Of a DNA stretch of 64,000 bases, positions 1 to 64,000 are shown one piece after another; the stretch's first letter is position 1, and every line of letters begins with the position of its first letter. Location: positions 2,790,001-2,854,000 of the forward strand of contig NZ_JAYEZN010000001.1 of the NCBI RefSeq assembly GCF_037031225.1, in the 5' to 3' direction. Position numbers and translations under genes: made by a program. The notes beneath the pieces are model-generated. The model ran no database searches, was not told where the DNA came from, and worked only from the letters and a program-made list of their open reading frames with translations. Origin of the DNA: Halorientalis sp. LT38. GTDB lineage: Archaea > Halobacteriota > Halobacteria > Halobacteriales > Haloarculaceae.

Positions 1-37
1 CGTGTACGCCGACGCCATCGCGGCGCGGCGGAACTGA
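1..37 (+). CDS. 3' end of a CDS cut by the left edge
   Basis: An open frame enters from the left edge and ends in TGA at 35-37, giving a C-terminal tail VYADAIAARRN. The alanine and arginine rich tail and the spacing of about 100 bases to the next start fit the end of an upstream gene on the same strand. Too little is present to name a product, and the frame could be fortuitous. Confidence 0.3.
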   Translation, partial: VYADAIAARRN

Positions 38-139
38 CCAGTTACTTGCAGCTCGGTTCCGGAATACACCAGGCATAGCCCCGCACCGGCCGCGAGCGGA
101 CGGACTTAAGGACGCGCCGGGCGTCGATGCACGCAGAGA

Positions 140-1105
140 ATGTACGCGGGAGTCGACCTCGGGGCGACGAACCTCCGTGCCGTCGTGACCGACGTCGAGG
201 GCCGGGTCCTCGGCCGGGATCGGCGGGGAACGCCACAGAACGAGGGCGGCATCGCGGTCACCGAGGCCGTCCTCGACTCGCTCCGGGCGGCCTGCCAGGC
301 GGCGGGGACGACGACCACCCGGATCAACGCCGTCGGCATCGGCTCGATCGGCCCGCTCGACACCGCCGCCGGCGCCGTCGAGAACCCGGTAAACGTCGAC
401 GGCGCCGACCGCATCCCGCTGGTCGGCCCCGTGCAGAACCTCGTCGACAGCGACGCGGTCTACCTCCACAACGACGCCAACGCGGGCGTGCTCGCCGAGC
501 GGTTCTACGCCGACCGCGCCCCAGACGACATGGTCTACCTGACGATCTCCTCGGGCATCGGCGCCGGCGTCTGCGTCGACGGCAACCTCCTCTCGGGCTG
601 GGACGGCAACGCCGGCGAGATCGGGCACGTCGCGCTCGACTCGAACGGCCCCGTGACCTGCGGCTGCGGCGGGACCGGCCACTGGGAGGCCTTCTGCTCC
701 GGCGAGAACCTCCCCGAGTACGCCCGCGTCCTCCACGAGCGCGAGGACGTGGCGACCGACCTCCCGCTCGACGACCCGGAGTTAGACGCCCCAGACGTGT
801 TCGACGCGGCCGGCGCAGACCCGCTGGCCGACCTGGTGCTCGATCGGATGGCCCACTGGAACAGCCACGGGATCGCGACGATCGTCCACGCATATGCCCC
901 CATCACCATCTCCGTCGGGGGTGCCGTGGCGCTCAACAACCCCGAACTCGTCCTCGATCCCGTCCGCGAGCGATTGCCCGACCTGGTCGTCTCGAACGTC
1001 CCCGAGATCCGGTTGACCGAGTACGGTGACGAGATCGTGGTGAAAGGGGCAGTTGCGAGTGCGATGACTGGTGGCACCGGTGACCGGGGGCGAATCCGCA
1101 GGTAA
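140..1105 (+). CDS. ROK-family sugar kinase (glucokinase-like)
   Basis: 321 residues, normal length for a ROK kinase. The ATP-binding DLGATN motif is at residues 6-11 and the ROK zinc motif (CGCGGTGH followed by WE) begins near residue 174. These mark a cytoplasmic ATP-dependent hexose kinase; glucose or a related hexose or N-acetylhexosamine is the likely substrate, and sequence alone does not decide which. A TATA-like gacttaagg lies about 30 bases before the ATG, which suits a leaderless transcript. The gene is convergent with glpK, with one base between the two stop codons. It may belong functionally with the sugar regulators further right, which is inference. Confidence 0.85.
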   Translation: MYAGVDLGATNLRAVVTDVEGRVLGRDRRGTPQNEGGIAVTEAVLDSLRAACQAAGTTTTRINAVGIGSIGPLDTAAGAVENPVNVDGADRIPLVGPVQNLVDSDAVYLHNDANAGVLAERFYADRAPDDMVYLTISSGIGAGVCVDGNLLSGWDGNAGEIGHVALDSNGPVTCGCGGTGHWEAFCSGENLPEYARVLHEREDVATDLPLDDPELDAPDVFDAAGADPLADLVLDRMAHWNSHGIATIVHAYAPITISVGGAVALNNPELVLDPVRERLPDLVVSNVPEIRLTEYGDEIVVKGAVASAMTGGTGDRGRIRR

Positions 1106-1106
1106 C

Positions 1107-2645
1107 TCAGTCTACGCCGTCGCGCGCCCACCCCTTCGCGCACTCGACGGCGTCCAGCCAGCGGTCGTGGCGGGCGTCCGCGCGGTCCGGGTCCATCTCC
1201 GGTTCGAAGGCGGCGTCGACGTGCCAGTTGGCGCGCAGTTCCTCGAGGGAGTCCCAGTAGCCGACGGCGAGGCCGGCCGCGTACGCCGCGCCCAGCGCCG
1301 TGGTCTCGTCGACTTCCGGCCGGACGATGTCGGTCCCGACGATGTCGGCCTGCAGCTGACAGAGGAAGTTGTTCTTGACCGCGCCGCCGTCGACTTTCAG
1401 ACTCCCGATCTCGACGCCGGCGTCGGCCTCCATGGCCTCGGCCACGTCGCGGGTCTGGTAGGCGATGGCCTCTAGCGTCGCGCGGACGATGTGCTCGCGG
1501 CGGGTGCCCCGGGTCATCCCCACGATGGTCCCGCGGGCGCGCCCGTCCCAGTGGGGCGCGCCGAGGCCGGTGAACGCCGGGACGACGTAGACGCCGTCGG
1601 TGCCGTCGACCGACCGCGCGAGTTCAGCGGTCTCGGTGGGGTCCTCGATCAGGTCGACGTCTTCGAGCCACTCGATGGCCGCGCCGGTGACGAAGATCGA
1701 GCCCTCCAGCGCGTAGCGGACCGGTTCGCCCGAGCGCTGGAAGCCGACCGTCGTCAGCAGGCCGTGGTCGCTCTCGACGGCCTCGGTGCCGGTGTTCAGC
1801 AGGAAGAACGAACCGGTGCCGTAGGTGTTCTTCGCGTCGCCGGCGTCGAAGCAGGTCTGGCCGAACAGCGCGGCCTGCTGGTCGCCGAGCGCGCCGGCGA
1901 CGGGCACCTCGGCGCCGAGGAAGCCGTCGGGGTCGGTGGTCCCGTACAGCGCCTCGTCCGAGGACGGTCGGACCTCTGGCAGCACGGCCTCGGGGACCGA
2001 GAACTCGTCGAGGAGGTCGTCGTCCCACGCCATCTCGTGAATGTCGTACAGCATCGTCCGCGAGGCGTTGGTGACGTCGGTGACGTGGTTTCCCGTGAGG
2101 TTGTAGATCAACCAGCTATCGATCGTCCCGAACAGGAGTTCGCCCGCCTCCGCGCGGTCGCGCACGTCCGCCGGCCGCGTCCGCTCCATCTTGATCGGAT
2201 CGGCCTCGTCCAGCAACCACTCGATCTTCGTGGCCGAGAAGTAGGCGTCGGCCTCTAGCCCTGTTTTCTCCCGGATCCACTCGACTTTCCCCTCTCGTTC
2301 CAGTTGCTCGACGCGGTCGGTCGTCCGGCGGTCCTGCCAGACGATGGCGTTGTGGATCGGATCGCCCGTTGCAGCGTCCCAGACGAGCGTGGTCTCGCGC
2401 TGGTTGGTGATTCCCAGCGCGGCCAGCTGGGTCGCGTCCAGGCCGGCCTCCTCGAGCGCGGCGGCGATGACTCGCTTCGTGGTCTCCCAGATCTCGACGG
2501 GGTCGTGCTCGACCCAGCCGGGTTCGGGGTAGATCTGTTCGTGTCGCTCGTAGGCGTCGGCGACCACCTGTCCCCCGTGGTCGAAGACCATGAAGCGGGT
2601 CCCGGTCGTCCCCTGGTCGATCGCCCCGACGTAGCTGTCTCCCAT
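1107..2645 (-). CDS. glpK: Glycerol kinase GlpK
   Basis: 512 residues. The first step of glycerol use: ATP-dependent phosphorylation of glycerol to sn-glycerol 3-phosphate in the cytoplasm. The FGGY-kinase signature DQGTTGTRFMVFD lies near the N terminus and the second-domain loop YGTGSFFLLNTG near the middle; GLGAPHWD and DGGAVKNNFLCQ complete the family pattern. The chosen ATG begins MGDSYVGAIDQG; the frame stays open further upstream, but that extension is basic and runs into the divergent promoter. Transcribed divergently from glpA across about 100 bases, so the two units probably share control. No glycerol facilitator gene is adjacent. Confidence 0.96.
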   Translation of the reverse strand: MGDSYVGAIDQGTTGTRFMVFDHGGQVVADAYERHEQIYPEPGWVEHDPVEIWETTKRVIAAALEEAGLDATQLAALGITNQRETTLVWDAATGDPIHNAIVWQDRRTTDRVEQLEREGKVEWIREKTGLEADAYFSATKIEWLLDEADPIKMERTRPADVRDRAEAGELLFGTIDSWLIYNLTGNHVTDVTNASRTMLYDIHEMAWDDDLLDEFSVPEAVLPEVRPSSDEALYGTTDPDGFLGAEVPVAGALGDQQAALFGQTCFDAGDAKNTYGTGSFFLLNTGTEAVESDHGLLTTVGFQRSGEPVRYALEGSIFVTGAAIEWLEDVDLIEDPTETAELARSVDGTDGVYVVPAFTGLGAPHWDGRARGTIVGMTRGTRREHIVRATLEAIAYQTRDVAEAMEADAGVEIGSLKVDGGAVKNNFLCQLQADIVGTDIVRPEVDETTALGAAYAAGLAVGYWDSLEELRANWHVDAAFEPEMDPDRADARHDRWLDAVECAKGWARDGVD

Positions 2646-2745
2646 GGTCGCGTGGGGGCAGTACAGCCAGATCCGACTTGAAGGTACGCGTCGGTCGAGC
2701 CCCGCGACGGTGAAGCTTAGTGTCCGGGGTCCCACGCGGCGGTAG
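2646..2745. promoter_or_regulatory. Divergent glpK/glpA promoter region
   Basis: A 100-base gap holds both start regions. On the plus strand aagcttagtg (2713-2722) sits about 28 bases before the glpA ATG and could be its TATA box. The minus-strand glpK promoter is less clear. I see no convincing operator. Confidence 0.45.
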
Positions 2746-4422
2746 ATGGCGGCAACTCCGACGGTGCTGGTGATCGGGGGCGGCTCGACGGGCTGTGGCA
2801 TCGCCCGCGACCTGGCGATGCGCGGCCTCGACGTCACGCTCGTCGAGCAGGGCAACCTCACCCACGGAACGACCGGGCGCATGCACGGCCTGCTCCACAG
2901 CGGCGCGCGCTACGCCGTGGCCGACCAGTCGAGCGCCCGCGAGTGCATCGCCGAGATGCGGATCCTCGAAGACGTGGCCAGCCACTGCGTCGAGGAGACC
3001 GGCGGCCTGTTCGTCGAGCGTCCGGAGGACGACGAAGACTACTTCGAGCGGAAACTGCGGGGCTGCGACGAGTGCGACATCCCAGCCGAGGTCCTCACCG
3101 GCCGAGAGGCCCGCGAACGCGAGCCCTACCTCGCCGAGGACGTCGAGAAGGCCATCGCGGTGCCGGACGGGGCGGTCGACCCGTTCCGGCTCTGCGTGGC
3201 GAACGCGGCGAGCGCCCGGAACCGCGGCGCGCGGATCGAGACCCACGCTCGGGTCACCGACCTCATCGTCGAGGCCGGCGAGGTCGTCGGCGCGGAGGTC
3301 GAACACGAGAGCGGGCCCGGGAAGCGAACCCACGCCAGTCCGGGCACCACGGAGCGCATCGAGGCCGATCACGTCGTCAACGCGACCGGTGCGTGGGCCG
3401 GCCGGATCGGCGAACTGGCCGGCGTCGACGTCGCCGTCCGGCCCTCGAAGGGCGTCATGACCGTGATGAACGTCCGGCAGGTCGACACGGTGATCAACCG
3501 CTGTCGGCCCAAGGGCGACGCCGACATCGTCGTGCCCCACGAGACCACGTGCATTCTGGGCACGACCGACGAGGAGGTCGAGGACCCCGGGGACTACCCC
3601 GAAAAACAGTGGGAGGTCGACCTGCTGATCGACCAGCTCGCGGAACTGCTCCCGGTTCTCCGGGACGCCAGAACGATCCGCTCCTACTGGGGCGTGCGCC
3701 CGCTGTACGAACCGCCGGAGGCCGGAACCGAGGACCCCACCGACGTCACGCGCGACTTCTTCCTCCTGGACCACGCCGACCGGGACGCGCGACCCGGACT
3801 CACGACCGTCGTCGGCGGGAAGTTCACGACCTATCGGCTGATGGCCGAGGCGGTCAGCGACCACGTCTGCGAGCGCCTGGGCGTCTCGGCGCCCTGCCGG
3901 ACCGCCGACGTTCCACTTCCCGGGAGCCGGGACGAGCGCGTCCTGGACGAGGCGATGGACGACTTCGGGCTCACCTCGCCGGTCGCCCGCCGGAGCAAGC
4001 AACGACTGGGCGACCGGTCCGCCGAGGTGCTCGATACCGAGGATCCCAACCCCGTGGTCTGTTCCTGCGAGGGGGTCACCCGCGCGGAAGTGCAGGACGC
4101 CGTCGCCGAATCCGGGACGGACCTGAACGCCGTCCGGATCAGGACCCGGGCGTCGATGGGCAACTGCCAGGGCGGCTTCTGCGCGCACGCGATGGCCCAG
4201 GAACTGCATCCCGAGTACGACCCCGAGCGGGCCGCGGCCGCGCTGGACGACCTCTACCAGGAGCGCTGGAAAGGCCAGCGCCACGCGCTCTGGGGTGAAC
4301 AGCTCTCGCAGGCGATGCTCACCTACGCGCTGCACGCGACGACGATGAACCGGGGTCGAACTGTGCGGGACGACGACGTCGACTTCGACGCCTTCGACGG
4401 AGGTGCCACGGGTGGCGATTGA
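2746..4422 (+). CDS. glpA: Anaerobic-type glycerol-3-phosphate dehydrogenase subunit A
   Basis: 558 residues. FAD subunit that oxidises glycerol 3-phosphate to dihydroxyacetone phosphate and passes electrons through GlpB/GlpC to the quinone pool. The N-terminal dinucleotide fold is [12 protein letters not shown] (residues 7-18), followed by the DAO family segment [14 protein letters not shown]. The C terminus carries a BFD-like [2Fe-2S] domain with cysteines in CSCEG and GNCQGGFC, from about residue 438. First gene of glpACB; its TGA lies inside the glpB ribosome-binding and start region, which implies translational coupling. Known haloarchaeal glycerol operons have the same gene order. Confidence 0.96.
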
Positions 4423-5677
4423 ACAGGAGGTCCTGGTGATCGGCGGCGGACTCGCGGGAGCGACCGCGGCCATCGCGGCCGCCCGGACGGGTGCGGACGT
4501 CCGCCTGGTGTCGGCCAAACAGCCCACCCTCCGCCACGCCAGCGGGCTGATCGACGTGCTCGGCTACACCCCCGATGGCGAAGGCCCGCTGGCCGAGCCG
4601 TTCGAGCACTTCGCCGACCTCCCCGAAGGCCACCCCTACGAGCGCGTGGGCCGGGACGCCGTCGAGGCCGGACTGGCGATGTTCGACGACATTTGCGGTG
4701 ATTCCTACGAGGGAAAGAGGACCGATCGGAACGCGCTGGTCCCGACCTTCGGGGGTCGGCTCAAGCCGACGGCGCGGTACTCGGCGAGCGCGGCCGAGGG
4801 GTTGGCCAGCGACACCCGCGACATGCTGCTGGTGGGCTTCGAGCGACTGGTGGGGTTCGACGCGCCGCTGGCGGCCGCGCGCTTGAACGCCGCGGACCCC
4901 CCCTTCGAGGCCCGCGGCGTGACCGTCGAGTTCTCGGCCGACCTGACCGCGGAGCCGAAGGTGACGCGATTCGCGCACCTCCTCGACCGCGACGAATCGA
5001 CTGACGCCGGTCGGCCGGTCCGCAGCGCGCTCGCCGACCGCGTCGTTGCCCATCTGGACGGGGAAGCCAGAGTGGGATTCCCGGCGGTTCTCGGCGACGA
5101 TCACCCGAATGCGGTGCGAGACGAACTGGCCGACCGTCTGGGCGCGGCCGTGTTCGAGGTCCCGATGGGACCGCCGAGCCTCCCCGGCCTGCGGCTCGAA
5201 GACCGGCTCTACGACGCGCTGGACGCGGCCGGCGTTCGCATCGAGACGGGGAACCCGGTGATGGGATTCGCGGGCGACGACCGGATCGAGTCGGTCACCG
5301 TTGATCGGAACGGCGCCAGCGTCCCCTACGCGGCCGAGCAGTTCGTCCTGGCGACCGGCGGCCTGGTCGGAAAGGGGATCGATTCGGACCGGGACGGCGT
5401 CGCGGAACCGATCTTCGACTGTCACGTCCCCCACCCGCCCGACCGTTACGACTGGTTCGACGACGACGCGTTCGGCGACCATCGGTTCGCGCGCTTCGGC
5501 GTCGACCCCGACCGCGATTTGCGGCCGCTGGACGCGTCCGGCACTCCCGAGTTCGAGAACCTCCGGGCGGCGGGCTCAGTATTGGGAAACTACGACTTCG
5601 CGGCCGAGAAGTCCGGCAGCGGCGTCTCGCTGGCGACCGGCGTCCGCGCGGGCAGACTGGCAGGTGAACACACGTGA
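4412..5677 (+). CDS. glpB: Glycerol-3-phosphate dehydrogenase subunit B
   Basis: 421 residues. Flavoprotein partner of GlpA. The N terminus [20 protein letters not shown] is a Rossmann FAD-binding fold, and a second flavin segment [12 protein letters not shown] lies near residue 310. I chose the GTG at 4412 because GGAGG (4399-4403) lies 8 bases upstream and the protein then begins with the expected MAIE; a GTG at 4403 in the same frame would put the Shine-Dalgarno inside the start. The start overlaps the last codons of glpA, and the stop shares four bases (GTGA) with the glpC start, so the three subunits are coupled. Confidence 0.94.
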
Positions 5678-7056
5678 GCGACGCTGACACTCCAGACGAC
5701 GGCGGGGTACCGGGCGAGAACGGGAGCGGCGACGAGCACGCCGGCGACGAGTTCGATCCCGTGCAGGTGTTCCCCGAGGGGGACCTTGACCTCCGCGGCG
5801 GGGCCGACTCCTGTTACAAGTGCTCGACCTGCGATACGAACTGCCCGGTCGCGGAAGTGGACGACGAGTTCCCCGGGCCGAAGTTCCAGGGACCAGAGCA
5901 GTGGCGGCTCAAGCGCAAGGACGACGCCGAGATCGACGCCTCGGTCATGGACTGCTCGAATTGCATGCGCTGCGACGACGCCTGCCCGGCGGACGTCCCC
6001 CTCAGCCAGATGCACAACGAGGCTCGCGCAGAGTACGTTCGCGAGGGGATGAGCAAACTCTCGGTCGAGTACTGGCGCAACCGCGTGCTCGCGAACTACC
6101 GAACGGGCGCGTGGCTCGGGAGCAAGGTCCCCCGGCTGACGAATGCCCTCGTGGGCAATTCGATCGTGCGAACGCTCGGCGAGAAACTGTTCGGGCTCAC
6201 CGCCGAACGGGAGTTCCCCGAGTTCGCCGAGGAGACCTTCCGGGAGTGGTGGGAGAGGCGAGGCGGCGCAGCCGCCTCGAAGGAGCGAGCGCGGGAGGCG
6301 CGAGCCGAGCGTGGCGGGGCAGGGATCCAATCGGACGAGAAGCGCGTCGCGTACTTCCACGGCTGCTACGCCAACTACAACACGCCCGAAGTGGCGAAGG
6401 CTCTGGTCTCCGTCTTCGAGCACTTCGGCTACGAGGTCGCGGTCCCCGAGCAGGGCTGTTCGGGGACGCCGATGTTCGCGAACGGCATGCTCGCCGACGC
6501 GCGGCGGGACGCGGAGACGAACGTGTCCTCGCTCTCCGAACTCGTCGACGGCGGGTACGACGTGATCTGTTCCTGTACCTCCTGCTCGATGTCGCTGCGC
6601 CAGGAGTACCCCGAACTGTTCTCCCTCGACGGTATCGACGACGTGGCGGCCCATACGTTCGAGGCCCTGGAGTACCTGCGGATCCACGAGGACCTCCGGG
6701 GGGCGCTCGCCGAAGCCGAAGTCGAAGGAGACGACCTGGCCTATCACGCGCCCTGCCACGCACGCAACCAGGGACTTGACCGGCAGGCAGTCGAACTGTT
6801 CCGGGACCTGGACGGCGTCGCCGTCGAAGACGTCGGCGACTCCTGTTCGGGCATCTCCGGCACCTACGGCTGGAAGGCCGAGAAGTACGACAAATCGATG
6901 GCCATCGGCGAGGAGATGTTCGAGGAGATGGCCGACGCCGAAGGGGAGACGGGCCTGACGGAGTGTCCGACCTGCGCGATGCAGATGGAACACGGCACGG
7001 GCTACGAGATCCGCCATCCCCTGGAGGTGCTGGAAGACGCGCTGGTCGCGGACTGA
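5674..7056 (+). CDS. glpC: Glycerol-3-phosphate dehydrogenase iron-sulfur subunit C
   Basis: 460 residues. Iron-sulfur subunit that connects GlpAB to the membrane quinone pool. Two 4Fe-4S ferredoxin motifs (CYKCSTCDTNCP and CSNCMRCDDACP) lie at about residues 47-105. The C-terminal half has the repeated cysteine-rich CCG domains of heterodisulfide-reductase type subunits (HGCYANYN, CSGTPMF, CSCTSCS, CHARNQG, CSGISGTYG, CPTCAMQ). GTG start in a four-base overlap with glpB. Residues about 193-222 form a low-complexity Arg/Ala/Glu linker encoded by a palindrome-rich stretch that looks inserted in frame. Confidence 0.94.
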   Translation: MSDADTPDDGGVPGENGSGDEHAGDEFDPVQVFPEGDLDLRGGADSCYKCSTCDTNCPVAEVDDEFPGPKFQGPEQWRLKRKDDAEIDASVMDCSNCMRCDDACPADVPLSQMHNEARAEYVREGMSKLSVEYWRNRVLANYRTGAWLGSKVPRLTNALVGNSIVRTLGEKLFGLTAEREFPEFAEETFREWWERRGGAAASKERAREARAERGGAGIQSDEKRVAYFHGCYANYNTPEVAKALVSVFEHFGYEVAVPEQGCSGTPMFANGMLADARRDAETNVSSLSELVDGGYDVICSCTSCSMSLRQEYPELFSLDGIDDVAAHTFEALEYLRIHEDLRGALAEAEVEGDDLAYHAPCHARNQGLDRQAVELFRDLDGVAVEDVGDSCSGISGTYGWKAEKYDKSMAIGEEMFEEMADAEGETGLTECPTCAMQMEHGTGYEIRHPLEVLEDALVAD

Positions 7057-7128
7057 ACGGCGGGCCTGGCCGTGACGGTACCCGCGGACCGACGCCTCCG
7101 TCGTTCTCCCCACCGAAACGCCGCCGAA

Positions 7129-7138
7129 CTTTATAATC
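7129..7138 (+). promoter_or_regulatory. TATA box of the minor-head-like gene
   Basis: ctttataatc is the clearest AT-rich block in this GC-rich gap. It is centred about 26 bases before the ATG at 7160, the usual distance for a leaderless haloarchaeal transcript. Confidence 0.6.
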
Positions 7139-7159
7139 GCGAGGCCGGAACCGTCGCCT

Positions 7160-7726
7160 ATGGGTTTGCGAGACTGGGTTACCGGGCTGCTGGGCGAGGG
7201 CGAGTCGGGTGCTGGTGGCAGTGACGGCGACGGCGGGCTCGACCTCGTCGTCGACGTGGAGCGGCGGGCTGGGGCGATCCTCGAACACTACGGGCTGCCG
7301 GGCGAGGAGGCGCGTCGCGTCGCCGAGATCCTCGCCGCCGAACTGACGCGGGAGGAGGGCTACGCCCGGTCGATGATCGCCGACCGGGTGGTGCGCGAAC
7401 TCGACCTCGACGAGGAGCGGGCCCGGACCGTCGTCGACACGGAGGTGGCGTCGATCCGGAACCTCGCCCGCGTCCGCAGGTACACAGAGCAGGCGGGCGG
7501 CGACGTCCGGTTCCGGTGGGTCGACTCCGTCGGCCAGGACGACTCGCCCGTCTGTGCTGACGTGCGAGCGGCGATCGACGACCGCGGCCCGGTGTCTCTC
7601 GACGAATTACGGGAACTCATCCGGGACGCTGCGAGCGAACACTCGTCCGGGACGCCCGAGCGGGCCGACGACCTCGTCCCGCACGAGCGCTGTCGCCACA
7701 CCGTCGTGCGACACCTCGAGGACTGA
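7160..7726 (+). CDS. Uncharacterised protein with phage minor-head (SPP1 gp7-like) C-terminal motif
   Basis: 188 residues, acidic. The first 30 residues are glycine rich. The middle is helical, with a TEVASIRNLARVRRYTE stretch. The C terminus carries FRWVDSVGQDDSPVCADVRAAI and later VPHERCRHTVV. That spacing (Trp, Asp, Cys, then Pro-His-x-x-Cys-Arg) is the pattern of the phage head-morphogenesis/minor capsid domain. No other phage gene is nearby, the gene has its own promoter, and its codon use matches its neighbours, so it looks like a resident gene. The cellular role is unknown. The phage resemblance is by eye and needs a profile search. Confidence 0.7.
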   Translation: MGLRDWVTGLLGEGESGAGGSDGDGGLDLVVDVERRAGAILEHYGLPGEEARRVAEILAAELTREEGYARSMIADRVVRELDLDEERARTVVDTEVASIRNLARVRRYTEQAGGDVRFRWVDSVGQDDSPVCADVRAAIDDRGPVSLDELRELIRDAASEHSSGTPERADDLVPHERCRHTVVRHLED

Positions 7727-7756
7727 CCGGCGTCGGCCCCGGACGGCTTGGCCGGC

Positions 7757-9553
7757 TCAGGTGAGCGCCTCGTCCTGCACCGTCGATTCGTCGGTCGCGA
7801 TGCCGCTGAACTCGAACCGGGCACCGCCGGTAGGAGCGTCGGTCACGGTGACGTCCCAGCCGTGCGCGTCGGCGACGGTTTCGACGATCGCCAGGCCGAA
7901 ACCGGTCCCGTTCTCGGAGGTGGTGAACCCCTGGTCGAGTACCTCGGACTGCTGGTCTTCGGGGATACCGGGCCCGTCGTCTTCGACGTAGAACCCGTCC
8001 CGGAGCGTCCCGACCGTGACGGTCACGTCGTCGCCGTCTTCACTGGTGCCGTGTTCTATCGAGTTCCGAAAGAGGTTCTCGAACACCTGCAACAGGCGGG
8101 TCCGGTCCGCCCGGACGGTCTCGTTTTCGACCAGCTGGAGGTCGCTGGCCTCCGTGTCGACGTTCGCCCAGGCCTCCCGGGCGATGGCGTGTAGCTCGAC
8201 CGCTTCCGTGTCGTCGACGGTCTGGCCCTGTCGGGCGAGCGTCAGGACGTTCTCGATGATGTCTTCCATGCGATCGTGAGCGCCCTCGGCGCGGTCGAGC
8301 ACCGACAGCTCCTCGTTGTGTCTGGCGAGTTCGATCGCGCTCTCGGCGACGTTGAGCGGGTTGCGGAGGTCGTGGGAGACGATGCTGGCGAACTCGTCGA
8401 GCTGTTCGTTCTGGCGTCTGAGCTCTTCGGTGCGCTCCTCGAGGGCCTGTTTGCGGCGCTCGCGCTCGGTCACGTCGTGGATCAGCGAGACGCGGCCGGC
8501 GGCGCCGTCATCGCCGTCCAGTCTGGTGACCGTCACGTCGAAACACCGCTTCTCACCGGTGGGAGTCCGGACCCAGATCGCCGGGAACTCGCCCGCAGCC
8601 TCCGGATCGAGGAGGTCAACGTCGGCGTCGTCGACGAAGATGTCCGGGGGCAACACGTCCTCCAGTTGCCGGCCGACCACGCGCGCCTCGGGATCGCCGA
8701 GGATCTTCCGCCCCATCGGGTTGATGTCGACGACGCGGTTCCGGTGGTCGGTGACGAGCATCCCCCCGCCCATCTCCTCGATCATCGCGGTCCGGGCCAC
8801 CGGCGCGAGGCTCTTCGACCGGGAGCCGAACAGTTCGAGCAGCGGTTTCAGCGGGAGGAACTCGTACGATCGGAACCCGACGAACACGAGCAGCGACAGC
8901 GACCCGAACACCAGGTTCGCCAGCGGCGCGAGCGTGTAGTGGGGCACTGGACTCAGGCCCGCCGTGCTCAGGGCGTGACAGCCGGTCAGCAGGACGCTGT
9001 AGGCCAGGAAGAAGAAGGTCCGTTTGCGGTAGACGTTCCGCGAGCCGACGAACTTCCCGAACAGCAGGTAGTCGCCGACGAAGAGCAACGCGTAGGTGTA
9101 GACGACGACGCCCCAGAACACGGGGCCATAGGACAGCGAGAGGTTCGCCACTGCCGCGTCCTGGACCAGCGTCGGGTCGACCCAGGCCAGGTCGCCGACG
9201 TTCGTCGCTCCGAGGACGAGCACGACGGCGGGGACGACCGCGAGTCCGGCGACCAGTTCCCGGGAGGCACCGCTCGGGTGTCCCGTGTACTGCCGGGCGA
9301 AGAGGAACAGCGAAGGCCCGATCGTGGCCATCGCGAACAGCGTGATCGCGTAGCCGCCCGTCTTCGTCGCGAGTCCGTCGCCGGCGAGGACGATCGCCTG
9401 CCCGAACGCCCACAGCGCCAGGCTGATCTCGACGAACATGAGCGGCGTCGTCCCCGATTTGGGCCGCTCGTTCCAGAGAAACGCCGCTACCAGCGTCGAG
9501 AGCACTCCTGAGACGACCAGCAGCCCTGCCAGGACAGGGATGCCGATGAACAT
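7757..9553 (-). CDS. Membrane sensor histidine kinase, 7TM-PAS-HisKA-HATPase
   Basis: 598 residues. The first 220 residues form about seven hydrophobic helices (the 7TM sensory region common in haloarchaeal kinases). A PAS domain follows at about 240-360, with MLVTDHRNRVVDINPMGRKILG. A coiled linker then leads to HisKA with SIVSHDLRNPLNVAES; the phosphoacceptor His is near residue 391. The ATPase domain shows NLFRNSIEHG, DDGPGIPEDQ and GTGFGLAIV. It probably autophosphorylates in response to a membrane or cytosolic signal. No response regulator is adjacent, so the partner is unknown. It lies downstream of the gluconate dehydratase on the same strand. Confidence 0.9.
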   Translation of the reverse strand: MFIGIPVLAGLLVVSGVLSTLVAAFLWNERPKSGTTPLMFVEISLALWAFGQAIVLAGDGLATKTGGYAITLFAMATIGPSLFLFARQYTGHPSGASRELVAGLAVVPAVVLVLGATNVGDLAWVDPTLVQDAAVANLSLSYGPVFWGVVVYTYALLFVGDYLLFGKFVGSRNVYRKRTFFFLAYSVLLTGCHALSTAGLSPVPHYTLAPLANLVFGSLSLLVFVGFRSYEFLPLKPLLELFGSRSKSLAPVARTAMIEEMGGGMLVTDHRNRVVDINPMGRKILGDPEARVVGRQLEDVLPPDIFVDDADVDLLDPEAAGEFPAIWVRTPTGEKRCFDVTVTRLDGDDGAAGRVSLIHDVTERERRKQALEERTEELRRQNEQLDEFASIVSHDLRNPLNVAESAIELARHNEELSVLDRAEGAHDRMEDIIENVLTLARQGQTVDDTEAVELHAIAREAWANVDTEASDLQLVENETVRADRTRLLQVFENLFRNSIEHGTSEDGDDVTVTVGTLRDGFYVEDDGPGIPEDQQSEVLDQGFTTSENGTGFGLAIVETVADAHGWDVTVTDAPTGGARFEFSGIATDESTVQDEALT

Positions 9554-9683
9554 ACCTCGACATCGAGGCGTCGCGTGTTAAGTCTACGCACAATTCTATC
9601 ACCTCTGATAACGTCCGCTCCCCTCGCGGGGGGCGATGCCGCGTCGAACACCGGTTCGCTTCGCTCACCGGGCCCGAAGACGC

Positions 9684-10922
9684 TCAGGCTTCCTCGAAAA
9701 GGTCCTCCCCATCGACCAGATGTTCGGCGACGGCGTCCATGTCGAGGGTCACGCCCAGCCCGGGCTCCTCCGGGACCTCGATGCGACCCGCCTCGATGAC
9801 GGTTTCCTCGACGAGGTCGCCCCACCAGTCCAGTTCGTAGGAGTGGAACTCGACGGCCAGCGAGTTCGGAATGGCGGTACCTACGTGGGCAGCGGCGACC
9901 GTCGCCACCGGCGAGGAGACGTTGTGCATGGCGACCGGCACGTAGTAGGTGTCCGCGAGGTCTGCGATCTTGCGGGTTTCGCGCATTCCACCGACCTTCG
10001 GCAGGTCCGGGGCGATCACGTCGACGGCCTGCTCTTCGAGGAGCCGGCGGTGGCCGTGTTTGCGGTAGACGTTCTCTCCGGCGGCGATGGGGACGGTCGT
10101 CGTCCGCGTGACCTCGCGCTGGGCGTCGTGGTTCTCGGGCGGGACCGGGTCCTCCAGCCACCAGACGTCCTCGTCTTCGAGGGTGCTGGCGAGTCGCTTC
10201 GCGCTCCCCGTCGAGAACGACCAGTGGCAGTCGAAGGCCACGTCCGCGCGGTCGCCGACCGCCTCGGTGACTGCCCGCACGATCTCGGTCTTGTGTTCGA
10301 TCTCGGGGTTGCGCAGGTGGCGGTTGGCGCGGTCTTTCTCCCCGCCCGAGCGCACGTCGAGGTCGAACTTCAGCGCGTCGTAGCCCAGGTCCTCGACGAC
10401 GCGTTCGGCTTCGTCGGCGTTGGCCGCGGGTTCGCGCTCTTCGCCCGCGTGGCAGTCGCAGTAGACCCGGACCTCGTCGCGGTACTTTCCGCCCAGCAAC
10501 TGGTAGGCGGGCACCTCGAGGATCTTCCCCGCGAGATCGTGCAGCGCCACCTCGATCCCCGAGATTGCGGTGACGGTGACGCCCGCGAGGGACCCCTCGC
10601 CGGACATCCGCTGGATCAGGTGTTCGTAGAGGCGGTCGATATCGAGGGGGTTCTCGCCGAGGAGGAAGGGCTTCATGCGGGCGATCAGCTCCGGGACGCC
10701 CGCGCCCCAGTAGGCCTCGCCGGTGCCGACGATCCCGGCGTCGGTGTAGACCCGGACGAGCGTCCACGGGAAGTTGCCGTCGACCATCGTGGTCTGGACG
10801 TCCGTGATCTCGACGTCACGGCCGCCGCCGCGTTTCGCCCGGCAGCCCATCGTCTCCGCGGAGAGGTCACGCATCGTATACTCCGCGTTGGGGTCGCGAA
10901 GCGTCTCGTAGTCGATTCCCAT
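9684..10922 (-). CDS. gad: D-gluconate/galactonate dehydratase-like enolase-superfamily enzyme
   Basis: 412 residues. Mandelate-racemase/muconate-lactonising subgroup. The N-terminal capping domain begins VEITDVQTTMVDG. The metal ligands appear in order in FDCHWSFS, WLEDPVPPEN and AAGENVYRKHGH; a conserved MHNVSSPV follows. Best fit is a sugar-acid dehydratase making 2-keto-3-deoxy-gluconate (KDG), the first committed step of the semi-phosphorylative Entner-Doudoroff route. An aldolase that could use the product lies two genes upstream on the same strand, and the GfcR regulator is close by. The exact acid (gluconate, galactonate or a pentonate) is not settled by sequence. TATA-like ttttactg lies about 25 bases before the start. 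Confidence 0.85.
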   Translation of the reverse strand: MGIDYETLRDPNAEYTMRDLSAETMGCRAKRGGGRDVEITDVQTTMVDGNFPWTLVRVYTDAGIVGTGEAYWGAGVPELIARMKPFLLGENPLDIDRLYEHLIQRMSGEGSLAGVTVTAISGIEVALHDLAGKILEVPAYQLLGGKYRDEVRVYCDCHAGEEREPAANADEAERVVEDLGYDALKFDLDVRSGGEKDRANRHLRNPEIEHKTEIVRAVTEAVGDRADVAFDCHWSFSTGSAKRLASTLEDEDVWWLEDPVPPENHDAQREVTRTTTVPIAAGENVYRKHGHRRLLEEQAVDVIAPDLPKVGGMRETRKIADLADTYYVPVAMHNVSSPVATVAAAHVGTAIPNSLAVEFHSYELDWWGDLVEETVIEAGRIEVPEEPGLGVTLDMDAVAEHLVDGEDLFEEA

Positions 10923-10985
10923 GGCCTCCGTTCCACGTCCGGACAGTAAAACGCGGGGGCGACCCGGTGACCAGTACCGGGCGAC

Positions 10986-11249
10986 CTACTTCTCGTCGTC
11001 TTCGACCAGTGCGTCGAGTTCCCGTCTGAGATCGTGGCGCTCGGAGTCGATGTCGGCGTTGAGCCGCTTGATGAAGACGACGAACAGCATGGCGAGGCTG
11101 ACGAAGACCAGCAACACGGCGACGAAGGCGGCGACCAGCTGGACGGCCTGACTGTCCCGGGTCGCGGCCACGATCACCATCCCGATCCCGAAAAACAGCG
11201 TCACGACCACGGCGGGCGTCCCGACGAAGCGACCGATCGACCGCAACAT
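10986..11249 (-). CDS. Small membrane protein, two TM helices
   Basis: 87 residues from the ATG that gives MLRSIGRFVGTPAVV; a start 10 codons earlier is possible but adds a non-conserved-looking leader. Two hydrophobic segments, at about residues 8-29 and 34-58, are followed by an acidic, charged helix (ERHDLRRELDALVEDDEK) that is probably cytoplasmic. It lies between the aldolase and dehydratase genes on the same strand. No family recognised; a sugar-metabolism role is not implied by position alone. Confidence 0.65.
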   Translation of the reverse strand: MLRSIGRFVGTPAVVVTLFFGIGMVIVAATRDSQAVQLVAAFVAVLLVFVSLAMLFVVFIKRLNADIDSERHDLRRELDALVEDDEK

Positions 11250-11306
11250 GCTCTCGACTGGCCCCGGCAGCGCTATCAACGTTTGGGGTCGTTCGCCGTC
11301 GCGGGG

Positions 11307-12215
11307 TCAGAGCAGTCCCAGGTCCCGGAGGTCGCCCTCGAGGGCCTGGCGATCTCTCTCGTCCATCCGCCGGAGCGGGCGACGGAGCCCACCGACGTCG
11401 AAGTCGAGGTCCCGCAGCGAGAGGGCGGTCTTGACGCCGGCCATGTAGGAGCCTCGGCCCATCGCGTCCCGGACGTCGTAGACCGTGCTCTGGAGCTCCT
11501 GGGCGCGGTCCTCTTCGCCCGCCTGGTAGGCCTCGTAGAGGTCGACGACGAGTTCCGGGAAGACGTTGGCGACGGCGCTGACCAGGCCCGAACAGCCGAT
11601 CTCGAGGCCGGGAAAGAGGAGGGAGTCGGACCCGGCGAGGAAGCTCAACTCGGGGTGGCGGTCGATGGCCTGTGCGAGCCAGGGCACGTCCTTGCTGGAG
11701 TCTTTGAGGCCCGCAACCCCCTCGATCTCGGCGATCTCCCCGAGCGCGGAGAGGGAGAGCGCGTTCCCGGTCCGGGGCGGGATGTGGTAGACGTAGACGG
11801 GCACGTCCACGGCGTCGGCGATCCGGCGGTAGTGATCGACGGCCGCCGCGTCGTCGAGCGGGTAGTAGTACGGCGTGACGGCGATGACGCCGTCGGCGCC
11901 GGCCTCGGCGGCGTGCTCGGCGTTCGCGACCGACTCCCGGGTACTGGGCGCGCCGACGCCGGGGAGGACCGGCACCGAGTCGATCTCGTCCACGACGGCC
12001 TCGACGACGCGGCGGCGTTCCTCGGTCGTCAGCAGGACGAACTCGCCGTTCGTGCCGAGCGGGAAGACGCCGTGACAGCCGCCCTCGACGACGAACCGGG
12101 CGTGGGCCGCTGAGGCCTCCGGGTCGACGGCCTCGTCGTCGAAGGCCGTGACGGTCGGGGGGACCACACCGTGCAGGGAGAGCGGATCGGCGCTCCCGGT
12201 GGTCGAATCTGCCAT
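11307..12215 (-). CDS. kdgA: DapA-family aldolase, probable KDG/KDPG aldolase
   Basis: 302 residues, the length of a DHDPS/N-acetylneuraminate-lyase family TIM barrel. The Schiff-base lysine is K171 in GLKDSS, the catalytic tyrosine is Y143 in YHIPPRTG, and the carboxylate-binding loop GTNGEF is at 54-59. With a sugar-acid dehydratase and gfcR nearby it most likely cleaves 2-keto-3-deoxy-(6-phospho)gluconate to pyruvate and glyceraldehyde (3-phosphate), rather than making dihydrodipicolinate. The ATG was chosen because a TATA-like cctatta (minus strand, 12241-12247) lies 27 bases upstream and longer frames run into the next promoter. The pathway assignment is inference from context. Confidence 0.85.
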   Translation of the reverse strand: MADSTTGSADPLSLHGVVPPTVTAFDDEAVDPEASAAHARFVVEGGCHGVFPLGTNGEFVLLTTEERRRVVEAVVDEIDSVPVLPGVGAPSTRESVANAEHAAEAGADGVIAVTPYYYPLDDAAAVDHYRRIADAVDVPVYVYHIPPRTGNALSLSALGEIAEIEGVAGLKDSSKDVPWLAQAIDRHPELSFLAGSDSLLFPGLEIGCSGLVSAVANVFPELVVDLYEAYQAGEEDRAQELQSTVYDVRDAMGRGSYMAGVKTALSLRDLDFDVGGLRRPLRRMDERDRQALEGDLRDLGLL

Positions 12216-12345
12216 CGTCGACTCGTCCACGCCCGGTCGGTAATAGGTTCCCCCGCGGGCGGACGCGCCCCGCCGGCGACGGTCCGAGGTTCTTTTTCGG
12301 GAGTGAGTTAACTTTTTGGCGCTGGAGCCGGTAGGGGAGAGCAAG

Positions 12346-12642
12346 ATGTGCGACATCGAAATCAGCCGCTCGCTCGCGGCACGGGTCGGGGCCCAGGAGG
12401 CACACGTCGGCGTGCGGGAGGGAGAGACGGTACGTGACGTCATCGACCGCCTCGCGGCGCTCTATGGCTCCCAGGTACAGAGCGGGATCCTCGACGGCAA
12501 CCGACTTCGCTCGGACGTCATCGCCGTCCGCAATCCCGACGCGGAACACGAACCGGTGACGGCGGACTCGGAACTCACGCCGGGCGACGCCCTGGAGTTC
12601 CACCTCACCTCCGAACACGAGAAAGTCAGCGGCTCCGCCTGA
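12346..12642 (+). CDS. Beta-grasp (MoaD/ThiS-like) protein without C-terminal diglycine
   Basis: 98 residues from ATG (MCDIEISRS). The pattern VREGETVRDVIDRLAALYG, then SDVIAVRNPD, then LTPGDALEFHLTS resembles the ubiquitin-like beta-grasp fold of MoaD/ThiS. The chain ends SEHEKVSGSA, with no GG, so it is unlikely to be a sulfur carrier or protein modifier unless it is a relic. A gttaac TATA-like element lies about 33 bases upstream. Divergent from the aldolase gene. Function unknown. Confidence 0.6.
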   Translation: MCDIEISRSLAARVGAQEAHVGVREGETVRDVIDRLAALYGSQVQSGILDGNRLRSDVIAVRNPDAEHEPVTADSELTPGDALEFHLTSEHEKVSGSA

Positions 12643-12708
12643 CCCGGGTTCCCGACCGCCGACGCGCGCGGCCGAACGCTTTTCACTTCGCTCGACTAAC
12701 CTTTTGGT

Positions 12709-12918
12709 ATGCGCTCCCGCATCCTCCAGTGGCTCGGCATCCGCGCCGGTGACCAGGACGGCGACGACGAGGAGTCGGCGGACAGTCGCTTCGTCCCGTC
12801 CGTCCTCGACGCGTCCGTCCGCTACGCACACGGTGGGGCCAACACGGGGGCCGAGCGTGAGATCGCCCACCTCCAGGCGAAAGGGGAGGAACTCGAAGAA
12901 CTGCGACGCGAGGAGTGA
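12709..12918 (+). CDS. Small acidic hypothetical protein
   Basis: 69 residues. An N-terminal amphipathic stretch (MRSRILQWLGIRAG) is followed by an acidic linker and a charged helix (AEREIAHLQAKGEELEELRREE) that could form a short coiled coil. Codon use is typical for the genome. No family recognised. Its stop lies just before the stop of the convergent HAD gene, which supports it as a true gene. Confidence 0.6.
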   Translation: MRSRILQWLGIRAGDQDGDDEESADSRFVPSVLDASVRYAHGGANTGAEREIAHLQAKGEELEELRREE

Positions 12919-12921
12919 CGA

Positions 12922-14202
12922 TCACGAGTCCAGTCGTGCCAGCCGATTCAGCGCGTAGATCGTCGCCAGTACGTCCGTCGCGTCGCCCGGATCGAAGACG
13001 AGTTCGTCAGTCCCAACGACGTGTGCCAACACGTCGCGGGAGGCGTGGTCCGGGGCGGCCGCGATGCCGGCGTCGTTCGCCGCGGCCCACTCCATCACCC
13101 GGAGGTCGCTCTTCGAGTCGCCCATCACGAGCGAGAAGGGGTCGTCGATCCCGAGCACGTCGAGGGCCGCCTCGACGCCGGCCACCTTGTTGAGTTCGAG
13201 GCTCCCGATCTCGGCCGCGTCGGCCTCGTAGTAGGCCACGTCGATCCGCTCGAAGACCGCCGCGACGGGGTCGGGTACGTCCGCCGGATCGTGGTCGACC
13301 GTCTCCCCCGTCCCTTCCAGCACGCCCCGGATCTCCGGGTCCTCTGCGGCGTAGTACGCTCGCGCCCACGCGCCGGCGGTCTCGGGGTCGGCGGTCTCGG
13401 CGTCTCCCGCGTCCCCATCCGCGCCGACTTCGGACAGCACCGCCTCGCCGAGCAGGTCGAGCATGTAGACCAGCGCCTCGTCGATCACCGCCCGGGCCTG
13501 GGTGCTCCCCGTCTCGAAGTTCGGCTTCATGGTGACGTTGAACTCGTTGCCCTGGAGGTGACAGCCCCGCCGGAGGGCCTCGGGAGCTTCGGAGAGGACG
13601 CGGGAGCGCACGGCGTCGAAGACCGCCCGGATCTCGTCGTCGAGGTCCGCGTAGAGGAGTTGCTTGGTGTCGCCGCCGTGGCCGGGGGTGAAGACGCCGG
13701 TGCCGGCCTCGTAGACGACGCTCACGTCCCCGGAGTGGACGAGTTCGTTGCCCAGCCCCTGGATCAGGAAGCCCTTGACGTTCTCGAGGGTCTGGCCGGT
13801 GCAGACGACGATGGGCGTCCCGGCCTCGTGGAACTCCGTCAGGATGTGCAGCGTGTCGCGGGGGATCTCGTTGTCCGTGCGACCGGCCGACCGGAGGGTC
13901 TCGTCCACGTCGAGCACCAGCACGTTGACGGCCCGCCCGTACTCCGTGTAGAGGTCCAGCGCGGTGAAGGCCTGCTCGCGGGTGGCGGTCGCGGCGACCT
14001 CGGCGAAGGTCTCGCCGACGTCGGGGAAGGCCTCGCGGATCTCGTCTTTGCCGGCGGCGAGCTCCTCGCTGGCGTTCTGCCAGTGTTCGAGGGCCACCCG
14101 GGAGTCGACGGGGGGAAACAGGTCGACGAAGTCCTGGTAGGCCCGGAGCCGTCCGGTGTCGAAGTCCGCGAACAGCCGGTAGAGCTGGTCGTACCGCTCC
14201 AT
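12922..14202 (-). CDS. HAD-superfamily phosphatase
   Basis: 426 residues. HAD motif I is LVLDVDETL near residue 95 (nucleophile Asp), motif II is IVVCTGQT, and motif IV is LVMGDSKSDL near residue 385. A helical N-terminal domain of about 85 residues precedes the catalytic core. The long cap resembles sugar-phosphatase types (sucrose- or trehalose-phosphatase-like), but the substrate is unknown. ATG chosen at MERYDQLYRLF, where family-like sequence begins; the open frame continues upstream but overlaps the gfcR gene on the other strand. Divergent from gfcR, so co-regulation with sugar metabolism is possible. Confidence 0.8.
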   Translation of the reverse strand: MERYDQLYRLFADFDTGRLRAYQDFVDLFPPVDSRVALEHWQNASEELAAGKDEIREAFPDVGETFAEVAATATREQAFTALDLYTEYGRAVNVLVLDVDETLRSAGRTDNEIPRDTLHILTEFHEAGTPIVVCTGQTLENVKGFLIQGLGNELVHSGDVSVVYEAGTGVFTPGHGGDTKQLLYADLDDEIRAVFDAVRSRVLSEAPEALRRGCHLQGNEFNVTMKPNFETGSTQARAVIDEALVYMLDLLGEAVLSEVGADGDAGDAETADPETAGAWARAYYAAEDPEIRGVLEGTGETVDHDPADVPDPVAAVFERIDVAYYEADAAEIGSLELNKVAGVEAALDVLGIDDPFSLVMGDSKSDLRVMEWAAANDAGIAAAPDHASRDVLAHVVGTDELVFDPGDATDVLATIYALNRLARLDS

Positions 14203-14335
14203 GCCTTCGATTCCGTCGCGGACGGGCAAAAGGCTGCGGGGGCGGCGCGTCGATCCGCGAGCGTTCGCCGATCCCGGTGACGGAGCCGTCGCCACGGGAA
14301 AAAGGCCATTACCGGCGGCGGCGAACGGGACAGGT

Positions 14336-14971
14336 ATGAAGAACATCGACGATCTGATGACCAGCGCGGCGGAGCTGGCCGAGCGCGGTCTCTCGAAGGG
14401 TGAGATCGCGGACGAGTTGAACGTCTCCCGCGAGACCGCGAGCTGGCTGGTCGAGCGCAGCGACGGCCCCCAGACGACCCCGGAGCAGGACGTGAGCGGC
14501 GGCCCCGAGGACATCCACGTCGACTGGAGCGCGATCGGTCGGGACTCGAACCGGCTGTGGCATATCGGCTCGACGATGGCCGATCTCCTCCTGAAGCAGG
14601 GCGAGGAAGTCGACCTGACCATCGGGATCGAGAAGGCCGGCGCGCCGCTGGCGACGGCGGTCGCGCGCGAACTCGACACGGACCTGGCGACCTACGCGCC
14701 GCGCAAACACCAGTGGGACGACGACGACATGGCGGATCTCGGTGGAACCTTCTCCCGGAACTTCGCGGGCATCCGCGACCGGGAGTGCTACGTCGTCGAC
14801 GACACCATCACGAGCGGGACGACGATGACGGAAACGGTGCAGGCCATTCGCGAGCAGGGCGGCGAACCGATCGCCTGCGTCGTCCTCGTCGACAAGCAGG
14901 GCGTCTCGGACATCGAGGGCGTCCCCGTCTACTCGCTGGTGCAGGTCATCCGCGTCGGCAACGACGAGTAG
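14336..14971 (+). CDS. gfcR: GfcR, PRTase-fold regulator of glucose/fructose catabolism
   Basis: 211 residues. An N-terminal helix-turn-helix (residues about 1-40, GLSKGEIADELNVSRETASWLVER) is fused to an orotate-phosphoribosyltransferase-like domain with the PRPP loop YVVDDTITSGTTM. This architecture is GfcR, long misannotated as PyrE2. In Haloferax it activates semi-phosphorylative Entner-Doudoroff genes, probably by sensing a phosphorylated intermediate through the PRTase pocket. Here it sits close to a sugar-acid dehydratase and an aldolase that are its expected targets, and 41 bases before a TrmB gene. A ccattacc TATA-like box lies about 25 bases before the ATG. Confidence 0.92.
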   Translation: MKNIDDLMTSAAELAERGLSKGEIADELNVSRETASWLVERSDGPQTTPEQDVSGGPEDIHVDWSAIGRDSNRLWHIGSTMADLLLKQGEEVDLTIGIEKAGAPLATAVARELDTDLATYAPRKHQWDDDDMADLGGTFSRNFAGIRDRECYVVDDTITSGTTMTETVQAIREQGGEPIACVVLVDKQGVSDIEGVPVYSLVQVIRVGNDE

Positions 14972-15012
14972 AAGGGACACACTGATTTGACTCGTCGGCG
15001 TGAGCACGGACG

Positions 15013-16062
15013 ATGAGCGAGGACCTCCACGCCGCGCTGTCACGGGTCGCCGACCGGTTCGACTTCGGCGAGTACGAGGCCACGGCCTACCTCACGATCG
15101 TCGAACACGGGCAGCTCACCGCCGCCGAGATCGCGGAGCGAACGGACATCCCCCAGCCCCGCGTCTACGACACCGTCCGCGACCTCGCCGACCTCGGCCT
15201 CGTCGAACTCCAGGAGTCCCGCCCGATGCGCGTGCTGGCGGTCGACCCCGAGACGGCCTTCGCCGACTTCCAGTCCTCGCTCGACGACCTCGTCGACGAC
15301 CTCTCGGCTCGCTACACCGCCCCCGCTCGGGACACCGAGGCGGTCTCCCTGATCAAGTCCCGCTCGACGATCCTGCGCTATCTCGAAGAGATCGTCGGCG
15401 CCGCCGAGTACGAACTGATCCTCTCGCTCGACACCGAGTTGCTCGACCGGTTCGCCGACGATCTGCGGGCGAAACACGAGGACGGCGTCGCGATCGAACT
15501 CCTCCTGTCCCCGGCCGCGGACGTGCCTCCGGCCGACGAGTTCGACTACCTCGATATCGCCACGACGGTCAGAGCCCGCCGGGGGATCACCACGCCCGTC
15601 GTCGCCGTCGCCGACGGGAACTACTCGATCTACGCCACCCAGGACGCGCTGCAGGGCGACCGCGACCGCTACGGCGTCATCTTCAACCGCTCGGAACTGG
15701 GCTTTCTCGTCTCCGGCTTTCTCAACACCGTCCTCTGGACGACCGCCGAGACCGTCACCGAGGGCGACGACGACCGCCCGTTCCCGCGCCGCTACGCGAC
15801 CATCCGCCGCTGTATCTCGGACCTGCGGGGCGCCGAGGGCGACTTCTACGCCTCCATCGAGGGCCGCGACGTGGTGACCGGCGACGAGGCGGTGATCGAG
15901 GGCCCCATCGATCAGGCCGCTTTCGGCGCCGGCCGCGAGACGGCGACGCTGCTCGTCGAGACCGAGGACGGCCCCGTCGAGGTCGGCGGCCAGGTCGCCG
16001 CGCTCGAGGACGTCGAGGCCCACGAGATCCGGATCGGTGAGGGCAGTCCGCCGGGCGTGTAA
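15013..16062 (+). CDS. trmB: TrmB-family sugar-responsive transcriptional regulator
   Basis: 349 residues. An N-terminal winged helix (residues about 15-75: YEATAYLTIVEHGQLTAAEIAERTDIPQP region) is followed by an effector domain with the TrmB-type middle segment (SLIKSRSTILRYLEEIVGAAEYELIL) and a C-terminal beta domain. The length and three-part layout match the global glucose-responsive TrmB of haloarchaea, which controls glycolytic and gluconeogenic genes. The 41-base gap after gfcR has only a weak tgatttgac as a possible TATA, so co-transcription with gfcR is possible. Orthology to global TrmB is likely but not proven. Confidence 0.88.
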   Translation: MSEDLHAALSRVADRFDFGEYEATAYLTIVEHGQLTAAEIAERTDIPQPRVYDTVRDLADLGLVELQESRPMRVLAVDPETAFADFQSSLDDLVDDLSARYTAPARDTEAVSLIKSRSTILRYLEEIVGAAEYELILSLDTELLDRFADDLRAKHEDGVAIELLLSPAADVPPADEFDYLDIATTVRARRGITTPVVAVADGNYSIYATQDALQGDRDRYGVIFNRSELGFLVSGFLNTVLWTTAETVTEGDDDRPFPRRYATIRRCISDLRGAEGDFYASIEGRDVVTGDEAVIEGPIDQAAFGAGRETATLLVETEDGPVEVGGQVAALEDVEAHEIRIGEGSPPGV

Positions 16063-16087
16063 GTCACGGATTGCGATCGGGGCCGAC

Positions 16088-16097
16088 GCTTTTTACG
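16088..16097 (+). promoter_or_regulatory. TATA box of the FNT transporter gene
   Basis: ctttttacgc is the only AT-rich stretch in the gap after the TrmB gene. It lies about 27 bases before the ATG at 16119, which supports that start over an upstream in-frame GTG or ATG. Confidence 0.5.
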
Positions 16098-16118
16098 CCG
16101 GACGTGGACCCGAGTCCA

Positions 16119-17075
16119 ATGGGAGACGATCCGCGGCCCTCGGCGGAGGGCGACGAGTCCGCCGACCGGACGAGTCCGACCACCCCGGACGCACCCGAGA
16201 TGGGCGCGACCGTGTCGGACCGGTTCGAGACCCACGAGGTGTTCCAGCGGATCCTCGCCGCCGCGGACGCCGAGGCGACGACGGGGGTCCGGACGCTGTT
16301 TTTCAGCGCGCTCGCCGCCGGCTTCGCCATCACGCTCACGTTCCTCCTCTACGCGTCGCTCACGGCCGCGACCGGGGGCGATCCGATCGGGAGCGCCCTG
16401 CTGTACCCGCTCGGGTTCGTCTACATCGTCGTCGGGCGCTACCAGCTCTACACCGAGAACACGCTCCCGCCGGTGGTGCTGGTGCTCGACCGACTCGCGA
16501 GCGTCCCGCGGCTCCTGCGGACCTGGGCCGTCGTGTTGGTCGGGAACTTCGCCGGCGGCGGGCTCGGCGCCCTCTTCCTCGCCGCGACCGGCGTCTTTCC
16601 GCCCGAGGCCGCGGCGTCGGCGACCGCGATCGCCAGCAAAGGTGTCTCGACCCCATTCTGGGACCTCCTCTTCAAGGGAAGCGTCGCCGGCCTGCTCGTC
16701 GCCGGGGTCGTCTGGGTGGTCTACGCCGTTCAGGACTCCATCTCGCGGGTCGTCCTCGTCTACATCGCCTTCCTCGGGATCCCGCTGGGGAACCTGTTCC
16801 ACGTCGCCGTCTCCTTTACCGAACTCGTCTACCTCGTCGCCGTCGGCCAGGGGCAGCCGCTCGCGGGGTTCGTCGGGTTCGTCCTGCCGGTCTTGCTCGG
16901 CAACACGCTCGGCGGCGTCCTGCTCGTGTCCGTAGTCAACTACTTCCAGACGACCGAACGGCGAGTCGCCGAGGCCCGCGAGGACGGCCTGCAACGGCGG
17001 CTCTCGCGCCGCGAGTGGCTGCTCGGGCGGCGCGCTGGACGGTCCTACGTGCCGCGACGGCGGCGAGAAAACTGA
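16119..17075 (+). CDS. Formate/nitrite transporter (FNT) family membrane protein
   Basis: 318 residues. A charged cytoplasmic N terminus of about 60 residues, rich in Asp/Glu/Pro, is followed by six hydrophobic helices. FNT-type features are the Gly-rich helix LLYPLGFVYIVVGRYQLYTENTL and the later GIPLGNLFHVAVSF and LGNTLGGVLLVSVVNYF segments. It is closest in pattern to the YfdC-like branch, whose substrate (formate, nitrite, bicarbonate or another small anion) is unclear. Basic C terminus. Convergent with psmB. Confidence 0.85.
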   Translation: MGDDPRPSAEGDESADRTSPTTPDAPEMGATVSDRFETHEVFQRILAAADAEATTGVRTLFFSALAAGFAITLTFLLYASLTAATGGDPIGSALLYPLGFVYIVVGRYQLYTENTLPPVVLVLDRLASVPRLLRTWAVVLVGNFAGGGLGALFLAATGVFPPEAAASATAIASKGVSTPFWDLLFKGSVAGLLVAGVVWVVYAVQDSISRVVLVYIAFLGIPLGNLFHVAVSFTELVYLVAVGQGQPLAGFVGFVLPVLLGNTLGGVLLVSVVNYFQTTERRVAEAREDGLQRRLSRREWLLGRRAGRSYVPRRRREN

Positions 17076-17135
17076 GCGGCCGGCGAGTCCGGCGCCGCGG
17101 TCGGCGCCGGTGGAAAAACGAGCGCGCGGACGGTC

Positions 17136-17849
17136 TCAGAGCAGGTCGTCGTACTCGTAGGTGTCGATCTCGACGCCCTCGCCGGTGACCTCGGCGATGA
17201 CGAGGCCGTTACCGGAGCCGGTGTCGCGCTCGGCGGCCGCGCTGACCGCGTCGGCGGCGACGGTCGTCGCCTCGTCCATCGAGAGGTCGTCCTCGTACTG
17301 GCTCTCGAGGGTCCCGTACGCGACCGTGAGGCCGGAGCCCGTGACGGTGTAGTCGTCCTCCATCACGCCGCCGGCGGGGTCGATGCTGAAGACGTGGCTG
17401 CCCTCGTCGTCGACGCCCCCGAGGATCGGGTTGATCGCGAAGAAGGGGCCGCCGCGGGCGAAGTTACCCGCGAGCGTCGCCAGCGCCTCGATGCTGATGT
17501 CCTCGCCGCGGCGGGCCTCGTAGAGGTTGACCTCCGCGCGCAGCGAGCGGATGAAGGACTGGGCACCGCCCACGGAGCCCACGAGCGTCAGCGCCGCGGT
17601 CGGGTGGATCTGCTCTACCTTCTGGACGTTCTTGTTCGAGACGAACCGGCCGCCCAGCGACGCGCGGCGGTCGGTCGCCACGACGACGCCGTCGTCCGTC
17701 GTGATGCCGATCGTGGTCGTCCCGGTCTCGTTGACCTTCTCGTTGTCCTTGTCGGTCGTGTTGGGCAGCGTCCCGAGCTCGGGTTCGTAGGGGTTCTGCA
17801 GCCCCTCCTCCAGGCTCGGTGCGCCGCCGACTGGGTTCATGTCGGTCAT
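17136..17849 (-). CDS. psmB: 20S proteasome subunit beta
   Basis: 237 residues. A 43-residue acidic propeptide ends ETG before T44 (TTTIGITTDDGVV), the autocatalytic N-terminal threonine nucleophile of the mature subunit. DRRAS, the catalytic lysine region NKNVQK and the serine-rich GSVGGAQSF segment follow family order. It forms the inner heptameric rings of the cytoplasmic 20S proteasome. The ATG overlaps the psmA TGA by three bases, so translation of the two subunits is coupled. Confidence 0.97.
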   Translation of the reverse strand: MTDMNPVGGAPSLEEGLQNPYEPELGTLPNTTDKDNEKVNETGTTTIGITTDDGVVVATDRRASLGGRFVSNKNVQKVEQIHPTAALTLVGSVGGAQSFIRSLRAEVNLYEARRGEDISIEALATLAGNFARGGPFFAINPILGGVDDEGSHVFSIDPAGGVMEDDYTVTGSGLTVAYGTLESQYEDDLSMDEATTVAADAVSAAAERDTGSGNGLVIAEVTGEGVEIDTYEYDDLL

Positions 17850-18595
17850 TCCTCGTCACCTCCGGTGTCGATCTCCTCGACGTACTGTTCGATCTCCTCG
17901 GTCTCGTGGCGGCGGTACTGCTCGGTCTCGACGTCGACCGTGCCGAGAGCGACGCCCTCGGGGTCGAGGTCCTCGTCGCCGACCGTGTCGAGGCCGCGCA
18001 GTGCGAGGTCGATCCCGCCGTCCAGATCGAGGTCCTCGCGGTACTCCTCTTCGAAGAAGTCGATGAGGTCCTCGCGGTTGCCGCCCACGGCGAGCGCCTG
18101 CCACTCGTAGGGCGTGCCGGACGGATCGGTCTCGAACAGGCGCGGCTCGCCGTTCTGGATCCCGCCGACGATCAGCGCGACACCGAACGGGCGCGCGCCG
18201 CCCGTCTGGGTGTACTGCTGGATCTGGTCGGTGATGTCCTTGGTGAGTCCTTCGACGCCGATGGGCTCGCCGTAGCGGAGCTGGTTGACCTGCGCGTCGC
18301 GGCGCGCGAAGTCGATCAGCTGGCGGGCGTCGGCCACGTGGCCGGCGCTGGCGATGCCGATGTGGTCGTCGATCTTGTGTAGCTTTTCGACGCTCTCACG
18401 CTCCAAGAGCGGAGAGCGCACGCGCGTGTCGGCGGCGAGGACGACGCCGTCCTCGGTGCGGACACCGACGCTCGCGGTGCCGCGCTTGACGGCCTCACGC
18501 GCGTACTCGACCTGATAGAGGCGTCCGTCCGGGGAGAAGATCGTGATTCCCCGGTCGTAGGCCTGCTGTTGTGCGTTTCCCTGCATAGTTTGCAT
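17846..18595 (-). CDS. psmA: 20S proteasome subunit alpha
   Basis: 249 residues. The alpha signature YDRGITIFSPDGRLYQVEYA is at residues 13-32, and the N-terminal gating helix precedes it. GIQNGEPRLFETDPSG and the acidic C terminus are typical of haloarchaeal alpha subunits. It makes the outer gating rings that dock PAN ATPases. First gene of psmA-psmB. A strong TATA box lies about 45 bases upstream. Confidence 0.97.
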   Translation of the reverse strand: MQTMQGNAQQQAYDRGITIFSPDGRLYQVEYAREAVKRGTASVGVRTEDGVVLAADTRVRSPLLERESVEKLHKIDDHIGIASAGHVADARQLIDFARRDAQVNQLRYGEPIGVEGLTKDITDQIQQYTQTGGARPFGVALIVGGIQNGEPRLFETDPSGTPYEWQALAVGGNREDLIDFFEEEYREDLDLDGGIDLALRGLDTVGDEDLDPEGVALGTVDVETEQYRRHETEEIEQYVEEIDTGGDEE

Positions 18596-18636
18596 CGAAA
18601 GCCGGGGGTGGCCTTCACCTTGGGTTAGTGCCTCCC

Positions 18637-18647
18637 GTATTTAAACC
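18637..18647 (-). promoter_or_regulatory. TATA box of psmA-psmB
   Basis: Read on the minus strand, gtttaaatacg is a strong archaeal TATA element with a purine-poor BRE side. Initiation about 25 bases downstream would leave a leader of roughly 20 bases before psmA. Confidence 0.6.
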
Positions 18648-18727
18648 CGTTTATGGTAGCAAGTGACACCGTCACCGACAGTCGACGACTTCGGAAGGTC
18701 GATTTGGGCGCGGGGCGTTGTCCCGGC

Positions 18728-19141
18728 GTGGTCGGAGGAACGTACACTATCGTCGTCAACCTTCCGGAACCGGAGACGCTTACGGTCGGGTCGCTCGGCG
18801 GACACGAACTCCCAGCCGGCGCCTGCGCCTACACCGGCAGCGCGTTCGGTCCCGGCGGGTTCAGTCGGGTCGATCGCCACGTCGAGATGGCCGCCGGCGA
18901 GCGCGACGCCCGCCACTGGCACGTCGACTACCTGCTGGGCGACACCCCAGCGCGGATCGAGACGGTCGCGCGCTCGCCCGGGGCCGAGATCGAGTGCGCC
19001 GTGGCCCGCGCGCTCGCCGAGACCGGCGCGGTGGTCGTCGAGGGCTTCGGCGCGTCGGACTGCGACTGCCCGACGCACCTGCACCACCACGACGACCGGG
19101 ACGCACTCGTCGCGGCAGTCCGGAGTGCGCACGACCGGTAG
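18728..19141 (+). CDS. DUF123 / GIY-YIG-like protein
   Basis: 137 residues from the GTG giving MVGGTYTIVVNLPEPE. The sequence GGTYTIVV, then LPAGACAYTGSAFG, GGFSRVDRHV, RHWHVDYLLG and finally FGASDCDCPTHLHHH matches the DUF123 pattern, a small family with a GIY-YIG nuclease-like fold and unknown substrate. An ATG at 18653 in frame would add 25 residues, but it lies only a few bases after the psmA TATA box and the added sequence is basic and unlike the family, so I prefer the GTG. Convergent with the crotonase gene. Confidence 0.75.
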   Translation: MVGGTYTIVVNLPEPETLTVGSLGGHELPAGACAYTGSAFGPGGFSRVDRHVEMAAGERDARHWHVDYLLGDTPARIETVARSPGAEIECAVARALAETGAVVVEGFGASDCDCPTHLHHHDDRDALVAAVRSAHDR

Positions 19142-19147
19142 CGCCGG

Positions 19148-19918
19148 TCAGCGCCCCTCGAACTCGGGTTCGCGACCCTCGAAGAACGCGCCGACCCCCT
19201 CCGCGAAGTCCTGGGTCTCGAAGATCCGATCCTGCGCGCGAGCCTCCGCGCGGAGCGCCTCCTCCATCGAGCGGTGGGTGTTGCGCTGGACCAGCCGCTT
19301 GGTCTCGCCGACCGCCAGGGTCGGCCGGGAGGCCAGGGTCGCAACCCGTTCCGCGACCGTGTCCTCGAACTCCTCGGCGTCGAACGACTCCGTGGCGATG
19401 CCCATGTCGACGGCCTCCTCGGCGCCGACGCGACGGGCGGTGATCAGGAGGTCGAGCGCCCGGCGCACGCCCACGAGACGGGGCAGGACGTAGGTCGCGC
19501 CGGTGTCGGGCGCGAGGCCGATGTCGGTAAAACCCCAGCCGAAGACCGCGTCGTCCCGGGCGTAGACGAAGTCACAGGCCGTCGCCAGCGAAGCACCTGC
19601 ACCGACGGCGACGCCACGGACGACGGCGATTGTGGGCTTCTCCATCCGCAGGAGGCCGGCCGCGATGGCGTTCAGGCCGGTTTCGAGTTCCTCGATCACG
19701 CCTTTGCCGTCCATGCCCCCCGAGAGGTCGATCCCGGAACAGAAGGCGTCGCCCTCGCCCTCGACGACGACCGCGCGGATCCCGGCGTCGTGTTCCAGCG
19801 CGCGGAGTTCGTCGGCCATCTCCGCGCAGGCCTCGGCGCTGATAGCGTTCTTGCGCTCGGGGTTGCTGATCGTGACGGTCGCGTAGTCGTCCTCGCGCGT
19901 GACCTCGATGTCGGTCAT
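19148..19918 (-). CDS. Enoyl-CoA hydratase/isomerase family protein, PaaG-like
   Basis: 256 residues. Crotonase fold with the acyl-CoA oxyanion segments FCSGIDLSGG and GVAVGAGASLATACDFVYA. In the segment FGWGFTDIGLAPDTGATYVLPRLVG the usual hydratase glutamate is replaced by aspartate. That pattern resembles PaaG/isomerase branches rather than classical hydratases, so an isomerase role on a CoA thioester is more likely. The C terminus EGREPEFEGR is typical of the family. Monocistronic by appearance. Confidence 0.85.
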   Translation of the reverse strand: MTDIEVTREDDYATVTISNPERKNAISAEACAEMADELRALEHDAGIRAVVVEGEGDAFCSGIDLSGGMDGKGVIEELETGLNAIAAGLLRMEKPTIAVVRGVAVGAGASLATACDFVYARDDAVFGWGFTDIGLAPDTGATYVLPRLVGVRRALDLLITARRVGAEEAVDMGIATESFDAEEFEDTVAERVATLASRPTLAVGETKRLVQRNTHRSMEEALRAEARAQDRIFETQDFAEGVGAFFEGREPEFEGR

Positions 19919-19972
19919 GGGCCGGCAGAGGAGCGCCGGGGTAAGAATGGTTGTGGGTCAGTGACGAGGCAG

Positions 19973-22270
19973 TCAGGTCGGGAAGGACCCGATCCCGAAC
20001 AGCCCCGGCGGATCGCCGCCGCCGGTCCCCATCGTCTCGGGCCAGTCCAGCTCGGCGACGGACCCGACACGGAGGTCGACCGCTTTCCCGTTCCGGTTGC
20101 CCAGGCCGTCGACCAGCCCGTTCTCGGGGACGGTCACCACGTCGCCGGCAGCCACGCCCGAGACGGTCGCGATCCAGGCCTCGGCCCCCTTGTCCCACCT
20201 CGCCTCGTGTTCCTGGCCCGCCGCGGAGAACGCCAGCAGGCCACCCGTCGGCCGAATCGGTCGGACGCGGAGGTTCTCGTCGGGGTCCGGTGGCGGGTTC
20301 TGCGCGACGAACGCGAGCCGCGTCCCGTCCCCCTCACCGCTGCTCGAACCGTCAGCGACCCGGACGCCCCGCACGCGGAGTCCCCTCGACGGAACGACCT
20401 CGAAGGCCCGGCTCGGCAGTTCGTAGTTCGCGGCCTGCACGCGGAACCGGTAGGTCCCCGTCGGCAGGTCAGGCGGCACGTCGTAGCGCGCGGTATAGTG
20501 CCCCCAGAACGCCGTCCAGACGAAGCCGAGGCCGAGGTCGCTGGTCACCGTCTCCCACCCGCCGCCCGTCCGCCGTTCGAGCGACACGAAGGGATCGCCG
20601 ACCGGCCGGTCTTTCCCGCTCCAGCCGCCCCTCCATTCGAGCGTGACGACGTCCATCCGCTCGACGGTTTCGGGCGGCTGGGTCTCGATCGCCCCGTCGT
20701 CGCCGCCGTCGCCGACCGGGGCGTCCGGCACCGCCGGTCGCGAACCGGTGGGTTCTGAGGGTTCGCCGACCCGCTCGGCCAGCGCGCCGGCGAGGTCCTC
20801 CTGCCGATTGCGGATCAGCAGGGAGGTGTACTTCCCGAAGGCGGTGTTGCCGCCCTCGTAGTCCTGCACGTCGTACTCCTGGGGCGTGGTGAAGTAGCCG
20901 TTGTACCCGTTGGCGATGCCGACCACGGAGACCGTCTCGACGCCGTCTGGCGCGACCGATTCGGCGGCTTCCCGCATCCGCCGCCCCATCTCGACGGTCG
21001 GTTCGCCGGGGACCGTCACGAGCATCTCGTCCCCGATCCGCATGGCCTGCACTTCCACGTCAGTCGAGTAGGGGGCCGGCGCGAGCAGGATCTTCCGCCC
21101 GTGGACGTCGTCGGCCAGCCACTCCGGTTTGCGTTTGCCCTCCAGTTCGAGCCCCGAGAAGGGCGTCGGCCCGTTCTCGCCGCCGTCCAGCGTCGGCAGG
21201 CCGACGATCGCGTCGTCGGCGACCCGCTTGCCGGGTTCGACTTCCTGCCCGACGTACTCGTCCTGCGTCGCGCGCCCGTCCACCGGGAGGTCCCGGGAGA
21301 GGTCGCCGCCGGCGTTCCGCCAGGCGTCCCACATCGCGCGCTCGATCCGGATCGCCGTCCGCTCGGCGACCGCGTACTGCCCGTAGTCGTCGTAACGCGG
21401 GATCTGGTCGCCGACGCGCCCAGTTGTGTAGACCGTCACGGGCGCGTCGCCGTCGTCGAAGCGCCGGGCGAACCACTCGCGTGCGACGCCGGGGAAGTCC
21501 GCCGAGAACGTCGTGTTGCTCGGCGTGAACGCCGTCGGGTGGTTACCGAACAGCGTCCACGCGCAGATCGGCGTCCCGTCGGTTCCCTCGACCCGGAGCA
21601 GCCTGACCGTCGTGTCGCGAGCGCGGTCGGGGTCGACCGGGTGGTCTTCGGGTTCGGCCTCGCCGATCGGCACCTCCAGGTCGAAATTAGCCAGATGGGC
21701 CGCCAGCGACCGGTTCCAGTTGCCCTCTTCGACCGTGCCGCTGGCCCAGCCGGCCCGGGCCGGGCGGCGGTTCGCGTCGGCCGCCGCGATCGCGTCGCCG
21801 ATCTGCCCCGCGATCCACTCGCCCGGTTCGTTCGGCCCGGCGTGGGTGTGCGTCGCCGCGAAGAGCACCGAATCGCGGTCGAACCCCTGCGGTCGGACGT
21901 GCTCGATTACCCGGTCCCGCACCGCCGGCTTTCCGAGGTCCGCCGACACGAGCGCGACCTTCCGCTCGCCGTCCGAGAGGACCAGCGCGTGTGCGAACAG
22001 CCTGATCGCGACCCCCTCGGCCCGCATGTCCGGCCGGACGTACCCGAAGAAGGAGCCGCCGTTCTCCGGCGTGATGTCCCGACGGGCCGCGCTCGCGGTG
22101 AGCGCGCCCCCCGAGGTCGCCGATCCGCTCTCGCCGCTCGCGAGGCCCGTCGCGAGTCCCGCCAGCGCCGTCGCCTGGACGAACCGGCGTCTGTCCAGCG
22201 TGTTCGATACCCCGCGCTCCGCCCCCCGTCGATCCGGGGCCCCCGACCCCGGACCGCCCGTGTTCGCCAT
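19973..22270 (-). CDS. Tat-exported neutral/alkaline ceramidase
   Basis: 765 residues. The N terminus has a twin-arginine signal (DRRRFVQATALAGLATGLA, about residues 26-44). The neutral-ceramidase core follows: ARRDITPE, FGYVRPDMRAEGV, LVSADLG, ATHTHAGPNEPGEW, TLFGNHPTAF and TTGRVGDQIPRYD. His residues in THTHAG and GNHPT are the expected zinc ligands. The last ~250 residues form a beta-rich C-terminal domain (MDVVTLEWRGGWSGK onward), as in known ceramidases. The family hydrolyses the amide bond of ceramides and some N-acyl lipids. Haloarchaea are not known to make sphingolipids, so the natural substrate is open. Confidence 0.85.
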   Translation of the reverse strand: MANTGGPGSGAPDRRGAERGVSNTLDRRRFVQATALAGLATGLASGESGSATSGGALTASAARRDITPENGGSFFGYVRPDMRAEGVAIRLFAHALVLSDGERKVALVSADLGKPAVRDRVIEHVRPQGFDRDSVLFAATHTHAGPNEPGEWIAGQIGDAIAAADANRRPARAGWASGTVEEGNWNRSLAAHLANFDLEVPIGEAEPEDHPVDPDRARDTTVRLLRVEGTDGTPICAWTLFGNHPTAFTPSNTTFSADFPGVAREWFARRFDDGDAPVTVYTTGRVGDQIPRYDDYGQYAVAERTAIRIERAMWDAWRNAGGDLSRDLPVDGRATQDEYVGQEVEPGKRVADDAIVGLPTLDGGENGPTPFSGLELEGKRKPEWLADDVHGRKILLAPAPYSTDVEVQAMRIGDEMLVTVPGEPTVEMGRRMREAAESVAPDGVETVSVVGIANGYNGYFTTPQEYDVQDYEGGNTAFGKYTSLLIRNRQEDLAGALAERVGEPSEPTGSRPAVPDAPVGDGGDDGAIETQPPETVERMDVVTLEWRGGWSGKDRPVGDPFVSLERRTGGGWETVTSDLGLGFVWTAFWGHYTARYDVPPDLPTGTYRFRVQAANYELPSRAFEVVPSRGLRVRGVRVADGSSSGEGDGTRLAFVAQNPPPDPDENLRVRPIRPTGGLLAFSAAGQEHEARWDKGAEAWIATVSGVAAGDVVTVPENGLVDGLGNRNGKAVDLRVGSVAELDWPETMGTGGGDPPGLFGIGSFPT

Positions 22271-22354
22271 CGTGCCACCGGGTACCGGGTGCTCCGGGAT
22301 AACGGTTCACGCGGATATGGAGCCGTGTTTAAAAGTAATCCGACGGGTTGCGCC

Positions 22355-22660
22355 TCAGAGCTCCAGTTCGGTCATCGAGTCGACCTCGAACTGGAGTACC
22401 TCGGGTTCGCCGGCGAGCCAGTCGCCCAGCGCCGCCTCGAACTCGCCGAAGTGCTCGGTCTCCGTGTGCGCGCCGAAGGCCGCGGCGTCCTCGTAGCGCT
22501 CCACGAAGCGAACCACGTTCTCGTCCTCGACGTCGGTCGTCGCGCGGTAGTCGAGCATTCCGTCTTCCGCGCGGGACTGCTCGGCCAGGTCCTGGATCTG
22601 CGCCAGCGCTTCCTCGCGGTGCTCGGGGTCGATGGGGAAACTCGCGTGAACGACGATCAT
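22355..22660 (-). CDS. Antibiotic biosynthesis monooxygenase (ABM) domain protein
   Basis: 101 residues, a single ferredoxin-like ABM fold. It begins MIVVHASFPIDPEHREEAL, with DGMLDYRATTDVEDENVVRFVERYEDAAAFGAHTETEHF in the core. Such proteins are small dimeric putative quinol monooxygenases or stress-linked enzymes; the substrate is unknown. A gcttttcg TATA-like element lies about 30 bases upstream. Confidence 0.8.
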   Translation of the reverse strand: MIVVHASFPIDPEHREEALAQIQDLAEQSRAEDGMLDYRATTDVEDENVVRFVERYEDAAAFGAHTETEHFGEFEAALGDWLAGEPEVLQFEVDSMTELEL

Positions 22661-22700
22661 TACACCCTGTAGTCAGGGGCAGGGGACGAAAAGCTACCCC

Positions 22701-22892
22701 TCAGGGCCGCCCGCCCTCTGCGGGGCCCTTGCCCGCGAGGACACTCTCGATAGGATCGTCCGGCACGAACAGGTCGCCGACCACCCCGCCGACAACTCCG
22801 CCGACCGGACCGACGGCGACTGGGTGCGGTAGTTCATCCGGAGCCACTACGAGAATCTCTTCGGGGAGTAGGGCGACTGCTGTAGAGAGCAA
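22701..22892 (-). CDS. Possible small glycine-zipper protein
   Basis: 63 residues, acidic, with GPVGGVVGGVVGDLFVPDD, a glycine-zipper-like stretch. The codons are less extreme in GC at the third position than in neighbours. No ribosome site or promoter stands out, and no family is recognised. It fills the gap before tRNA-Ile and may be a real small gene or a chance frame. Confidence 0.35.
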   Translation of the reverse strand: MLSTAVALLPEEILVVAPDELPHPVAVGPVGGVVGGVVGDLFVPDDPIESVLAGKGPAEGGRP

Positions 22893-22953
22893 CCACTACG
22901 GAACTGAGAGCGCCGAAAGTTAGGTGGCTGGGGAGTTCTCGGCCCGCGGAAAG

Positions 22954-23027
22954 TGGGCCAATCCGGATTTGAACCGGAGGCCTCCCGGTTATCAGCCGAG
23001 CGCTCAACCTGACTGAGCTATTGGCCC
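22954..23027 (-). tRNA. tRNA-Ile (GAT anticodon)
   Basis: 74 bases. On the minus strand the acceptor GGGCCAA pairs with TTGGCCC, with discriminator A. The D arm (AGCTCAGT...GAGC), the anticodon arm (GGCTGATAACC, anticodon GAT) and the T arm (CCGGTTCAAATCCGG) all fold. CCA is not encoded. No intron. Confidence 0.97.
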
Positions 23028-23127
23028 AGGTGAGCGCGTTCGACTGTTCCGCCCTGCCTATGTTAAGCGTTTCTTTTCGCTGAAAGGGTGGTTCGGGCTC
23101 ACATCCGGTCGCGGGTTGCCTCCGCGC

Positions 23128-23655
23128 TCAGCGCGAACTCTCGTCGTCCACGTCGTAGGAGTCGCTATCGACGTCGTAGGTGTCCTCGGGGGTACCCTGG
23201 CCGGGCTGTCCCCCTGCCGCTCCCCCCTGGCCCTCGCCGCCGGGGAAGCCGCCGACGTAGACGTTGCCGGTGGCGAAGCCGCTGGTCTTCGCGTCAACGT
23301 AGGGCGTGACGAACCACTTCTTGGCCGCCAGCCGGACGGGGTAGCGCGTGACGGGCACGACGAGGACCAGCCCGACGAGGTCCGTCACGAGCCCGGGCGT
23401 GAGCAACATCGCGCCCGAGATGAGCAGGAGGCCCCCGTCGATCAGTTCGTCGGTCGGGGCCTCCCCCTGGGCGAGTTTGGCCTGGATCTTCCGGAGGGTA
23501 TGGCGGCCCTCGGCGCGGACCAGGAGCATCCCGATCAGCGCGGTGAGGACGACCAGCGCGACCGTCGGCAGGACGCCGATCCAGCCCCCCACCACGAACA
23601 GGAGCATGATGTCAAGCAGGGGGATGAGCAACAGCAGGGCGATCATCCGGAGCAT
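23128..23655 (-). CDS. fxsA: FxsA-family inner membrane protein
   Basis: 175 residues. Three to four hydrophobic helices (IALLLLIPLLDIMLLFVVGGWIG region, VLPTVALVVLTALIGMLLV, then GGLLLISGAMLLTPGLVTDLVG). The GAMLLTPGLVTD motif is diagnostic of FxsA. In E. coli overproduced FxsA relieves F-plasmid exclusion of phage T7; the normal role is unclear. The C-terminal ~45 residues are Gly/Pro then Asp/Ser rich with repeated YDVDSDS, probably disordered. Divergent from the DUF255 gene. Confidence 0.88.
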   Translation of the reverse strand: MLRMIALLLLIPLLDIMLLFVVGGWIGVLPTVALVVLTALIGMLLVRAEGRHTLRKIQAKLAQGEAPTDELIDGGLLLISGAMLLTPGLVTDLVGLVLVVPVTRYPVRLAAKKWFVTPYVDAKTSGFATGNVYVGGFPGGEGQGGAAGGQPGQGTPEDTYDVDSDSYDVDDESSR

Positions 23656-23769
23656 GCCCGTCCGTAGCGGGCCAGCACTCAAAATAGAACCGCTTCCGGC
23701 CGGATTCCCAGTGATCGAGCGAGCGCGCCGGGACGCAGGATACTTGACCGGCGACCGCTTCCGCCCGAT

Positions 23770-25395
23770 ATGGACGACTCCGCGGCGCGCACGAACGTCG
23801 AGTGGCGCGAGTGGGGCCAGGAGCCCTTCGAGGTGGCCGATCGGGCGGGCAAGCCGGTCCTGCTCTCGCTGTCGGCTCCGTGGTGTGCCCACTGCCACGA
23901 GATGGACGCCACCACCTACACCGAGCCGCGCATCGCCGCGAACATCAACGACGGGTTCGTGCCGGTCCGGGTCGACGTGGACCGCCACCCGCGGGTCCGC
24001 GAACGCTACAACATGGGCGGGTTCCCCTCGACCGTCTTCTGCACGCCCGAGGGTGACATCCTCACCGGCGCCGGCTACCTCGGGATCGACGGCTTCCGGG
24101 AGATCTTGGACTCCGTGCGGCGCACCTGGGACGGCGAGGGCGAGGACGCCGGTCGCGTCCCGCGCGCACTCCGGGACGGGACGCCACCGAGCGGTGAGGT
24201 CACCGCCCGCATCGAGGAGCACATGGTCGAGCAGTTGCTCGGGGCCTTCGACGAGGAGTTCGGCGGCTGGGGCTCGGACGCGAAATTCCCCCTCCCGCGG
24301 ACCGTGGAGTTCGCACTTGTCCGGGCCCGAGATCAGGCCACCCGGACGCTGGAGGCCATCCAGACGCACCTGCTCGACACCTACGACGGCGGCTTCTACC
24401 GCTACGCGACGGGCCGGGACTGGAGCGACCCCCACCGGGAGAAACTGCTCGACGAGAACGCCGCGCTGGTCCGCGCGTTCGCCCGTGCGTACCGCTACAC
24501 CGGCGAAGACTCCTACCGGAGCTCCGCCGAGTCGACCGTCGAGTACCTGACGACGGACCTGTGGACCGGCGACGCCTTCGCCGCCAGCCAGGCCGGCGAC
24601 GACGACTACTACCGGATGGGGCCCACCGACCGCGAGGAGGCCGAGCCGCCGGCGGTCGACGAGACGGTGCTGGCCGACCGGAACGGGATGGCGGCCGGGG
24701 CGCTCTTCTCCCTGCACGCCTACACCGACGACGAGTCCGCGCGCCGGTACGCCGAGCGAGCCCTCGACCACGTCCTCGACGACCTGGTCGACGAGGGCGA
24801 GGTCACCCACTACCGGACCGACGAGGAGACCGGCGAGGCCGGACTGCTCGCCGACCAGACGGGGGTCCTGCAGGGGCTGACGACCGGCTGGCAGGTGACG
24901 GGCGGCTACGAGGACGCCGCCGTCGCCGTCGCCGACTACGCGCTGGCCGAACTGGGAGACGACGCGAGCGGGGCGTTCCGGGACGGGGTCGCGACGGGCC
25001 CCGGCCTGCTGGACCAGCCGCTCTACCCGCTCGACACCAACGTCGAACTCGCCGACGCGCTGATCGACCTGGCGGCGCTGACCGGGGAGGACCGGTACCG
25101 CGAACGGGCCCGCGAGGCCGTCGCGGCGTTCGCGGGTGCGGCCGAGCGCATGGGCGTCGAGGTCGCTAGTTTCGCGACGGTGGCCGCGCGCCTCCAGTCG
25201 CTGCGGGTCTTCCGGGTGGGGACGCCCGCCGGCAGCGACCTCCACCGCGCCGCCCTGCGAGTCGCCGACCACGAGGCGGTCGTCGTGCCCGACGCGGACG
25301 TCCCGGACGGCGAAGCGAGGGTGATCGACGACGGCGAACCGACCGGGACGGCCGAATCGCCCGACGGCCTGGCTGAACTGGCGACCGGTTCATAA
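23770..25395 (+). CDS. DUF255 thioredoxin-like / YyaL-type protein
   Basis: 541 residues. An N-terminal thioredoxin-like domain (residues about 10-130) has the active-site-like CAHC in SAPWCAHCHEMDATTY. An (alpha/alpha)6-barrel-like region with GGFYRYATGRDWSDPHREKLLDENAALVRAF follows. The family (YyaL/SPATA20) is widespread and uncharacterised; the protein is shorter than the ~700-residue bacterial versions, as is usual in haloarchaea. Divergent from fxsA. A redox or sugar-modifying role has been suggested for the family but is not established. Confidence 0.85.
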   Translation: MDDSAARTNVEWREWGQEPFEVADRAGKPVLLSLSAPWCAHCHEMDATTYTEPRIAANINDGFVPVRVDVDRHPRVRERYNMGGFPSTVFCTPEGDILTGAGYLGIDGFREILDSVRRTWDGEGEDAGRVPRALRDGTPPSGEVTARIEEHMVEQLLGAFDEEFGGWGSDAKFPLPRTVEFALVRARDQATRTLEAIQTHLLDTYDGGFYRYATGRDWSDPHREKLLDENAALVRAFARAYRYTGEDSYRSSAESTVEYLTTDLWTGDAFAASQAGDDDYYRMGPTDREEAEPPAVDETVLADRNGMAAGALFSLHAYTDDESARRYAERALDHVLDDLVDEGEVTHYRTDEETGEAGLLADQTGVLQGLTTGWQVTGGYEDAAVAVADYALAELGDDASGAFRDGVATGPGLLDQPLYPLDTNVELADALIDLAALTGEDRYRERAREAVAAFAGAAERMGVEVASFATVAARLQSLRVFRVGTPAGSDLHRAALRVADHEAVVVPDADVPDGEARVIDDGEPTGTAESPDGLAELATGS

Positions 25396-25421
25396 AAACC
25401 ACGGCGGTAAACCTGCGATGC

Positions 25422-25431
25422 GTTTATATCC
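25422..25431 (+). promoter_or_regulatory. TATA box of the second TrmB-family gene
   Basis: gtttatatcc is a near-consensus haloarchaeal TATA element, centred about 27 bases before the ATG, predicting a leaderless or nearly leaderless transcript. Confidence 0.7.
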
Positions 25432-25452
25432 CCGGCATCCGAGCGCTCCACA

Positions 25453-26256
25453 ATGGCAAGTCTGAGAGACCTGGGGTTGTCCGAGTACGAGGCCCGGGCC
25501 TACCGCGCGCTACTGAAGACGGGGCCCACAACGGCCAAAGAGTTGTCCCGCGTCAGCGACGTGCCCATGGGTCGGATCTACGACGTGCTCAACAGCATCG
25601 AGACGTACAATCTGGTCCGGAGCCAGAGCGCGAGCCGGCCCAAGAAGTACGTCGCCGTCGAACCCCAGACCGCCCTCGACCGCCTGCTCGAGGACAAGAA
25701 GCGCGAACTCGAGGAGAAGGCCGAACAGTACGAGGGCATCGTCGACGACCTCGTCGGCGAACTCGAGAGCGCCGAACCCGTCGAGGAGACCTTCTGGACC
25801 GCTGCCGTCGGCCCGGACGAGACCGTCGACCTGCTCGTCGAACGCCTCGCCGCCGCCGACGAGCGCATCATCATGGTCGCGTCCTCGTCCTCCCAGCAGT
25901 TCGACATGGACACCGTCGGCGACCTGATCGTCGAGGAACTCGGCAACGCCCTCGACCGGGGCGTCGACGTCTCGCTGTTGATGCGTCCGGAACTCGTCGA
26001 CGAACTGCCCGAGAGCGTCGGCGAGCGCTACCGCTCCCATCTGGCCCGCCACGAGCAGTTCTCGGTGCGCATCTCGCCCAACGTCTCCGGCACCTTCGAG
26101 CTGATCGACAACGCAGAGGTCTGCATCGAGGTCCCCCACCCGCTCAACGCCGACGAGACCTTCGCCGTGATCGACCTCAAGGACCGCGAGTTCGCCGCCA
26201 ACGTCCGTTCGGAGTTCGACCCGCGGTGGGAGGAAGCCGAAGAGCTGAACCTGTAA
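25453..26256 (+). CDS. TrmB-family transcriptional regulator (short form)
   Basis: 267 residues. A winged helix at residues 5-70 (LGLSEYEARAYRALLKTGPTTAKELSRVSDVP) is followed by a coiled linker (EDKKRELEEKAEQYEGIVDDLV) and a PLD-like TrmB middle domain (AADERIIMVASSSSQQFDMD). It lacks the C-terminal sugar-binding extension present in the other TrmB of this window, so its ligand may differ. Convergent with a crotonase gene; targets unknown. Confidence 0.85.
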   Translation: MASLRDLGLSEYEARAYRALLKTGPTTAKELSRVSDVPMGRIYDVLNSIETYNLVRSQSASRPKKYVAVEPQTALDRLLEDKKRELEEKAEQYEGIVDDLVGELESAEPVEETFWTAAVGPDETVDLLVERLAAADERIIMVASSSSQQFDMDTVGDLIVEELGNALDRGVDVSLLMRPELVDELPESVGERYRSHLARHEQFSVRISPNVSGTFELIDNAEVCIEVPHPLNADETFAVIDLKDREFAANVRSEFDPRWEEAEELNL

Positions 26257-26263
26257 CCGTCCC

Positions 26264-27043
26264 TCAGCGCCCCTCGAATACCGGATCCCTGTCTTCGAGG
26301 AACGCCGCCATCGCCTCGCGCCGGTCGTACGTGTCGAAACAGGCCGCGATACTCTCGCGGCTGTGTCGGATCCCGGCCTCGACGCCGTTCGAGCGGAGCG
26401 CGCGAAAGACCTCGGACTGTCGGCGGACGATTTCCGGACTCTTCGCGGCGAGCGTCTCGACGAGGTCGTCCACGGTCGCGTCGTACTCCGTCGGTGGGAC
26501 CGCCCGGTTGACCAACCCCATCTCGGCGGCCTCGGCTCCCGACACCGGCTCACCGGTGTAGATCAGTTCCTTCGCGGCCTGGAGTCCCACGAGCCGGACC
26601 AGCAGCCCGCCCTGGATGCCGGTGACCAGCCCCGCGTCGATCTCGGGCAGCCCCAGCGCGGCGTCCTCGGTCGTGACCCGGAAGTCACAGGACATCGCCA
26701 GTTCCAGCCCCGCCCCGAGAGCGTACTCCCCGCAGCGACAGACCGTGACGGCGTCCTGATCGCGGATCGCCGCGTTCGCGTCGTGGAGCGCCCCGAGAAA
26801 GGACCGCGCCTCGGACACCGAGCTATCGAGCACCGCGTCGAGATCCAGGCCGGCCGTCAGTCCGCCGATCCCGTCGTCGGCGGCCGGCCCGACGGTGAGC
26901 ACCGAGACGTCTGCCGGCACGTTCGTCGCGGCGTCGCGGAGCTCCTCGATCGCCGCGGGCGAGAGGAGGTTCAGGTCGCCGGTGTCGATACGGAGGTGTG
27001 CGACCCGCTCGTCGTCCGGGTCGCGGCTCACTGTGGGTGGCAT
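26264..27043 (-). CDS. Enoyl-CoA hydratase/isomerase family protein
   Basis: 259 residues. Crotonase fold: CRCGEYALGAGLELAMSCDFRVTTEDAALGLPEIDAGLVTG carries the glutamate of the classical hydratase site (GLPEI). The N terminus is atypical for the family (VAHLRIDTGDLNLLSPAAIEEL). A second acidic residue is available in LQAAKELIYTG. It is probably a hydratase, isomerase or related hydrolase on acyl-CoA. Divergent in type from the PaaG-like paralogue elsewhere in the window. Confidence 0.82.
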   Translation of the reverse strand: MPPTVSRDPDDERVAHLRIDTGDLNLLSPAAIEELRDAATNVPADVSVLTVGPAADDGIGGLTAGLDLDAVLDSSVSEARSFLGALHDANAAIRDQDAVTVCRCGEYALGAGLELAMSCDFRVTTEDAALGLPEIDAGLVTGIQGGLLVRLVGLQAAKELIYTGEPVSGAEAAEMGLVNRAVPPTEYDATVDDLVETLAAKSPEIVRRQSEVFRALRSNGVEAGIRHSRESIAACFDTYDRREAMAAFLEDRDPVFEGR

Positions 27044-27112
27044 CGAACGGGATTCGGCGACTCGCCTAATAAGAACGGGGGCGACCGCAGATTGCTCCGA
27101 AGTCTTCAGTCC

Positions 27113-27293
27113 TCGCCGTTGATTTCGCCCTTCAGCATCCCACGTTTTTCTCCTCGGGTTCGCCTGTGGCGAACCACTCGTCGAAAAACGTGGGCGAAAA
27201 ACGGAACGCTCGGCTTTGCCTCGCGTTCCGCGAACCGCGCTCGCTCCGCTCGCGCGGACGTTAGTCGCCGTTGATTTCGCCCTTCAGCGTCCC
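27113..27293. repeat. 3'-end duplication element A at mptA
   Basis: A 29-base direct repeat (27113-27141 and 27265-27293, one mismatch) consists of the last codons of mptA. The proximal copy belongs to the gene (ends GAC TAA on the minus strand); the distal copy would end GAG GAC TGA. Between them, 27142-27264 is a hairpin-rich cassette: an inverted repeat cacgtttttc (27141-27150) / gaaaaacgtg (27183-27192) encloses an inner hairpin ggttcgcc-tgt-ggcgaacc. Two more hairpins (ggaacgc/gcgttcc and a cgcg-ended stem) follow. The 19-base core gaaaaacgtgggcgaaaaa (27183-27201) is identical in element B. On the mptA sense strand the core reads as two T5 runs. Confidence 0.85.
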
Positions 27294-28190
27294 GTACTCC
27301 GCGACGCGCTCGGCGTGGGCGTTGTGCTGGTGGATCGACTCGTCGTTGGACTGCTTCATCGTCACGATCGCCTCGTCGGGGAGATCGGGGAACTCCTCGA
27401 CCACGCCCTCGGCCATCGCGCGGACGCAGTCCTCGACGAACTTGGCGTCCTTGTGGGACTCGTAGGTCATGTGGTCCTCGTCCGGGCGCTTCGCGAGGTT
27501 GTAGATCCGGGCGCTCATCGCGTCGCGGGCCACCTCGATGATGTCGTTCAGGTCGGCCTCGGGTGCGCCCTCGCTCTCGACAGTCAGCGTGGCGTGGCCG
27601 CGCTGGGAGTGGCCCGGCTGGGGGACTTCTTCGAGGAACTGGTCGACGACCTCGTCGTCGACGCCGAGACCGGCGAGGGTCTCCCGGGCGCGGGACGTGC
27701 TCATCCCCTGCGAGCAGGGACAGACGGTCATGCCGGTGACGCGGGCGCCGATCTCCTCGGTGGTGCCGTCTTCGGTCGCGGTCGCGGACGCGATGATGTC
27801 CGCGGTGGACTGGGTGGGGCGGTTGGACTCGGGGGTCTGCTCGCGGGTGACGTACTCGGCCTCCATCCGGACCTCGGCCTTGGTCGTGTAGTCGTGTTTG
27901 TCGATCAGCCGCTCGGCGACCTCGCCGCAGACGTCCTCGACGCGGTAGACCTCGTCGGCGACGGCGGCCTCCAGCGTCTCGTCGATGACCTCCATGTTGC
28001 GGGACATGTCGGCTCCCTTCCGCCAGGACGGGAGGTCGACGAACACCTCGAACTCGGCCATCAGCACGATCGGCCGGTCGTCCTCGCGGCCGAGCTTGAC
28101 GAGCTTCTCCACGCCGGTGACGCCGACGCGGTTCAGTCCGACGGTCACGTCGGGACTCGTCGCCTGAACGTCCGGCAGTTGCTGACTCAT
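27261..28190 (-). CDS. mptA: GTP cyclohydrolase MptA (type IB/FolE2 family)
   Basis: 309 residues. It converts GTP to a dihydroneopterin-type product, the entry to pterins; in Haloferax volcanii this enzyme is needed for folate and for the preQ0 precursor of archaeosine. Family features are [15 protein letters not shown] at the N terminus, [32 protein letters not shown] with the metal-binding cysteine, and [13 protein letters not shown]. The last codons are duplicated downstream in element A, and removing the element would leave an intact, slightly different C terminus. Divergent from the NO reductase gene. Confidence 0.94.
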
Positions 28191-28317
28191 TGACCCCTGC
28201 TAGGGACGAACTCTGTGTAGGGCTTTCGGTACCGACGACGTTCGCGAGCGGCCTCGACCGGGGCCGCGAACGGACTGCCTGCAAGACGTTCGGTCCCCCG
28301 CTGTCGTCCCGCTGTCG

Positions 28318-28331
28318 CCGAACCGGTTCGG
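28318..28331. promoter_or_regulatory. 14-bp perfect palindrome upstream of the NO reductase gene
   Basis: ccgaaccggttcgg is fully self-complementary and lies about 67 bases before the norZ start, in a 207-base gap shared with mptA. A longer inverted repeat (gttcgcg ... cgcgaac, about 28240-28271) lies further upstream. Either could be an operator. No clear TATA box is visible for norZ. Confidence 0.4.
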
Positions 28332-28397
28332 TCGCGGTCCCACGATCTTGGAGCACCGTCGACCCTTCATCCGTCTCCTCGTCGGACCCCCGACTGT

Positions 28398-30686
28398 ATG
28401 CAAGTCACGCGAAAGCAACTCGCGACGGCACTGGTCGTCGTGTTCGTGTTCAACCTCGTCGTCATGGGACTGGGCGCGCTCTACTCGGCCCAGCAGGCCC
28501 CGCCGATCCCGCAGCAGGTCGAGGGGCCCGACGGCGAGACGGTCACGACGCAGGACCAGGTCCAAGCGGGCAAGACCGTCTTCCAGTCGGACGGGCTGAT
28601 GAACCACGGCTCGATCCTCGGAAACGGCGCGTACTTCGGCCCCGACTACACGGCCGACGCGCTGGATCTGAAGGTCGAGCACATGCGTGCCTACTACGCC
28701 CGGGAGGAACACGGCCGTTCCTACGAGAACCTCTCGGACGGCGACCGGGCGGCGATCAACGCCACGGTCCAGTCGGAACTCGACGCGAGCGAGTCCGGTG
28801 ACGTGGTCCGGTACTCCGCCGCGGAGCTGTACGCCCACGAGCAGGTCCGCGAGGAGTACGTCGAGCGCTACTACGAGGGTGAACCCCACCGGGGCGTGCC
28901 GGCGGACATGATCGACTCCGAGGAGCGGGCCCGCCAGTTCGCCGACTTCGCGATGTGGACCGCCTGGGTCGCCCACACCGACCGCCCCGGCGGCGAGAAC
29001 AGCTTCACCAACGAGTGGCCCTACGCCCCCGGCGCGGGCAACCAGCCGCCGGCGAGCGCGATGACCTGGAGCGTCATCGCCATGGTGTTGCTCGTCGCGG
29101 GGGCCGGCGGCGCCATCTGGCTCTACAAGTCCATCGACCTGCCCGAACCCGAGACCGAGGGCGTCACCGTCCCCGATCCGCGTGACGTGCAGATCCTGCC
29201 CAGCCAGATCGCCGCGAGCCGCTTCGTCGCCATCGGCGCCCTGCTCTTCCTGGCGCAGGTGCTTCTGGGTGGGCTGCTCGCGCACTTCTACATCGAGCGC
29301 GACGCCTTCTTCGGCCTCGGCGAGATCTTCGGCTTCGAGATCCTCCAGTGGCTCCCCTTCGCGCTGGCCAAGACCTGGCACATCGACCTGGGGATCCTCT
29401 GGATCGCGACCCTCTGGCTCGGCGCCGGCCTCTTCCTCCCGGCGCTGTTGACCGGCTACGAACCGGACAACCAGGCCCGCTACGTCAACGGCCTGCTGGT
29501 CGCGCTCGTGGTCGTCGCGGTCGGCGGCCTGGCGGGCATCTGGCTCGGCGCCCAGGGGTACATCGACGGCGACCTCTGGTGGATCATCGGCAACGAGGGC
29601 CTCGAGTACCTCGAGGTCGGCCGCCTCTGGCAGATCGGCCTGCTCGTCGGCTTCGCCATCTGGGCGGCGCTGGTCTGGCGCGGCTTCCGCCCGCTGCTGC
29701 AGCGCGAACAGCCCTTCGGCCTGGCGCACATGATCCTCTACGCCGGGGGCTCCATCGCCCTGCTGTTCACGGCGGGGATGTTCTACACGCCCCAGACCAA
29801 CATCGTCGTCACGGAGTTCTGGCGCTGGTGGGTCGTCCACATGTGGGTCGAGGGCGCCTTCGAGTTCTTCATCGTCGCCATCGTCGGCCTCGTGCTCGTG
29901 AGCATGAACCTCCTGGAGAAACGGTCGGCGGAGAAGGCGGTCATGCTCCAGGCGCTGTTCGTGATGGGGACGGGCGTCATCGGCGTCTCCCACCACTACT
30001 GGTGGATCGGCCAGCCCGACATCTGGGTGCCCATCGGGAGCGCCTTCTCCACGCTCGAACTCATCCCGCTGGTGTTCATCCTCTACGAGGCGATCGGCCA
30101 GTACCACGCGATGTCCACCGGCGGCGAGAGCTTCCCGTACACCCTGCCGTTCATGTTCATCATCGCCAGCGGGGCGTGGAACTTCGTGGGCGCCGGGGTG
30201 CTCGGGTTCTTCATCAACCTCCCGCTGATCAACTACTTCGAGCACGGCACCTACCACACCGTGGGTCACGCCCACGCCGCCATGTTCGGGGCCTTCGGCT
30301 TCCTCGCCATCGGGATGGCCGTCTACATGCTCCAGCTGACGACCCGGACGGGCGCCTGGTCCGAGCGCCGCCTGCGCTGGGCGTTCTGGTGCTGGAACGT
30401 CGGCCTGGCGCTGATGGTGTTCGTCTCGGTGCTCCCTGTCGGCTTCCTCCAGCTCGAGGCCGTCTTCACGGCGGGCTACGACGCCGGCCGGAGCCTGGCC
30501 TTCTACGAGCAACCGATCGTCCAGGCGTTGTTCTGGGCGCGGTTACCGGGCGACACGCTGATCATCGTCGGGACGGCCATCTTCGGCTACGACGTGGTCC
30601 AGAAACTGCGCAACCAGTCGGTCGCCGAGACGCCGACCGACGACGCCGGGCAGCCGATCGCCGACCGCGTGCTGAGCGACGACTGA
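28398..30686 (+). CDS. norZ: Quinol-dependent nitric oxide reductase (qNOR)
   Basis: 762 residues. It reduces 2 NO to N2O with quinol, in the membrane. A fused cytochrome-c-like N-terminal domain lacking a haem c motif (about 30-220) is followed by some 12-13 helices of the NorB core. Catalytic residues match qNOR: HMWVEG with its trailing Glu (FeB His and both Glu), VSHHYWW (the His pair), STLELIPL (the further Glu) and HTVGHAHAAMFGAFGF (haem ligands). The intact HH pair and Glu argue against NO dismutase. No nitrate, nitrite or N2O reductase is in the window, so the role is NO detoxification or a partial denitrification chain. Confidence 0.94.
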   Translation: MQVTRKQLATALVVVFVFNLVVMGLGALYSAQQAPPIPQQVEGPDGETVTTQDQVQAGKTVFQSDGLMNHGSILGNGAYFGPDYTADALDLKVEHMRAYYAREEHGRSYENLSDGDRAAINATVQSELDASESGDVVRYSAAELYAHEQVREEYVERYYEGEPHRGVPADMIDSEERARQFADFAMWTAWVAHTDRPGGENSFTNEWPYAPGAGNQPPASAMTWSVIAMVLLVAGAGGAIWLYKSIDLPEPETEGVTVPDPRDVQILPSQIAASRFVAIGALLFLAQVLLGGLLAHFYIERDAFFGLGEIFGFEILQWLPFALAKTWHIDLGILWIATLWLGAGLFLPALLTGYEPDNQARYVNGLLVALVVVAVGGLAGIWLGAQGYIDGDLWWIIGNEGLEYLEVGRLWQIGLLVGFAIWAALVWRGFRPLLQREQPFGLAHMILYAGGSIALLFTAGMFYTPQTNIVVTEFWRWWVVHMWVEGAFEFFIVAIVGLVLVSMNLLEKRSAEKAVMLQALFVMGTGVIGVSHHYWWIGQPDIWVPIGSAFSTLELIPLVFILYEAIGQYHAMSTGGESFPYTLPFMFIIASGAWNFVGAGVLGFFINLPLINYFEHGTYHTVGHAHAAMFGAFGFLAIGMAVYMLQLTTRTGAWSERRLRWAFWCWNVGLALMVFVSVLPVGFLQLEAVFTAGYDAGRSLAFYEQPIVQALFWARLPGDTLIIVGTAIFGYDVVQKLRNQSVAETPTDDAGQPIADRVLSDD

Positions 30687-30701
30687 CGCGACCCGCCCGG
30701 G

Positions 30702-32489
30702 TCAGCTGTGGACGTCCCGGGCCCCCGCGTCGGTGGTCGCTTCGGAGTCCGCGTCCGCCGCTTCGACGCCGGTTTCGCCGGTCTCCCCGTCCTCCGGGAC
30801 CTCGTCGGCCGCCGGCAGCCTGACCGTCACGACGGAGCCGCGGGGGTCGTTCTCCTCGAACTGGACGGTGCCGCCGGACTCGGTGACGATCCAGTTGATG
30901 ATCCAGAGGCCGAGTCCGCTGACGTGCTCGAGTTGCGTCTCGCGGCCGCGCAACAGGACGGCCCGTTCCTCCTCGTGGATACCCGGGCCGTTGTCGGCGA
31001 CTTCGATGACGACCTCGTCGTCCTCGACCCAGACGGAGACGGCGACCTCGATCAGCGGTTCGGGGTTGTCGTTGTGCTCGACGGCGTTCTCCAGTGCGTT
31101 CTGGACGGCGTCGGCGAAGAACTCGATGGCCGAGACCGGGGCCGCGGCCGGGAGGTCGGTCTGGATGGTGACGTCCGGGCGGTCGGCCTCGATGTCCGCG
31201 ACGACGGTCTCGACCACCTCCACCGCGTCCATCCGGCGCGAGCCCACGTCCTCGCTGTCGAGGGCCTGTTCGAGCTGGCGGACCTTCTCGCTGAGGTCGA
31301 TCAGTCCCGAGATGTGCGTCTCGATGGCCTCGACCCACTCGGCGTCCGGGTTGTCCTGCTTGCCCAGTTCCGCGTAGCCGAGCACGACGTTTGCCTCGTT
31401 CCGGAGGTCGTGGCGGAGCGCCCGGTTGAGGACGTTCAAACGCTGTTCGCGCTGTCTCCGGTTCGTCACGTCGCGCAGACTGACCAGGTGGCCCGTCAAC
31501 AGCCCGCCGGCGCGGTGGAGTTCGGCCACCTCGACGTCGAAGTACCGGAGCTTGCCGTCCCGGCGGAGCGCCAGTTCCGACCCCTCGCTGCTGCCACCGT
31601 CCGTCGCGGCCCCGGACAGCACCGGTTCCAGGTCGGGGAGCGCGTCCTCGACCGGTCGACCGATCGGGGACTGGCTCTCGGCCCCGACGATCCGCAGCGC
31701 GCGCTCGTTGCAGTCGATGATCCGGTGGTCGTCGTCGAGGACGAACACCGCCTCGACGAGGTTGTCCATCAACTCGTCGCGGGCGACCTCGCGGGCGACG
31801 GGGACCACCTCCAGCATCCGGTGTCTGAAGATGGCGACCATGAACATGAGGACGGTGACGGCGAAGGCCGGCGGCGTCGCGTCGAAGTTCGTGAGGCCGG
31901 TCAGGAACGCCGCGTTGGCCAGCCAGGGGACGGAGGCGCCAAACATCACCGTCAGCACCTGGCCGCGGTAGACGTCGTCCGAGACGACGAACATCCGGAC
32001 GAACAGGGCCATCGCCGCGAACAGGAGGACGTACGAGTAACCGCTGTGAACCCAGAACCAGAGCCCGTAGTCGACGGACAGCGTCGCCCCGTTCCCCGCG
32101 ACGCGGACATCGCTCCACATCAACCCGTGCCAGCCGTTCGTCCAGATGAACACCTGCGTCAGCGCCGGGATCACGAGCAGCGGGAGGGGGCCGTACCGGG
32201 TCAGCGGCGTCTCGGTGTTTGTGAAATCTTCGGCGAAGTACAGAAACAGGACCGGGATGACCGCGATGCCGAGGTACGCGGCGTTGTAGAACGGACGCTG
32301 GAGCGCCGGCTCCGTCTGCGCCATCACGCCGGCGAACGAAGCGGTCCAGACGGCGACGCCGAAGAAGAGCCCGGCCAGCGGCCGCGCGCCGACGGTCGAC
32401 CGATAGCGATACGCCCACGTCCCGAAGGCCACCATGGTCACGGCGATACCGATATAGAGGACCGCGTGCGGCGAGTATTGCCATGCCAT
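30702..32489 (-). CDS. Membrane sensor histidine kinase, 7TM-PAS-HisK
   Basis: 595 residues. Seven hydrophobic helices over residues 1-220 (from MAWQYSPHAVLYIGIAVTMV), then PAS (about 235-345: VEAVFVLDDDHRIIDCNERALRIVG). The phosphoacceptor His lies in NRALRHDLRNEANVVLG near residue 359, and the HATPase shows NALENAVEHND, DNGPGIHEEE and SGLGLWIINWIV. The C terminus is an acidic disordered tail. Two HalX response regulators follow upstream on the same strand and are the natural partners. Convergent with norZ, so NO sensing is conceivable but unsupported. Confidence 0.9.
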   Translation of the reverse strand: MAWQYSPHAVLYIGIAVTMVAFGTWAYRYRSTVGARPLAGLFFGVAVWTASFAGVMAQTEPALQRPFYNAAYLGIAVIPVLFLYFAEDFTNTETPLTRYGPLPLLVIPALTQVFIWTNGWHGLMWSDVRVAGNGATLSVDYGLWFWVHSGYSYVLLFAAMALFVRMFVVSDDVYRGQVLTVMFGASVPWLANAAFLTGLTNFDATPPAFAVTVLMFMVAIFRHRMLEVVPVAREVARDELMDNLVEAVFVLDDDHRIIDCNERALRIVGAESQSPIGRPVEDALPDLEPVLSGAATDGGSSEGSELALRRDGKLRYFDVEVAELHRAGGLLTGHLVSLRDVTNRRQREQRLNVLNRALRHDLRNEANVVLGYAELGKQDNPDAEWVEAIETHISGLIDLSEKVRQLEQALDSEDVGSRRMDAVEVVETVVADIEADRPDVTIQTDLPAAAPVSAIEFFADAVQNALENAVEHNDNPEPLIEVAVSVWVEDDEVVIEVADNGPGIHEEERAVLLRGRETQLEHVSGLGLWIINWIVTESGGTVQFEENDPRGSVVTVRLPAADEVPEDGETGETGVEAADADSEATTDAGARDVHS

Positions 32490-32501
32490 GGGTGGTTGTG
32501 C

Positions 32502-33116
32502 CTACGACTGCGACGGCGAGTCCATCGAGTCGAGATCCGGCTCCGGCATCCGGAAGAGCGCGCCGAACTCGTCGTCTTCGAGGTCGCCGACCGCGTCGTC
32601 GAGGTTCGCTTCGAGCGCTTCGATCTGCTCCGTCAGTTCCTGGTACTCGTCGTTCGTCTCCAGCGCGGAGCGACTCTTCGAGGACTCGAGCGCCGCTTTC
32701 TTCGAGACCAGCGAGAAGTACTCCTGGAAGGTGTCGTCGTACGTCGAGTACGTCAGCAGCTGTTCTACCGTGTCGTAGAGGTCGGCTCTGGATACCGGCT
32801 TGACGACGTACTCGTCGAAGCCCATGTCCAGGATGTCGAAGTCAGGGTCGACCGCCGTCACCATCGCGACCCGGCAGTCGAACCCCTCTTCGCGGATGTG
32901 TTTGAGGACCTCGTCCCCCGACATCCCCGGCATTCGCCGGTCGAGCAACACCGCGTCGACGTCTTCGTCGAGCTTCTCGAGTGCTTCCGCACCGCTATAC
33001 GCCGTTCGGACGTCGTACTCGTCCTGGAGGTGGGCCGCGTACACGTCCGTGACGGCGGACTCGTCGTCGACGATGAGGACTGTTGTTTCTCCCAAACCTA
33101 TCCACTCACTGTTCAA
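32502..33116 (-). CDS. HalX-type response regulator (first)
   Basis: 204 residues. Receiver domain (residues 12-125) with the acidic pocket VDDE, phosphoacceptor D59 in LLDRRMPGMSG and the late lysine in YVVKPVS. A C-terminal helical HalX domain follows (DDTFQEYFSLVSKKAALESSKS onward), typically an alpha-helical output with no recognised DNA-binding motif. It lies 12 bases after the start of the kinase gene, same strand. About 55% similar by eye to the next regulator; probably a tandem duplication. Confidence 0.88.
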   Translation of the reverse strand: MNSEWIGLGETTVLIVDDESAVTDVYAAHLQDEYDVRTAYSGAEALEKLDEDVDAVLLDRRMPGMSGDEVLKHIREEGFDCRVAMVTAVDPDFDILDMGFDEYVVKPVSRADLYDTVEQLLTYSTYDDTFQEYFSLVSKKAALESSKSRSALETNDEYQELTEQIEALEANLDDAVGDLEDDEFGALFRMPEPDLDSMDSPSQS

Positions 33117-33277
33117 AGTCGTGAAGGGTAGCCAAAAAGTTTCCGCCCCGTGTTCAGATCTGAAAACCGAGAATCGACGATGCGGTCTGCTCGCTCTGGC
33201 TGCTCTCGTGGGATCGAATCGCGGTTATCGAATTCAACAACGACAGGGCGTCAGGCGTCGTTGCGGTCCGTCCGGCG

Positions 33278-33871
33278 TCACTCTTCTTCGACGGTGTGGA
33301 CGTCCTCGTCGAGTTCGCGGAAGACGGCAGCGAACGCCTCGTCGTCGAAGCGCGCGACGGTCTCCTCGAGGTGGTTGCGGATCCGGGCTCGCTGGCGTTT
33401 GAGTTCCCTGAACTCGTCGCTGCCTTCCAGTTCCGTGGTGCCCTTGTTCGCCACGAGCGTCGCGTACTTCGAGGAGAGCGCGTAGTAGCGCTGGAGCGTC
33501 TCCTCGTACTCGGCGCAGACGAGCAACCGGTCGATGGTGTCGAACAGGTCCGACTGCGAGACGGGTTTGATGACGTAGTCGTCGAAGGGCATTTCGATGA
33601 TGTCGAAGCCCGGATCGACCGCGGTCACCATCGCGACCCGGCAGTCGTACCCCTGTTCGCGGAGCTCCTCGAGCACGTCGTCGCCGGAGACGCCGGGCAT
33701 CCGGCGGTCGAGCAGCACCACGTCGACGTCCGGACCGAGCGCTTCCAGTGCCTCCGCACCGCTGTACGCGGTTTCGACGTGGTACTCGTCGCGCAACTGC
33801 GCTGCGTACGCGTCGGCCACGTCGGGTTCGTCGTCCACCACCAGCACGGTGGGGAGGTCACCGGGACTCAT
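33278..33871 (-). CDS. HalX-type response regulator (second)
   Basis: 197 residues from ATG (MSPGDLPTVLVVDDE). Receiver with D55 in LLDRRMPGVSG and the lysine in YVIKPVS, then the HalX domain (EETLQRYYALSSKYATLVANKG). An ATG eight codons earlier is possible, but a TATA-like cttatcc (minus strand, 33901-33907) sits about 33 bases before 33871, which favours this leaderless start. Paralogue of the adjacent regulator. Confidence 0.85.
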   Translation of the reverse strand: MSPGDLPTVLVVDDEPDVADAYAAQLRDEYHVETAYSGAEALEALGPDVDVVLLDRRMPGVSGDDVLEELREQGYDCRVAMVTAVDPGFDIIEMPFDDYVIKPVSQSDLFDTIDRLLVCAEYEETLQRYYALSSKYATLVANKGTTELEGSDEFRELKRQRARIRNHLEETVARFDDEAFAAVFRELDEDVHTVEEE

Positions 33872-34193
33872 CCAATCGCTAGCAAATGGCCCCAACAGAA
33901 GGATAAGCGTTCCGGGCGTTTCAGGGGCAGGAATTATTCGTTCAACGACACGTTACGGTCGCGGACGCCGGTTCGGTCCTCGCCACGACGACCTCACTCC
34001 CCCACGATCTCGTCGTACTGCGCGCCGGTCTGTTTCAGCGTCTCCGTCCCACCTTTTTCATCGTCGGGACGCCTCCGGCGACCCTCCTCGAAAAACGTGG
34101 GCGAAAAAGCGGCCGTTCGCGCCGGAAGACTCACTACGTTCGCCTTCCGAGCCCCCGTTCACTCCGTTCACGGGGACTCCGCTCACGGCCGTG
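33872..34193. other. 322-base gene-free gap holding element B
   Basis: Apart from the promoter of the second HalX gene at its left end, this gap contains the distal copy of the siroheme-decarboxylase 3' end and the hairpin cassette described as element B. I see no open frame with support and no RNA gene. Confidence 0.6.
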
Positions 34194-34248
34194 CTATTCC
34201 CCGACGATCTCGTCGTACTGCGCGCCGGTCTGTTTCAGCGTCTCCGTC
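33998..34248. repeat. 3'-end duplication element B at the siroheme decarboxylase gene
   Basis: A 51-base direct repeat (33998-34048 and 34198-34248, one mismatch, offset exactly 200) is the 3' end of the gene. Both copies encode the tail TETLKQTGAQYDEIVGE; the distal copy differs only by a synonymous change (GTC to GTG), then GAG TGA instead of GAA TAG. The 149-base interior has an inverted repeat cacctttttc (34050-34059) / gaaaaacgtg (34090-34099), the identical 19-base core of element A (34090-34108), and hairpins ggaag/cttcc and ccccgt/acgggg. Same order and orientation relative to the host gene as element A. Confidence 0.85.
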
Positions 34249-35288
34249 GAGTAAAGCCGTTCGTGGTCGACCGGGAGGTAGTCGGCGGCGAGTTCGTCGA
34301 TCTTCTCGTCGACTGCGGGGGTTTCGCGGCCGTGGATCATCGTGAAGAGGTTGTAGGGCCAGTCCTGGTCCGGGCGGCGCGGTCGGTGATAGCAGAGCGT
34401 GACGTAGGGTAGCGAACCGACGGCCTCGCCCCAGGTATCGAGTTCGTCGTCGGGCACGTCCCAGACGACCATGCAGTTGCTGTCGAAGCCCGTCGTGAGG
34501 TGGTTGACGACGCACCCGATGCGCTTGATACAGCCGTTCTCCCGCAGTCGATCGACCGCCTCGATCACCGCATCCACGTCCGCGTCGACGGCCGCGGCGA
34601 CGTCCCGATACGGCGTCTCGGTCAGCGGGAAGCCGTCCTGGATCTCGAGCAGGAGTCGGCGGTCCAGCGCCGAGAGGTGGGCGGCGGCGTCCTCGCTGAT
34701 CCGGGTCGCCGAGGCGTCCGTCTCGGCGATCGACTCCCGTGCTCGCGGTTCCACCGCTCGCTCGTCCGGAGACGCGCCTTCCTGGCGCGTCTCCCGGGCG
34801 AATCGATCACCGTTCACCACGGGGAACTCCAGGTCGATGTAGTAGTCGGTCAGCATCGGCAGGACGAGCACGTCGAGTCCTGTCCTGTCCTCGACGTCCG
34901 CGATGATCGCGTCGCGCTTGTCCTTCGACCCCGCGGTCACGACGAACCACATGTTCCACTCGTGGTCGCGCCGGTAGTTGTGGTTGACCTGCCGGTGGTC
35001 GTTGACGATCTCGGCGACCGCCTCGAAGCGGTCCTCGGGCGCGGCGACTGCCGCGAGCGTCGAGGAGCCGATCACCGGCGGGTTGAGGACCGGCCCGAAC
35101 CGGCGGAAGACGCCCGCCTCGCGGAGGCGGCGGACCCGGGCCAGCGCGTCGGCGGCGTCGATCCCAAGGTCAGCGCCCACGGCCTCGAAGGGACGTTCCG
35201 TCACGGGGAACCCGCTCTGGTACCCGTCGACGAGCGCCGCGTCAACGTCGTCGACGTCCTCGCGCCAGTCGCCCGACCGGAGACTCAT
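34194..35288 (-). CDS. ahbAB: Siroheme decarboxylase, fused AhbA-AhbB (Lrp/AsnC-like)
   Basis: 364 residues formed by two tandem Lrp/AsnC-like units. Unit 1 (about 15-165) has GYQSGFPVTERPFEAVGADLGID, FRRFGPVLNP and NHNYRRDHEWNMWF; unit 2 (about 205-360) has IQDGFPLTETPYRDVAAAVDAD, KRIGCVVNH and LCYHRPRRPDQDWPYNLFTMIHG. This is the AhbA/AhbB (NirD-L related) pattern; the pair converts siroheme to 12,18-didecarboxysiroheme in the alternative haem pathway. A Ser/Arg/Glu-rich linker of about 40 residues joins the units. The ATG is MSLRSGDWRED; an upstream frame is non-family-like. Proximity to norZ (a haem enzyme) is suggestive only. Confidence 0.88.
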   Translation of the reverse strand: MSLRSGDWREDVDDVDAALVDGYQSGFPVTERPFEAVGADLGIDAADALARVRRLREAGVFRRFGPVLNPPVIGSSTLAAVAAPEDRFEAVAEIVNDHRQVNHNYRRDHEWNMWFVVTAGSKDKRDAIIADVEDRTGLDVLVLPMLTDYYIDLEFPVVNGDRFARETRQEGASPDERAVEPRARESIAETDASATRISEDAAAHLSALDRRLLLEIQDGFPLTETPYRDVAAAVDADVDAVIEAVDRLRENGCIKRIGCVVNHLTTGFDSNCMVVWDVPDDELDTWGEAVGSLPYVTLCYHRPRRPDQDWPYNLFTMIHGRETPAVDEKIDELAADYLPVDHERLYSTETLKQTGAQYDEIVGE

Positions 35289-35373
35289 TGCCTCCTGTTG
35301 GGAATTCCGAAGTGTAACGGTGTCGCTTCGCCGGCGCGAAACCGATATGTCGCGGGCGCTGCTCGTCCCGGCA

Positions 35374-35826
35374 ATGGTCAGGTACTTCGAGGACATCGCG
35401 GTCGGTGACACGCGCGAACACGGGAGCTACGAGGTCACAGAGGAAGAGATCCTCGAGTTCGCCGAACAGTACGATCCCCAGCCGTTCCACACGGACCCCG
35501 AGGCCGCCGAGGACACGATGTTCGGCGCTCTCACCGCAAGCGGCTGGCACACCGCCTCGATGTGCATGCGCCTGCTGGTCGAGTGTATGGAAAACGCCGA
35601 GTGGGCCTTCCAGGGGGCCCGCGGCGTGGACAACCTCCGCTGGATAACGCCCGTCAGACCCGGCGACGAACTCTCGATCGAGTACGAAGTCGTCGAGAAA
35701 CGCGCGGGCGACCGCCCCGACATCGGCGAGGTCGACAGCAAACTGACCGGCTTCAGGCAGGACGGCGATCCCGTCATCACGTGGGTCGGCCTGGGACTGC
35801 TCGAGAAGCGGTCGGCCGGCGAGTAG
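35374..35826 (+). CDS. MaoC-family dehydratase
   Basis: 150 residues. Single hot-dog domain: YFEDIAVGDTREHGSYEVTEEEILEFAEQYDPQPFHTDPEAA carries the (R)-hydratase catalytic Asp/His motif (DPQPFHTD). The family hydrates trans-2-enoyl-CoA to (R)-3-hydroxyacyl-CoA, feeding polyhydroxyalkanoate or fatty-acid pathways; the substrate is not determined here. ATG chosen because MVRYFED matches the family N terminus. Divergent from ahbAB. Confidence 0.86.
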   Translation: MVRYFEDIAVGDTREHGSYEVTEEEILEFAEQYDPQPFHTDPEAAEDTMFGALTASGWHTASMCMRLLVECMENAEWAFQGARGVDNLRWITPVRPGDELSIEYEVVEKRAGDRPDIGEVDSKLTGFRQDGDPVITWVGLGLLEKRSAGE

Positions 35827-35890
35827 GCGACCGCCGGATCCGGGCGGTTCGATCGACGATTTTCGAACGAACGGCCGGCGTCGGCTTCGT

Positions 35891-35900
35891 GAAATATATC
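35891..35900 (+). promoter_or_regulatory. TATA box of the TrpD2-like gene
   Basis: gaaatatatc is strongly AT-rich against the background and centred about 29 bases before the ATG at 35925. Confidence 0.65.
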
Positions 35901-35924
35901 GCGCTGGCGTGCCGACCGTTCGGT

Positions 35925-36992
35925 ATGACACAGGCGAGCCAGCAGTTCGGCGAATGGCCGCTCAAGCGACTGATGACCGAGGTCGTCGGCTCCGGCCACA
36001 AGTCCGCCGAGGACATGGACCGCGGACAGGCCCGCGAGGCGTTCCAGCGCATCCTGGCCGGCGAACCCGACCACACGACGCTCGGCGCGTTCTGGCTGGC
36101 AAACCGCTGGAAGCGCAACACCCCCGAGGAACTGGCCGCTTACACCGACGTCATGCGCGAGGAGTCGGTCGAAGTCGCCGCCCCCGACGCCGACCCCGTC
36201 GACTGCGGGGCCAACTACGACGGCAAACACTCGACGGCGATCCTCGGCGTCGCCGCCGGCGCAGTCGCGGCCGCGGCCGGGACTCCCGTCGTCGTCCACT
36301 CGGGCGATCGGGTCCCGACGCAGAAACTGGACGCGTACAAGCACGTCCTCGACGAACTGGGCGTCCGGACGGAACTCGACCCCGCCGAGAGCGCGGACAT
36401 GGTCGACGAGACCGGCTTCGGGTTCTACTACCAGCCGGCGTTCAATCCCGCGATCGACGACCTCTGGGAGCGCCGGGACATGATGGGCGTGCGCTCGTTC
36501 GTCAACACCGTCGAGACGCTGGCGAACCCGGCCGACGCCGACGTCCACCTCGGCAGTTTCTACCACCTCGCCTTCGCCGAGAAGATCGTCGACACCTTCC
36601 GCCACGTGGAGTCCCAGGACGTGTCCCGGGTGCTGATGTTCCAGGGCCAGGAGGGGTACGACGACATCCGCCCGGGTTCGACCGTGGTCGCTGAGTGGTC
36701 CGAAGGGGCGGAGTTGCAGGACTTCGAGATCGAGACCGGCGCGTACGGGATGGACTTCGCGGGCGAGGACCTGGAGGTCGACGACGTCGCGGCGGACTCG
36801 GCGTCGATCACGGAGGCCGTCCTCACCGGCGAGCGCGACGACCAGTTCGCCGACGCGGTGGCCGTCAACGCGGCGCTGCGAATGTACGCTCGCGAGGACG
36901 TGGACGACCTGGAGACGGGCCTCGACGTCGCGCGCGAGACCATCCAGAGCGGTGACGCCGCGGCGGTGCTCGAGGACCTGCGCGCGTTCTAA
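35925..36992 (+). CDS. TrpD2-like anthranilate-phosphoribosyltransferase-family protein
   Basis: 355 residues. Glycosyltransferase family 3 fold: an N-terminal helical domain (WPLKRLMTEVVGSGHKSAEDM, ILAGEPDHTTLGAFWLANRWKRNTPEEL) and an alpha/beta domain with DCGANYDGKHSTAI in place of the TrpD phosphate loop. VVHSGDRVPTQK and FQGQEGYDDIRPG follow. The altered PRPP loop suggests the TrpD2 (YbiB-like) branch, some of which bind DNA, rather than tryptophan synthesis; no other trp gene is nearby. Role uncertain. Confidence 0.78.
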   Translation: MTQASQQFGEWPLKRLMTEVVGSGHKSAEDMDRGQAREAFQRILAGEPDHTTLGAFWLANRWKRNTPEELAAYTDVMREESVEVAAPDADPVDCGANYDGKHSTAILGVAAGAVAAAAGTPVVVHSGDRVPTQKLDAYKHVLDELGVRTELDPAESADMVDETGFGFYYQPAFNPAIDDLWERRDMMGVRSFVNTVETLANPADADVHLGSFYHLAFAEKIVDTFRHVESQDVSRVLMFQGQEGYDDIRPGSTVVAEWSEGAELQDFEIETGAYGMDFAGEDLEVDDVAADSASITEAVLTGERDDQFADAVAVNAALRMYAREDVDDLETGLDVARETIQSGDAAAVLEDLRAF

Positions 36993-36993
36993 C

Positions 36994-37374
36994 TCAGCCC
37001 AGAACGGCTTTCACGGCCGCGTAATCGACGAGGACGACGGTCACGAACGCGGCGAAGACGCTCCCGTCGGGGCCCAGCGTCGGCGCGGCGAGCAGGACGA
37101 GACCCACGAGCTGCGCGGCCACGAGCGCGGAGACGGCGAGTCCCCAGCCGGCGGCACGCGGCAGGTCGTAGTCCCGCGGCCAGTAGGCGTGATAGAAAAA
37201 GGGCGGGAGGAAGGTGACCGGGATCCCGACGAACAGCGCCGGATAGGTGATCGTACCCAGGTGCTCGACGAGGCCGTAGACCACCGGGAACGCGAACGCG
37301 GCGGCGATGGCGAAGACGAGTCGCACCGGCGTCACCACCCCGGGCTCGGACGCGGTAGCCTTCGAGTTGCTCAT
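36994..37374 (-). CDS. Membrane protein with four predicted helices
   Basis: 126 residues from ATG (MSNSKATASEPG). Four hydrophobic segments at about 17-35, 43-60, 72-92 and 102-122. No family recognised. A TATA-like element (minus strand atttatgta, 37397-37405) lies about 26 bases upstream and supports this start over one nine codons earlier, which would overlap the promoter. The stop is one base after that of the convergent TrpD2-like gene. Confidence 0.72.
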   Translation of the reverse strand: MSNSKATASEPGVVTPVRLVFAIAAAFAFPVVYGLVEHLGTITYPALFVGIPVTFLPPFFYHAYWPRDYDLPRAAGWGLAVSALVAAQLVGLVLLAAPTLGPDGSVFAAFVTVVLVDYAAVKAVLG

Positions 37375-37396
37375 GTCGGGGAACGGGACGGACAGG

Positions 37397-37405
37397 TACA
37401 TAAAT
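37397..37405 (-). promoter_or_regulatory. TATA box of the small membrane protein gene
   Basis: Read on the minus strand, atttatgta lies about 26 bases before the ATG at 37374. It decides between two possible starts. Confidence 0.55.
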
Positions 37406-37456
37406 CACGCAGAGTCGGAGTCGGATCGGTATCGGTCTCCACCGGCCTCCGGTCGC

Positions 37457-37491
37457 CTCCGGCGACCCCGAGGCGCAAAAACGCGGGCGGC
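37457..37491. repeat. Diverged relative of the A/B cassette core
   Basis: gcctccggcgaccc (37457-37470) is identical to 14 bases inside element B (34071-34084). It is followed 8 bases later by aaaaacgcgggcg, which differs by one base from the element core. The outer arm and the flanking gene-end duplication are absent. It lies between two divergent genes. Likely a decayed copy or a shared sub-motif. Confidence 0.45.
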
Positions 37492-37524
37492 AGGCTTTTC
37501 GGTGGCAATCGCGTCGGTCCGGCC

Positions 37525-38172
37525 ATGGGTGACCAAGCAACGCCGAGCGGCCGACTCTCGACGGGGGTCGACCTGCTCGACAGCGGTCTCGGTGGGGGCG
37601 TGCCGACGGGGAGTCTCGTCGCGGTGTCCGCGCTACCGCGAGCGCAGAGCGAACCCCTCCTCTACGCGATGGCGGCCGCGAACTCGACGCGGTACCTCTC
37701 GACGCTGCGACCGGCCGAGGAGGTCAGCGACGTGCTCGCGAAGACGGTGGCAGTCGGGCCGGACGACCTCGACGTGGACGTGCGCGGCGTCGACGGCGAC
37801 GAGGTGCTCGGCGACCCCGAGGAGTTCCTGTGCGGCCTCGACGCCAACTCGCTCGTGGTGCTCGACCCGACGACCGAACTCGAACAGGGCGACCGGATCC
37901 GATACCGCGAATTTCTGGACACCTGCAAACGGGCGCTGCGGATGACCGACAGCGTCGGGCTCTTTCACTGCCACGAGAACACCCCGTCGGTACTCCGGCG
38001 GGGCATGACCCTCGCGCGGGCCGACCAGGTCTGGGACGTGCGGATGGACGTGGTCGACCGGGAGGTCCGGACCTGCCTCGCGGTCACCAAAGTCCGGGGC
38101 GGGACGCCGCTCGGCGTCCTGGACCTGGCCTTCGACGGGGAGGGCGTGCGCGCCGCCGTCGCCCGGGACTAA
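37525..38172 (+). CDS. RAD55/KaiC-like protein with degenerate P-loop (HTR-like)
   Basis: 215 residues. Starts [40 protein letters not shown], the N-terminal layout of RAD55/KaiC ATPases, but the Walker A lysine is missing (SALPRAQSE where GxGKT is expected). The Walker B-like strand [12 protein letters not shown] is present. Probably not a functional ATPase; related haloarchaeal proteins are placed near signalling genes. A second member with the same loss is at about 48.2 kb. Confidence 0.75.
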
Positions 38173-38209
38173 CACCAGACTTTTCCCCCGACCGAGCGGA
38201 GTGAGAGCC

Positions 38210-38755
38210 ATGAGTGACCTGACGGCGACGCTCCACACGACCCACGGCGACATCGAGATCGACCTGTTCGACGAGCGCGCGCCCGACACCGTCGAGAACT
38301 TCGTCAACCTGGCCGAACACGACCCGGCCGCGGACGACGAACCGGCGCCGGAGACGACGACCTGGGAGGACCCCGAGACGGGCGAGATCCGCGGCGACTC
38401 GCTCTACGCCGGCGTCGAGTTCCACCGCATCATCGAGGACTTCATGATCCAGGGCGGGGACCCGACCGGCACCGGCCGCGGCGGCCCCGGCTACCAGTTC
38501 GACGACGAGTTCCACGACGAACTGCGCCACGACGGCCCCGGCAAGCTCTCGATGGCCAACAGCGGCCCGAACACCAACGGCTCGCAGTTCTTCATCACGC
38601 TGGACGCCCAGCCCCACCTCGACGACAAACACGCCGTCTTCGGCGAAGTGATCGACGGGATGGACGTCGTCGAGGAGATCGGCAACCTCGAGACCGACGG
38701 CCGGGACAACCCCGCCGAGACCGTCGAGATCGAGTCCGTGACGATCAACCGGTAG
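38210..38755 (+). CDS. Cyclophilin-type peptidyl-prolyl isomerase
   Basis: 181 residues. Cyclophilin core: [69 protein letters not shown] and [19 protein letters not shown]. The catalytic Arg (FHRII), Gln (MIQGGD) and Phe (SQFFIT) are present. An acidic insert of about 30 residues ([20 protein letters not shown]) follows the first helix, as in other haloarchaeal cyclophilins. Cytoplasmic, no signal peptide. ATG three codons after an in-frame GTG was chosen because it gives the usual MSDLTATL. Confidence 0.94.
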
Positions 38756-38840
38756 AACCGACGGGTTTCGAGTTCCATCCGCCGTCTCCGAACGAACGGA
38801 AAGCGACAACGGAAAGACCGGTGGTCCCCAACCGCAGGAT

Positions 38841-39182
38841 ATGAGCGACGCGGACGAGCCCGTCGACCCCAGCGAGATCGGCGAGGGGGCGGCCCCGCCG
38901 GTCGAGGAAAAGCCGTACAAGATCATCTTCGAGGCGAACAAGTGCTTCGGCGCAGGGAAGTGCGCCGAGTTCTCCGACAACTGGACGCTCGATATCTCGA
39001 CGGGCATCGCAAAGCCCGAGGCCTACTTCTTCGACGAGGCGGAGCTGGAGCACAACGTGGCGGCGGCCAAAGCGTGCCCGGCGAAGAAAGACAAGGGGAT
39101 CATCCACGTCGTCGACCGCCGGACCAACGAGGAGATCGCTCCCGACCCCGAGGGCGACGGCACGCTCAGCGTCGACTGGTGA
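38841..39182 (+). CDS. Single-cluster ferredoxin
   Basis: 113 residues, acidic. Motif CFGAGKCAE and a later ACPAKK give three cysteines, consistent with a [3Fe-4S] cluster (the second residue of the usual 4Fe pattern is not Cys). An N-terminal acidic tail of 25 residues precedes the fold. Electron carrier; partner unknown. Convergent with the next gene. Confidence 0.8.
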   Translation: MSDADEPVDPSEIGEGAAPPVEEKPYKIIFEANKCFGAGKCAEFSDNWTLDISTGIAKPEAYFFDEAELEHNVAAAKACPAKKDKGIIHVVDRRTNEEIAPDPEGDGTLSVDW

Positions 39183-39185
39183 GCG

Positions 39186-39800
39186 TCACCGCTCGGCCTC
39201 GTCCCCTCTGAGTTCGCGCGACGGATCGGTCGTGTCCCGGAGCCCTTCTGCGTCTTCAGCCCGGTAGACGCCGGCGTTTCGGTGCTGATCGGCGTCCTCG
39301 ACCAGCCGTCCGTCCTCGCGCTGGCGTTCGACGACGGTCTGGGCCTCGTCTCTGCTGACCCGGCCGACGACGCTGATCGCGGATTCGAGTTCGCGGAGGG
39401 GGACGCCCAGATCCGTGTCGGCCGAGGCGCGCGGGAACCCGTCGGCTTCGCGCTGGATGCACTCGACGTATGCTTCGGCGTCGGTCGACCCACCCAGCGC
39501 GTCGTGCCAGGACGGGGGATAGACGCTGATGCGGTCGTCGCCGAGCCGGTAGACCGATCCGGAGCCGGCCCAGTCGCTGGCCCCAGTCAGGGCGCTCTCG
39601 ACGTCCTCGAGGAAGGCGTCGGCGTCGAAGGCGTAGTCGCGCTCCTCGGTCAGCCGGTGGGCGTACGCCTCCAGCCGGTCCCACTCGAGGCCCTGGCTCT
39701 CGGACTCGTGGCGTTCGACGAGCGCCAGCAGGTCGATGGTGGTCATCGTCTCGCCTTCCTGCTTGATCTCGGCGAGGACCGCGTCGGAGAGGTCGGTCAT
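39186..39800 (-). CDS. Hypothetical acidic protein
   Basis: 204 residues. Alpha-helical, with possible winged-helix character in TTIDLLALVERHESESQGLEWDRLEAYAHRLTEE and a second half VPLRELESAISVVGRVSRDEAQTVVERQREDGRLVEDAD. No cysteines apart from one, no signal peptide, no TM helices. No family recognised. Convergent with the ferredoxin gene, with three bases between stops. Confidence 0.7.
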   Translation of the reverse strand: MTDLSDAVLAEIKQEGETMTTIDLLALVERHESESQGLEWDRLEAYAHRLTEERDYAFDADAFLEDVESALTGASDWAGSGSVYRLGDDRISVYPPSWHDALGGSTDAEAYVECIQREADGFPRASADTDLGVPLRELESAISVVGRVSRDEAQTVVERQREDGRLVEDADQHRNAGVYRAEDAEGLRDTTDPSRELRGDEAER

Positions 39801-39957
39801 GGGGGCGGGTACGGCGACCCGCCGGAAAAGCGACCGGAGAGTGGGGGTCGAGTGGCAACGAGGCGGGAAGGGAGTGGAGTCCAGTGGACGTGAATCCGCC
39901 CGCTGGCCGGCGGTGGACCGAAACCGACAAACCTCTCACCGATGGAGAGGGAAACGC

Positions 39958-40041
39958 GCGAGGGTAGCCAAGCCTGGAAACGGCGGCGGACTTAAGATCC
40001 GCTCCCGTAGGGGTCCAGGGGTTCAAATCCCCTCCCTCGCA
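39958..40041 (+). tRNA. tRNA-Leu (TAA anticodon)
   Basis: 84 bases with a long variable arm, as expected for a type II tRNA. Acceptor GCGAGGG pairs with CCCTCGC, discriminator A. Anticodon arm GCGGA-CTTAAGA-TCCGC gives TAA. T arm AGGGGTTCAAATCCCCT. CCA not encoded, no intron. A short hairpin (cctctc accgat ggagagg) lies just upstream. Its 3' end is duplicated downstream. Confidence 0.97.
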
Positions 40042-40163
40042 TGAGTGTGCGCCCCCAACTCGGGGGCGCACCGAATCGTTGAGATATTTGAACCCGGGGA
40101 GTCGCACGCTCGACCAACGGGAGAGACCGTCTCCACTCGGTTCAAATCCCCTCCCTCGCATGA
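40020..40163. repeat. Duplicated tRNA-Leu 3' end flanking a hairpin (att-like)
   Basis: A perfect 25-base direct repeat, 40020-40044 and 40139-40163, comprises the T-loop and acceptor 3' half of tRNA-Leu plus tga. The downstream copy has no matching 5' half, so it is not a second tRNA. The 94-base spacer begins with a perfect 10-bp hairpin (gtgcgccccc / gggggcgcac, 40047-40071, five-base loop). tRNA 3' ends are standard integration sites in haloarchaea; no integrase is present. Confidence 0.8.
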
Positions 40164-40253
40164 CGGCGCGGCGCACTCCACTTCTCGACCCTGTCACTGT
40201 CGCGGGATTCCGTTAGTTTCACGCCGGCGTATCGAGTGGTCGGAGGCGAGGCC

Positions 40254-42092
40254 GTGGTATCACCGAGACAACTCGTCGGGCGGGTGGCGGGGCGGGTCCG
40301 GGACGACCTGCGCGCGGATCCGTACCTCCCGTACATCCTGCTCGGCGCGCTCCTGCTGGCCGGGTTCTGGTTCTGGCACCGGATCCCCAACTTCGCGACG
40401 CGGGACGAGAAAGAGCGACTGCTCGATCCGCTGGTCGCGTACGGCCGGGTCCTGGCGGATCCCGGATTCGAGTCGCTGCGGGAGGGCGTCGCCTGGGGTC
40501 GGGTCCCCTTCGGGGCGACCTTCTACCTGTTCGGGCTCTGTCTGCTGCCGGTCGTGATCGCCGCGGCAGTCCTCGGGGACCTCGGGGCGATCACGGGGCT
40601 GGGCTTCCCCGCGGACGTCTTCGGCTACTACCCGGCCTGGCAGGCGGTGCCGGAGTGGATCTGGGTGTCGAGTCTGACCGTCGTGCGGTTGGCGAACGTG
40701 GCCTTCGCCGTCGGGTCGGTGTATCTGACCTACCGGTTCGGGACGGCGATGCGGGACCGCTGGACGGGCCGGCTCTCGGCCGTCCTGCTGACGCTGACTT
40801 TCGGCTTCCTCACCATCGCCCACGAGGGCGGCGAGGACATGCCGGCGCTGTTTTTCGTCCTGCTGACGCTGTACCTTGCGTTGCGGTACGTCCAGACCGG
40901 CGATGGGGGTCGGTTTTACGGGGCGAGCGTCGCCGGTGGCGTCGCCATCGCGTTCAAGCTCACCGCGGCACCCGTCGTGCTCCTCGTGGGGCTTGCGCAC
41001 CTGCTCCGGTCTCGCCGGGCGGGCGACCATCGAGAGCCCGCCGAATGTGCGAGCGACGAAGCCGCGAGCCGGGCGGGAACGGACTGGCGCGACGCACTGC
41101 TACGGCCGCGGCTGGTCGCGACGGGCGCCCTACTGGGGCTGGTGACCGTCGTGCTCGGCTTCCCGACGTTCCTCGTCGCCGGTCCGGAACCGTTCGTCGA
41201 GCGGGTCTTCGGCGACTCGATCGGGCGGGCCAGTTCGGCGACCGGCCCGCCCGCGCCGATCTGGTGGTGGTTCCTCCGCGGGTACTTCAGCGCGCTCTCA
41301 CTGCCGCTGTTCGTCGCCGCCGTGGGTGGCGTACTGGCGGGCGTCGCAGCACTGCGAAGTCGGACGGAGGCACGAGAGCGCGAAGGGCTCGCGTTCGTCC
41401 TTGCCCTGCTCGTGACCTATCTGGTCGTCTTCTCGCAGTGGCAGGACTTTCGGGTCCACCACCTGCTGCCGACGTTCCCGCTGCTGGCCCTGCTCGTCGC
41501 GCGTGGCTTCGCGTCGCTCCGTGCGTCCCGGCCGCGCGTCGCGACTCCGCTGCTAGCCGTCCTCCTCGTGACGACCGGCACCTACGCCGTCGCGGGTGAC
41601 GTCGGCTACGCCTTTATGCCCCGGGACCAGGCCAACGACTGGATCGACACGCACGTGGACGACGAGGAGACGATGGAGGTCTACCGCGGCGACCTCCAGG
41701 ACGCGGTGGTCCCCCACGAGCAGCGGATCCGCTACGAGTTCGCCGGCGGGACCGAAGCCGAGGACTGCCCGCGGTACATCCAGCTGACCTATCGCGATCG
41801 ACTGGTGTTCAAGACCGGTGAACATTACGGGACCACAGACGCGCAGCGCGAGTACCTCAGGAGGGTCATCGAGGGCGAGTACGGGTACGTGATGGTGGCC
41901 GCGTTCGGACCTCAGCCCGGGAAGTACGCGCCGGACCGCCCGACGCCGGGGTCGCTCGTCGAGATCCTGCCGCTCGGACTCCGACCGCAGACCGACCAGT
42001 ACTCCGACGAGCAGGAACTCGCGACCAACCAGTACACCGCCATATACGAGCGGGTCGGACCCTGCGACCCCAGCCGCGACCCGCCGTTCTAG
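40254..42092 (+). CDS. Glycosyltransferase-39-like multi-pass membrane protein
   Basis: 612 residues from the GTG preceded by GGAGG (40242-40246, 7 bases away); a GTG six codons earlier would place the Shine-Dalgarno inside the gene. Eleven or so hydrophobic helices span residues 25-450, and the first extracellular loop holds RDEKERLLDPLVAYGR, reminiscent of the acidic DE motif of ArnT/PMT-type enzymes that use polyprenyl-phosphate sugars. The last ~150 residues are a hydrophilic extracellular domain with two cysteines. Probably adds sugars to lipid or S-layer glycans; donor and acceptor unknown. Confidence 0.78.
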   Translation: MVSPRQLVGRVAGRVRDDLRADPYLPYILLGALLLAGFWFWHRIPNFATRDEKERLLDPLVAYGRVLADPGFESLREGVAWGRVPFGATFYLFGLCLLPVVIAAAVLGDLGAITGLGFPADVFGYYPAWQAVPEWIWVSSLTVVRLANVAFAVGSVYLTYRFGTAMRDRWTGRLSAVLLTLTFGFLTIAHEGGEDMPALFFVLLTLYLALRYVQTGDGGRFYGASVAGGVAIAFKLTAAPVVLLVGLAHLLRSRRAGDHREPAECASDEAASRAGTDWRDALLRPRLVATGALLGLVTVVLGFPTFLVAGPEPFVERVFGDSIGRASSATGPPAPIWWWFLRGYFSALSLPLFVAAVGGVLAGVAALRSRTEAREREGLAFVLALLVTYLVVFSQWQDFRVHHLLPTFPLLALLVARGFASLRASRPRVATPLLAVLLVTTGTYAVAGDVGYAFMPRDQANDWIDTHVDDEETMEVYRGDLQDAVVPHEQRIRYEFAGGTEAEDCPRYIQLTYRDRLVFKTGEHYGTTDAQREYLRRVIEGEYGYVMVAAFGPQPGKYAPDRPTPGSLVEILPLGLRPQTDQYSDEQELATNQYTAIYERVGPCDPSRDPPF

Positions 42093-42132
42093 CGCGACGG
42101 GCTTTTCAGGACCTCGCCCGTTGGTGCCGTCA

Positions 42133-42654
42133 ATGACCGACGACGCAGTCCCGGAACGCGCCGCGCGGGCCTTCGACGCCCACGACGCCTTCGAGCAGGC
42201 GGACGACGGGTACGAACTGACGACCGTCGCCTTCGACGCCGTCGTGACCGCCGACGAAACCGACGACTGGGCGCTCGCCTACACCCTCGTCGTCCGTGCG
42301 CCGATGCTCTCGTCGGCCGTCGACGGCGAGGTCGGCGACGCCGTCGAGGCCGGCTGGTTCGACACATTCGAGCGGCGCCTCGAAGACGCCCCGACGGTCA
42401 CCCGGACCGACGTGGAACTGGACGACCTGACGCTCACCGAAGTCGACGGCGAGGCGGTCGCCGAGTTCGCTTTCACCTTCGGGAACGCCGACCGGGTCCC
42501 AGACCTGGCGAAGGCCTTCGCCGAGTACGTCGAGGGCACCTACGTCGAGGGTGTGGTCCCGGGCTACGACTACGAGGGCGTGGTCGCCGACCTGATGGGG
42601 TCCGCGGCCTCGGCCGGCGGGAGCGACGGCGAGCGCGGCGGGACGCCGCTCTGA
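42133..42654 (+). CDS. Conserved haloarchaeal protein (DUF5813-like)
   Basis: 173 residues, very acidic, soluble. Begins MTDDAVPERAARAFDAHDAFEQADDGYELTTVAFD; the repeated beta-strand/helix pattern with YTLVVRAPML and VAEFAFTFGNADRVPD fits a haloarchaea-specific family I associate with DUF5813, from memory. The C-terminal 20 residues are Gly/Ser rich. Function unknown. ATG four codons after an upstream ATG was chosen because MTDD is the usual beginning. Confidence 0.7.
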   Translation: MTDDAVPERAARAFDAHDAFEQADDGYELTTVAFDAVVTADETDDWALAYTLVVRAPMLSSAVDGEVGDAVEAGWFDTFERRLEDAPTVTRTDVELDDLTLTEVDGEAVAEFAFTFGNADRVPDLAKAFAEYVEGTYVEGVVPGYDYEGVVADLMGSAASAGGSDGERGGTPL

Positions 42655-42673
42655 CCGGGTCGCCAGGTCCGGA

Positions 42674-44473
42674 TCAGTCGTCGTCGGCGCCGATTCCGAG
42701 GTTCAGATCGGTCGCCTCCTCCTCGGCGTCGGGCTCGCTAACCGCCGCGTCCAGTTCGACGGTCACCGTACAGCCGCGGTCTGTGTTCTCGAACGTGACG
42801 TCGCCGCCCGAGAGGTCGACGATCCAGTCGACGAGCCAGAGGCCGACGCTGCTGCCGTGTTCGAGCTGGGTCTCCTCGCGGCGGTCGAGCACCTCCAGTT
42901 CCTTGTAGGGGATGCCGGGGCCGTTGTCTGCGACCCGGAGGACGGCGCTCTCGCCGTCGCACTCGGCAGTCACGGCGACCGTCGGATCGGGCGCGTCGTT
43001 GTGCATCGCCGCGTTCTCGACCACGTTCTCGACGGCGTGGGCGAGCGCCCAGTGGGCGTGGACGGGACAGGCGTCTGGCAAGTCGGTCTCGAAGTCGACG
43101 CCAGGGAACTCCCGTCGGACGCTCTCGACGGCGTCGGCGGCCATCTCGGTGACGTCGAACTCGCCGCGGGTGCGCTCGCCGGAGAGGAGCTTCTCGACGG
43201 TGCGGGCCTTCTCGCTCGCGTCCAGCAGGTTGTCGCTCTTGTCCAGGATCGTCTGGAGGCGCTCGGCGTCGAGTCCGGACGTGTTCTCCGCCAGCAGCCT
43301 CGCGTTGGCCTTGACGACCGAGAGGTCGTTGCGGACGTTGTGTCTGAGGACCCGGGAGAGCACCTGCTTGAGCAGGTCGAGCTCTCGCTGTTTCTGCCGG
43401 AGGTCGGTCACGTCGTAGCACAGCACCGTCCAGCCGAGGTGGTCGCCGCCGTCCTCGAGTCGCGACACCCGGACGCGGAAGGTGTGCGAGACGCCGTTGA
43501 CGGTCGTGGTGAACTCGTGCCCGTCCAGCAGGTCGGCGATGGCCGCCGGGGACGCGGCCGTGTCGCCGTCCGCACCGCCGCGGACGCCCGGGAGCAACTC
43601 CGAGAGCTCGACCACGCCGACGACGCCGCGGCCGACCGCCTCGTCGGTCAGGTCCAGCACGAGTTTGGCCGCCTCGTTCATCTCGATGACGGTCCCGTCG
43701 ACGCTGTAGACCAGTACGGCCCCGTCGATGGCCTCGATGAGGCTGTTCTCCGGCAGGGAGACCACGTCGTAGTCGCCGAAGCGAACGACGCCGAGCGCGA
43801 CGAACCCCTGTGCCAGCACGTACACCAGCGGATGCGGTTCGTAGGGGAGCCCGAGAAGGGTGAACCCCACGGCGAAGACCGTCGCCGTCACGCCGCCGAG
43901 CACGACCATCGCGTTGCGCCACCGATAGAGCCGCTGGTCCGACCGGAGCGCGAACGAGGCGAGCAGCGCGACGGTCCCCAGAACCAGTCCGAGCGAGTAG
44001 ACGTCCTGGGCGAGCGCGGCCGGACCGTTCGTAAAGACGAGCGGCGAGAGCAGCGCGTCAGGGGTCGCGACCGTGACCGACGTCCAGTTCAGCCAGTGCA
44101 GGCCCGGCAACGAGGGAGACGCGTTGGTCGCCTGCAACGCCGCGCTGGCCGCCAGCGGCGCCCCGGCCAGCGCGAGCGCCGACGGGCGGGCCAGCCGCGA
44201 CCGCCCGGTCCAGGCGACGGCGAAGAGGTACCACAGGAAGACGACCCCTGCGGAGAGGATCGCGGACAGTTTCCAGAAGATGACCTTCGTCGCGAGGGTC
44301 GGTGCGGCGAGCGAGCACAGGTAGACGAGCGACTGGACGCTCCCAAGAATCGCCGCGGCGAGCAGGTACTCGACTCCACGGACGTTCCGGCTCGTCCAGT
44401 ACACGTACGCGAAGGTCGCGAGCAACACCGTCGCGAACAGGTACCTGCTCCCCCACAACGCATTCGTCAGCAT
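42674..44473 (-). CDS. Membrane sensor histidine kinase, 7TM-PAS-HisK
   Basis: 599 residues. Seven hydrophobic helices (1-225), PAS at about 235-355 (AIDGAVLVYSVDGTVIEMNEAAKLVLDL), phosphoacceptor His in SRVLRHNVRNDLSVVKANA near residue 376. HATPase with ENVVENAAMHND, DNGPGIPYKELEVL and GSSVGLWLVDWIVD. The RHNVRN phosphoacceptor box is the common haloarchaeal variant. No adjacent receiver, so an orphan kinase. Same architecture as the two other kinases in the window. Confidence 0.9.
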   Translation of the reverse strand: MLTNALWGSRYLFATVLLATFAYVYWTSRNVRGVEYLLAAAILGSVQSLVYLCSLAAPTLATKVIFWKLSAILSAGVVFLWYLFAVAWTGRSRLARPSALALAGAPLAASAALQATNASPSLPGLHWLNWTSVTVATPDALLSPLVFTNGPAALAQDVYSLGLVLGTVALLASFALRSDQRLYRWRNAMVVLGGVTATVFAVGFTLLGLPYEPHPLVYVLAQGFVALGVVRFGDYDVVSLPENSLIEAIDGAVLVYSVDGTVIEMNEAAKLVLDLTDEAVGRGVVGVVELSELLPGVRGGADGDTAASPAAIADLLDGHEFTTTVNGVSHTFRVRVSRLEDGGDHLGWTVLCYDVTDLRQKQRELDLLKQVLSRVLRHNVRNDLSVVKANARLLAENTSGLDAERLQTILDKSDNLLDASEKARTVEKLLSGERTRGEFDVTEMAADAVESVRREFPGVDFETDLPDACPVHAHWALAHAVENVVENAAMHNDAPDPTVAVTAECDGESAVLRVADNGPGIPYKELEVLDRREETQLEHGSSVGLWLVDWIVDLSGGDVTFENTDRGCTVTVELDAAVSEPDAEEEATDLNLGIGADDD

Positions 44474-44634
44474 CCGTCGCCTCGACTATCGCCGACACCC
44501 CGCCTTGTAGGTTCGCCCCGGATTTTCGAATGTGATTCCACGTCCGAACGCCTGGAACCGCGGCCGGGCGGCCGAATCCGGCGTCGGGCGGTCGGATAGT
44601 AACCCCTTAGTGACGCGGCGGGGACCACCAGACA

Positions 44635-45657
44635 ATGACGAGCGTCAAGGAGTTCCGCGTCGAGCGGGCGGCGACGCCGACGGATCTGGGCCGGGGTGCG
44701 TTCGTGTTCACCGACGACTACTCGGTGTTCGACTGGGGGAAGATGCCCGACGCCATCCCGAACAAGGGCGCCAGCCTCTGTGCCATGGGCGCGTACAACT
44801 TCGAGTTGCTCGAAGACGCCGGGATCGCCACCCACTACGAGGGCGTCGTCGGCGGGAGCGGCGAGCCGGTCCCGCTCGACGAAGTCGCCCATCCGCCGCG
44901 CGAGATGGCCATCGACCTCACGCAGGTCCCGGACCTGCCCCACGACGGCCGGGAGTACGACTACGACGCCTACTTCGAGTCCGCGGGCCAGAACTACCTG
45001 ATCCCCCTCGAGATCGTCTTCCGCAACACCGTCCCCGTCGGGTCCAGCCTGCGCTCGCGGGCCGACCCCGCGGACTTCGACCTCGGCTACGACGCGTGGC
45101 CCGAAGAGGTCGTGGACCTCCCCGAACCCGTCGTCGAGTTCTCGACGAAACTGGAGGAGTCGGATCGCTACCTCGACCGGGGCGAGGCCGACCGGATCGC
45201 CGGTGACGTCGACGTCGACCGCCTCGAGGACCTCGCCCTCGCCGTGAACGAGGTCGTCACCGACCGCGCCGCCGAAGTGGACCTGGTCCACGAGGACGGC
45301 AAGATCGAGACGTTCTACCACGACGGCGAGGTCCTGGTGGCCGACGTCGTCGGCACCTTCGACGAGAACCGCTTCTCCTACGACGACCAGGAGGTCTCCA
45401 AGGAGGTCATCCGCCAGTACCACAAGCGCACCCAGTCCGAGTGGGTCGAGGCCGTCTCGGCGGCCAAAGACCGCGCGAAGTCCGAAGACGTCGCCGACTG
45501 GAAGTCACTCTGCGAGCGCGACCCCGAGCCGCTCCCCGACCACGTGATCGACGCCGCCCGCGACCTCTACACGGCCGGGACGAACGCCTACGTCGGCCGC
45601 GATCTGTTCGACGCGCCCTCGCTCGCAGACGCCGTCGAGACCGTCCGGGACCTCTAA
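44635..45657 (+). CDS. purC: SAICAR synthase (PurC)
   Basis: 340 residues, longer than bacterial PurC but normal for haloarchaea. It condenses CAIR with aspartate using ATP. Motifs: GRGAFVFTDDYSVFDWGKMPDAIPNKG near the N terminus, LEIVFRNTVPVGSS with the substrate-binding Arg-Asn, PVVEFSTKLEESDRYL, and DGKIETFYHDGEVLVADVVGTFDENRF with the metal-binding Glu/Asp. A TATA-like ggatagtaa lies about 33 bases upstream. Stop overlaps the convergent membrane gene by four bases. Confidence 0.95.
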   Translation: MTSVKEFRVERAATPTDLGRGAFVFTDDYSVFDWGKMPDAIPNKGASLCAMGAYNFELLEDAGIATHYEGVVGGSGEPVPLDEVAHPPREMAIDLTQVPDLPHDGREYDYDAYFESAGQNYLIPLEIVFRNTVPVGSSLRSRADPADFDLGYDAWPEEVVDLPEPVVEFSTKLEESDRYLDRGEADRIAGDVDVDRLEDLALAVNEVVTDRAAEVDLVHEDGKIETFYHDGEVLVADVVGTFDENRFSYDDQEVSKEVIRQYHKRTQSEWVEAVSAAKDRAKSEDVADWKSLCERDPEPLPDHVIDAARDLYTAGTNAYVGRDLFDAPSLADAVETVRDL

Positions 45658-45995
45658 GGGGCCGACGGCCGCGGTTCGAACAGCCGCGCTGAGATCGACC
45701 CGATGATGCAGAGGACGCCGCCCACCACGGTCGGAATCGCCCACAGCGGCGCGCTCCAGATGACGTAGAAGGTCGTCAGCGCCAGCCCGATCGCGACGAC
45801 GCCCGCGACCGGTGCGAGCTTCGGCTTCGACAGCGCTAGCAGCCCCGCGCCCGAGATCCCGATCCCCATGTTCATCACGAACAGGATCGGCACGATGAAC
45901 CCGAACCGGTCGTTCTGCGTCAGGTACCCCACCGTCACGATCCCGGCGACGATGAGCACCACACCCCCGATCTCGGTCAATTTGTTCGATACCAT
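45654..45995 (-). CDS. Hypothetical membrane protein
   Basis: 113 residues with four hydrophobic helices (8-25, 32-56, 61-81, 84-104) and short loops; GGVVLIVAGIVTVGYL and IGISGAGLLALS are glycine rich. No family recognised. Stop overlaps purC on the opposite strand, which is compact but plausible. The region upstream holds tctaataaatc, a possible promoter. Confidence 0.7.
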   Translation of the reverse strand: MVSNKLTEIGGVVLIVAGIVTVGYLTQNDRFGFIVPILFVMNMGIGISGAGLLALSKPKLAPVAGVVAIGLALTTFYVIWSAPLWAIPTVVGGVLCIIGSISARLFEPRPSAP

Positions 45996-46180
45996 CGGTC
46001 CTGTAGTTAACGATTGCCTCTAATAAATCTACCCGAAAATGGTCGGGCATTAATGGGTGCGGTTTCGGCTCGTGCCCTCGAAGGAATCTATTCGGTCGGC
46101 TCGCGCGGCTCACGGACTACGTCCGGGGTCGTAGACCCCGCGCTCGCCGTTCCACTACGAGGCCTCCTCTTTCACTACGT

Positions 46181-47164
46181 TCAATCGTCGGCCTCGCTAC
46201 CCTCCGCCCCCTGATTCGCGACAATCTCGCCGAGCCCGTCGATCGGCCGGTCCGGATTCGCCTCGTCCAGCACCTCCGGCGACCCGAGCTGGACCTCGTC
46301 GTCGTCCAGATCGTCCCGGAGCTTCGTCCGGCCGCGGTGGACCGAGACGGCGTCGGTGAGGTGGAGTTTGATCCCCTCGATGAGCGCCTCGGCCTCCAGC
46401 GGCTGGCCCAGCTTTTGCAGTTCCTCCTCGTCCGCGTCGTCGGGCACGTTGAAGGCCCGCTGGGTGATGATCGGCCCCTGATCGAGGTCGGTCGTCACGT
46501 AGTGGGCGGTGACGCCGGCGATCCGGACGCCCTCCTCGATGGCCTGCATGTACGCCGACGCGCCGGGGAAGGCGGGCAGCAGCGACGGGTGGACGTTGAT
46601 GATCCTGTTCTCGTACCGAAAGACCACGTCCGGGCTGAGGATGCGCATGTAGCGGGCCAGCACGACGAGGTCGACGTCGTATTCGGAGAGCAGGTCGAGC
46701 AGGTGCTGCTCGTCGGGGTTGCCCTTCTCGTCGCCGATGTCGTGGAACGGGACGTCGTACTTCTCGGCCAGCGGCCGCAGGTCCGGGTGGTTCCCGATGA
46801 CGACGCTGACGTCCGCGCCGAGGTCGCCGTTGGCCCAGGACTCGAAGATGGCCTCCAGGCAGTGGGACTCCTTGGTGACGAGCACGGCCATCGCCTGGGT
46901 CTCGCGTTCGGCGGGGAACCGGACCTGCACGTCGACGCCGAGTTCCGCGCCGAGGTCGTCGAGGTCCTCGCGGAGTTTCTCCTCCGTGCAAACCATCTCG
47001 GAGGTGTCGACGTGCATCGTCATCCGGAAGACGCCCTCCCGGACGGCCTGGTCCAGGTCCTCGATGTTGATGCCCCGCTCGAACAGCAGGGAGGTGACGT
47101 TCGCGATGAGTCCGGTGTCGTCCTCGCCGACGACCGTCAGCTCTGTGAGTTTGTGTCGTTTCAC
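46181..47164 (-). CDS. purU: Formyltetrahydrofolate deformylase-like protein (PurU)
   Basis: 327 residues from a GTG giving MKRHKLTELTVVGEDDTG. An N-terminal ACT domain (LTVVGEDDTGLIANVTSLLFERGINIEDLDQ) precedes a formyltransferase-fold domain with catalytic NVHPSLLPAFPG and the Asp in TDLDQGPIITQ. PurU hydrolyses 10-formyl-THF to formate and THF, feeding formate to purine synthesis. A 45-residue C-terminal extension is acidic. The true start could be a GTG three codons earlier; the frame opens further but is not family-like. Confidence 0.86.
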   Translation of the reverse strand: MKRHKLTELTVVGEDDTGLIANVTSLLFERGINIEDLDQAVREGVFRMTMHVDTSEMVCTEEKLREDLDDLGAELGVDVQVRFPAERETQAMAVLVTKESHCLEAIFESWANGDLGADVSVVIGNHPDLRPLAEKYDVPFHDIGDEKGNPDEQHLLDLLSEYDVDLVVLARYMRILSPDVVFRYENRIINVHPSLLPAFPGASAYMQAIEEGVRIAGVTAHYVTTDLDQGPIITQRAFNVPDDADEEELQKLGQPLEAEALIEGIKLHLTDAVSVHRGRTKLRDDLDDDEVQLGSPEVLDEANPDRPIDGLGEIVANQGAEGSEADD

Positions 47165-47343
47165 GGTGACCACCAGCGGCTGGAGCCTGCGGCGACTGCA
47201 GTCATGGTGGCCCTCTGCCACGCCCGGCGAAAAAAGTTGTTTTTCGACACGCCGTCCCTGCAATCGCGTTGACACGTCGTATCAGGTCCCGACCCCTGCC
47301 ACAGGCATTTGTACCTGGGGCAGTTACGATCGGTTAGTATCGC

Positions 47344-48231
47344 ATGTCTGTCACGGTGGTGTACGCGGACGGGGACGACGACGACCGCGCGGCGGTTGCC
47401 GCCGCGCTCACCGAGGCCGGGATGGACGTCCGGAGCGCGGCGACCCTCGAATCGGCCAGGGAGGTCGTCGCCTCGACCCCGCTCGACTGCGTCGTCACCG
47501 CCTACGACCTCCCGGACGGGAACGGGCTGGAGCTGTTCGCCACCGTTCGCGAGACGCGGCCGGACACGCCCTGTATCCTCTTTACCGACGTGCCGACGAG
47601 CGACGTCGACACGACGGCCTTCGAGGGCCTCGTTGCGGAGTACCTCCCCAGCGGGACGGACCGCGCCCACCACAGGTTGCGCCGACTGATCGACGAACTC
47701 GTCACCCGGCGGAGCCAGGTCGGCTACCCGCTGCCCGACGACGAGGACGCGCGGCTGGCCGCGCTCGAACAGTACGAACTCGAGGACAGCGCAGCCCAGG
47801 AGACGCTCGACCGGCTGACCGACCTGGCGCGGCGCCACTTCGAGGTCTACCGCGCGTTCGTCGGCGTCGTCGACGATCACGAGGAGCGCTTTCTCTCCTG
47901 CCACGGCCCCGACCTCGATCCGCTCGAACGGGAGCAGACGATGTGCACCCACGCCATCCTCGAACCCGACGTCATGGTCGTCGAGGACACGAACGAGGAC
48001 CCGCGCTTCGAGCACAACGACGCGCTGGACCGACTGGAGATCCGGGCCTACGCCGGCGCCCCGCTGCGCAGCCCCAGCGGTGCCGCCATCGGGAGTTTCT
48101 GTCTGACCCACGACGAACCGCGCCCGTTCTCGGACGACGAGATCGAGTATCTGCGGCTGCTGGCCGACGAGGCGGCCGAACAACTGAACATCAGGCTGCG
48201 GCTGCGGGCCGCCACGGAGACGGAATCATGA
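47344..48231 (+). CDS. Pseudo-receiver plus GAF-domain protein
   Basis: 295 residues. Residues 1-120 have a receiver fold (VVYADGDDDDRAAVAAALTEAG, VVTAYDLPDGNGLELF), but the phosphoacceptor position before the conserved YDLP is A53, so phosphorylation is unlikely. Residues about 150-290 form a GAF domain (DRLTDLARRHFEVYRAFVGVVDDHEERFLSCHG, FCLTHDEPRPFSDDEIEYLRLLADEAAEQL). It stops inside the start of the next gene (ATGA), so it is coupled to a RAD55-like protein. It probably binds a small ligand and works by protein contact. Confidence 0.8.
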   Translation: MSVTVVYADGDDDDRAAVAAALTEAGMDVRSAATLESAREVVASTPLDCVVTAYDLPDGNGLELFATVRETRPDTPCILFTDVPTSDVDTTAFEGLVAEYLPSGTDRAHHRLRRLIDELVTRRSQVGYPLPDDEDARLAALEQYELEDSAAQETLDRLTDLARRHFEVYRAFVGVVDDHEERFLSCHGPDLDPLEREQTMCTHAILEPDVMVVEDTNEDPRFEHNDALDRLEIRAYAGAPLRSPSGAAIGSFCLTHDEPRPFSDDEIEYLRLLADEAAEQLNIRLRLRAATETES

Positions 48232-48893
48232 GCCAGGACGCCAGGGGCGGCTACCGGTTCGACGGCCTGCCGATCGACCCCGTGACGCCGGGGACCAACC
48301 TGCTCGTCGCGGGGCCGCCGTTCGCCGGCACCCGGGATGTTGCGCTCCGGATGGCGGCGGCCGGCGAGGCGGCCGGAGAGGGGCTGATCCTCGTGTCCAC
48401 CGACGACCCGGCCGCGACGCTGATCGACGACTACGCCGACGTCGGCGGGACCTTCGACCGCCGGCGGATGGCCGTCATCGAGTGCATCGAGCCGAGCGAG
48501 GGGCCCGAAGACGAGAACGTCCGCACCGTCCGATCGCCCGGAGATCTCACTGGCATCGGGATCGAGTTCTCCTCGCTGTACGAGGGACTGTACGCGGAGG
48601 GGATCGAGCGGGTGCGGATCGGCCTGTTCTCCGTCACCACCCTGTTGATGTACGCCGACGAACTGCAACCGGTCTACCGCTTCCTCCACACGATAACCGG
48701 CCGGGTCCGCTCGGCCGAGGGGCTCGGCGTCGCGGTCGTCGATCCGACGGCGCAAGACGAGCAGACGGTGAGTTCGGTCGCCCAGACGTTCGACGGGCGC
48801 GTCGACGTCCGGCGGACCGACGACGAATACCAGCTCCGGGTCCGGGGACTATCCGATCAGCCGGAGGGCTGGCAACGCTTCGGCACCGACTAG
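48228..48893 (+). CDS. RAD55/KaiC-like protein with degenerate P-loop (HTR-like)
   Basis: 221 residues. PGTNLLVAGPPFAGTRDVALRMAAAGEAAGEGLILVSTDDPAATLIDDY follows the RAD55/KaiC N-terminal plan, but the Walker A has Arg where Lys-Ser/Thr is needed (AGTRD). A Walker B-like strand RIGLFSVTTLLMY lies near residue 130. Same family as the protein at about 37.5 kb. Coupled by ATGA overlap to the pseudo-receiver/GAF gene, so the two probably form a signalling pair. Convergent with the R2-like gene; stops overlap. Confidence 0.78.
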   Translation: MSQDARGGYRFDGLPIDPVTPGTNLLVAGPPFAGTRDVALRMAAAGEAAGEGLILVSTDDPAATLIDDYADVGGTFDRRRMAVIECIEPSEGPEDENVRTVRSPGDLTGIGIEFSSLYEGLYAEGIERVRIGLFSVTTLLMYADELQPVYRFLHTITGRVRSAEGLGVAVVDPTAQDEQTVSSVAQTFDGRVDVRRTDDEYQLRVRGLSDQPEGWQRFGTD

Positions 48894-49843
48894 TCCGCGC
48901 TCGCGTCGCCGCGGTCTTCTTCGAGCGTCACGAGTTCCTCGACCGGCGGCAGGTCGGCGTCCTCGGTCGTCAGGACGTCGATGCGTCGCCGAACCTTGTC
49001 TGTCGCGTACTCGACGAGCGGCGTCGGGTCGACTTCCTCGGTCCGCGTCGCCTCCACCGCTTCGGAGACGAACGGCAGGAGGTCCATCAGCGTGTCCTGC
49101 ACCACCGCCTCGTCGACGCCCTGCTCGTGGATCAGGCCACGGACCTTGTGCATCCCGAAGCCGACGTGGCGGCCCTCGTCGCTGCGGATGTAGTTGATTC
49201 CCTCGACCAGCCCCTCCAGTTCCGGCGTGTCGACGCCGTCGTCGTAGACGTCCGGGCCGTCCTCGCTGAACCGGGCGGAGATGCCGTAGTAGCCCGTCTG
49301 TGCCAGCACCGACTCGACCGTCAGGTGGTAGTGACAGTACGCCTTCGCGCGGTTCTCGGGCGTGTCGTCGGTCAGCAGCCGCTCCATCGCTTCCTCGGTC
49401 CGGTCGAACAGTTCGACGTAGCCCTCGGGGAAGTAGCGCTGGTCGGTCGGCTGGGTGACCTCGGCGTCCTCGGCCTCGGCGACCGGATTGATGACCTCGC
49501 GCCAGTAGCGATCGAAGAACTGCGTGTGCTTTGCCTCCTCGTAGATCTGCGTCGAGAGGAACATCTGGTCGTCGATGTCCTCGAGGACCATCCCCAGCGG
49601 CATCAGGTCCTCCGTCACTGCTTCCTCGCCCGCGCCGAAGAGCGCGAGTGTCGTCCGTAGCGCCTCGAAGCCCTCCTCGTCGCCGTCGAACTCGAGCAGT
49701 CGCTCGCGGTCCTGTTCCAGCAGTTCCTGGGGAATGTCCTCGTATGGGTCCCAGTGTCGATAGACGGCGTTGCGGAAGTAGCCCCCGGCGAAGGAGTCCG
49801 GATCGATGCGCATGTCGCGGCTGGTGTCCCTGATCTGCGTCAT
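48890..49843 (-). CDS. R2-like ligand-binding oxidase (R2lox)
   Basis: 317 residues. Ferritin-like metal ligands in order: Glu in GAGEEAVTEDLMP, EEAKH with its His, Glu in YHLTVES, and DEGRH. The two residues that form the ether crosslink in R2lox are present in register: Val two after the first ligand (EEAVT) and Tyr five before the third (YHLTVE). This separates it from true ribonucleotide reductase R2, whose radical tyrosine is elsewhere. Expected to carry a Mn/Fe cofactor and bind a long-chain fatty acid; physiological substrate unknown. A ggttaacc TATA-like element lies about 30 bases upstream. Confidence 0.85.
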   Translation of the reverse strand: MTQIRDTSRDMRIDPDSFAGGYFRNAVYRHWDPYEDIPQELLEQDRERLLEFDGDEEGFEALRTTLALFGAGEEAVTEDLMPLGMVLEDIDDQMFLSTQIYEEAKHTQFFDRYWREVINPVAEAEDAEVTQPTDQRYFPEGYVELFDRTEEAMERLLTDDTPENRAKAYCHYHLTVESVLAQTGYYGISARFSEDGPDVYDDGVDTPELEGLVEGINYIRSDEGRHVGFGMHKVRGLIHEQGVDEAVVQDTLMDLLPFVSEAVEATRTEEVDPTPLVEYATDKVRRRIDVLTTEDADLPPVEELVTLEEDRGDASAD

Positions 49844-50000
49844 GGGTGCTACGTGTCCACACGTCTCTCGGGGTTAACCGTGGCGCCCCAGTGGCGAGGG
49901 TCATTTAAACAAACCGACGATGTGGGAGTTGATTAGGGTCGGGGGCCCGGTGCCGGCCGAGATAACAAGCGTTACGTCGGCGGTCGCCCCACTGCCGACA

Positions 50001-50258
50001 ATGACAGCGTACACCGCGACCGTGACGGTCCGGCTGAAACGCGGGGTGCTCGATCCCGAGGCCGAGACGACCCAGCGCCAGCTCGAACGGCTCGGGTTCG
50101 ACCTCGCGGACCTCCGGTCGGCCGACCAGTTCGAGATCGACGTCGACGCGGCCGACGCCGACGCGGCCGCCGAGCGCGCCGACGAGATGGCCGAGCGCCT
50201 GCTCGCCAACCCGACGATCCACGACTACACCGTCGCGGTCGACGAACGGGACGCATGA
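50001..50258 (+). CDS. purS: FGAM synthase subunit PurS
   Basis: 85 residues. The small subunit that bridges PurL and PurQ. MTAYTATVTVRLKRGVLDPEAETTQRQLERLGF is the family N terminus and ANPTIHDYTVAV the C terminus. The ATG follows an upstream frame that is not family-like. Its TGA overlaps the purQ ATG (ATGA). Confidence 0.94.
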   Translation: MTAYTATVTVRLKRGVLDPEAETTQRQLERLGFDLADLRSADQFEIDVDAADADAAAERADEMAERLLANPTIHDYTVAVDERDA

Positions 50259-50932
50259 CGGTATCGGTCATCCAGTTCGGCGGCTCCAACTGCGACCGCG
50301 ACGCCGTCCGGGCGCTCGCGGAGATCGGCGTCGACGCCGAACTCGTCTGGCACGAGGACGGCCTCCCCGCGGACGCCAGCGGCGTCGTCTTCCCCGGCGG
50401 GTTCTCCTACGGCGACTACCTCCGCGCCGGCGCGATGGCCGCCCGCTCGCCGATCGTCGAGGAGGTCCGCGAAGTCGCGGAGGAAGGAACGCCGGTCCTC
50501 GGCGTCTGCAACGGCGCCCAGATCGGCTCCGAGTCGAGTCTCACTCCTGGCGCGTTCACGACCAACCGGAGCGCTCGCTTCCAGTGCGAGCACGTCCACC
50601 TGCGCGTCGAGAACGCCGACACCCCGTGGACCGCCGCCTACGAGGAGGGCGACGTGATCGAACTCCCGATCGCCCACGGCGAGGGCCGCTTCGAGATCGA
50701 AGACGACCGTCTCGCGGAACTCGAACGCGAGGACCGCGTCCTCTTTCGCTACTGCGACGCGGACGGCAACGTCACCGACGACGCCAACCCCAACGGCTCG
50801 AAGGGCAACGTCGCGGGCGTGCTGGGCACCCGCGACTCCGTGGCCGTGCTGATGCCCCACCCGGAACGCGCCGCGCTGCCCGACATCGGCCCCACGGACG
50901 GCCAGGGCGTGCTGCAGGGCTTCGCGGAGTAG
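50255..50932 (+). CDS. purQ: FGAM synthase glutaminase subunit PurQ
   Basis: 225 residues. Class I glutamine amidotransferase: the nucleophile Cys in VLGVCNGAQIG (about residue 86), and His and Glu in MPHPERAA near the C terminus. QFGGSNCDRDAVRAL marks the N terminus. It supplies ammonia to PurL for the fourth purine step; purL is not adjacent. Coupled to purS. Confidence 0.96.
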   Translation: MTVSVIQFGGSNCDRDAVRALAEIGVDAELVWHEDGLPADASGVVFPGGFSYGDYLRAGAMAARSPIVEEVREVAEEGTPVLGVCNGAQIGSESSLTPGAFTTNRSARFQCEHVHLRVENADTPWTAAYEEGDVIELPIAHGEGRFEIEDDRLAELEREDRVLFRYCDADGNVTDDANPNGSKGNVAGVLGTRDSVAVLMPHPERAALPDIGPTDGQGVLQGFAE

Positions 50933-51022
50933 GCGAACTCGACCGCTGCAAGTCCGTCGCTCGTTCTCTCCGCTCCGGAATCGGCCCGGGGACTCAAATT
51001 CCGTCGACCCCTACCTGTAGCT

Positions 51023-51325
51023 ATGGCGACGACTGACGAGGCCGACGAGGCCGACGAGACGGAGCGCGTCTGGCTGGTCGAACGCACCTACGGCGACGAC
51101 GAGCAGAACATGATCATCCTGACCTACGCGACGCCGGACGGCCGCCGCGACTACCGGAAGGAGCGCGCCCTCACCAGTTTCACCGGGCCGGGACGCGCCA
51201 CGTCCGTCTCCCTGGAGATGGAAGCGGCCAATCTGGGAACCGTCGACGACGAGGAGACCCGACAGCGCTACGAAGCGGAAGTCGAGCGGATGCGGGAGAC
51301 CCACGACCCCGACGACACGCTGTAG
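51023..51325 (+). CDS. Conserved small haloarchaeal protein
   Basis: 100 residues, acidic, with a repetitive N-terminal DEADEADET tail and a compact core TERVWLVERTYGDDEQNMIILTYATPDGRRDYRKERALTSF. No cysteines or TM segments. The core reads like a short beta-rich domain. Function unknown; same direction as purSQ but 90 bases away. Confidence 0.72.
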   Translation: MATTDEADEADETERVWLVERTYGDDEQNMIILTYATPDGRRDYRKERALTSFTGPGRATSVSLEMEAANLGTVDDEETRQRYEAEVERMRETHDPDDTL

Positions 51326-51594
51326 TTCTCCAGCCCCATCGTGTCGATCCGACGGCCTCCCTCCGGTCGGCCGCCCGGCTCGCGGCACTCTCACGGGCTT
51401 CGCCCGTTCGAGTCGAGGTCGAAGACCTCGCACTCCCCGCTCGCCCGTTCGGAGGGCTCCCGATGGTCGCCCTCCCGCTGCTCACGGCTCACTTCGTTCG
51501 CCGCTCGCTCGTTCGGCGATCCTCACTCCGTTCGGATCGCCCGGCCAGCAACCTTATCCCTCGACTCTCCGACACGCGGGTAGGTGACCTACTC
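51326..51594. repeat. Hairpin-rich intergenic region
   Basis: Several perfect inverted repeats in a row: acgggc-ttc-gcccgt (51393-51407), gaggtc-gaa-gacctc (51415-51429), cgatcc ... ggatcg (51517-51522 with 51534-51539). Also cgccg ... cggcg stems. No supported gene. The style (ctcactccgttcg loops) recurs in elements A and B but without their core or a gene-end duplication. ccttatccc at 51552-51560 may be the TATA box of the following gene. Confidence 0.6.
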
Positions 51595-52233
51595 GTGTCG
51601 AACCTCGTACTGACGGCCGTCCTCCTGCTCGTCGGTATCGCCCTGACCGTCGGTGGCGTGTTCTTCTACCGCACTGGACTCAAACTGTTCGGCTTCCTGC
51701 TCGGCGGCGGTGGCGGTTTCTTCGCGGCCAGCACGATGAGTCTGGGCCCGATTCCGACCATCGCGGTGATCCTCCTGCTTGGCTTCGTCGGCCTCGCGAT
51801 CGCGAACAAGATCTATCTCATCATGCTCGTCGTCCCCGGCGCGGTCACGGGTTTCGGGGCGGCGCTCGCCTACACGGGGACGTCGATGGACCCGCTGACG
51901 AACCTGCTGGATCCCGTGATCCTCGCGGGGCCAGTCATCGGCGCGGTCCTCGCAGTCTTGCTCCAGAAGGTCGTCGTCGTGTTCGTCAGCGCGGCCTGGG
52001 GGGCAGTCCTGATCTGGGCCGGCCTGGATGCGAGCGCGATCGTCGCCCCGCTCGCCGCCCTCTCGGTGCCGACCCCGCCGACCTGGATCGCCGCCGTGAT
52101 CGCCGGTGGCGTCGCCGTCCAGATCGTCACCTGGGCGCTGTTGCGACACTACGACGACGACGAACTGAAAGCGAAGGTGAGCGGGCTGTTCGGTCGCGGC
52201 TCCGGCGGCGGGCAGCCCGAAGGCGGGATCTGA
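51595..52233 (+). CDS. Multi-pass membrane protein
   Basis: 212 residues from GTG (MSNLVLTAVLLLVGIALTVGG), with aggtga a few bases upstream as ribosome site. Six or seven hydrophobic helices; glycine-rich LFGFLLGGGGGFFAAS and LAGPVIGAVLAVLLQKVVVVFVSAAWGAVLIW resemble TMEM198/DUF4203-type proteins. Short charged cytoplasmic tail (HYDDDELKAKVSGLFGRG). No known substrate. The longer open frame upstream is basic and lies in the hairpin region. Confidence 0.75.
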   Translation: MSNLVLTAVLLLVGIALTVGGVFFYRTGLKLFGFLLGGGGGFFAASTMSLGPIPTIAVILLLGFVGLAIANKIYLIMLVVPGAVTGFGAALAYTGTSMDPLTNLLDPVILAGPVIGAVLAVLLQKVVVVFVSAAWGAVLIWAGLDASAIVAPLAALSVPTPPTWIAAVIAGGVAVQIVTWALLRHYDDDELKAKVSGLFGRGSGGGQPEGGI

Positions 52234-52234
52234 G

Positions 52235-53311
52235 CTACCGCGTGAGCGGCTGGTTGTAGCCGGTTTCCCGATCGAGAACGATCTCCCAGGTGCGCTCGCA
52301 CTCACAGGAGACCTGCTCGAACACGGAGGGATCCTGCCGGAGGTCGAAGTCCTTGATCGCTTTCTGCACCCGATCGTCACATTCCCCGCAGTTGTGGGCG
52401 CCGCGGTCGCTGCCGTGGCCGACGGGGTCGGAGACGACGATGACGTCCTCCTCAGCTGTGGACTCCAGCACGTCGGCGACCGACCAGAGCCACGGCGGTC
52501 GGTAGCCCCCGTCGTGGTACAGGTCCTCGACCATCGTGTGGCGCTGGACGTTCGTGGGGTTCATCGAGACGGTGTGACAGCCGTCGACGGCGGCGCACTT
52601 CCGCACCGAGCGCTTCATGTCCTCGAGCGCTTCCGGTTCCGAGAGGAAGGGCGGCTTCATCAGGAGGTAGGCCTTGATCCCCGCGCCGACGTCCTGCGCG
52701 TCGGCGGCGGCGCGCTCGAACTCCGCGAACTCGAAGTACTTGTTCACGCAGTCGCGGCGGACCCGATCGGTCGCGGTCTCCAGCCCCACCGCGACGTCGG
52801 TCTCCAGGCCCTGGTCGGTGAAGTCCTCGATCTTCTCGCGCTCGACGAAGTCGGGGAGGGACTCGACGACGATGCGGTCCCGGTCCGCGAAGGTCTCGGC
52901 GATGGCCTGCCGGGTTTCTGCAGGGACCTCGCGCTCGTCGAGGAAGGAGCCGGAGGTGTAGATCTTGATGAGGCCGGAGGGGTCGTCGGCGTTCTCCGCT
53001 TCGTGTTCCAGACAGACGTCGATCTGGGCCATCAGGTCCTCGTGGGCGACCGAGCCACCCTCGACGGATTCGGCGACGTAGCCGCACATGGTGCAGCCGC
53101 CGGCGCGGGCCCACCGGCACCCGCCGGTGTTGAGGATGATCGTCAGCGACTGGTAGACGCCGTCGGGCGTGTTGTCCTCGTCGATCCAGACGCGCGTCGG
53201 CTCGCGTGGGTCGTAGGTCTCGTCCTTGCGCGAGCGGATCTCCCGCATCGCCTGGTTGTGGGCGTCCATCCCCTTCCCCTGCTCGTAGACTTCGGGGCTC
53301 GGCTGACTCAT
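52235..53311 (-). CDS. raSEA: Archaeosine-synthase radical SAM subunit (RaSEA)
   Basis: 358 residues. A radical SAM enzyme with a Cx7Cx2C cluster motif (C65, C73, C76 in CRWARAGGCTMCGY) and the KIYTSGSFLDEREVP and VESLPDFV segments of the Elp3/MiaB-like RaSEA family. A C-terminal zinc-type cluster HNCGECDDRV and SCECERTW follows. RaSEA completes archaeosine together with ArcS, converting the lysine-modified preQ0 of G15 in tRNA. ArcS and TgtA lie about 6-9 kb to the right. Convergent with the membrane gene, two bases between stops. Confidence 0.92.
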   Translation of the reverse strand: MSQPSPEVYEQGKGMDAHNQAMREIRSRKDETYDPREPTRVWIDEDNTPDGVYQSLTIILNTGGCRWARAGGCTMCGYVAESVEGGSVAHEDLMAQIDVCLEHEAENADDPSGLIKIYTSGSFLDEREVPAETRQAIAETFADRDRIVVESLPDFVEREKIEDFTDQGLETDVAVGLETATDRVRRDCVNKYFEFAEFERAAADAQDVGAGIKAYLLMKPPFLSEPEALEDMKRSVRKCAAVDGCHTVSMNPTNVQRHTMVEDLYHDGGYRPPWLWSVADVLESTAEEDVIVVSDPVGHGSDRGAHNCGECDDRVQKAIKDFDLRQDPSVFEQVSCECERTWEIVLDRETGYNQPLTR

Positions 53312-53348
53312 TGCCCTCCCTACCGGTCCGAAGGGTAAAATCCTCTCG

Positions 53349-53783
53349 TCACCGATCCGCCCGCGACCCTCGCCACTTATCGAGCGGTCGGAATCGCACG
53401 CGGTCGGTCAGTGGTCCCCAGAGTGCGGCGACGACCGACGCGCCGACGGCGTTGGCGACGGCGTCCCCGAAACTGAAGGATCGGTACGGACTCGCGAGCT
53501 GGAGGAGTTCGACGCCGAAGCCGAAGGACACCGCGACGGCGAAGGCCAGGGCCGCGATTCGCTCGACGCGACCGTCCACGAGCGCGTAGCCGAGCGCTCC
53601 GGTCAGTGTCAGGTAGGCCGCAATGTGCAGGTACTTGTCGAAGCCGATGGGTCCGGGAAACGCGGGTCCGGGACCGCCCGTCGGCGGTCGCGTCACCGAC
53701 GACCAGACGACGACCGCGGCGACGAGCGCGACCGCCAGCCAGCGCACCCAGCTCGGCAGCAGCGGGACGCGGAGCGACCCCAT
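53349..53783 (-). CDS. VanZ-family membrane protein
   Basis: 144 residues with four hydrophobic helices. FDKYLHIAAYLTLTGALGYAL and SFGFGVELLQLASPYRSFSFGDAVANAVGASVVAAL match the VanZ signature (DKxxH, then E-x-x-Q ... FxxxDxxxNxxG). The family name comes from teicoplanin resistance in enterococci; in archaea the role is unknown. Same strand as RaSEA and just upstream of it. Confidence 0.88.
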   Translation of the reverse strand: MGSLRVPLLPSWVRWLAVALVAAVVVWSSVTRPPTGGPGPAFPGPIGFDKYLHIAAYLTLTGALGYALVDGRVERIAALAFAVAVSFGFGVELLQLASPYRSFSFGDAVANAVGASVVAALWGPLTDRVRFRPLDKWRGSRADR

Positions 53784-53888
53784 ACCCGTCGGGCGAACCC
53801 GGAGTCACCTATGTCTACTCATCGAGACCCAACGCAGTCGTCCGTTGGCCCGTGTCGTACCGGCCGTGGCCGGGTAACTGATTTCGGT

Positions 53889-53940
53889 TACCAACCCCGA
53901 ACAACGAATAACACGTTTCGGCCCGTACTCTAGGTTGGTA
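53889..53940. promoter_or_regulatory. Inverted repeat upstream of the AOR gene
   Basis: taccaacc (53889-53896) and ggttggta (53933-53940) form a perfect 8-bp inverted repeat around 36 bases, ending 9 bases before the ATG. It could be a regulator site or a leader hairpin. I see no strong TATA box. Confidence 0.35.
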
Positions 53941-53949
53941 CGTTAATTC

Positions 53950-55896
53950 ATGACAGACCTCGGAGGTTTCCACGACAACGTGGCACGCGTCGATCTGAGT
54001 GCGGGGGACGTGCAGTACGAGGGCATCGACGACGAGGACGCACAGAAGTACATCGGTGCGCGCGGCCTCGGCGTCAAGTACGTCTTCGATCAGGGCCCCG
54101 AGGTCGACCCCCTCGGGGAGGAGAACCTGCTCGCATTCATGAACGGTCCGCTCACGGGTACCCAGACCACCATGAGCGGCCGGATCGCGATCTGTACGAA
54201 GTCGCCGATCGCCGGTCAGGTGACCGACTCCCACCACGGTGGCTGGTCGGGGGCCCGCCTGAAGTGGGCCGGCTTCGACGGCCTGCTGTTCGAGGGCCGG
54301 GCTGCGGACCCGGTCTACGCCGTCGTCGAGGACGGTGAAGTAGAACTCCGGGACGCCTCCCACCTCTGGGGGACGGGCGTCCACGAGACTCGCGACACGA
54401 TCGAAGAGGAGGTCGAGGGGTCCTACGGCAAGAACCTCTCGATCATGGCCATCGGGCAGGCGGGCGAGAACGAGATCAAGTACGCCTGCATCATCAACGA
54501 GGACGACCGGGCGTCGGGCCGGGGCGGCACCGGCTGCGTGATGGGCAACAAGAATCTCAAGGCCGTCGTCGTCAAGTCCTCGACGAAGATGCCACAGCCG
54601 GAAGACCCGGAGACGTTCAAGAAAGGCCACAAACAGGCCATGCAGGTCATCCGGGAGTCCGAGGTCACGGCGCCCAACGAGGGCGGCCTCTCGATGTACG
54701 GCACGAACGTCCTGATGAACGTCACCGAGGAGATGGACGGCCTTCCCACCAAGAACGGCCAGTACTCCTCGACGAAGGCGATGTCCGACGCCGAGGGCGA
54801 CGGCGAGCGCATCATCGACTCCGAGAAGGTCTCCGGCGAGAACGTCCGGGAGAACATCCTCGTCGACGAGCCGACCTGTCACTCCTGCCCGGTCGCCTGC
54901 AAGAAGGAAGTCGAGGTGACGGCGATGCACAAGGGCGAGGAGATGAACGTCCGGATGGAGTCCTACGAGTACGAGTCGGCGTGGGCGCTCGGCCCCAACT
55001 CCGGCCACGACGACCGCGACCGGATCGCCGTGATGCTCGACATCTGCAACGACCTCGGGATGGACACCATCGACACCGGCAACACCATCGCCATGGCCAT
55101 GGAGATGATCGACGAGGGGAAACTCGACCTCGACGACTCCATCGAGTGGGGCGACTCCGACGAGATGATCGACCTCATCGAGCGGATCGGCCACCGCGAG
55201 ACGGAGTTCGCCGACCACCTCGCCGAGGGCCCGAACCACCTCGCCGAGGAGTTCGACGCCCACGACAACTCCCTGGCCGTCAAGGGCCAGACCATGGCCG
55301 CCTACGACCCCCGCTGCATGAAGGGGATGGCCATCGGCTACGCCACCTCGAACCGGGGCGCCTGCCACCTGCGCGGGTACACGCCCGCCGCCGAGATCCT
55401 CGGCATCCCGGAGAAGGTCGATCCCTACGACCCCGAGGGGAAAGGTGAGCTCTGCGCCACCTTCCAGAACATGCACGCCATCTCCGACTCGTTCGACATC
55501 TGCAAGTTCAACGCCTTCGCGGAGGGCATCGAGGAGTACGTCCTCCAGTACAACGGCATGACCGGCCTGGACGTCAGCGAGGAGGAACTCATGGCGGCCG
55601 GCGAGCGCATCTACAACCTCGAGCGCTACTACAACAACCTCGTCGGCTTCGACGGCGCGGACGACGACCTGCCGGGCCGCTTCGTCGAGGGCCACGAGGA
55701 CGCCATCCCCGCCCAGGGCGCCAGCGAGGGCGAACTCGCCGAACTCGACCAGCTCAAGGCCGAGTACTACGAGGTCCGCGACTGGGTCGACGGCGTCGTC
55801 CCCGACGAGAAACTCGACGAACTCGGCATCGACGTCGGCCCCGGCACGGGCGTCTCGATGGGCGACTCCGCTGGTGCGGCTCCCTCGGACGACTAG
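53950..55896 (+). CDS. aor: Aldehyde ferredoxin oxidoreductase, tungsten-pterin type
   Basis: 648 residues. Tungsten-bis-pterin enzyme that oxidises aldehydes to acids with ferredoxin. N-terminal GGFHDNVARVDLSAGDVQYEGI, GARGLGVKYVFDQGPEVDPLGEENLLAFMNGPLTGT, and GGTGCVMGNKNLKAVVV are family blocks. The 4Fe-4S ligands are CHSCPVAC (about residue 317) and the distal Cys in DICKFN (about residue 518). A six-T run follows the stop as a likely terminator. The SAMP3/MoaD operon about 2 kb to the right could serve its pterin cofactor, which is inference. Confidence 0.94.
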   Translation: MTDLGGFHDNVARVDLSAGDVQYEGIDDEDAQKYIGARGLGVKYVFDQGPEVDPLGEENLLAFMNGPLTGTQTTMSGRIAICTKSPIAGQVTDSHHGGWSGARLKWAGFDGLLFEGRAADPVYAVVEDGEVELRDASHLWGTGVHETRDTIEEEVEGSYGKNLSIMAIGQAGENEIKYACIINEDDRASGRGGTGCVMGNKNLKAVVVKSSTKMPQPEDPETFKKGHKQAMQVIRESEVTAPNEGGLSMYGTNVLMNVTEEMDGLPTKNGQYSSTKAMSDAEGDGERIIDSEKVSGENVRENILVDEPTCHSCPVACKKEVEVTAMHKGEEMNVRMESYEYESAWALGPNSGHDDRDRIAVMLDICNDLGMDTIDTGNTIAMAMEMIDEGKLDLDDSIEWGDSDEMIDLIERIGHRETEFADHLAEGPNHLAEEFDAHDNSLAVKGQTMAAYDPRCMKGMAIGYATSNRGACHLRGYTPAAEILGIPEKVDPYDPEGKGELCATFQNMHAISDSFDICKFNAFAEGIEEYVLQYNGMTGLDVSEEELMAAGERIYNLERYYNNLVGFDGADDDLPGRFVEGHEDAIPAQGASEGELAELDQLKAEYYEVRDWVDGVVPDEKLDELGIDVGPGTGVSMGDSAGAAPSDD

Positions 55897-55908
55897 CACA
55901 ATTGCACC

Positions 55909-55914
55909 TTTTTT
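55909..55914 (+). terminator. T-run terminator after AOR
   Basis: A six-T run lies 12 bases after the AOR stop, with no strong hairpin. Oligo-T tracts are the usual intrinsic stop signal in archaea. Confidence 0.5.
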
Positions 55915-56033
55915 CGACGGGCGGTCTCGTTCGCGTCAGCGATCGCTCTCCCGTCGAACTCGCTTTCGAAAAAACGGAATTCGCCCCGGTCGCGAACCCC
56001 CGACTGCGACCGTGTGATCGCAGTTCCTTCGCT

Positions 56034-56603
56034 TCAGCCGAGCAGCGCGCGGAGCCACGGGTTCGACTTGACGAACCCCATCTCCTCGATCTTCGCGTCC
56101 AGCCCGAGGATCCGACCGGCACCGATGGCGCCCAGGCCGAACAGCAACATGGCATACACGACGTGGTCGTCGATGACCCAGCCGTGGGCCAGCGGCAGTC
56201 CCTGGAGCAGGCCGCCCTGCAGGCTGGCTGCCCAGAAGAACATCATCATCACGGCGCCCCAGAAGGCATTCCAGCGGACCAGCGCGCCGAGGATGAGACC
56301 GAGCCCGGTCAGCGTCAGCCCCCACATCACGAGTTGGTCGATCAGGGGACTGCCCGCCATCGACCCCCACATCCCCATGAGGGGATTTCCTTCGGGGATC
56401 GCGTTGGCGAGGTAGCCGGCAGCGGTCCAGTTGGTCTCGGGATTGCCGTCCAGGTACGTGATCAGCTTCGTAATCCCGCCCTGGAACAGCGTCCAGCCCA
56501 TCACGACCCGCAGGCCGACCAGGGCGTAGCCGATCCAGTGCTCTGAGTACTCGAATCGTGTTTCACGGCCGAACAGTTCCGTTTCGAGGGTGCGTATTGA
56601 CAT
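56034..56603 (-). CDS. DoxX-family membrane protein
   Basis: 189 residues. Four hydrophobic helices with YALVGLRVVMGWTLFQGGITKLITYL, MWGLTLTGLGLILGALVRW, AFWGAVMMMFFWAASL and HVVYAMLLFGLGAIGAGRILGLD, the DoxX/DoxD-type pattern. Related proteins are small subunits of thiosulfate:quinone oxidoreductase or uncharacterised membrane redox proteins. GGAGG lies 9 bases before the ATG and tatata-type boxes (56621-56630 gaatatattc; 56639-56648) lie upstream. The open frame further upstream is a shadow of the hydrolase gene. Confidence 0.82.
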   Translation of the reverse strand: MSIRTLETELFGRETRFEYSEHWIGYALVGLRVVMGWTLFQGGITKLITYLDGNPETNWTAAGYLANAIPEGNPLMGMWGSMAGSPLIDQLVMWGLTLTGLGLILGALVRWNAFWGAVMMMFFWAASLQGGLLQGLPLAHGWVIDDHVVYAMLLFGLGAIGAGRILGLDAKIEEMGFVKSNPWLRALLG

Positions 56604-56723
56604 AGTGGCTCGCCTCCACTGAATATATTCGGGACAATCATATATAGACATACGACAGTTCTCGATTACTGATAATTGCTGCCGGTCGATGGGGATTTGT
56701 CCCCGGCGCCCCGTGGATGCGTA

Positions 56724-57644
56724 ATGCCCGATCCGCTCGCCGAGGCCGGAGTCGACCTCGAACACGATAACGCCGTCGTCGACGACGTGCGACTCCACAC
56801 CGTCGCCGCCGGCCCGGAGGACGGCGATCTCGTCCTCTTGCTCCACGGCTTCCCGGAGTTCTGGTACTCCTGGCGGTACCAGATCCCCGCGCTCGCCGAG
56901 GCGGGGTATCGCGTCGTCGCGCCCGACCTCCGCGGGTACAACCGCTCGGAGAAACCCCACGGCGTCGACAGCTACGCCATCGAGCACCTCGTCGGCGACG
57001 TGGTGGGGCTGATCCGGGCGGAAGGACGAGATACCGCCCACCTCGTCGGCCACGACTGGGGCGGCGCGATCTCGTGGGCCGTCGGGATGGGACGCCCCGA
57101 CGTCCTCGACAGCCTGACCGTCATGAACGCACCGCACCCGGCGGCGTTCGCGAGGGAGTTCGACCTCCAGCAGTTGAAACGCTCCTGGTACGTCCTGTGG
57201 TTCCAGGTCCCCTGGCTCCCCGAACGCCTGCTCACGCTCCGGAACGCCTGGCCTATCGGCGACCTGTTCCGCGACCAGCCCGCGAATCCCGACGCCTTCG
57301 ACGCCGCGGATATCGAGCGCTACCGCGAGGCCTTCGCCCGGCCGGGAGCCGCCCGCGCCGCGGTCGATTACTACCGGGCCTACGTCCGGGGCATCTGGAA
57401 GCCGATGGCGAAGGCCACCCTGCCCGGCCTCCGGCGCTTCGCCGACCCGCCAGGGAACACCGAGATCTCGGTCCCGACGCTGGTGCTGTGGGGAGAACAG
57501 GATCCCGCGCTGGGTGTGGACATCTCCCGCGGCCTCGACGAGTGGATTCCGGACCTCCGGGTTCAGCGCTTCCCCGAGGCCAGTCACTGGGTGCAGTGCG
57601 ACGTCCCCGACCAGGTGACCGAGGAACTGCTCGCGTTTCTCTAA
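56724..57644 (+). CDS. Alpha/beta hydrolase, epoxide-hydrolase type
   Basis: 306 residues. Oxyanion motif HGFPEFWYSWR (residues 41-51), nucleophile D111 in GHDWGG, lid domain with DYYRAYVRG (a candidate ring-opening Tyr), acid Asp in WGEQDPAL and His in SHWVQCD near residue 288. The Asp nucleophile and HGFPE favour epoxide hydrolase or haloalkane-dehalogenase relatives rather than esterase. Cytoplasmic. ATG MPDPLAEAG chosen; a frame 16 codons longer is unlike the family. Convergent with the SAMP3 operon. Confidence 0.87.
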   Translation: MPDPLAEAGVDLEHDNAVVDDVRLHTVAAGPEDGDLVLLLHGFPEFWYSWRYQIPALAEAGYRVVAPDLRGYNRSEKPHGVDSYAIEHLVGDVVGLIRAEGRDTAHLVGHDWGGAISWAVGMGRPDVLDSLTVMNAPHPAAFAREFDLQQLKRSWYVLWFQVPWLPERLLTLRNAWPIGDLFRDQPANPDAFDAADIERYREAFARPGAARAAVDYYRAYVRGIWKPMAKATLPGLRRFADPPGNTEISVPTLVLWGEQDPALGVDISRGLDEWIPDLRVQRFPEASHWVQCDVPDQVTEELLAFL

Positions 57645-57994
57645 CCGAACACGACGCAGTCCCTGATCTCCAGCGCGGTCTCGAACTCGTCGGTCCGATC
57701 GAGTTTCCGGCCGTCGCGAGTCAGTTGCTCCTCGTGGGATCGCCGGACGGCGTCGATCTCTCGGGTTCCGAGCTCCAGGCGCTCCCGGATCGTCTCCCAG
57801 TGGCCGTCCTCGACGAAGTAGGCCGTTCGGCCGTCGCGTTCGTAGGCTCGTTCGTACTCGCGGGCGTAGGCCTCGCGGCGGGACTCGAGGTCGGTGGCCA
57901 CGCTGTCGACCAGTTCGGGCAGTCGCTGGGGACCGACGCTGGCTTTCGCCGCGACGAGGACGAGCACGTCCCCCTCGATCGGGTCGCCCGCCAT
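57641..57994 (-). CDS. Hypothetical protein, last gene of SAMP3 operon
   Basis: 117 residues, highly charged alpha-helical (LVDSVATDLESRREAYAREYERAYERDGRTAYFVEDGHWETIRERLELG). No family recognised. Its ATG shares one base with the TGA of the preceding gene (TGATG), so it is translationally coupled. Position suggests a link to pterin or SAMP chemistry but nothing in the sequence proves it. Confidence 0.72.
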   Translation of the reverse strand: MAGDPIEGDVLVLVAAKASVGPQRLPELVDSVATDLESRREAYAREYERAYERDGRTAYFVEDGHWETIRERLELGTREIDAVRRSHEEQLTRDGRKLDRTDEFETALEIRDCVVFG

Positions 57995-58269
57995 CACCCG
58001 CCCGCGCGCATGGCTTTCTGCGAGAACTTCTCGACCAGTTCCTCGACCGCGTCGGCCTCGCCCTCGAAGGCGACCGAGACCTCCGTCAGTTGCATCGACC
58101 CGCCGACAGAGACCTTCTCGGCCGACAGCGTGACGGTCCAGTCCTCTCCGGCGACGCGGGCCTCGGCGTCGTCCTCGCGCTCGCCGGCGACGAGTTCGCC
58201 CCCGAGGTTCTCGAGGTAGTGGACGGCGAGGCGCTTGGAGATGCCGCGGAAGGCCTTCTCGCGGCGCAT
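57994..58269 (-). CDS. Small protein coupled to SAMP3 (MoaD-related C-terminal-domain-like)
   Basis: 91 residues. MRREKAFRGISKRLAVHYLENLGGELV, then WTVTLSAEKVSVGGSMQLTEVSVAFEGEADAVEELVEKFSQKAMRAGG: a beta-rich fold that I recognise tentatively as the DUF1952/MoaD-related C-terminal domain found near MoaD genes in some bacteria and archaea. It ends in GG. Its ATG overlaps the SAMP3 stop by one base. A direct role in molybdopterin or tungstopterin assembly is plausible but not shown. Confidence 0.68.
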   Translation of the reverse strand: MRREKAFRGISKRLAVHYLENLGGELVAGEREDDAEARVAGEDWTVTLSAEKVSVGGSMQLTEVSVAFEGEADAVEELVEKFSQKAMRAGG

Positions 58270-58565
58270 CAGCGCACCTCACTCGCGCCGCCCGCGACCG
58301 GCGGGAAGACCGAGAGCGAGTCGCCGTCCTCCAGAAGTGTGGCGCCGCCGTCCATGTGGGTCACGTCCCTGCCGTTCTTGAGGATGGAGAGCTGCGGGCG
58401 GATCTCGCCGTCCTCGTCGAGGAGCTGGCGCTCCAGGTCCCGGTACTCCGATTCGAGCGTCGAGAGGACCTCGGCGACGGTCGCCCCGTCGTCGAACTCC
58501 CGCTCGACGGTCTTCTGCCCGACGGCGGCCCGGTAGGTGGCGAAAAATCGCAGTTCGAGGTGCAT
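58269..58565 (-). CDS. samp3: SAMP3/MoaD-like ubiquitin-fold protein
   Basis: 98 residues. Beta-grasp protein with MHLELRFFATYRAAVGQKTVEREFDDGATVAEVL, then ILKNGRDVTHMDG, and the C-terminal PPVAGG of haloarchaeal SAMP/MoaD proteins. Here five residues (ASEVR) follow the diglycine, so it cannot act as sulfur carrier or protein tag unless trimmed. The extra codons overlap GAGGTG, the ribosome site of the next gene. SAMP3 in Haloferax conjugates to MoaE and regulates molybdopterin synthase. First gene of a three-gene coupled operon. Confidence 0.85.
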   Translation of the reverse strand: MHLELRFFATYRAAVGQKTVEREFDDGATVAEVLSTLESEYRDLERQLLDEDGEIRPQLSILKNGRDVTHMDGGATLLEDGDSLSVFPPVAGGASEVR

Positions 58566-58606
58566 ACCACCCGTCAGGCGCGGCGCGGGCATAAATCCCC
58601 GCCGCG

Positions 58607-58990
58607 TCAGAGGTCGTTCAGCCGGATGCCGTCCTCGACGACGCGCTGGTTGCGTTCCCGGTCGAGCCTGGCCGCCAGGTCCTCGTGTTCGTACAGCTGC
58701 CCGATCAGGTCGGCCATGAGGTTGCGCCAGCAAATGGCGTAGATCGGCGACTGGCCCCAGGCCCGCAGTTCGGGCACGAACGCGTCGTAGGTGTCCATGC
58801 GCTCTTCGAACAGTTCGATGGCGTCGAGGACGTAGCCGGCCGCCCCCTCGTCGTCCTCGTCTGTGATCGCGCGGTTGATCCGTCGCTGCCAGCCTTCCAC
58901 GGCTCGTTTCATGTCCTTCTCGGCCGCGCCCTCGTCCTCCGGCAGCGAGTCGAGGATGGGCTCGGGCACCGCGAGAGTGATCTCGTCCAT
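58607..58990 (-). CDS. Hypothetical acidic helical protein
   Basis: 127 residues, all-helical (VPEPILDSLPEDEGAAEKDMKRAVEGWQRRINRAITDEDDEG, DAIELFEERMDTYDAFVPELRAWGQSPIYAICWRNLMADLIGQLYEHEDL). No motif recognised. It sits 41 bases upstream of the SAMP3 operon on the same strand and could be its first gene or separate. Confidence 0.7.
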   Translation of the reverse strand: MDEITLAVPEPILDSLPEDEGAAEKDMKRAVEGWQRRINRAITDEDDEGAAGYVLDAIELFEERMDTYDAFVPELRAWGQSPIYAICWRNLMADLIGQLYEHEDLAARLDRERNQRVVEDGIRLNDL

Positions 58991-59057
58991 GGGGCCCGGT
59001 AGGCCGGCGCGGCCTAAAGTCTCCCGGGAGGCGGACCGCCCGTCCCGCCTGGCTCCG

Positions 59058-60809
59058 TCAGCGCTCCTCGACGTGGCGGACCTCGCTGGCGATCCCCCGC
59101 GTCGACTGCACCATCTCCGGGCCGCTCATGGCCGCGCGACCGACGCCGAACGCAGACGGGCCCTCGATCACGACCTCGTCGCCCGGTCGGATGTCCTCGC
59201 TCGCGTCGACGACGCCCGGGGCGAGGACGCTCCCGTGGGGCACGAACGCGTCGATCTCGACCCGTTTGACCGGCGCCTCGCTCTCGACCCAGCGGCGCCC
59301 GCCCGCGAGCGTCAGCGACAGGACGCCGTACTCCGGGACCATCGCGGCCAGTTGCTCGCCGTCGTCGTCGGTCACTCTGAGTTTGGGGTAGCGCGACTCG
59401 GTGCGCAACTCCGAAAAGAGGGCGTCGCCCGCTCCGTCTCCGAACTGGTAGTCCGCGATGGCCCGGATCGTATTGTGTTCGCGCTCACGTTTCGGATACG
59501 TCAGTTCGCCCTCCAGTTCCGCCGCGAGGTTCGAGAGGGACTCGCTCGTCGTCGGGTGATCCGGGACGGTGAAGACCGGGTCGACGTCGAGGTCCGCAGT
59601 CGCGCGCTCGACGATCTCGCGATAGCCCTCCGGCGGGACGTGGGCGATCACCTTCGGGTAGTCGTTGCGCTGGAGATACGCGGAGAGCACGTCGGCGGCG
59701 AACTCGATCTCGGTGGCGGTCCACTCGCCGGTCACCACGGAGTCGTAGTGCTGAGCGGGGTAGGTGAGTTCGAGTTCCTGCGGGACGACGCCGATGGGCG
59801 AGGTCATCGAGACGGTGTGGGCGCGCCACTGGATCACGTCGTGGTACTGGCCGTGGCTCTGGGACTCGCTGTAGGGCTTCTTGGCCGAGCAGGGCACCAG
59901 CACGAGGGGGTTCGAGAACCGGCTGCGATATCTGGTGGTGACGCGCTCGGCGAAGCGCTGGATCTCCACGCGCCTGATGCTGTCGTCGCTCGCGGCCGTG
60001 ATCTCGTTGCGCCGGACGATCGGCGTCCGCTCCTCCAGATAGCCGTACTGCTGGTCGAGCCGTCGAAAGGTGGCGGTGAGCCACTGCTCGTGGCGGGCCT
60101 GCCCCTCGATGTAGTCCCGGAGGGACCCGTCCCGGACCCGGCGGCGGACCCGCGCGAGTTCGGCGGCGAGCGCCCGCTGGTTGTGCTCGGCGCAGTCCTC
60201 GCGGTCGAACTCGTCGGCCGGCTGCTGGCAGGCCGGACAGGCACAGGGGAGTTCGTCCAGGTCCTCGAGGAAGTACTCGCCGTCGGTCGCGAGGTAGAAT
60301 CCCTGCGTGCCCCGCAGGACTGCGCGATCCGCGTCCACGAGGTCGACGCCGGCGTAGACCAGCGTGGCGACGTTCTCGGGGGTCGCGACGCCGGGCAGAT
60401 AGAGCGCGGTATCGGCGGGCGTGGCCTCGCGGACGGCGAGCACGGCGTCGACGAACGCGGCCGCGTGGCCGACGTAGCCCCGGGCGTTCGCGAGCACGTA
60501 GGCGTCCGAGCCGTGATTCGCGGCGGTGTCGGGCGAGACGACGGCGGCGCTCGGGTAGTCCACGTCTGGATAGTCGACGGCGAACGCGTCCTGCACCTCG
60601 TCGGGCGTCCCGGCGGGGAGGCCGCGATGAGGGAGTACGGTCAGGGCGGACTCGTCGCCCTCGGGAACCTCGCGGTCCTCGGGCCAGAGACTGCCGGCGT
60701 CCCTGACCACCTCGTCGGCCAGGGCGGGCGTCGTGAGCGAATCGGCGAGCCGCAGTTCCCCGAGCCGGGCCGCCCCGTCCCGGTCGTGGACCTCGAAGTA
60801 GTCGGTCAT
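59058..60809 (-). CDS. arcS: Archaeosine synthase ArcS (TgtA2)
   Basis: 583 residues. A TGT-like N-terminal region (VHDRDGAARLGELRLADSL, ANARGYVGHAAAFVDAVLAVRE, PCACPACQQPADEFD zinc motif) is followed by the ArcS core with VLVPCSAKKPYSESQSH and a C-terminal PUA domain (SRYPKLRVTDDDGEQLAAMVPEYG ... EVVIEGPSAFGVGRA). The TGT catalytic Asp motif (TDSGSFQ) is absent, as in ArcS. With RaSEA it turns preQ0-15 in tRNA into archaeosine. It lies 67 bases upstream of tgtA on the same strand. Confidence 0.92.
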   Translation of the reverse strand: MTDYFEVHDRDGAARLGELRLADSLTTPALADEVVRDAGSLWPEDREVPEGDESALTVLPHRGLPAGTPDEVQDAFAVDYPDVDYPSAAVVSPDTAANHGSDAYVLANARGYVGHAAAFVDAVLAVREATPADTALYLPGVATPENVATLVYAGVDLVDADRAVLRGTQGFYLATDGEYFLEDLDELPCACPACQQPADEFDREDCAEHNQRALAAELARVRRRVRDGSLRDYIEGQARHEQWLTATFRRLDQQYGYLEERTPIVRRNEITAASDDSIRRVEIQRFAERVTTRYRSRFSNPLVLVPCSAKKPYSESQSHGQYHDVIQWRAHTVSMTSPIGVVPQELELTYPAQHYDSVVTGEWTATEIEFAADVLSAYLQRNDYPKVIAHVPPEGYREIVERATADLDVDPVFTVPDHPTTSESLSNLAAELEGELTYPKREREHNTIRAIADYQFGDGAGDALFSELRTESRYPKLRVTDDDGEQLAAMVPEYGVLSLTLAGGRRWVESEAPVKRVEIDAFVPHGSVLAPGVVDASEDIRPGDEVVIEGPSAFGVGRAAMSGPEMVQSTRGIASEVRHVEER

Positions 60810-60875
60810 GGCACTCCGTCGGGGTGGCGTGGGCAACTATCTTTCCTTCGCGCGAGGGGCGACCCGGCCGACTGC

Positions 60876-62390
60876 TCAGCTCTCGTCGTCGATCGAGGGC
60901 CCCATCTCGTCACCCGGGCCGTCGTCGACCCCGAGTTCGAAGGCGTCGACCCGTTCGGGTAACCGATTTAGCGCCGTGTCCGGCCAGCCGGTGTGGCCCA
61001 GCGTGAATTCTGCGTCTGGATTGTCGGCGGCCAGTTGCGCCACGCCCTCGGCCGCCCGTTCGTAGGCCCGGCGATCGAGCCGTGCCGGGACTTCGGCGTT
61101 CAGCGGGTACACCTCCGAGAGATCGCGTGGGAACGGTCCGAACGGGGGGACGACCCGCCAGCTCTCGTCGTAGGCCTCGTTCGTGTCGCCCTCGGTCAGG
61201 AGCACGTCGCCCTCGACGTCGAGTCGCGAGAGGCGGTCGTGGTGACGCAGGACCTCGGGCCGGGCCGCGCTCTCGCCGGAGAGGTAGAAGAAGGCGTCCT
61301 TCGAGGCGGGATCCGTTCGTTCGAGTTGCGCGGCGTGGTCGCCCAGCGCCCGGTAGCCGTCGAGCATCGTCGGGTGGCCCCGAGCACGGGCCTCGACGAG
61401 TTCCAGCAGGTTCCCCCGCCGGATCGCCTGCTTGATCCGCCGGATCTCGCCGTAGGTGACGTGGAGGTTGTGCTCGGCGAGGAGGCGCTCGCGCTCGGTG
61501 GCGTCACAGCGCTCCAGTTCCTCGGGCGTGTGTGCGGCACAGATCGGACACTCGCAGGGGAAGTAGTCGAGATCTTCGAGGTGTTCGGTCCCTCTGACCG
61601 TGAGATAGCGACCGTCGCGGGCGTAGAGCGCGTAGGCGGCGGAGTCGAACAGGTCACAGCCCATCGCGACAGCGAGTGCGAACATCATGGGGTGGCCCGC
61701 GCCGAACAGGTGGACCGGCGCGTCGGCGCCGAGGCCGCGCTTGGCCGCCGCGACCAGGTCCACCACGTCGTCGAAGCGGTAGTTGTTCAGCAGGGGCACC
61801 ATCGCGCCGACCGGGTAGACGTCCAGGTTCGTGGCGTAGGCCTCCCGGGCCGCCGTCTCGCGCAGGTCGGGGTAGGTCGATCCCTGAACCGGGGCGTTGA
61901 CGAGCATCTCGCCGGTCTCCACGGTCGCGGCGAGTTCGAGGCGTTCCTGCGTCGTCTCGCGCTCCTCGGCCGCCTGCTCGCGGCTCACGTCCGGGGGTGT
62001 CGGGATGTCGACCGGCGTCCCGATGTCCGAGCCGACGTCGCGCTGGAACTCGAGGATCTCCCGGGTGTCGACGTCGATCTCGCCGTATTCGGAGAGCTGG
62101 AAGGAGCCCGAGTCGGTCATGATGGCCCCGGAGAAGTCGTAGAGGTCGTGCAGGCCATCGGAGAGCGCCTGCTCGCGGGCGTCCTCGGAGCCGTAGAGGA
62201 TGTAGCCGTTCGTGATGAGGATCTCGGCGCCGAACTCCGATTCCATGCGGGCCGGTTCGATCGTCTTGACGTGCGGGTTGACGACAGGTAACAGCGCCGG
62301 CGTCTCGACGGTCACGTCCGCGCGGGGCACCGTCAACTCGCCGATCCGGCCGGCGGCGTCGTAGTCGCGAACCTCGAACCAGTCGCCCAT
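60876..62390 (-). CDS. tgtA: tRNA-guanine(15) transglycosylase
   Basis: 504 residues. Exchanges G15 for preQ0 in archaeal tRNA. Nucleophile region [12 protein letters not shown] with D93; substrate pocket [13 protein letters not shown] and [13 protein letters not shown]; zinc motif FPCECPIC ... ERCD near residue 280. The C-terminal ~200 residues are the C1 domain; the PUA domain usually found in archaeal TgtA is not obvious here, as in other haloarchaea where ArcS carries it. It precedes arcS on the same strand, so the two are probably co-expressed. Confidence 0.94.
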
Positions 62391-62450
62391 TGGCCCGGGA
62401 TTTCGGGTGCGCGCGCCTAAGGGTTGCGTTCCGCGGAAACCGCGTCGCCG

Positions 62451-63023
62451 CTACCCGAACAGCTCGTAGTAACAGACGCCGAAGGCGGTCCGGCCGTCCC
62501 GCAACTCGCCCGCTTCGGCCGCCGCGAGCAGGTCCTCGAAGGCCGTCGTCTCGACGCTGATGGACTCGTTGTGATCGAGTTCCCGGTCGCCGGTCGGCTC
62601 GCAGCCGGTGGCGACGAAGTAGTGGAAGACGGCGTCGGCCACGCCGTTGGCCGGTTCCATCGTCGTGAGGTGTTCGACCTCGTCGGCGACGTAGCCGGTC
62701 TCCTCTTCGAGTTCGCGCCGGGCCGTCGCGGCGAGGTCGGCGTCCTCGCCCTCGACGCCGCCGGCGGGGAACCCGCGGTTGACCCGTTTCACGGCCTGTC
62801 GCCACTCGTCGATGACGACCGCGTCGCCGTCGGCGGTGAAGGGAACGATCACGACGCTCTCGCTGTCGGAGAGGTAGTCGAAGTCGCTCTCCGTGCCGTC
62901 GGGCAGGCGGACCCGCTCGCGCTGGACGTCGAAGCCCGGGCAGATGTACGCCGTCTCGCCGTACAGCGTCTCCCAGGACAGTGACTCCGCAGGTCCGCCT
63001 GCGTGGGTGGGTTCATCGGTCAT
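62451..63023 (-). CDS. Nudix hydrolase, ADP-ribose pyrophosphatase-like
   Basis: 190 residues. The Nudix box GVEGEDADLAATARRELEEETGY (starting about residue 95) follows GX5EX7REUXEEXGU. GFPAGGVEGE with the preceding Pro and VVIDEWRQAVKRVNRGFPAG are typical of ADP-ribose pyrophosphatases. Dimeric, metal dependent, cytoplasmic. Substrate specificity is not certain. Confidence 0.88.
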   Translation of the reverse strand: MTDEPTHAGGPAESLSWETLYGETAYICPGFDVQRERVRLPDGTESDFDYLSDSESVVIVPFTADGDAVVIDEWRQAVKRVNRGFPAGGVEGEDADLAATARRELEEETGYVADEVEHLTTMEPANGVADAVFHYFVATGCEPTGDRELDHNESISVETTAFEDLLAAAEAGELRDGRTAFGVCYYELFG

Positions 63024-63131
63024 ACCAACGCCAGCAGCCCCGGGCGCAAAAGCACCCGTAAAACACCGGACAATCCGCGTTCCGTTTGTATCCCGGGACA
63101 GTTTTCGACGCCCGCGCGCCGTCGCCGACGA

Positions 63132-63521
63132 CTAGGATTCGTTGTCGGTCTCGTCCGGGTCGTACGGTCGCCCGATGTCGAACTTCGGCGCGCCGACGCC
63201 GAGCACCCGGACCGGCTCGTCCGCCGATTCCGGGTTGTACGGCCGGAGCGGACTCTCCGGTTCCACCACGAACGTCTCGTCGGGACCGATCACGAACTCC
63301 TCCTCTGGCGTCTCGACGTGGAGGTCGCCGGATCGGACGTAGAACAGTTCCTCCCGCTGCTCGTGATAGTGGTAGCTCGTCGCGAGGTCCTCGCCCGGGG
63401 CGAGCTCGTAGACCGCCGCCGCTAGCTGGGCGAGTTCGGCCGCCTCCGCCAGTGACCGACGGTCGCAGGGGTGATCTGGCGACGGTTCGAGGTCCGCCGG
63501 ATCGAGGTGATGATAGCCCAT
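63132..63521 (-). CDS. Cupin-domain protein
   Basis: 129 residues from MGYHHLDPADLEPSPD. Conserved cupin motif 1 SYHYHEQREELFYVRSGDLHVE gives the metal-binding His-His-Glu pattern, and motif 2 ends PYNPES. A single beta-barrel; may bind a metal and a small organic acid. The upstream 19 residues in frame are basic and unlikely. Role unknown. Confidence 0.82.
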   Translation of the reverse strand: MGYHHLDPADLEPSPDHPCDRRSLAEAAELAQLAAAVYELAPGEDLATSYHYHEQREELFYVRSGDLHVETPEEEFVIGPDETFVVEPESPLRPYNPESADEPVRVLGVGAPKFDIGRPYDPDETDNES

Positions 63522-63594
63522 GGGACAACGGCGTCTCGCCAGTCCAAGTGCCTTCCGTCCGCGTCCGGTCTGCCCCATCTACACCCCAGACTGC

Positions 63595-64000
63595 TCAGAC
63601 CGAGCCGACGCGCTCGCCGGCCCCGATGACGAACTCGCCTTCGAAGGAAAGTCTCGCGAGCGCTCGCGATCCCAGGTCGAGTTCCCGGAGGCGGTCGGCG
63701 CGGGGGTGAGACCCGAGGCTGACGTCGACCTGCCCCGAGTACGGCCACGCGCCGAGTTTCCCGGACAGCGTCAGCGGCTCCCGGAGTAGCTGGCCGTCCT
63801 TGACCGTGTAGGATACCGATTCCTGCGTCCGGTCCACCTTCGGCGTGCCCTCGACGTCCAGAGTGATCACTTCCTCGCCGTCCGCGGTGACGGTCGTCCG
63901 CCGGCCGGCCACGTGGTCGTCGTGCGTGATCTCCGCGACCGCCTTCGGGTAGCCCCAGATGTCGACCCCCAGCGCTTTCGCCGACTCGGTCGTCACCGGG
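63595..64000 (-). CDS. Acetoacetate decarboxylase-family protein, cut by right edge
   Basis: Partial: the 5' part lies beyond the window. The visible 135 residues run PVTTESAKALGVDIWGYPKAVAEI ... TVKDGQLLREPLTLSG ... RADRLRELDLG. The VTTESAxxxGxxxWGYPK segment is the acetoacetate-decarboxylase superfamily pattern near the active-site lysine region. Family members decarboxylate beta-keto acids or are uncharacterised enzymes; which applies cannot be said from this part. In frame to the edge without a stop, so not truncated biologically. Confidence 0.75.
   Translation of the reverse strand, partial: PVTTESAKALGVDIWGYPKAVAEITHDDHVAGRRTTVTADGEEVITLDVEGTPKVDRTQESVSYTVKDGQLLREPLTLSGKLGAWPYSGQVDVSLGSHPRADRLRELDLGSRALARLSFEGEFVIGAGERVGSV

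Follow-up and report, generated by a model that had tools for sequence, protein, structure and literature searches.

The 3' end of ahbAB occurs twice in Halorientalis sp. LT38, once on the gene and once beyond it, which raises the question of where the detached gene tail came from and what the DNA between the two copies is. A sequence-only reading of the window, by which we mean the whole stretch of 64,000 nucleotides that was analysed, had proposed that an integrating piece of DNA brought the second tail in from a different genome, and that the differences between the tails record former coding selection on both. Our analysis points to a different answer: the 149-bp spacer is probably a short, non-coding, hairpin-rich, terminator-like element of the Haloarculaceae, here called E, that was copied into the 3' boundary of ahbAB and left a second tail behind.

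The duplicated end of ahbAB

The repeat (direct repeat D3) pairs positions 33998-34048 with 34198-34248, which are identical at 50 of 51 bases with an offset of 200, as the sequence-only reading had described; the sole mismatch is at 34003 versus 34203. This is the longest close direct repeat within the 64-kb window, and it scores 48.5, compared to a median of 10.5 and a maximum of 24.5 for the best local match of equal geometry at control positions. The gene had been named as ahbAB, and both NCBIfam equivalog models agree (AhbA, 2.5e-47; AhbB, 8.9e-72), identifying a fusion of siroheme decarboxylase alpha and beta at 34194-35411 on the minus strand, with its true start probably near 35339 and its TAG stop codon at 34194-34196. 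It was matched in 38 of 58 relatives. Because ahbAB is read on the minus strand, the gene-attached tail is the copy at 34198-34248 and the detached, fossil tail is the copy at 33998-34048, which begins directly behind GGTGG (offset 0). Both copies encode the same tail, again as claimed.

Homology between the copies stops at the last codon, where the gene-attached copy reads GGGGA followed by ATAG and the detached copy reads GGGGA followed by GTGA. The GAA/GAG and stop-codon differences, which the sequence-only reading had listed together with GTC/GTG as drift of the repeat, mark a junction with a new TAG stop beside E rather than drift within the repeat. Since they lie outside the 51-bp match, one third-position change (GTC/GTG) remains inside it, and a single change of this kind cannot show the purely synonymous drift that had been read from it. 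The detached tail leads into a probable original TGA stop (33994-33996, minus strand) and then into old intergenic DNA, an order analogous to that at spt5 and mptA. After this intergenic DNA come the promoter and coding sequence of the next gene, a HalX response regulator (33278-33895, minus strand; Pfam Response_reg and HalX) that is conserved in congeners.

Elsewhere in the window, the 3' part of a tRNA-Leu gene (39958-40041), together with 10 bp, has a second copy 119 bp further downstream (40020-40051 versus 40139-40170, 91%), and E motifs are absent from the spacer of this repeat. It is possibly an integrase attachment remnant or another kind of tail duplication.

Anatomy and distribution of element E

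The 149 bp between the two ahbAB tails (34049-34197, minus strand) are not unique DNA; a repeat search of the window genome and the fold of the spacer identify them as a member of an interspersed, hairpin-rich repeat family, E. This copy comprises, in order, a branched hairpin domain recognised by its fold (34110-34191, minus strand), which is the variable module of the family; the conserved motif CTTTTTCGCCCACGTTTTTCG with two T-stretches and a C after each (34089-34109, minus strand), recognised by pattern matches and sequence; a terminal hairpin; and the conserved right end AAAAAGGTGG (34049-34058, minus strand), which reads CCACCTTTTT on the opposite strand and has one match in the window and none in 100 shuffles. 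The whole copy folds at -78.5 kcal/mol, with z = -5.7 against dinucleotide shuffles. Copies across the family typically consist of an AGCATCC-like left end (found in 85 of 160 copies), at least one GC hairpin, CTTTTTCGCCCACGTTTTT, a terminal hairpin and AAAAAGGTGG.

The spacer, used as a query against its own genome, found 39 places including itself, nearly all of the others partial. CCACGTTTTT has 28 copies in this genome versus 2 for a reversed control, and exact 10-mer anchors there include chance matches (26 versus 9 in the control). A longer core of E, CGCCCACGTTTTT, occurs in 91 of 146 Haloarculaceae genomes, with as many as 29 copies per genome and control counts close to zero, and its carriers include Halorientalis and Haloarcula. 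Outside the Haloarculaceae the core is rare, being limited in an even draw across the class to scattered genomes with 1-6 copies. Rfam 15 gave no match at an E-value of 1 or below for positions 33900-34400, and a search of a plasmid collection with the repeat region returned short partial matches only.

The palindromes of E are kept and the stem sequences are not, with 95 distinct longest stems among 113 cores. Hairpin cores had mean scores of 17.4 for 23 orthologous pairs, 16.2 within genomes and 14.6 between genomes; at orthologous boundaries in different species the flush edge of E is the same, and the hairpin cores are as unlike as those of unrelated copies. Low-complexity repeats of the GCGGTAGCGGTGGC type fill the spacer between the upstream gene and E at several loci (L280, L134, L311 and others). 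We found no description of the family in the open literature, which is not proof that none exists; E is apparently an undescribed and sizeable family that is terminator-like and has unusual junctions.

Tail duplication across the family

Our sample of AAAAAGGTGG sites numbered 160 distinct ones and was drawn from four Halorientalis genomes along with other members of the Haloarculaceae. At 50 of these 160 right ends, a second copy of nearby upstream sequence begins 0-8 bp past GGTGG (array units are counted more than once in these duplicate counts, and genes were taken from a simple codon-usage caller). Among controls, 10 of 732 positions reach the score of the duplicates and none exceeds 24.5. 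The duplicate beyond E is nearly always the tail of the gene immediately upstream, and that gene is co-oriented with E, reading toward it, in 44 of the 50 cases; the remaining 6 include gene starts and oppositely read tRNAs. Duplicates range in length from 20 bp to more than 100 bp, the longest values including E itself in tandem arrays, and for 17 of 38 cases the stop codon is no more than 5 bp from the point where homology ends.

These data bear on the idea that the 51-bp copies are attL and attR of a tyrosine-integrase island at the end of ahbAB whose element was deleted internally. Such a remnant would consist of direct repeats at a gene 3' end with one copy attached to the gene, as seen here, and tRNA ends are used by E too. 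However, the same spacer family occurs at dozens of unrelated genes between unrelated repeats, and the length of these repeats varies widely, from 20 bp up. The 149-bp spacer holds no integrase or coding remnant, and seven congeners have no full-length integrase element between matching ahbAB tails. An attachment-site remnant was rejected because the repeats differ from gene to gene, and we consider it extremely improbable.

Some E sites are tandem arrays of the form (E-tail)n in which the last unit is a tail. Arrays of this kind, together with the recurrence of E in several species at one and the same boundary with its right end flush in the same way (23 orthologous pairs), could be taken to mean that E is a terminator of long standing, passed on vertically, and that the tail copies arose later when replication slipped back into the gene. 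If tail plus E had simply been duplicated in tandem, E would, however, follow the last tail, and this explanation was rejected because the arrays end in a tail; in addition, ahbAB sites that lack E also lack the extra tail. Slippage behind an inherited terminator is thus unlikely, and we favor insertion of E at the gene end.

Arrays of E and gene tail at L206, L208, L209, L207 and L211 (genomes G065, G071 and G076) consist of 2-4 near-identical units with a period of ~157-193 bp. At L209 (G071), L190, L177 and L181, E duplicates an apparent gene start and not a gene tail, and the original promoter would sit beyond E.

Empty sites and the origin of the detached tail

At the ahbAB locus, E and a second tail are present in the window genome (G000) and in G003, G001 and G006, and the site is empty in G007, G002, G005 and G004 (4 of 8 congeners). 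Downstream of spt5 in Haloarcula, E and a second tail occur in 6 of 30 loci read, and the site is empty in close relatives whose Spt5 protein is the same. The flank into which the spt5 tail beyond E runs in G062 is the one that G012 and G084 have at their empty sites.

A second E of the window, located by own-genome repeat search and motif (27142-27264, minus strand), lies after mptA, which encodes GTP cyclohydrolase MptA (27261-28148, minus strand; NCBIfam TIGR00294, E 1.8e-118). It separates two copies of a 29-bp tail, both on the minus strand: a gene-attached copy at 27265-27293 that ends NGD-stop and a fossil copy at 27113-27141 that reads through to NGED-stop. The tail beyond E is NGED-stop in the window genome and NGEE-stop in G003, like that of several congeners, and the gene-attached tail is NGD-stop or NGN-stop in these two genomes. 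Because the pre-insertion tail is found beyond E at mptA and spt5, it is the detached copy that represents the old end of the gene; the gene-attached copy at mptA and Haloarcula spt5 received a new end beside E. The proposal of an insertion in the sequence-only reading is therefore upheld by empty sites in relatives and an old tail beyond the insert, and its foreign source is not. Extra spt5 tail copies of ~18 bp with a small GC hairpin between them occur downstream of spt5 at four Haloarcula loci (L331, L335, L345 and L341), and these are without E motifs.

With respect to source, the detached ahbAB tail has its best match in its own gene (50/51), and the best of 116 other loci matches it at 48/51 and is equally near the gene-attached copy (49/51). 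Comparison with the ahbAB tails of relatives, which had been suggested as a way to reveal a donor lineage, revealed none. The sequence-only reading had set against itself the case of two copies equally close to one relative with no empty site known; what we found was a best relative at 48/51 and 49/51, and empty sites exist. In every E-bearing congener (G003, G001 and G006), the second tail matches the gene of its own species. The detached copies of G003 and G001 have a derived GAAACGGAC in common, and elsewhere each tracks its own gene. At spt5, G067 and G074 have one common insertion; the detached copy of G074 carries the allele of the gene, and that of G067 keeps a different allele, which G062 has too. 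This sister-species evidence indicates that tail copies have been homogenised, so likeness between copies cannot date the insertion.

Homogenisation also bears on the pattern of differences between copies, which over all sites fall at third codon positions in 71 of 103 cases (first 21, second 11) and at spt5 in G062 in 5 of 5. This excess is of the kind that the sequence-only reading had predicted; it is what would be expected if both copies had once been under coding selection, and would agree with a detached tail carried in from another genome on integrating DNA, the two tails being xenologues. The excess itself holds across the family, but gene conversion, together with divergent alleles taking the place of the intact gene, can explain it, and a donor on the inserted DNA is then not required. 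Conversion between copies is observed here and can yield the same signature. Origin of the detached ahbAB tail in a donor lineage was rejected because its own gene is nearest, and we regard xenology as improbable; the data favor E entering a local gene end.

Right ends of E and a proposed mechanism

Unexpectedly, the 110 E right ends that lack a duplicate sit at preferred places rather than anywhere in the spacer. They adjoin the stop codon of a convergent gene (within ~6 bp) in 42 cases and a tRNA 3' end in 6; another 38 coincide with the upstream boundary of a promoter, taken as a point 28-50 bp ahead of a start codon that has an AT-rich box, a rule with a chance rate of 14% at random positions, and the other 24, some of them probably chance anchors, fall in none of these classes. 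The left side of E is not flush. Gradual erosion of the DNA between E and functional edges was rejected as the cause, since few intermediates occur and the left side shows no erosion. Flush ends of non-duplicated copies are not expected from random joining, nor from template switching alone, and selection for a terminator right at the gene end possibly contributes to them.

Comparison of genomes establishes the insertion of E, the duplication of its target, the later homogenisation of the copies and the turnover of hairpins. For ahbAB, we propose that the left end of E was joined at the last codon or stop and that the right end, AAAAAGGTGG, was joined 51 bp further back in the gene, which would place a second tail beyond E. 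The joining step may have been template switching aided by microhomology, or else some form of transposition, with E copied in from another locus; a template switch returning upstream would generate a duplicated tail, and one returning downstream would replace the spacer. In G005, a truncated E enters the mptA tail at a common 8-mer, CGCCCACG (L202), one clear junction that would fit template switching at microhomology. This truncated copy at L202 is followed by another E, which is complete and sits flush against the next promoter.

A fixed right end, a heterogeneous left end and duplications of variable length would also be expected from a retroelement using SINE-like target-primed reverse transcription. 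However, a search for the reverse transcriptase domain RVT_1 (PF00078) that was positive in three control genomes gave matches in 0 of 8 Haloarculaceae genomes. We dropped target-primed reverse transcription on this result; it is largely refuted unless the enzyme falls outside RVT_1 or a helper was lost, and is very improbable. Matches to Y1_Tnp (PF01797) numbered 0 in the window genome and 0 in the element-rich G031 and were present in others, and RAYT/IS605 mobilisation in the window genome was rejected on the lack of Y1 transposase matches.

E carries a T-stretch and a hairpin on both strands directly after genes, which are the sequence features and the position of a bidirectional transcription terminator, and we predict this function for it. 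A T-stretch followed by C is an intergenic termination signal that has been mapped and reporter-tested in Haloferax (PMC7237163). Two properties may account for the persistence of E, namely termination at its T-stretches in both directions and a duplicated tail that keeps the gene whole. More tentatively, and less likely than not, E could be a self-spreading two-way archaeal terminator whose right end is placed with near base precision against stop codons, tRNA 3' ends or the upstream edges of promoters, or is joined back into the gene upstream. The process would be replicative and would use neither reverse transcriptase nor Y1 transposase, and the hairpins would be rewritten so fast that only palindromicity is kept.

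Significance and comparison with known systems

A single repeated tail thus leads to a family-wide process that replaces archaeal intergenic spacer DNA. Insertion of E duplicates and re-edits gene ends, as at mptA, which is shorter by one residue and ends in a new stop codon, and it also shifts terminators from place to place. E also provides a defined element for haloarchaeal strain comparisons and is a likely source of partial-gene repeats in annotation.

REP stems are conserved. E resembles REPs and BIMEs in being short, non-coding, palindromic, present many times per genome and intergenic, often near stop codons, but it is longer, has conserved T-stretch motifs and stems that are not conserved, and makes long duplications of the neighbouring gene tail. 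REPs and BIMEs depend on RAYT, whereas the window genome has no Y1 transposase. REPs are described as 20-40 bp (PMC3733652), and E, with 95 distinct stems in 113 cores, does not have a conserved stem of 20-40 bp.

The PATEs and SMRs of Haloquadratum are, like E, transposase-free, small, mobile haloarchaeal repeats with palindromes, and different repeats can share one position (PMC3119063). No target duplication is described for them (PMC3119063), in contrast to the long duplications at 50 of 160 E right ends. PATEs are IS200-IS605 derivatives whose near-terminal palindromes are related to a resident IS605-type transposon, and SMRs have terminal inverted repeats; the motif set of E differs from that of PATEs and SMRs. 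E therefore departs from REPs, PATEs and SMRs in a tested defining feature of each. MITEs are likewise short, non-coding and interspersed, and target duplication accompanies part of the E copies; however, no simple terminal inverted repeat tied to a transposon was seen in E, and its duplications are long and variable rather than short and fixed.

E shares with the T-stretch terminators of Haloferax (PMC7237163) a T-stretch followed by C, hairpins and a position right after genes, but ordinary haloarchaeal terminators neither make up an interspersed repeat family whose end is fixed nor duplicate coding sequence. Integron attC-like sites are defined by conserved boxes and a variable palindrome at gene 3' ends; E has conserved ends and variable stems at gene ends, and a relation to such sites would be speculative. 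The deletion-coupled insertions of Haloquadratum, in which unrelated sequence replaces old DNA at precisely the same position (PMC3119063), include large foreign segments that differ between strains, whereas E is one repeat family at intergenic spacers. For these insertions, which were reported with no mechanism described, E offers a concrete starting point.
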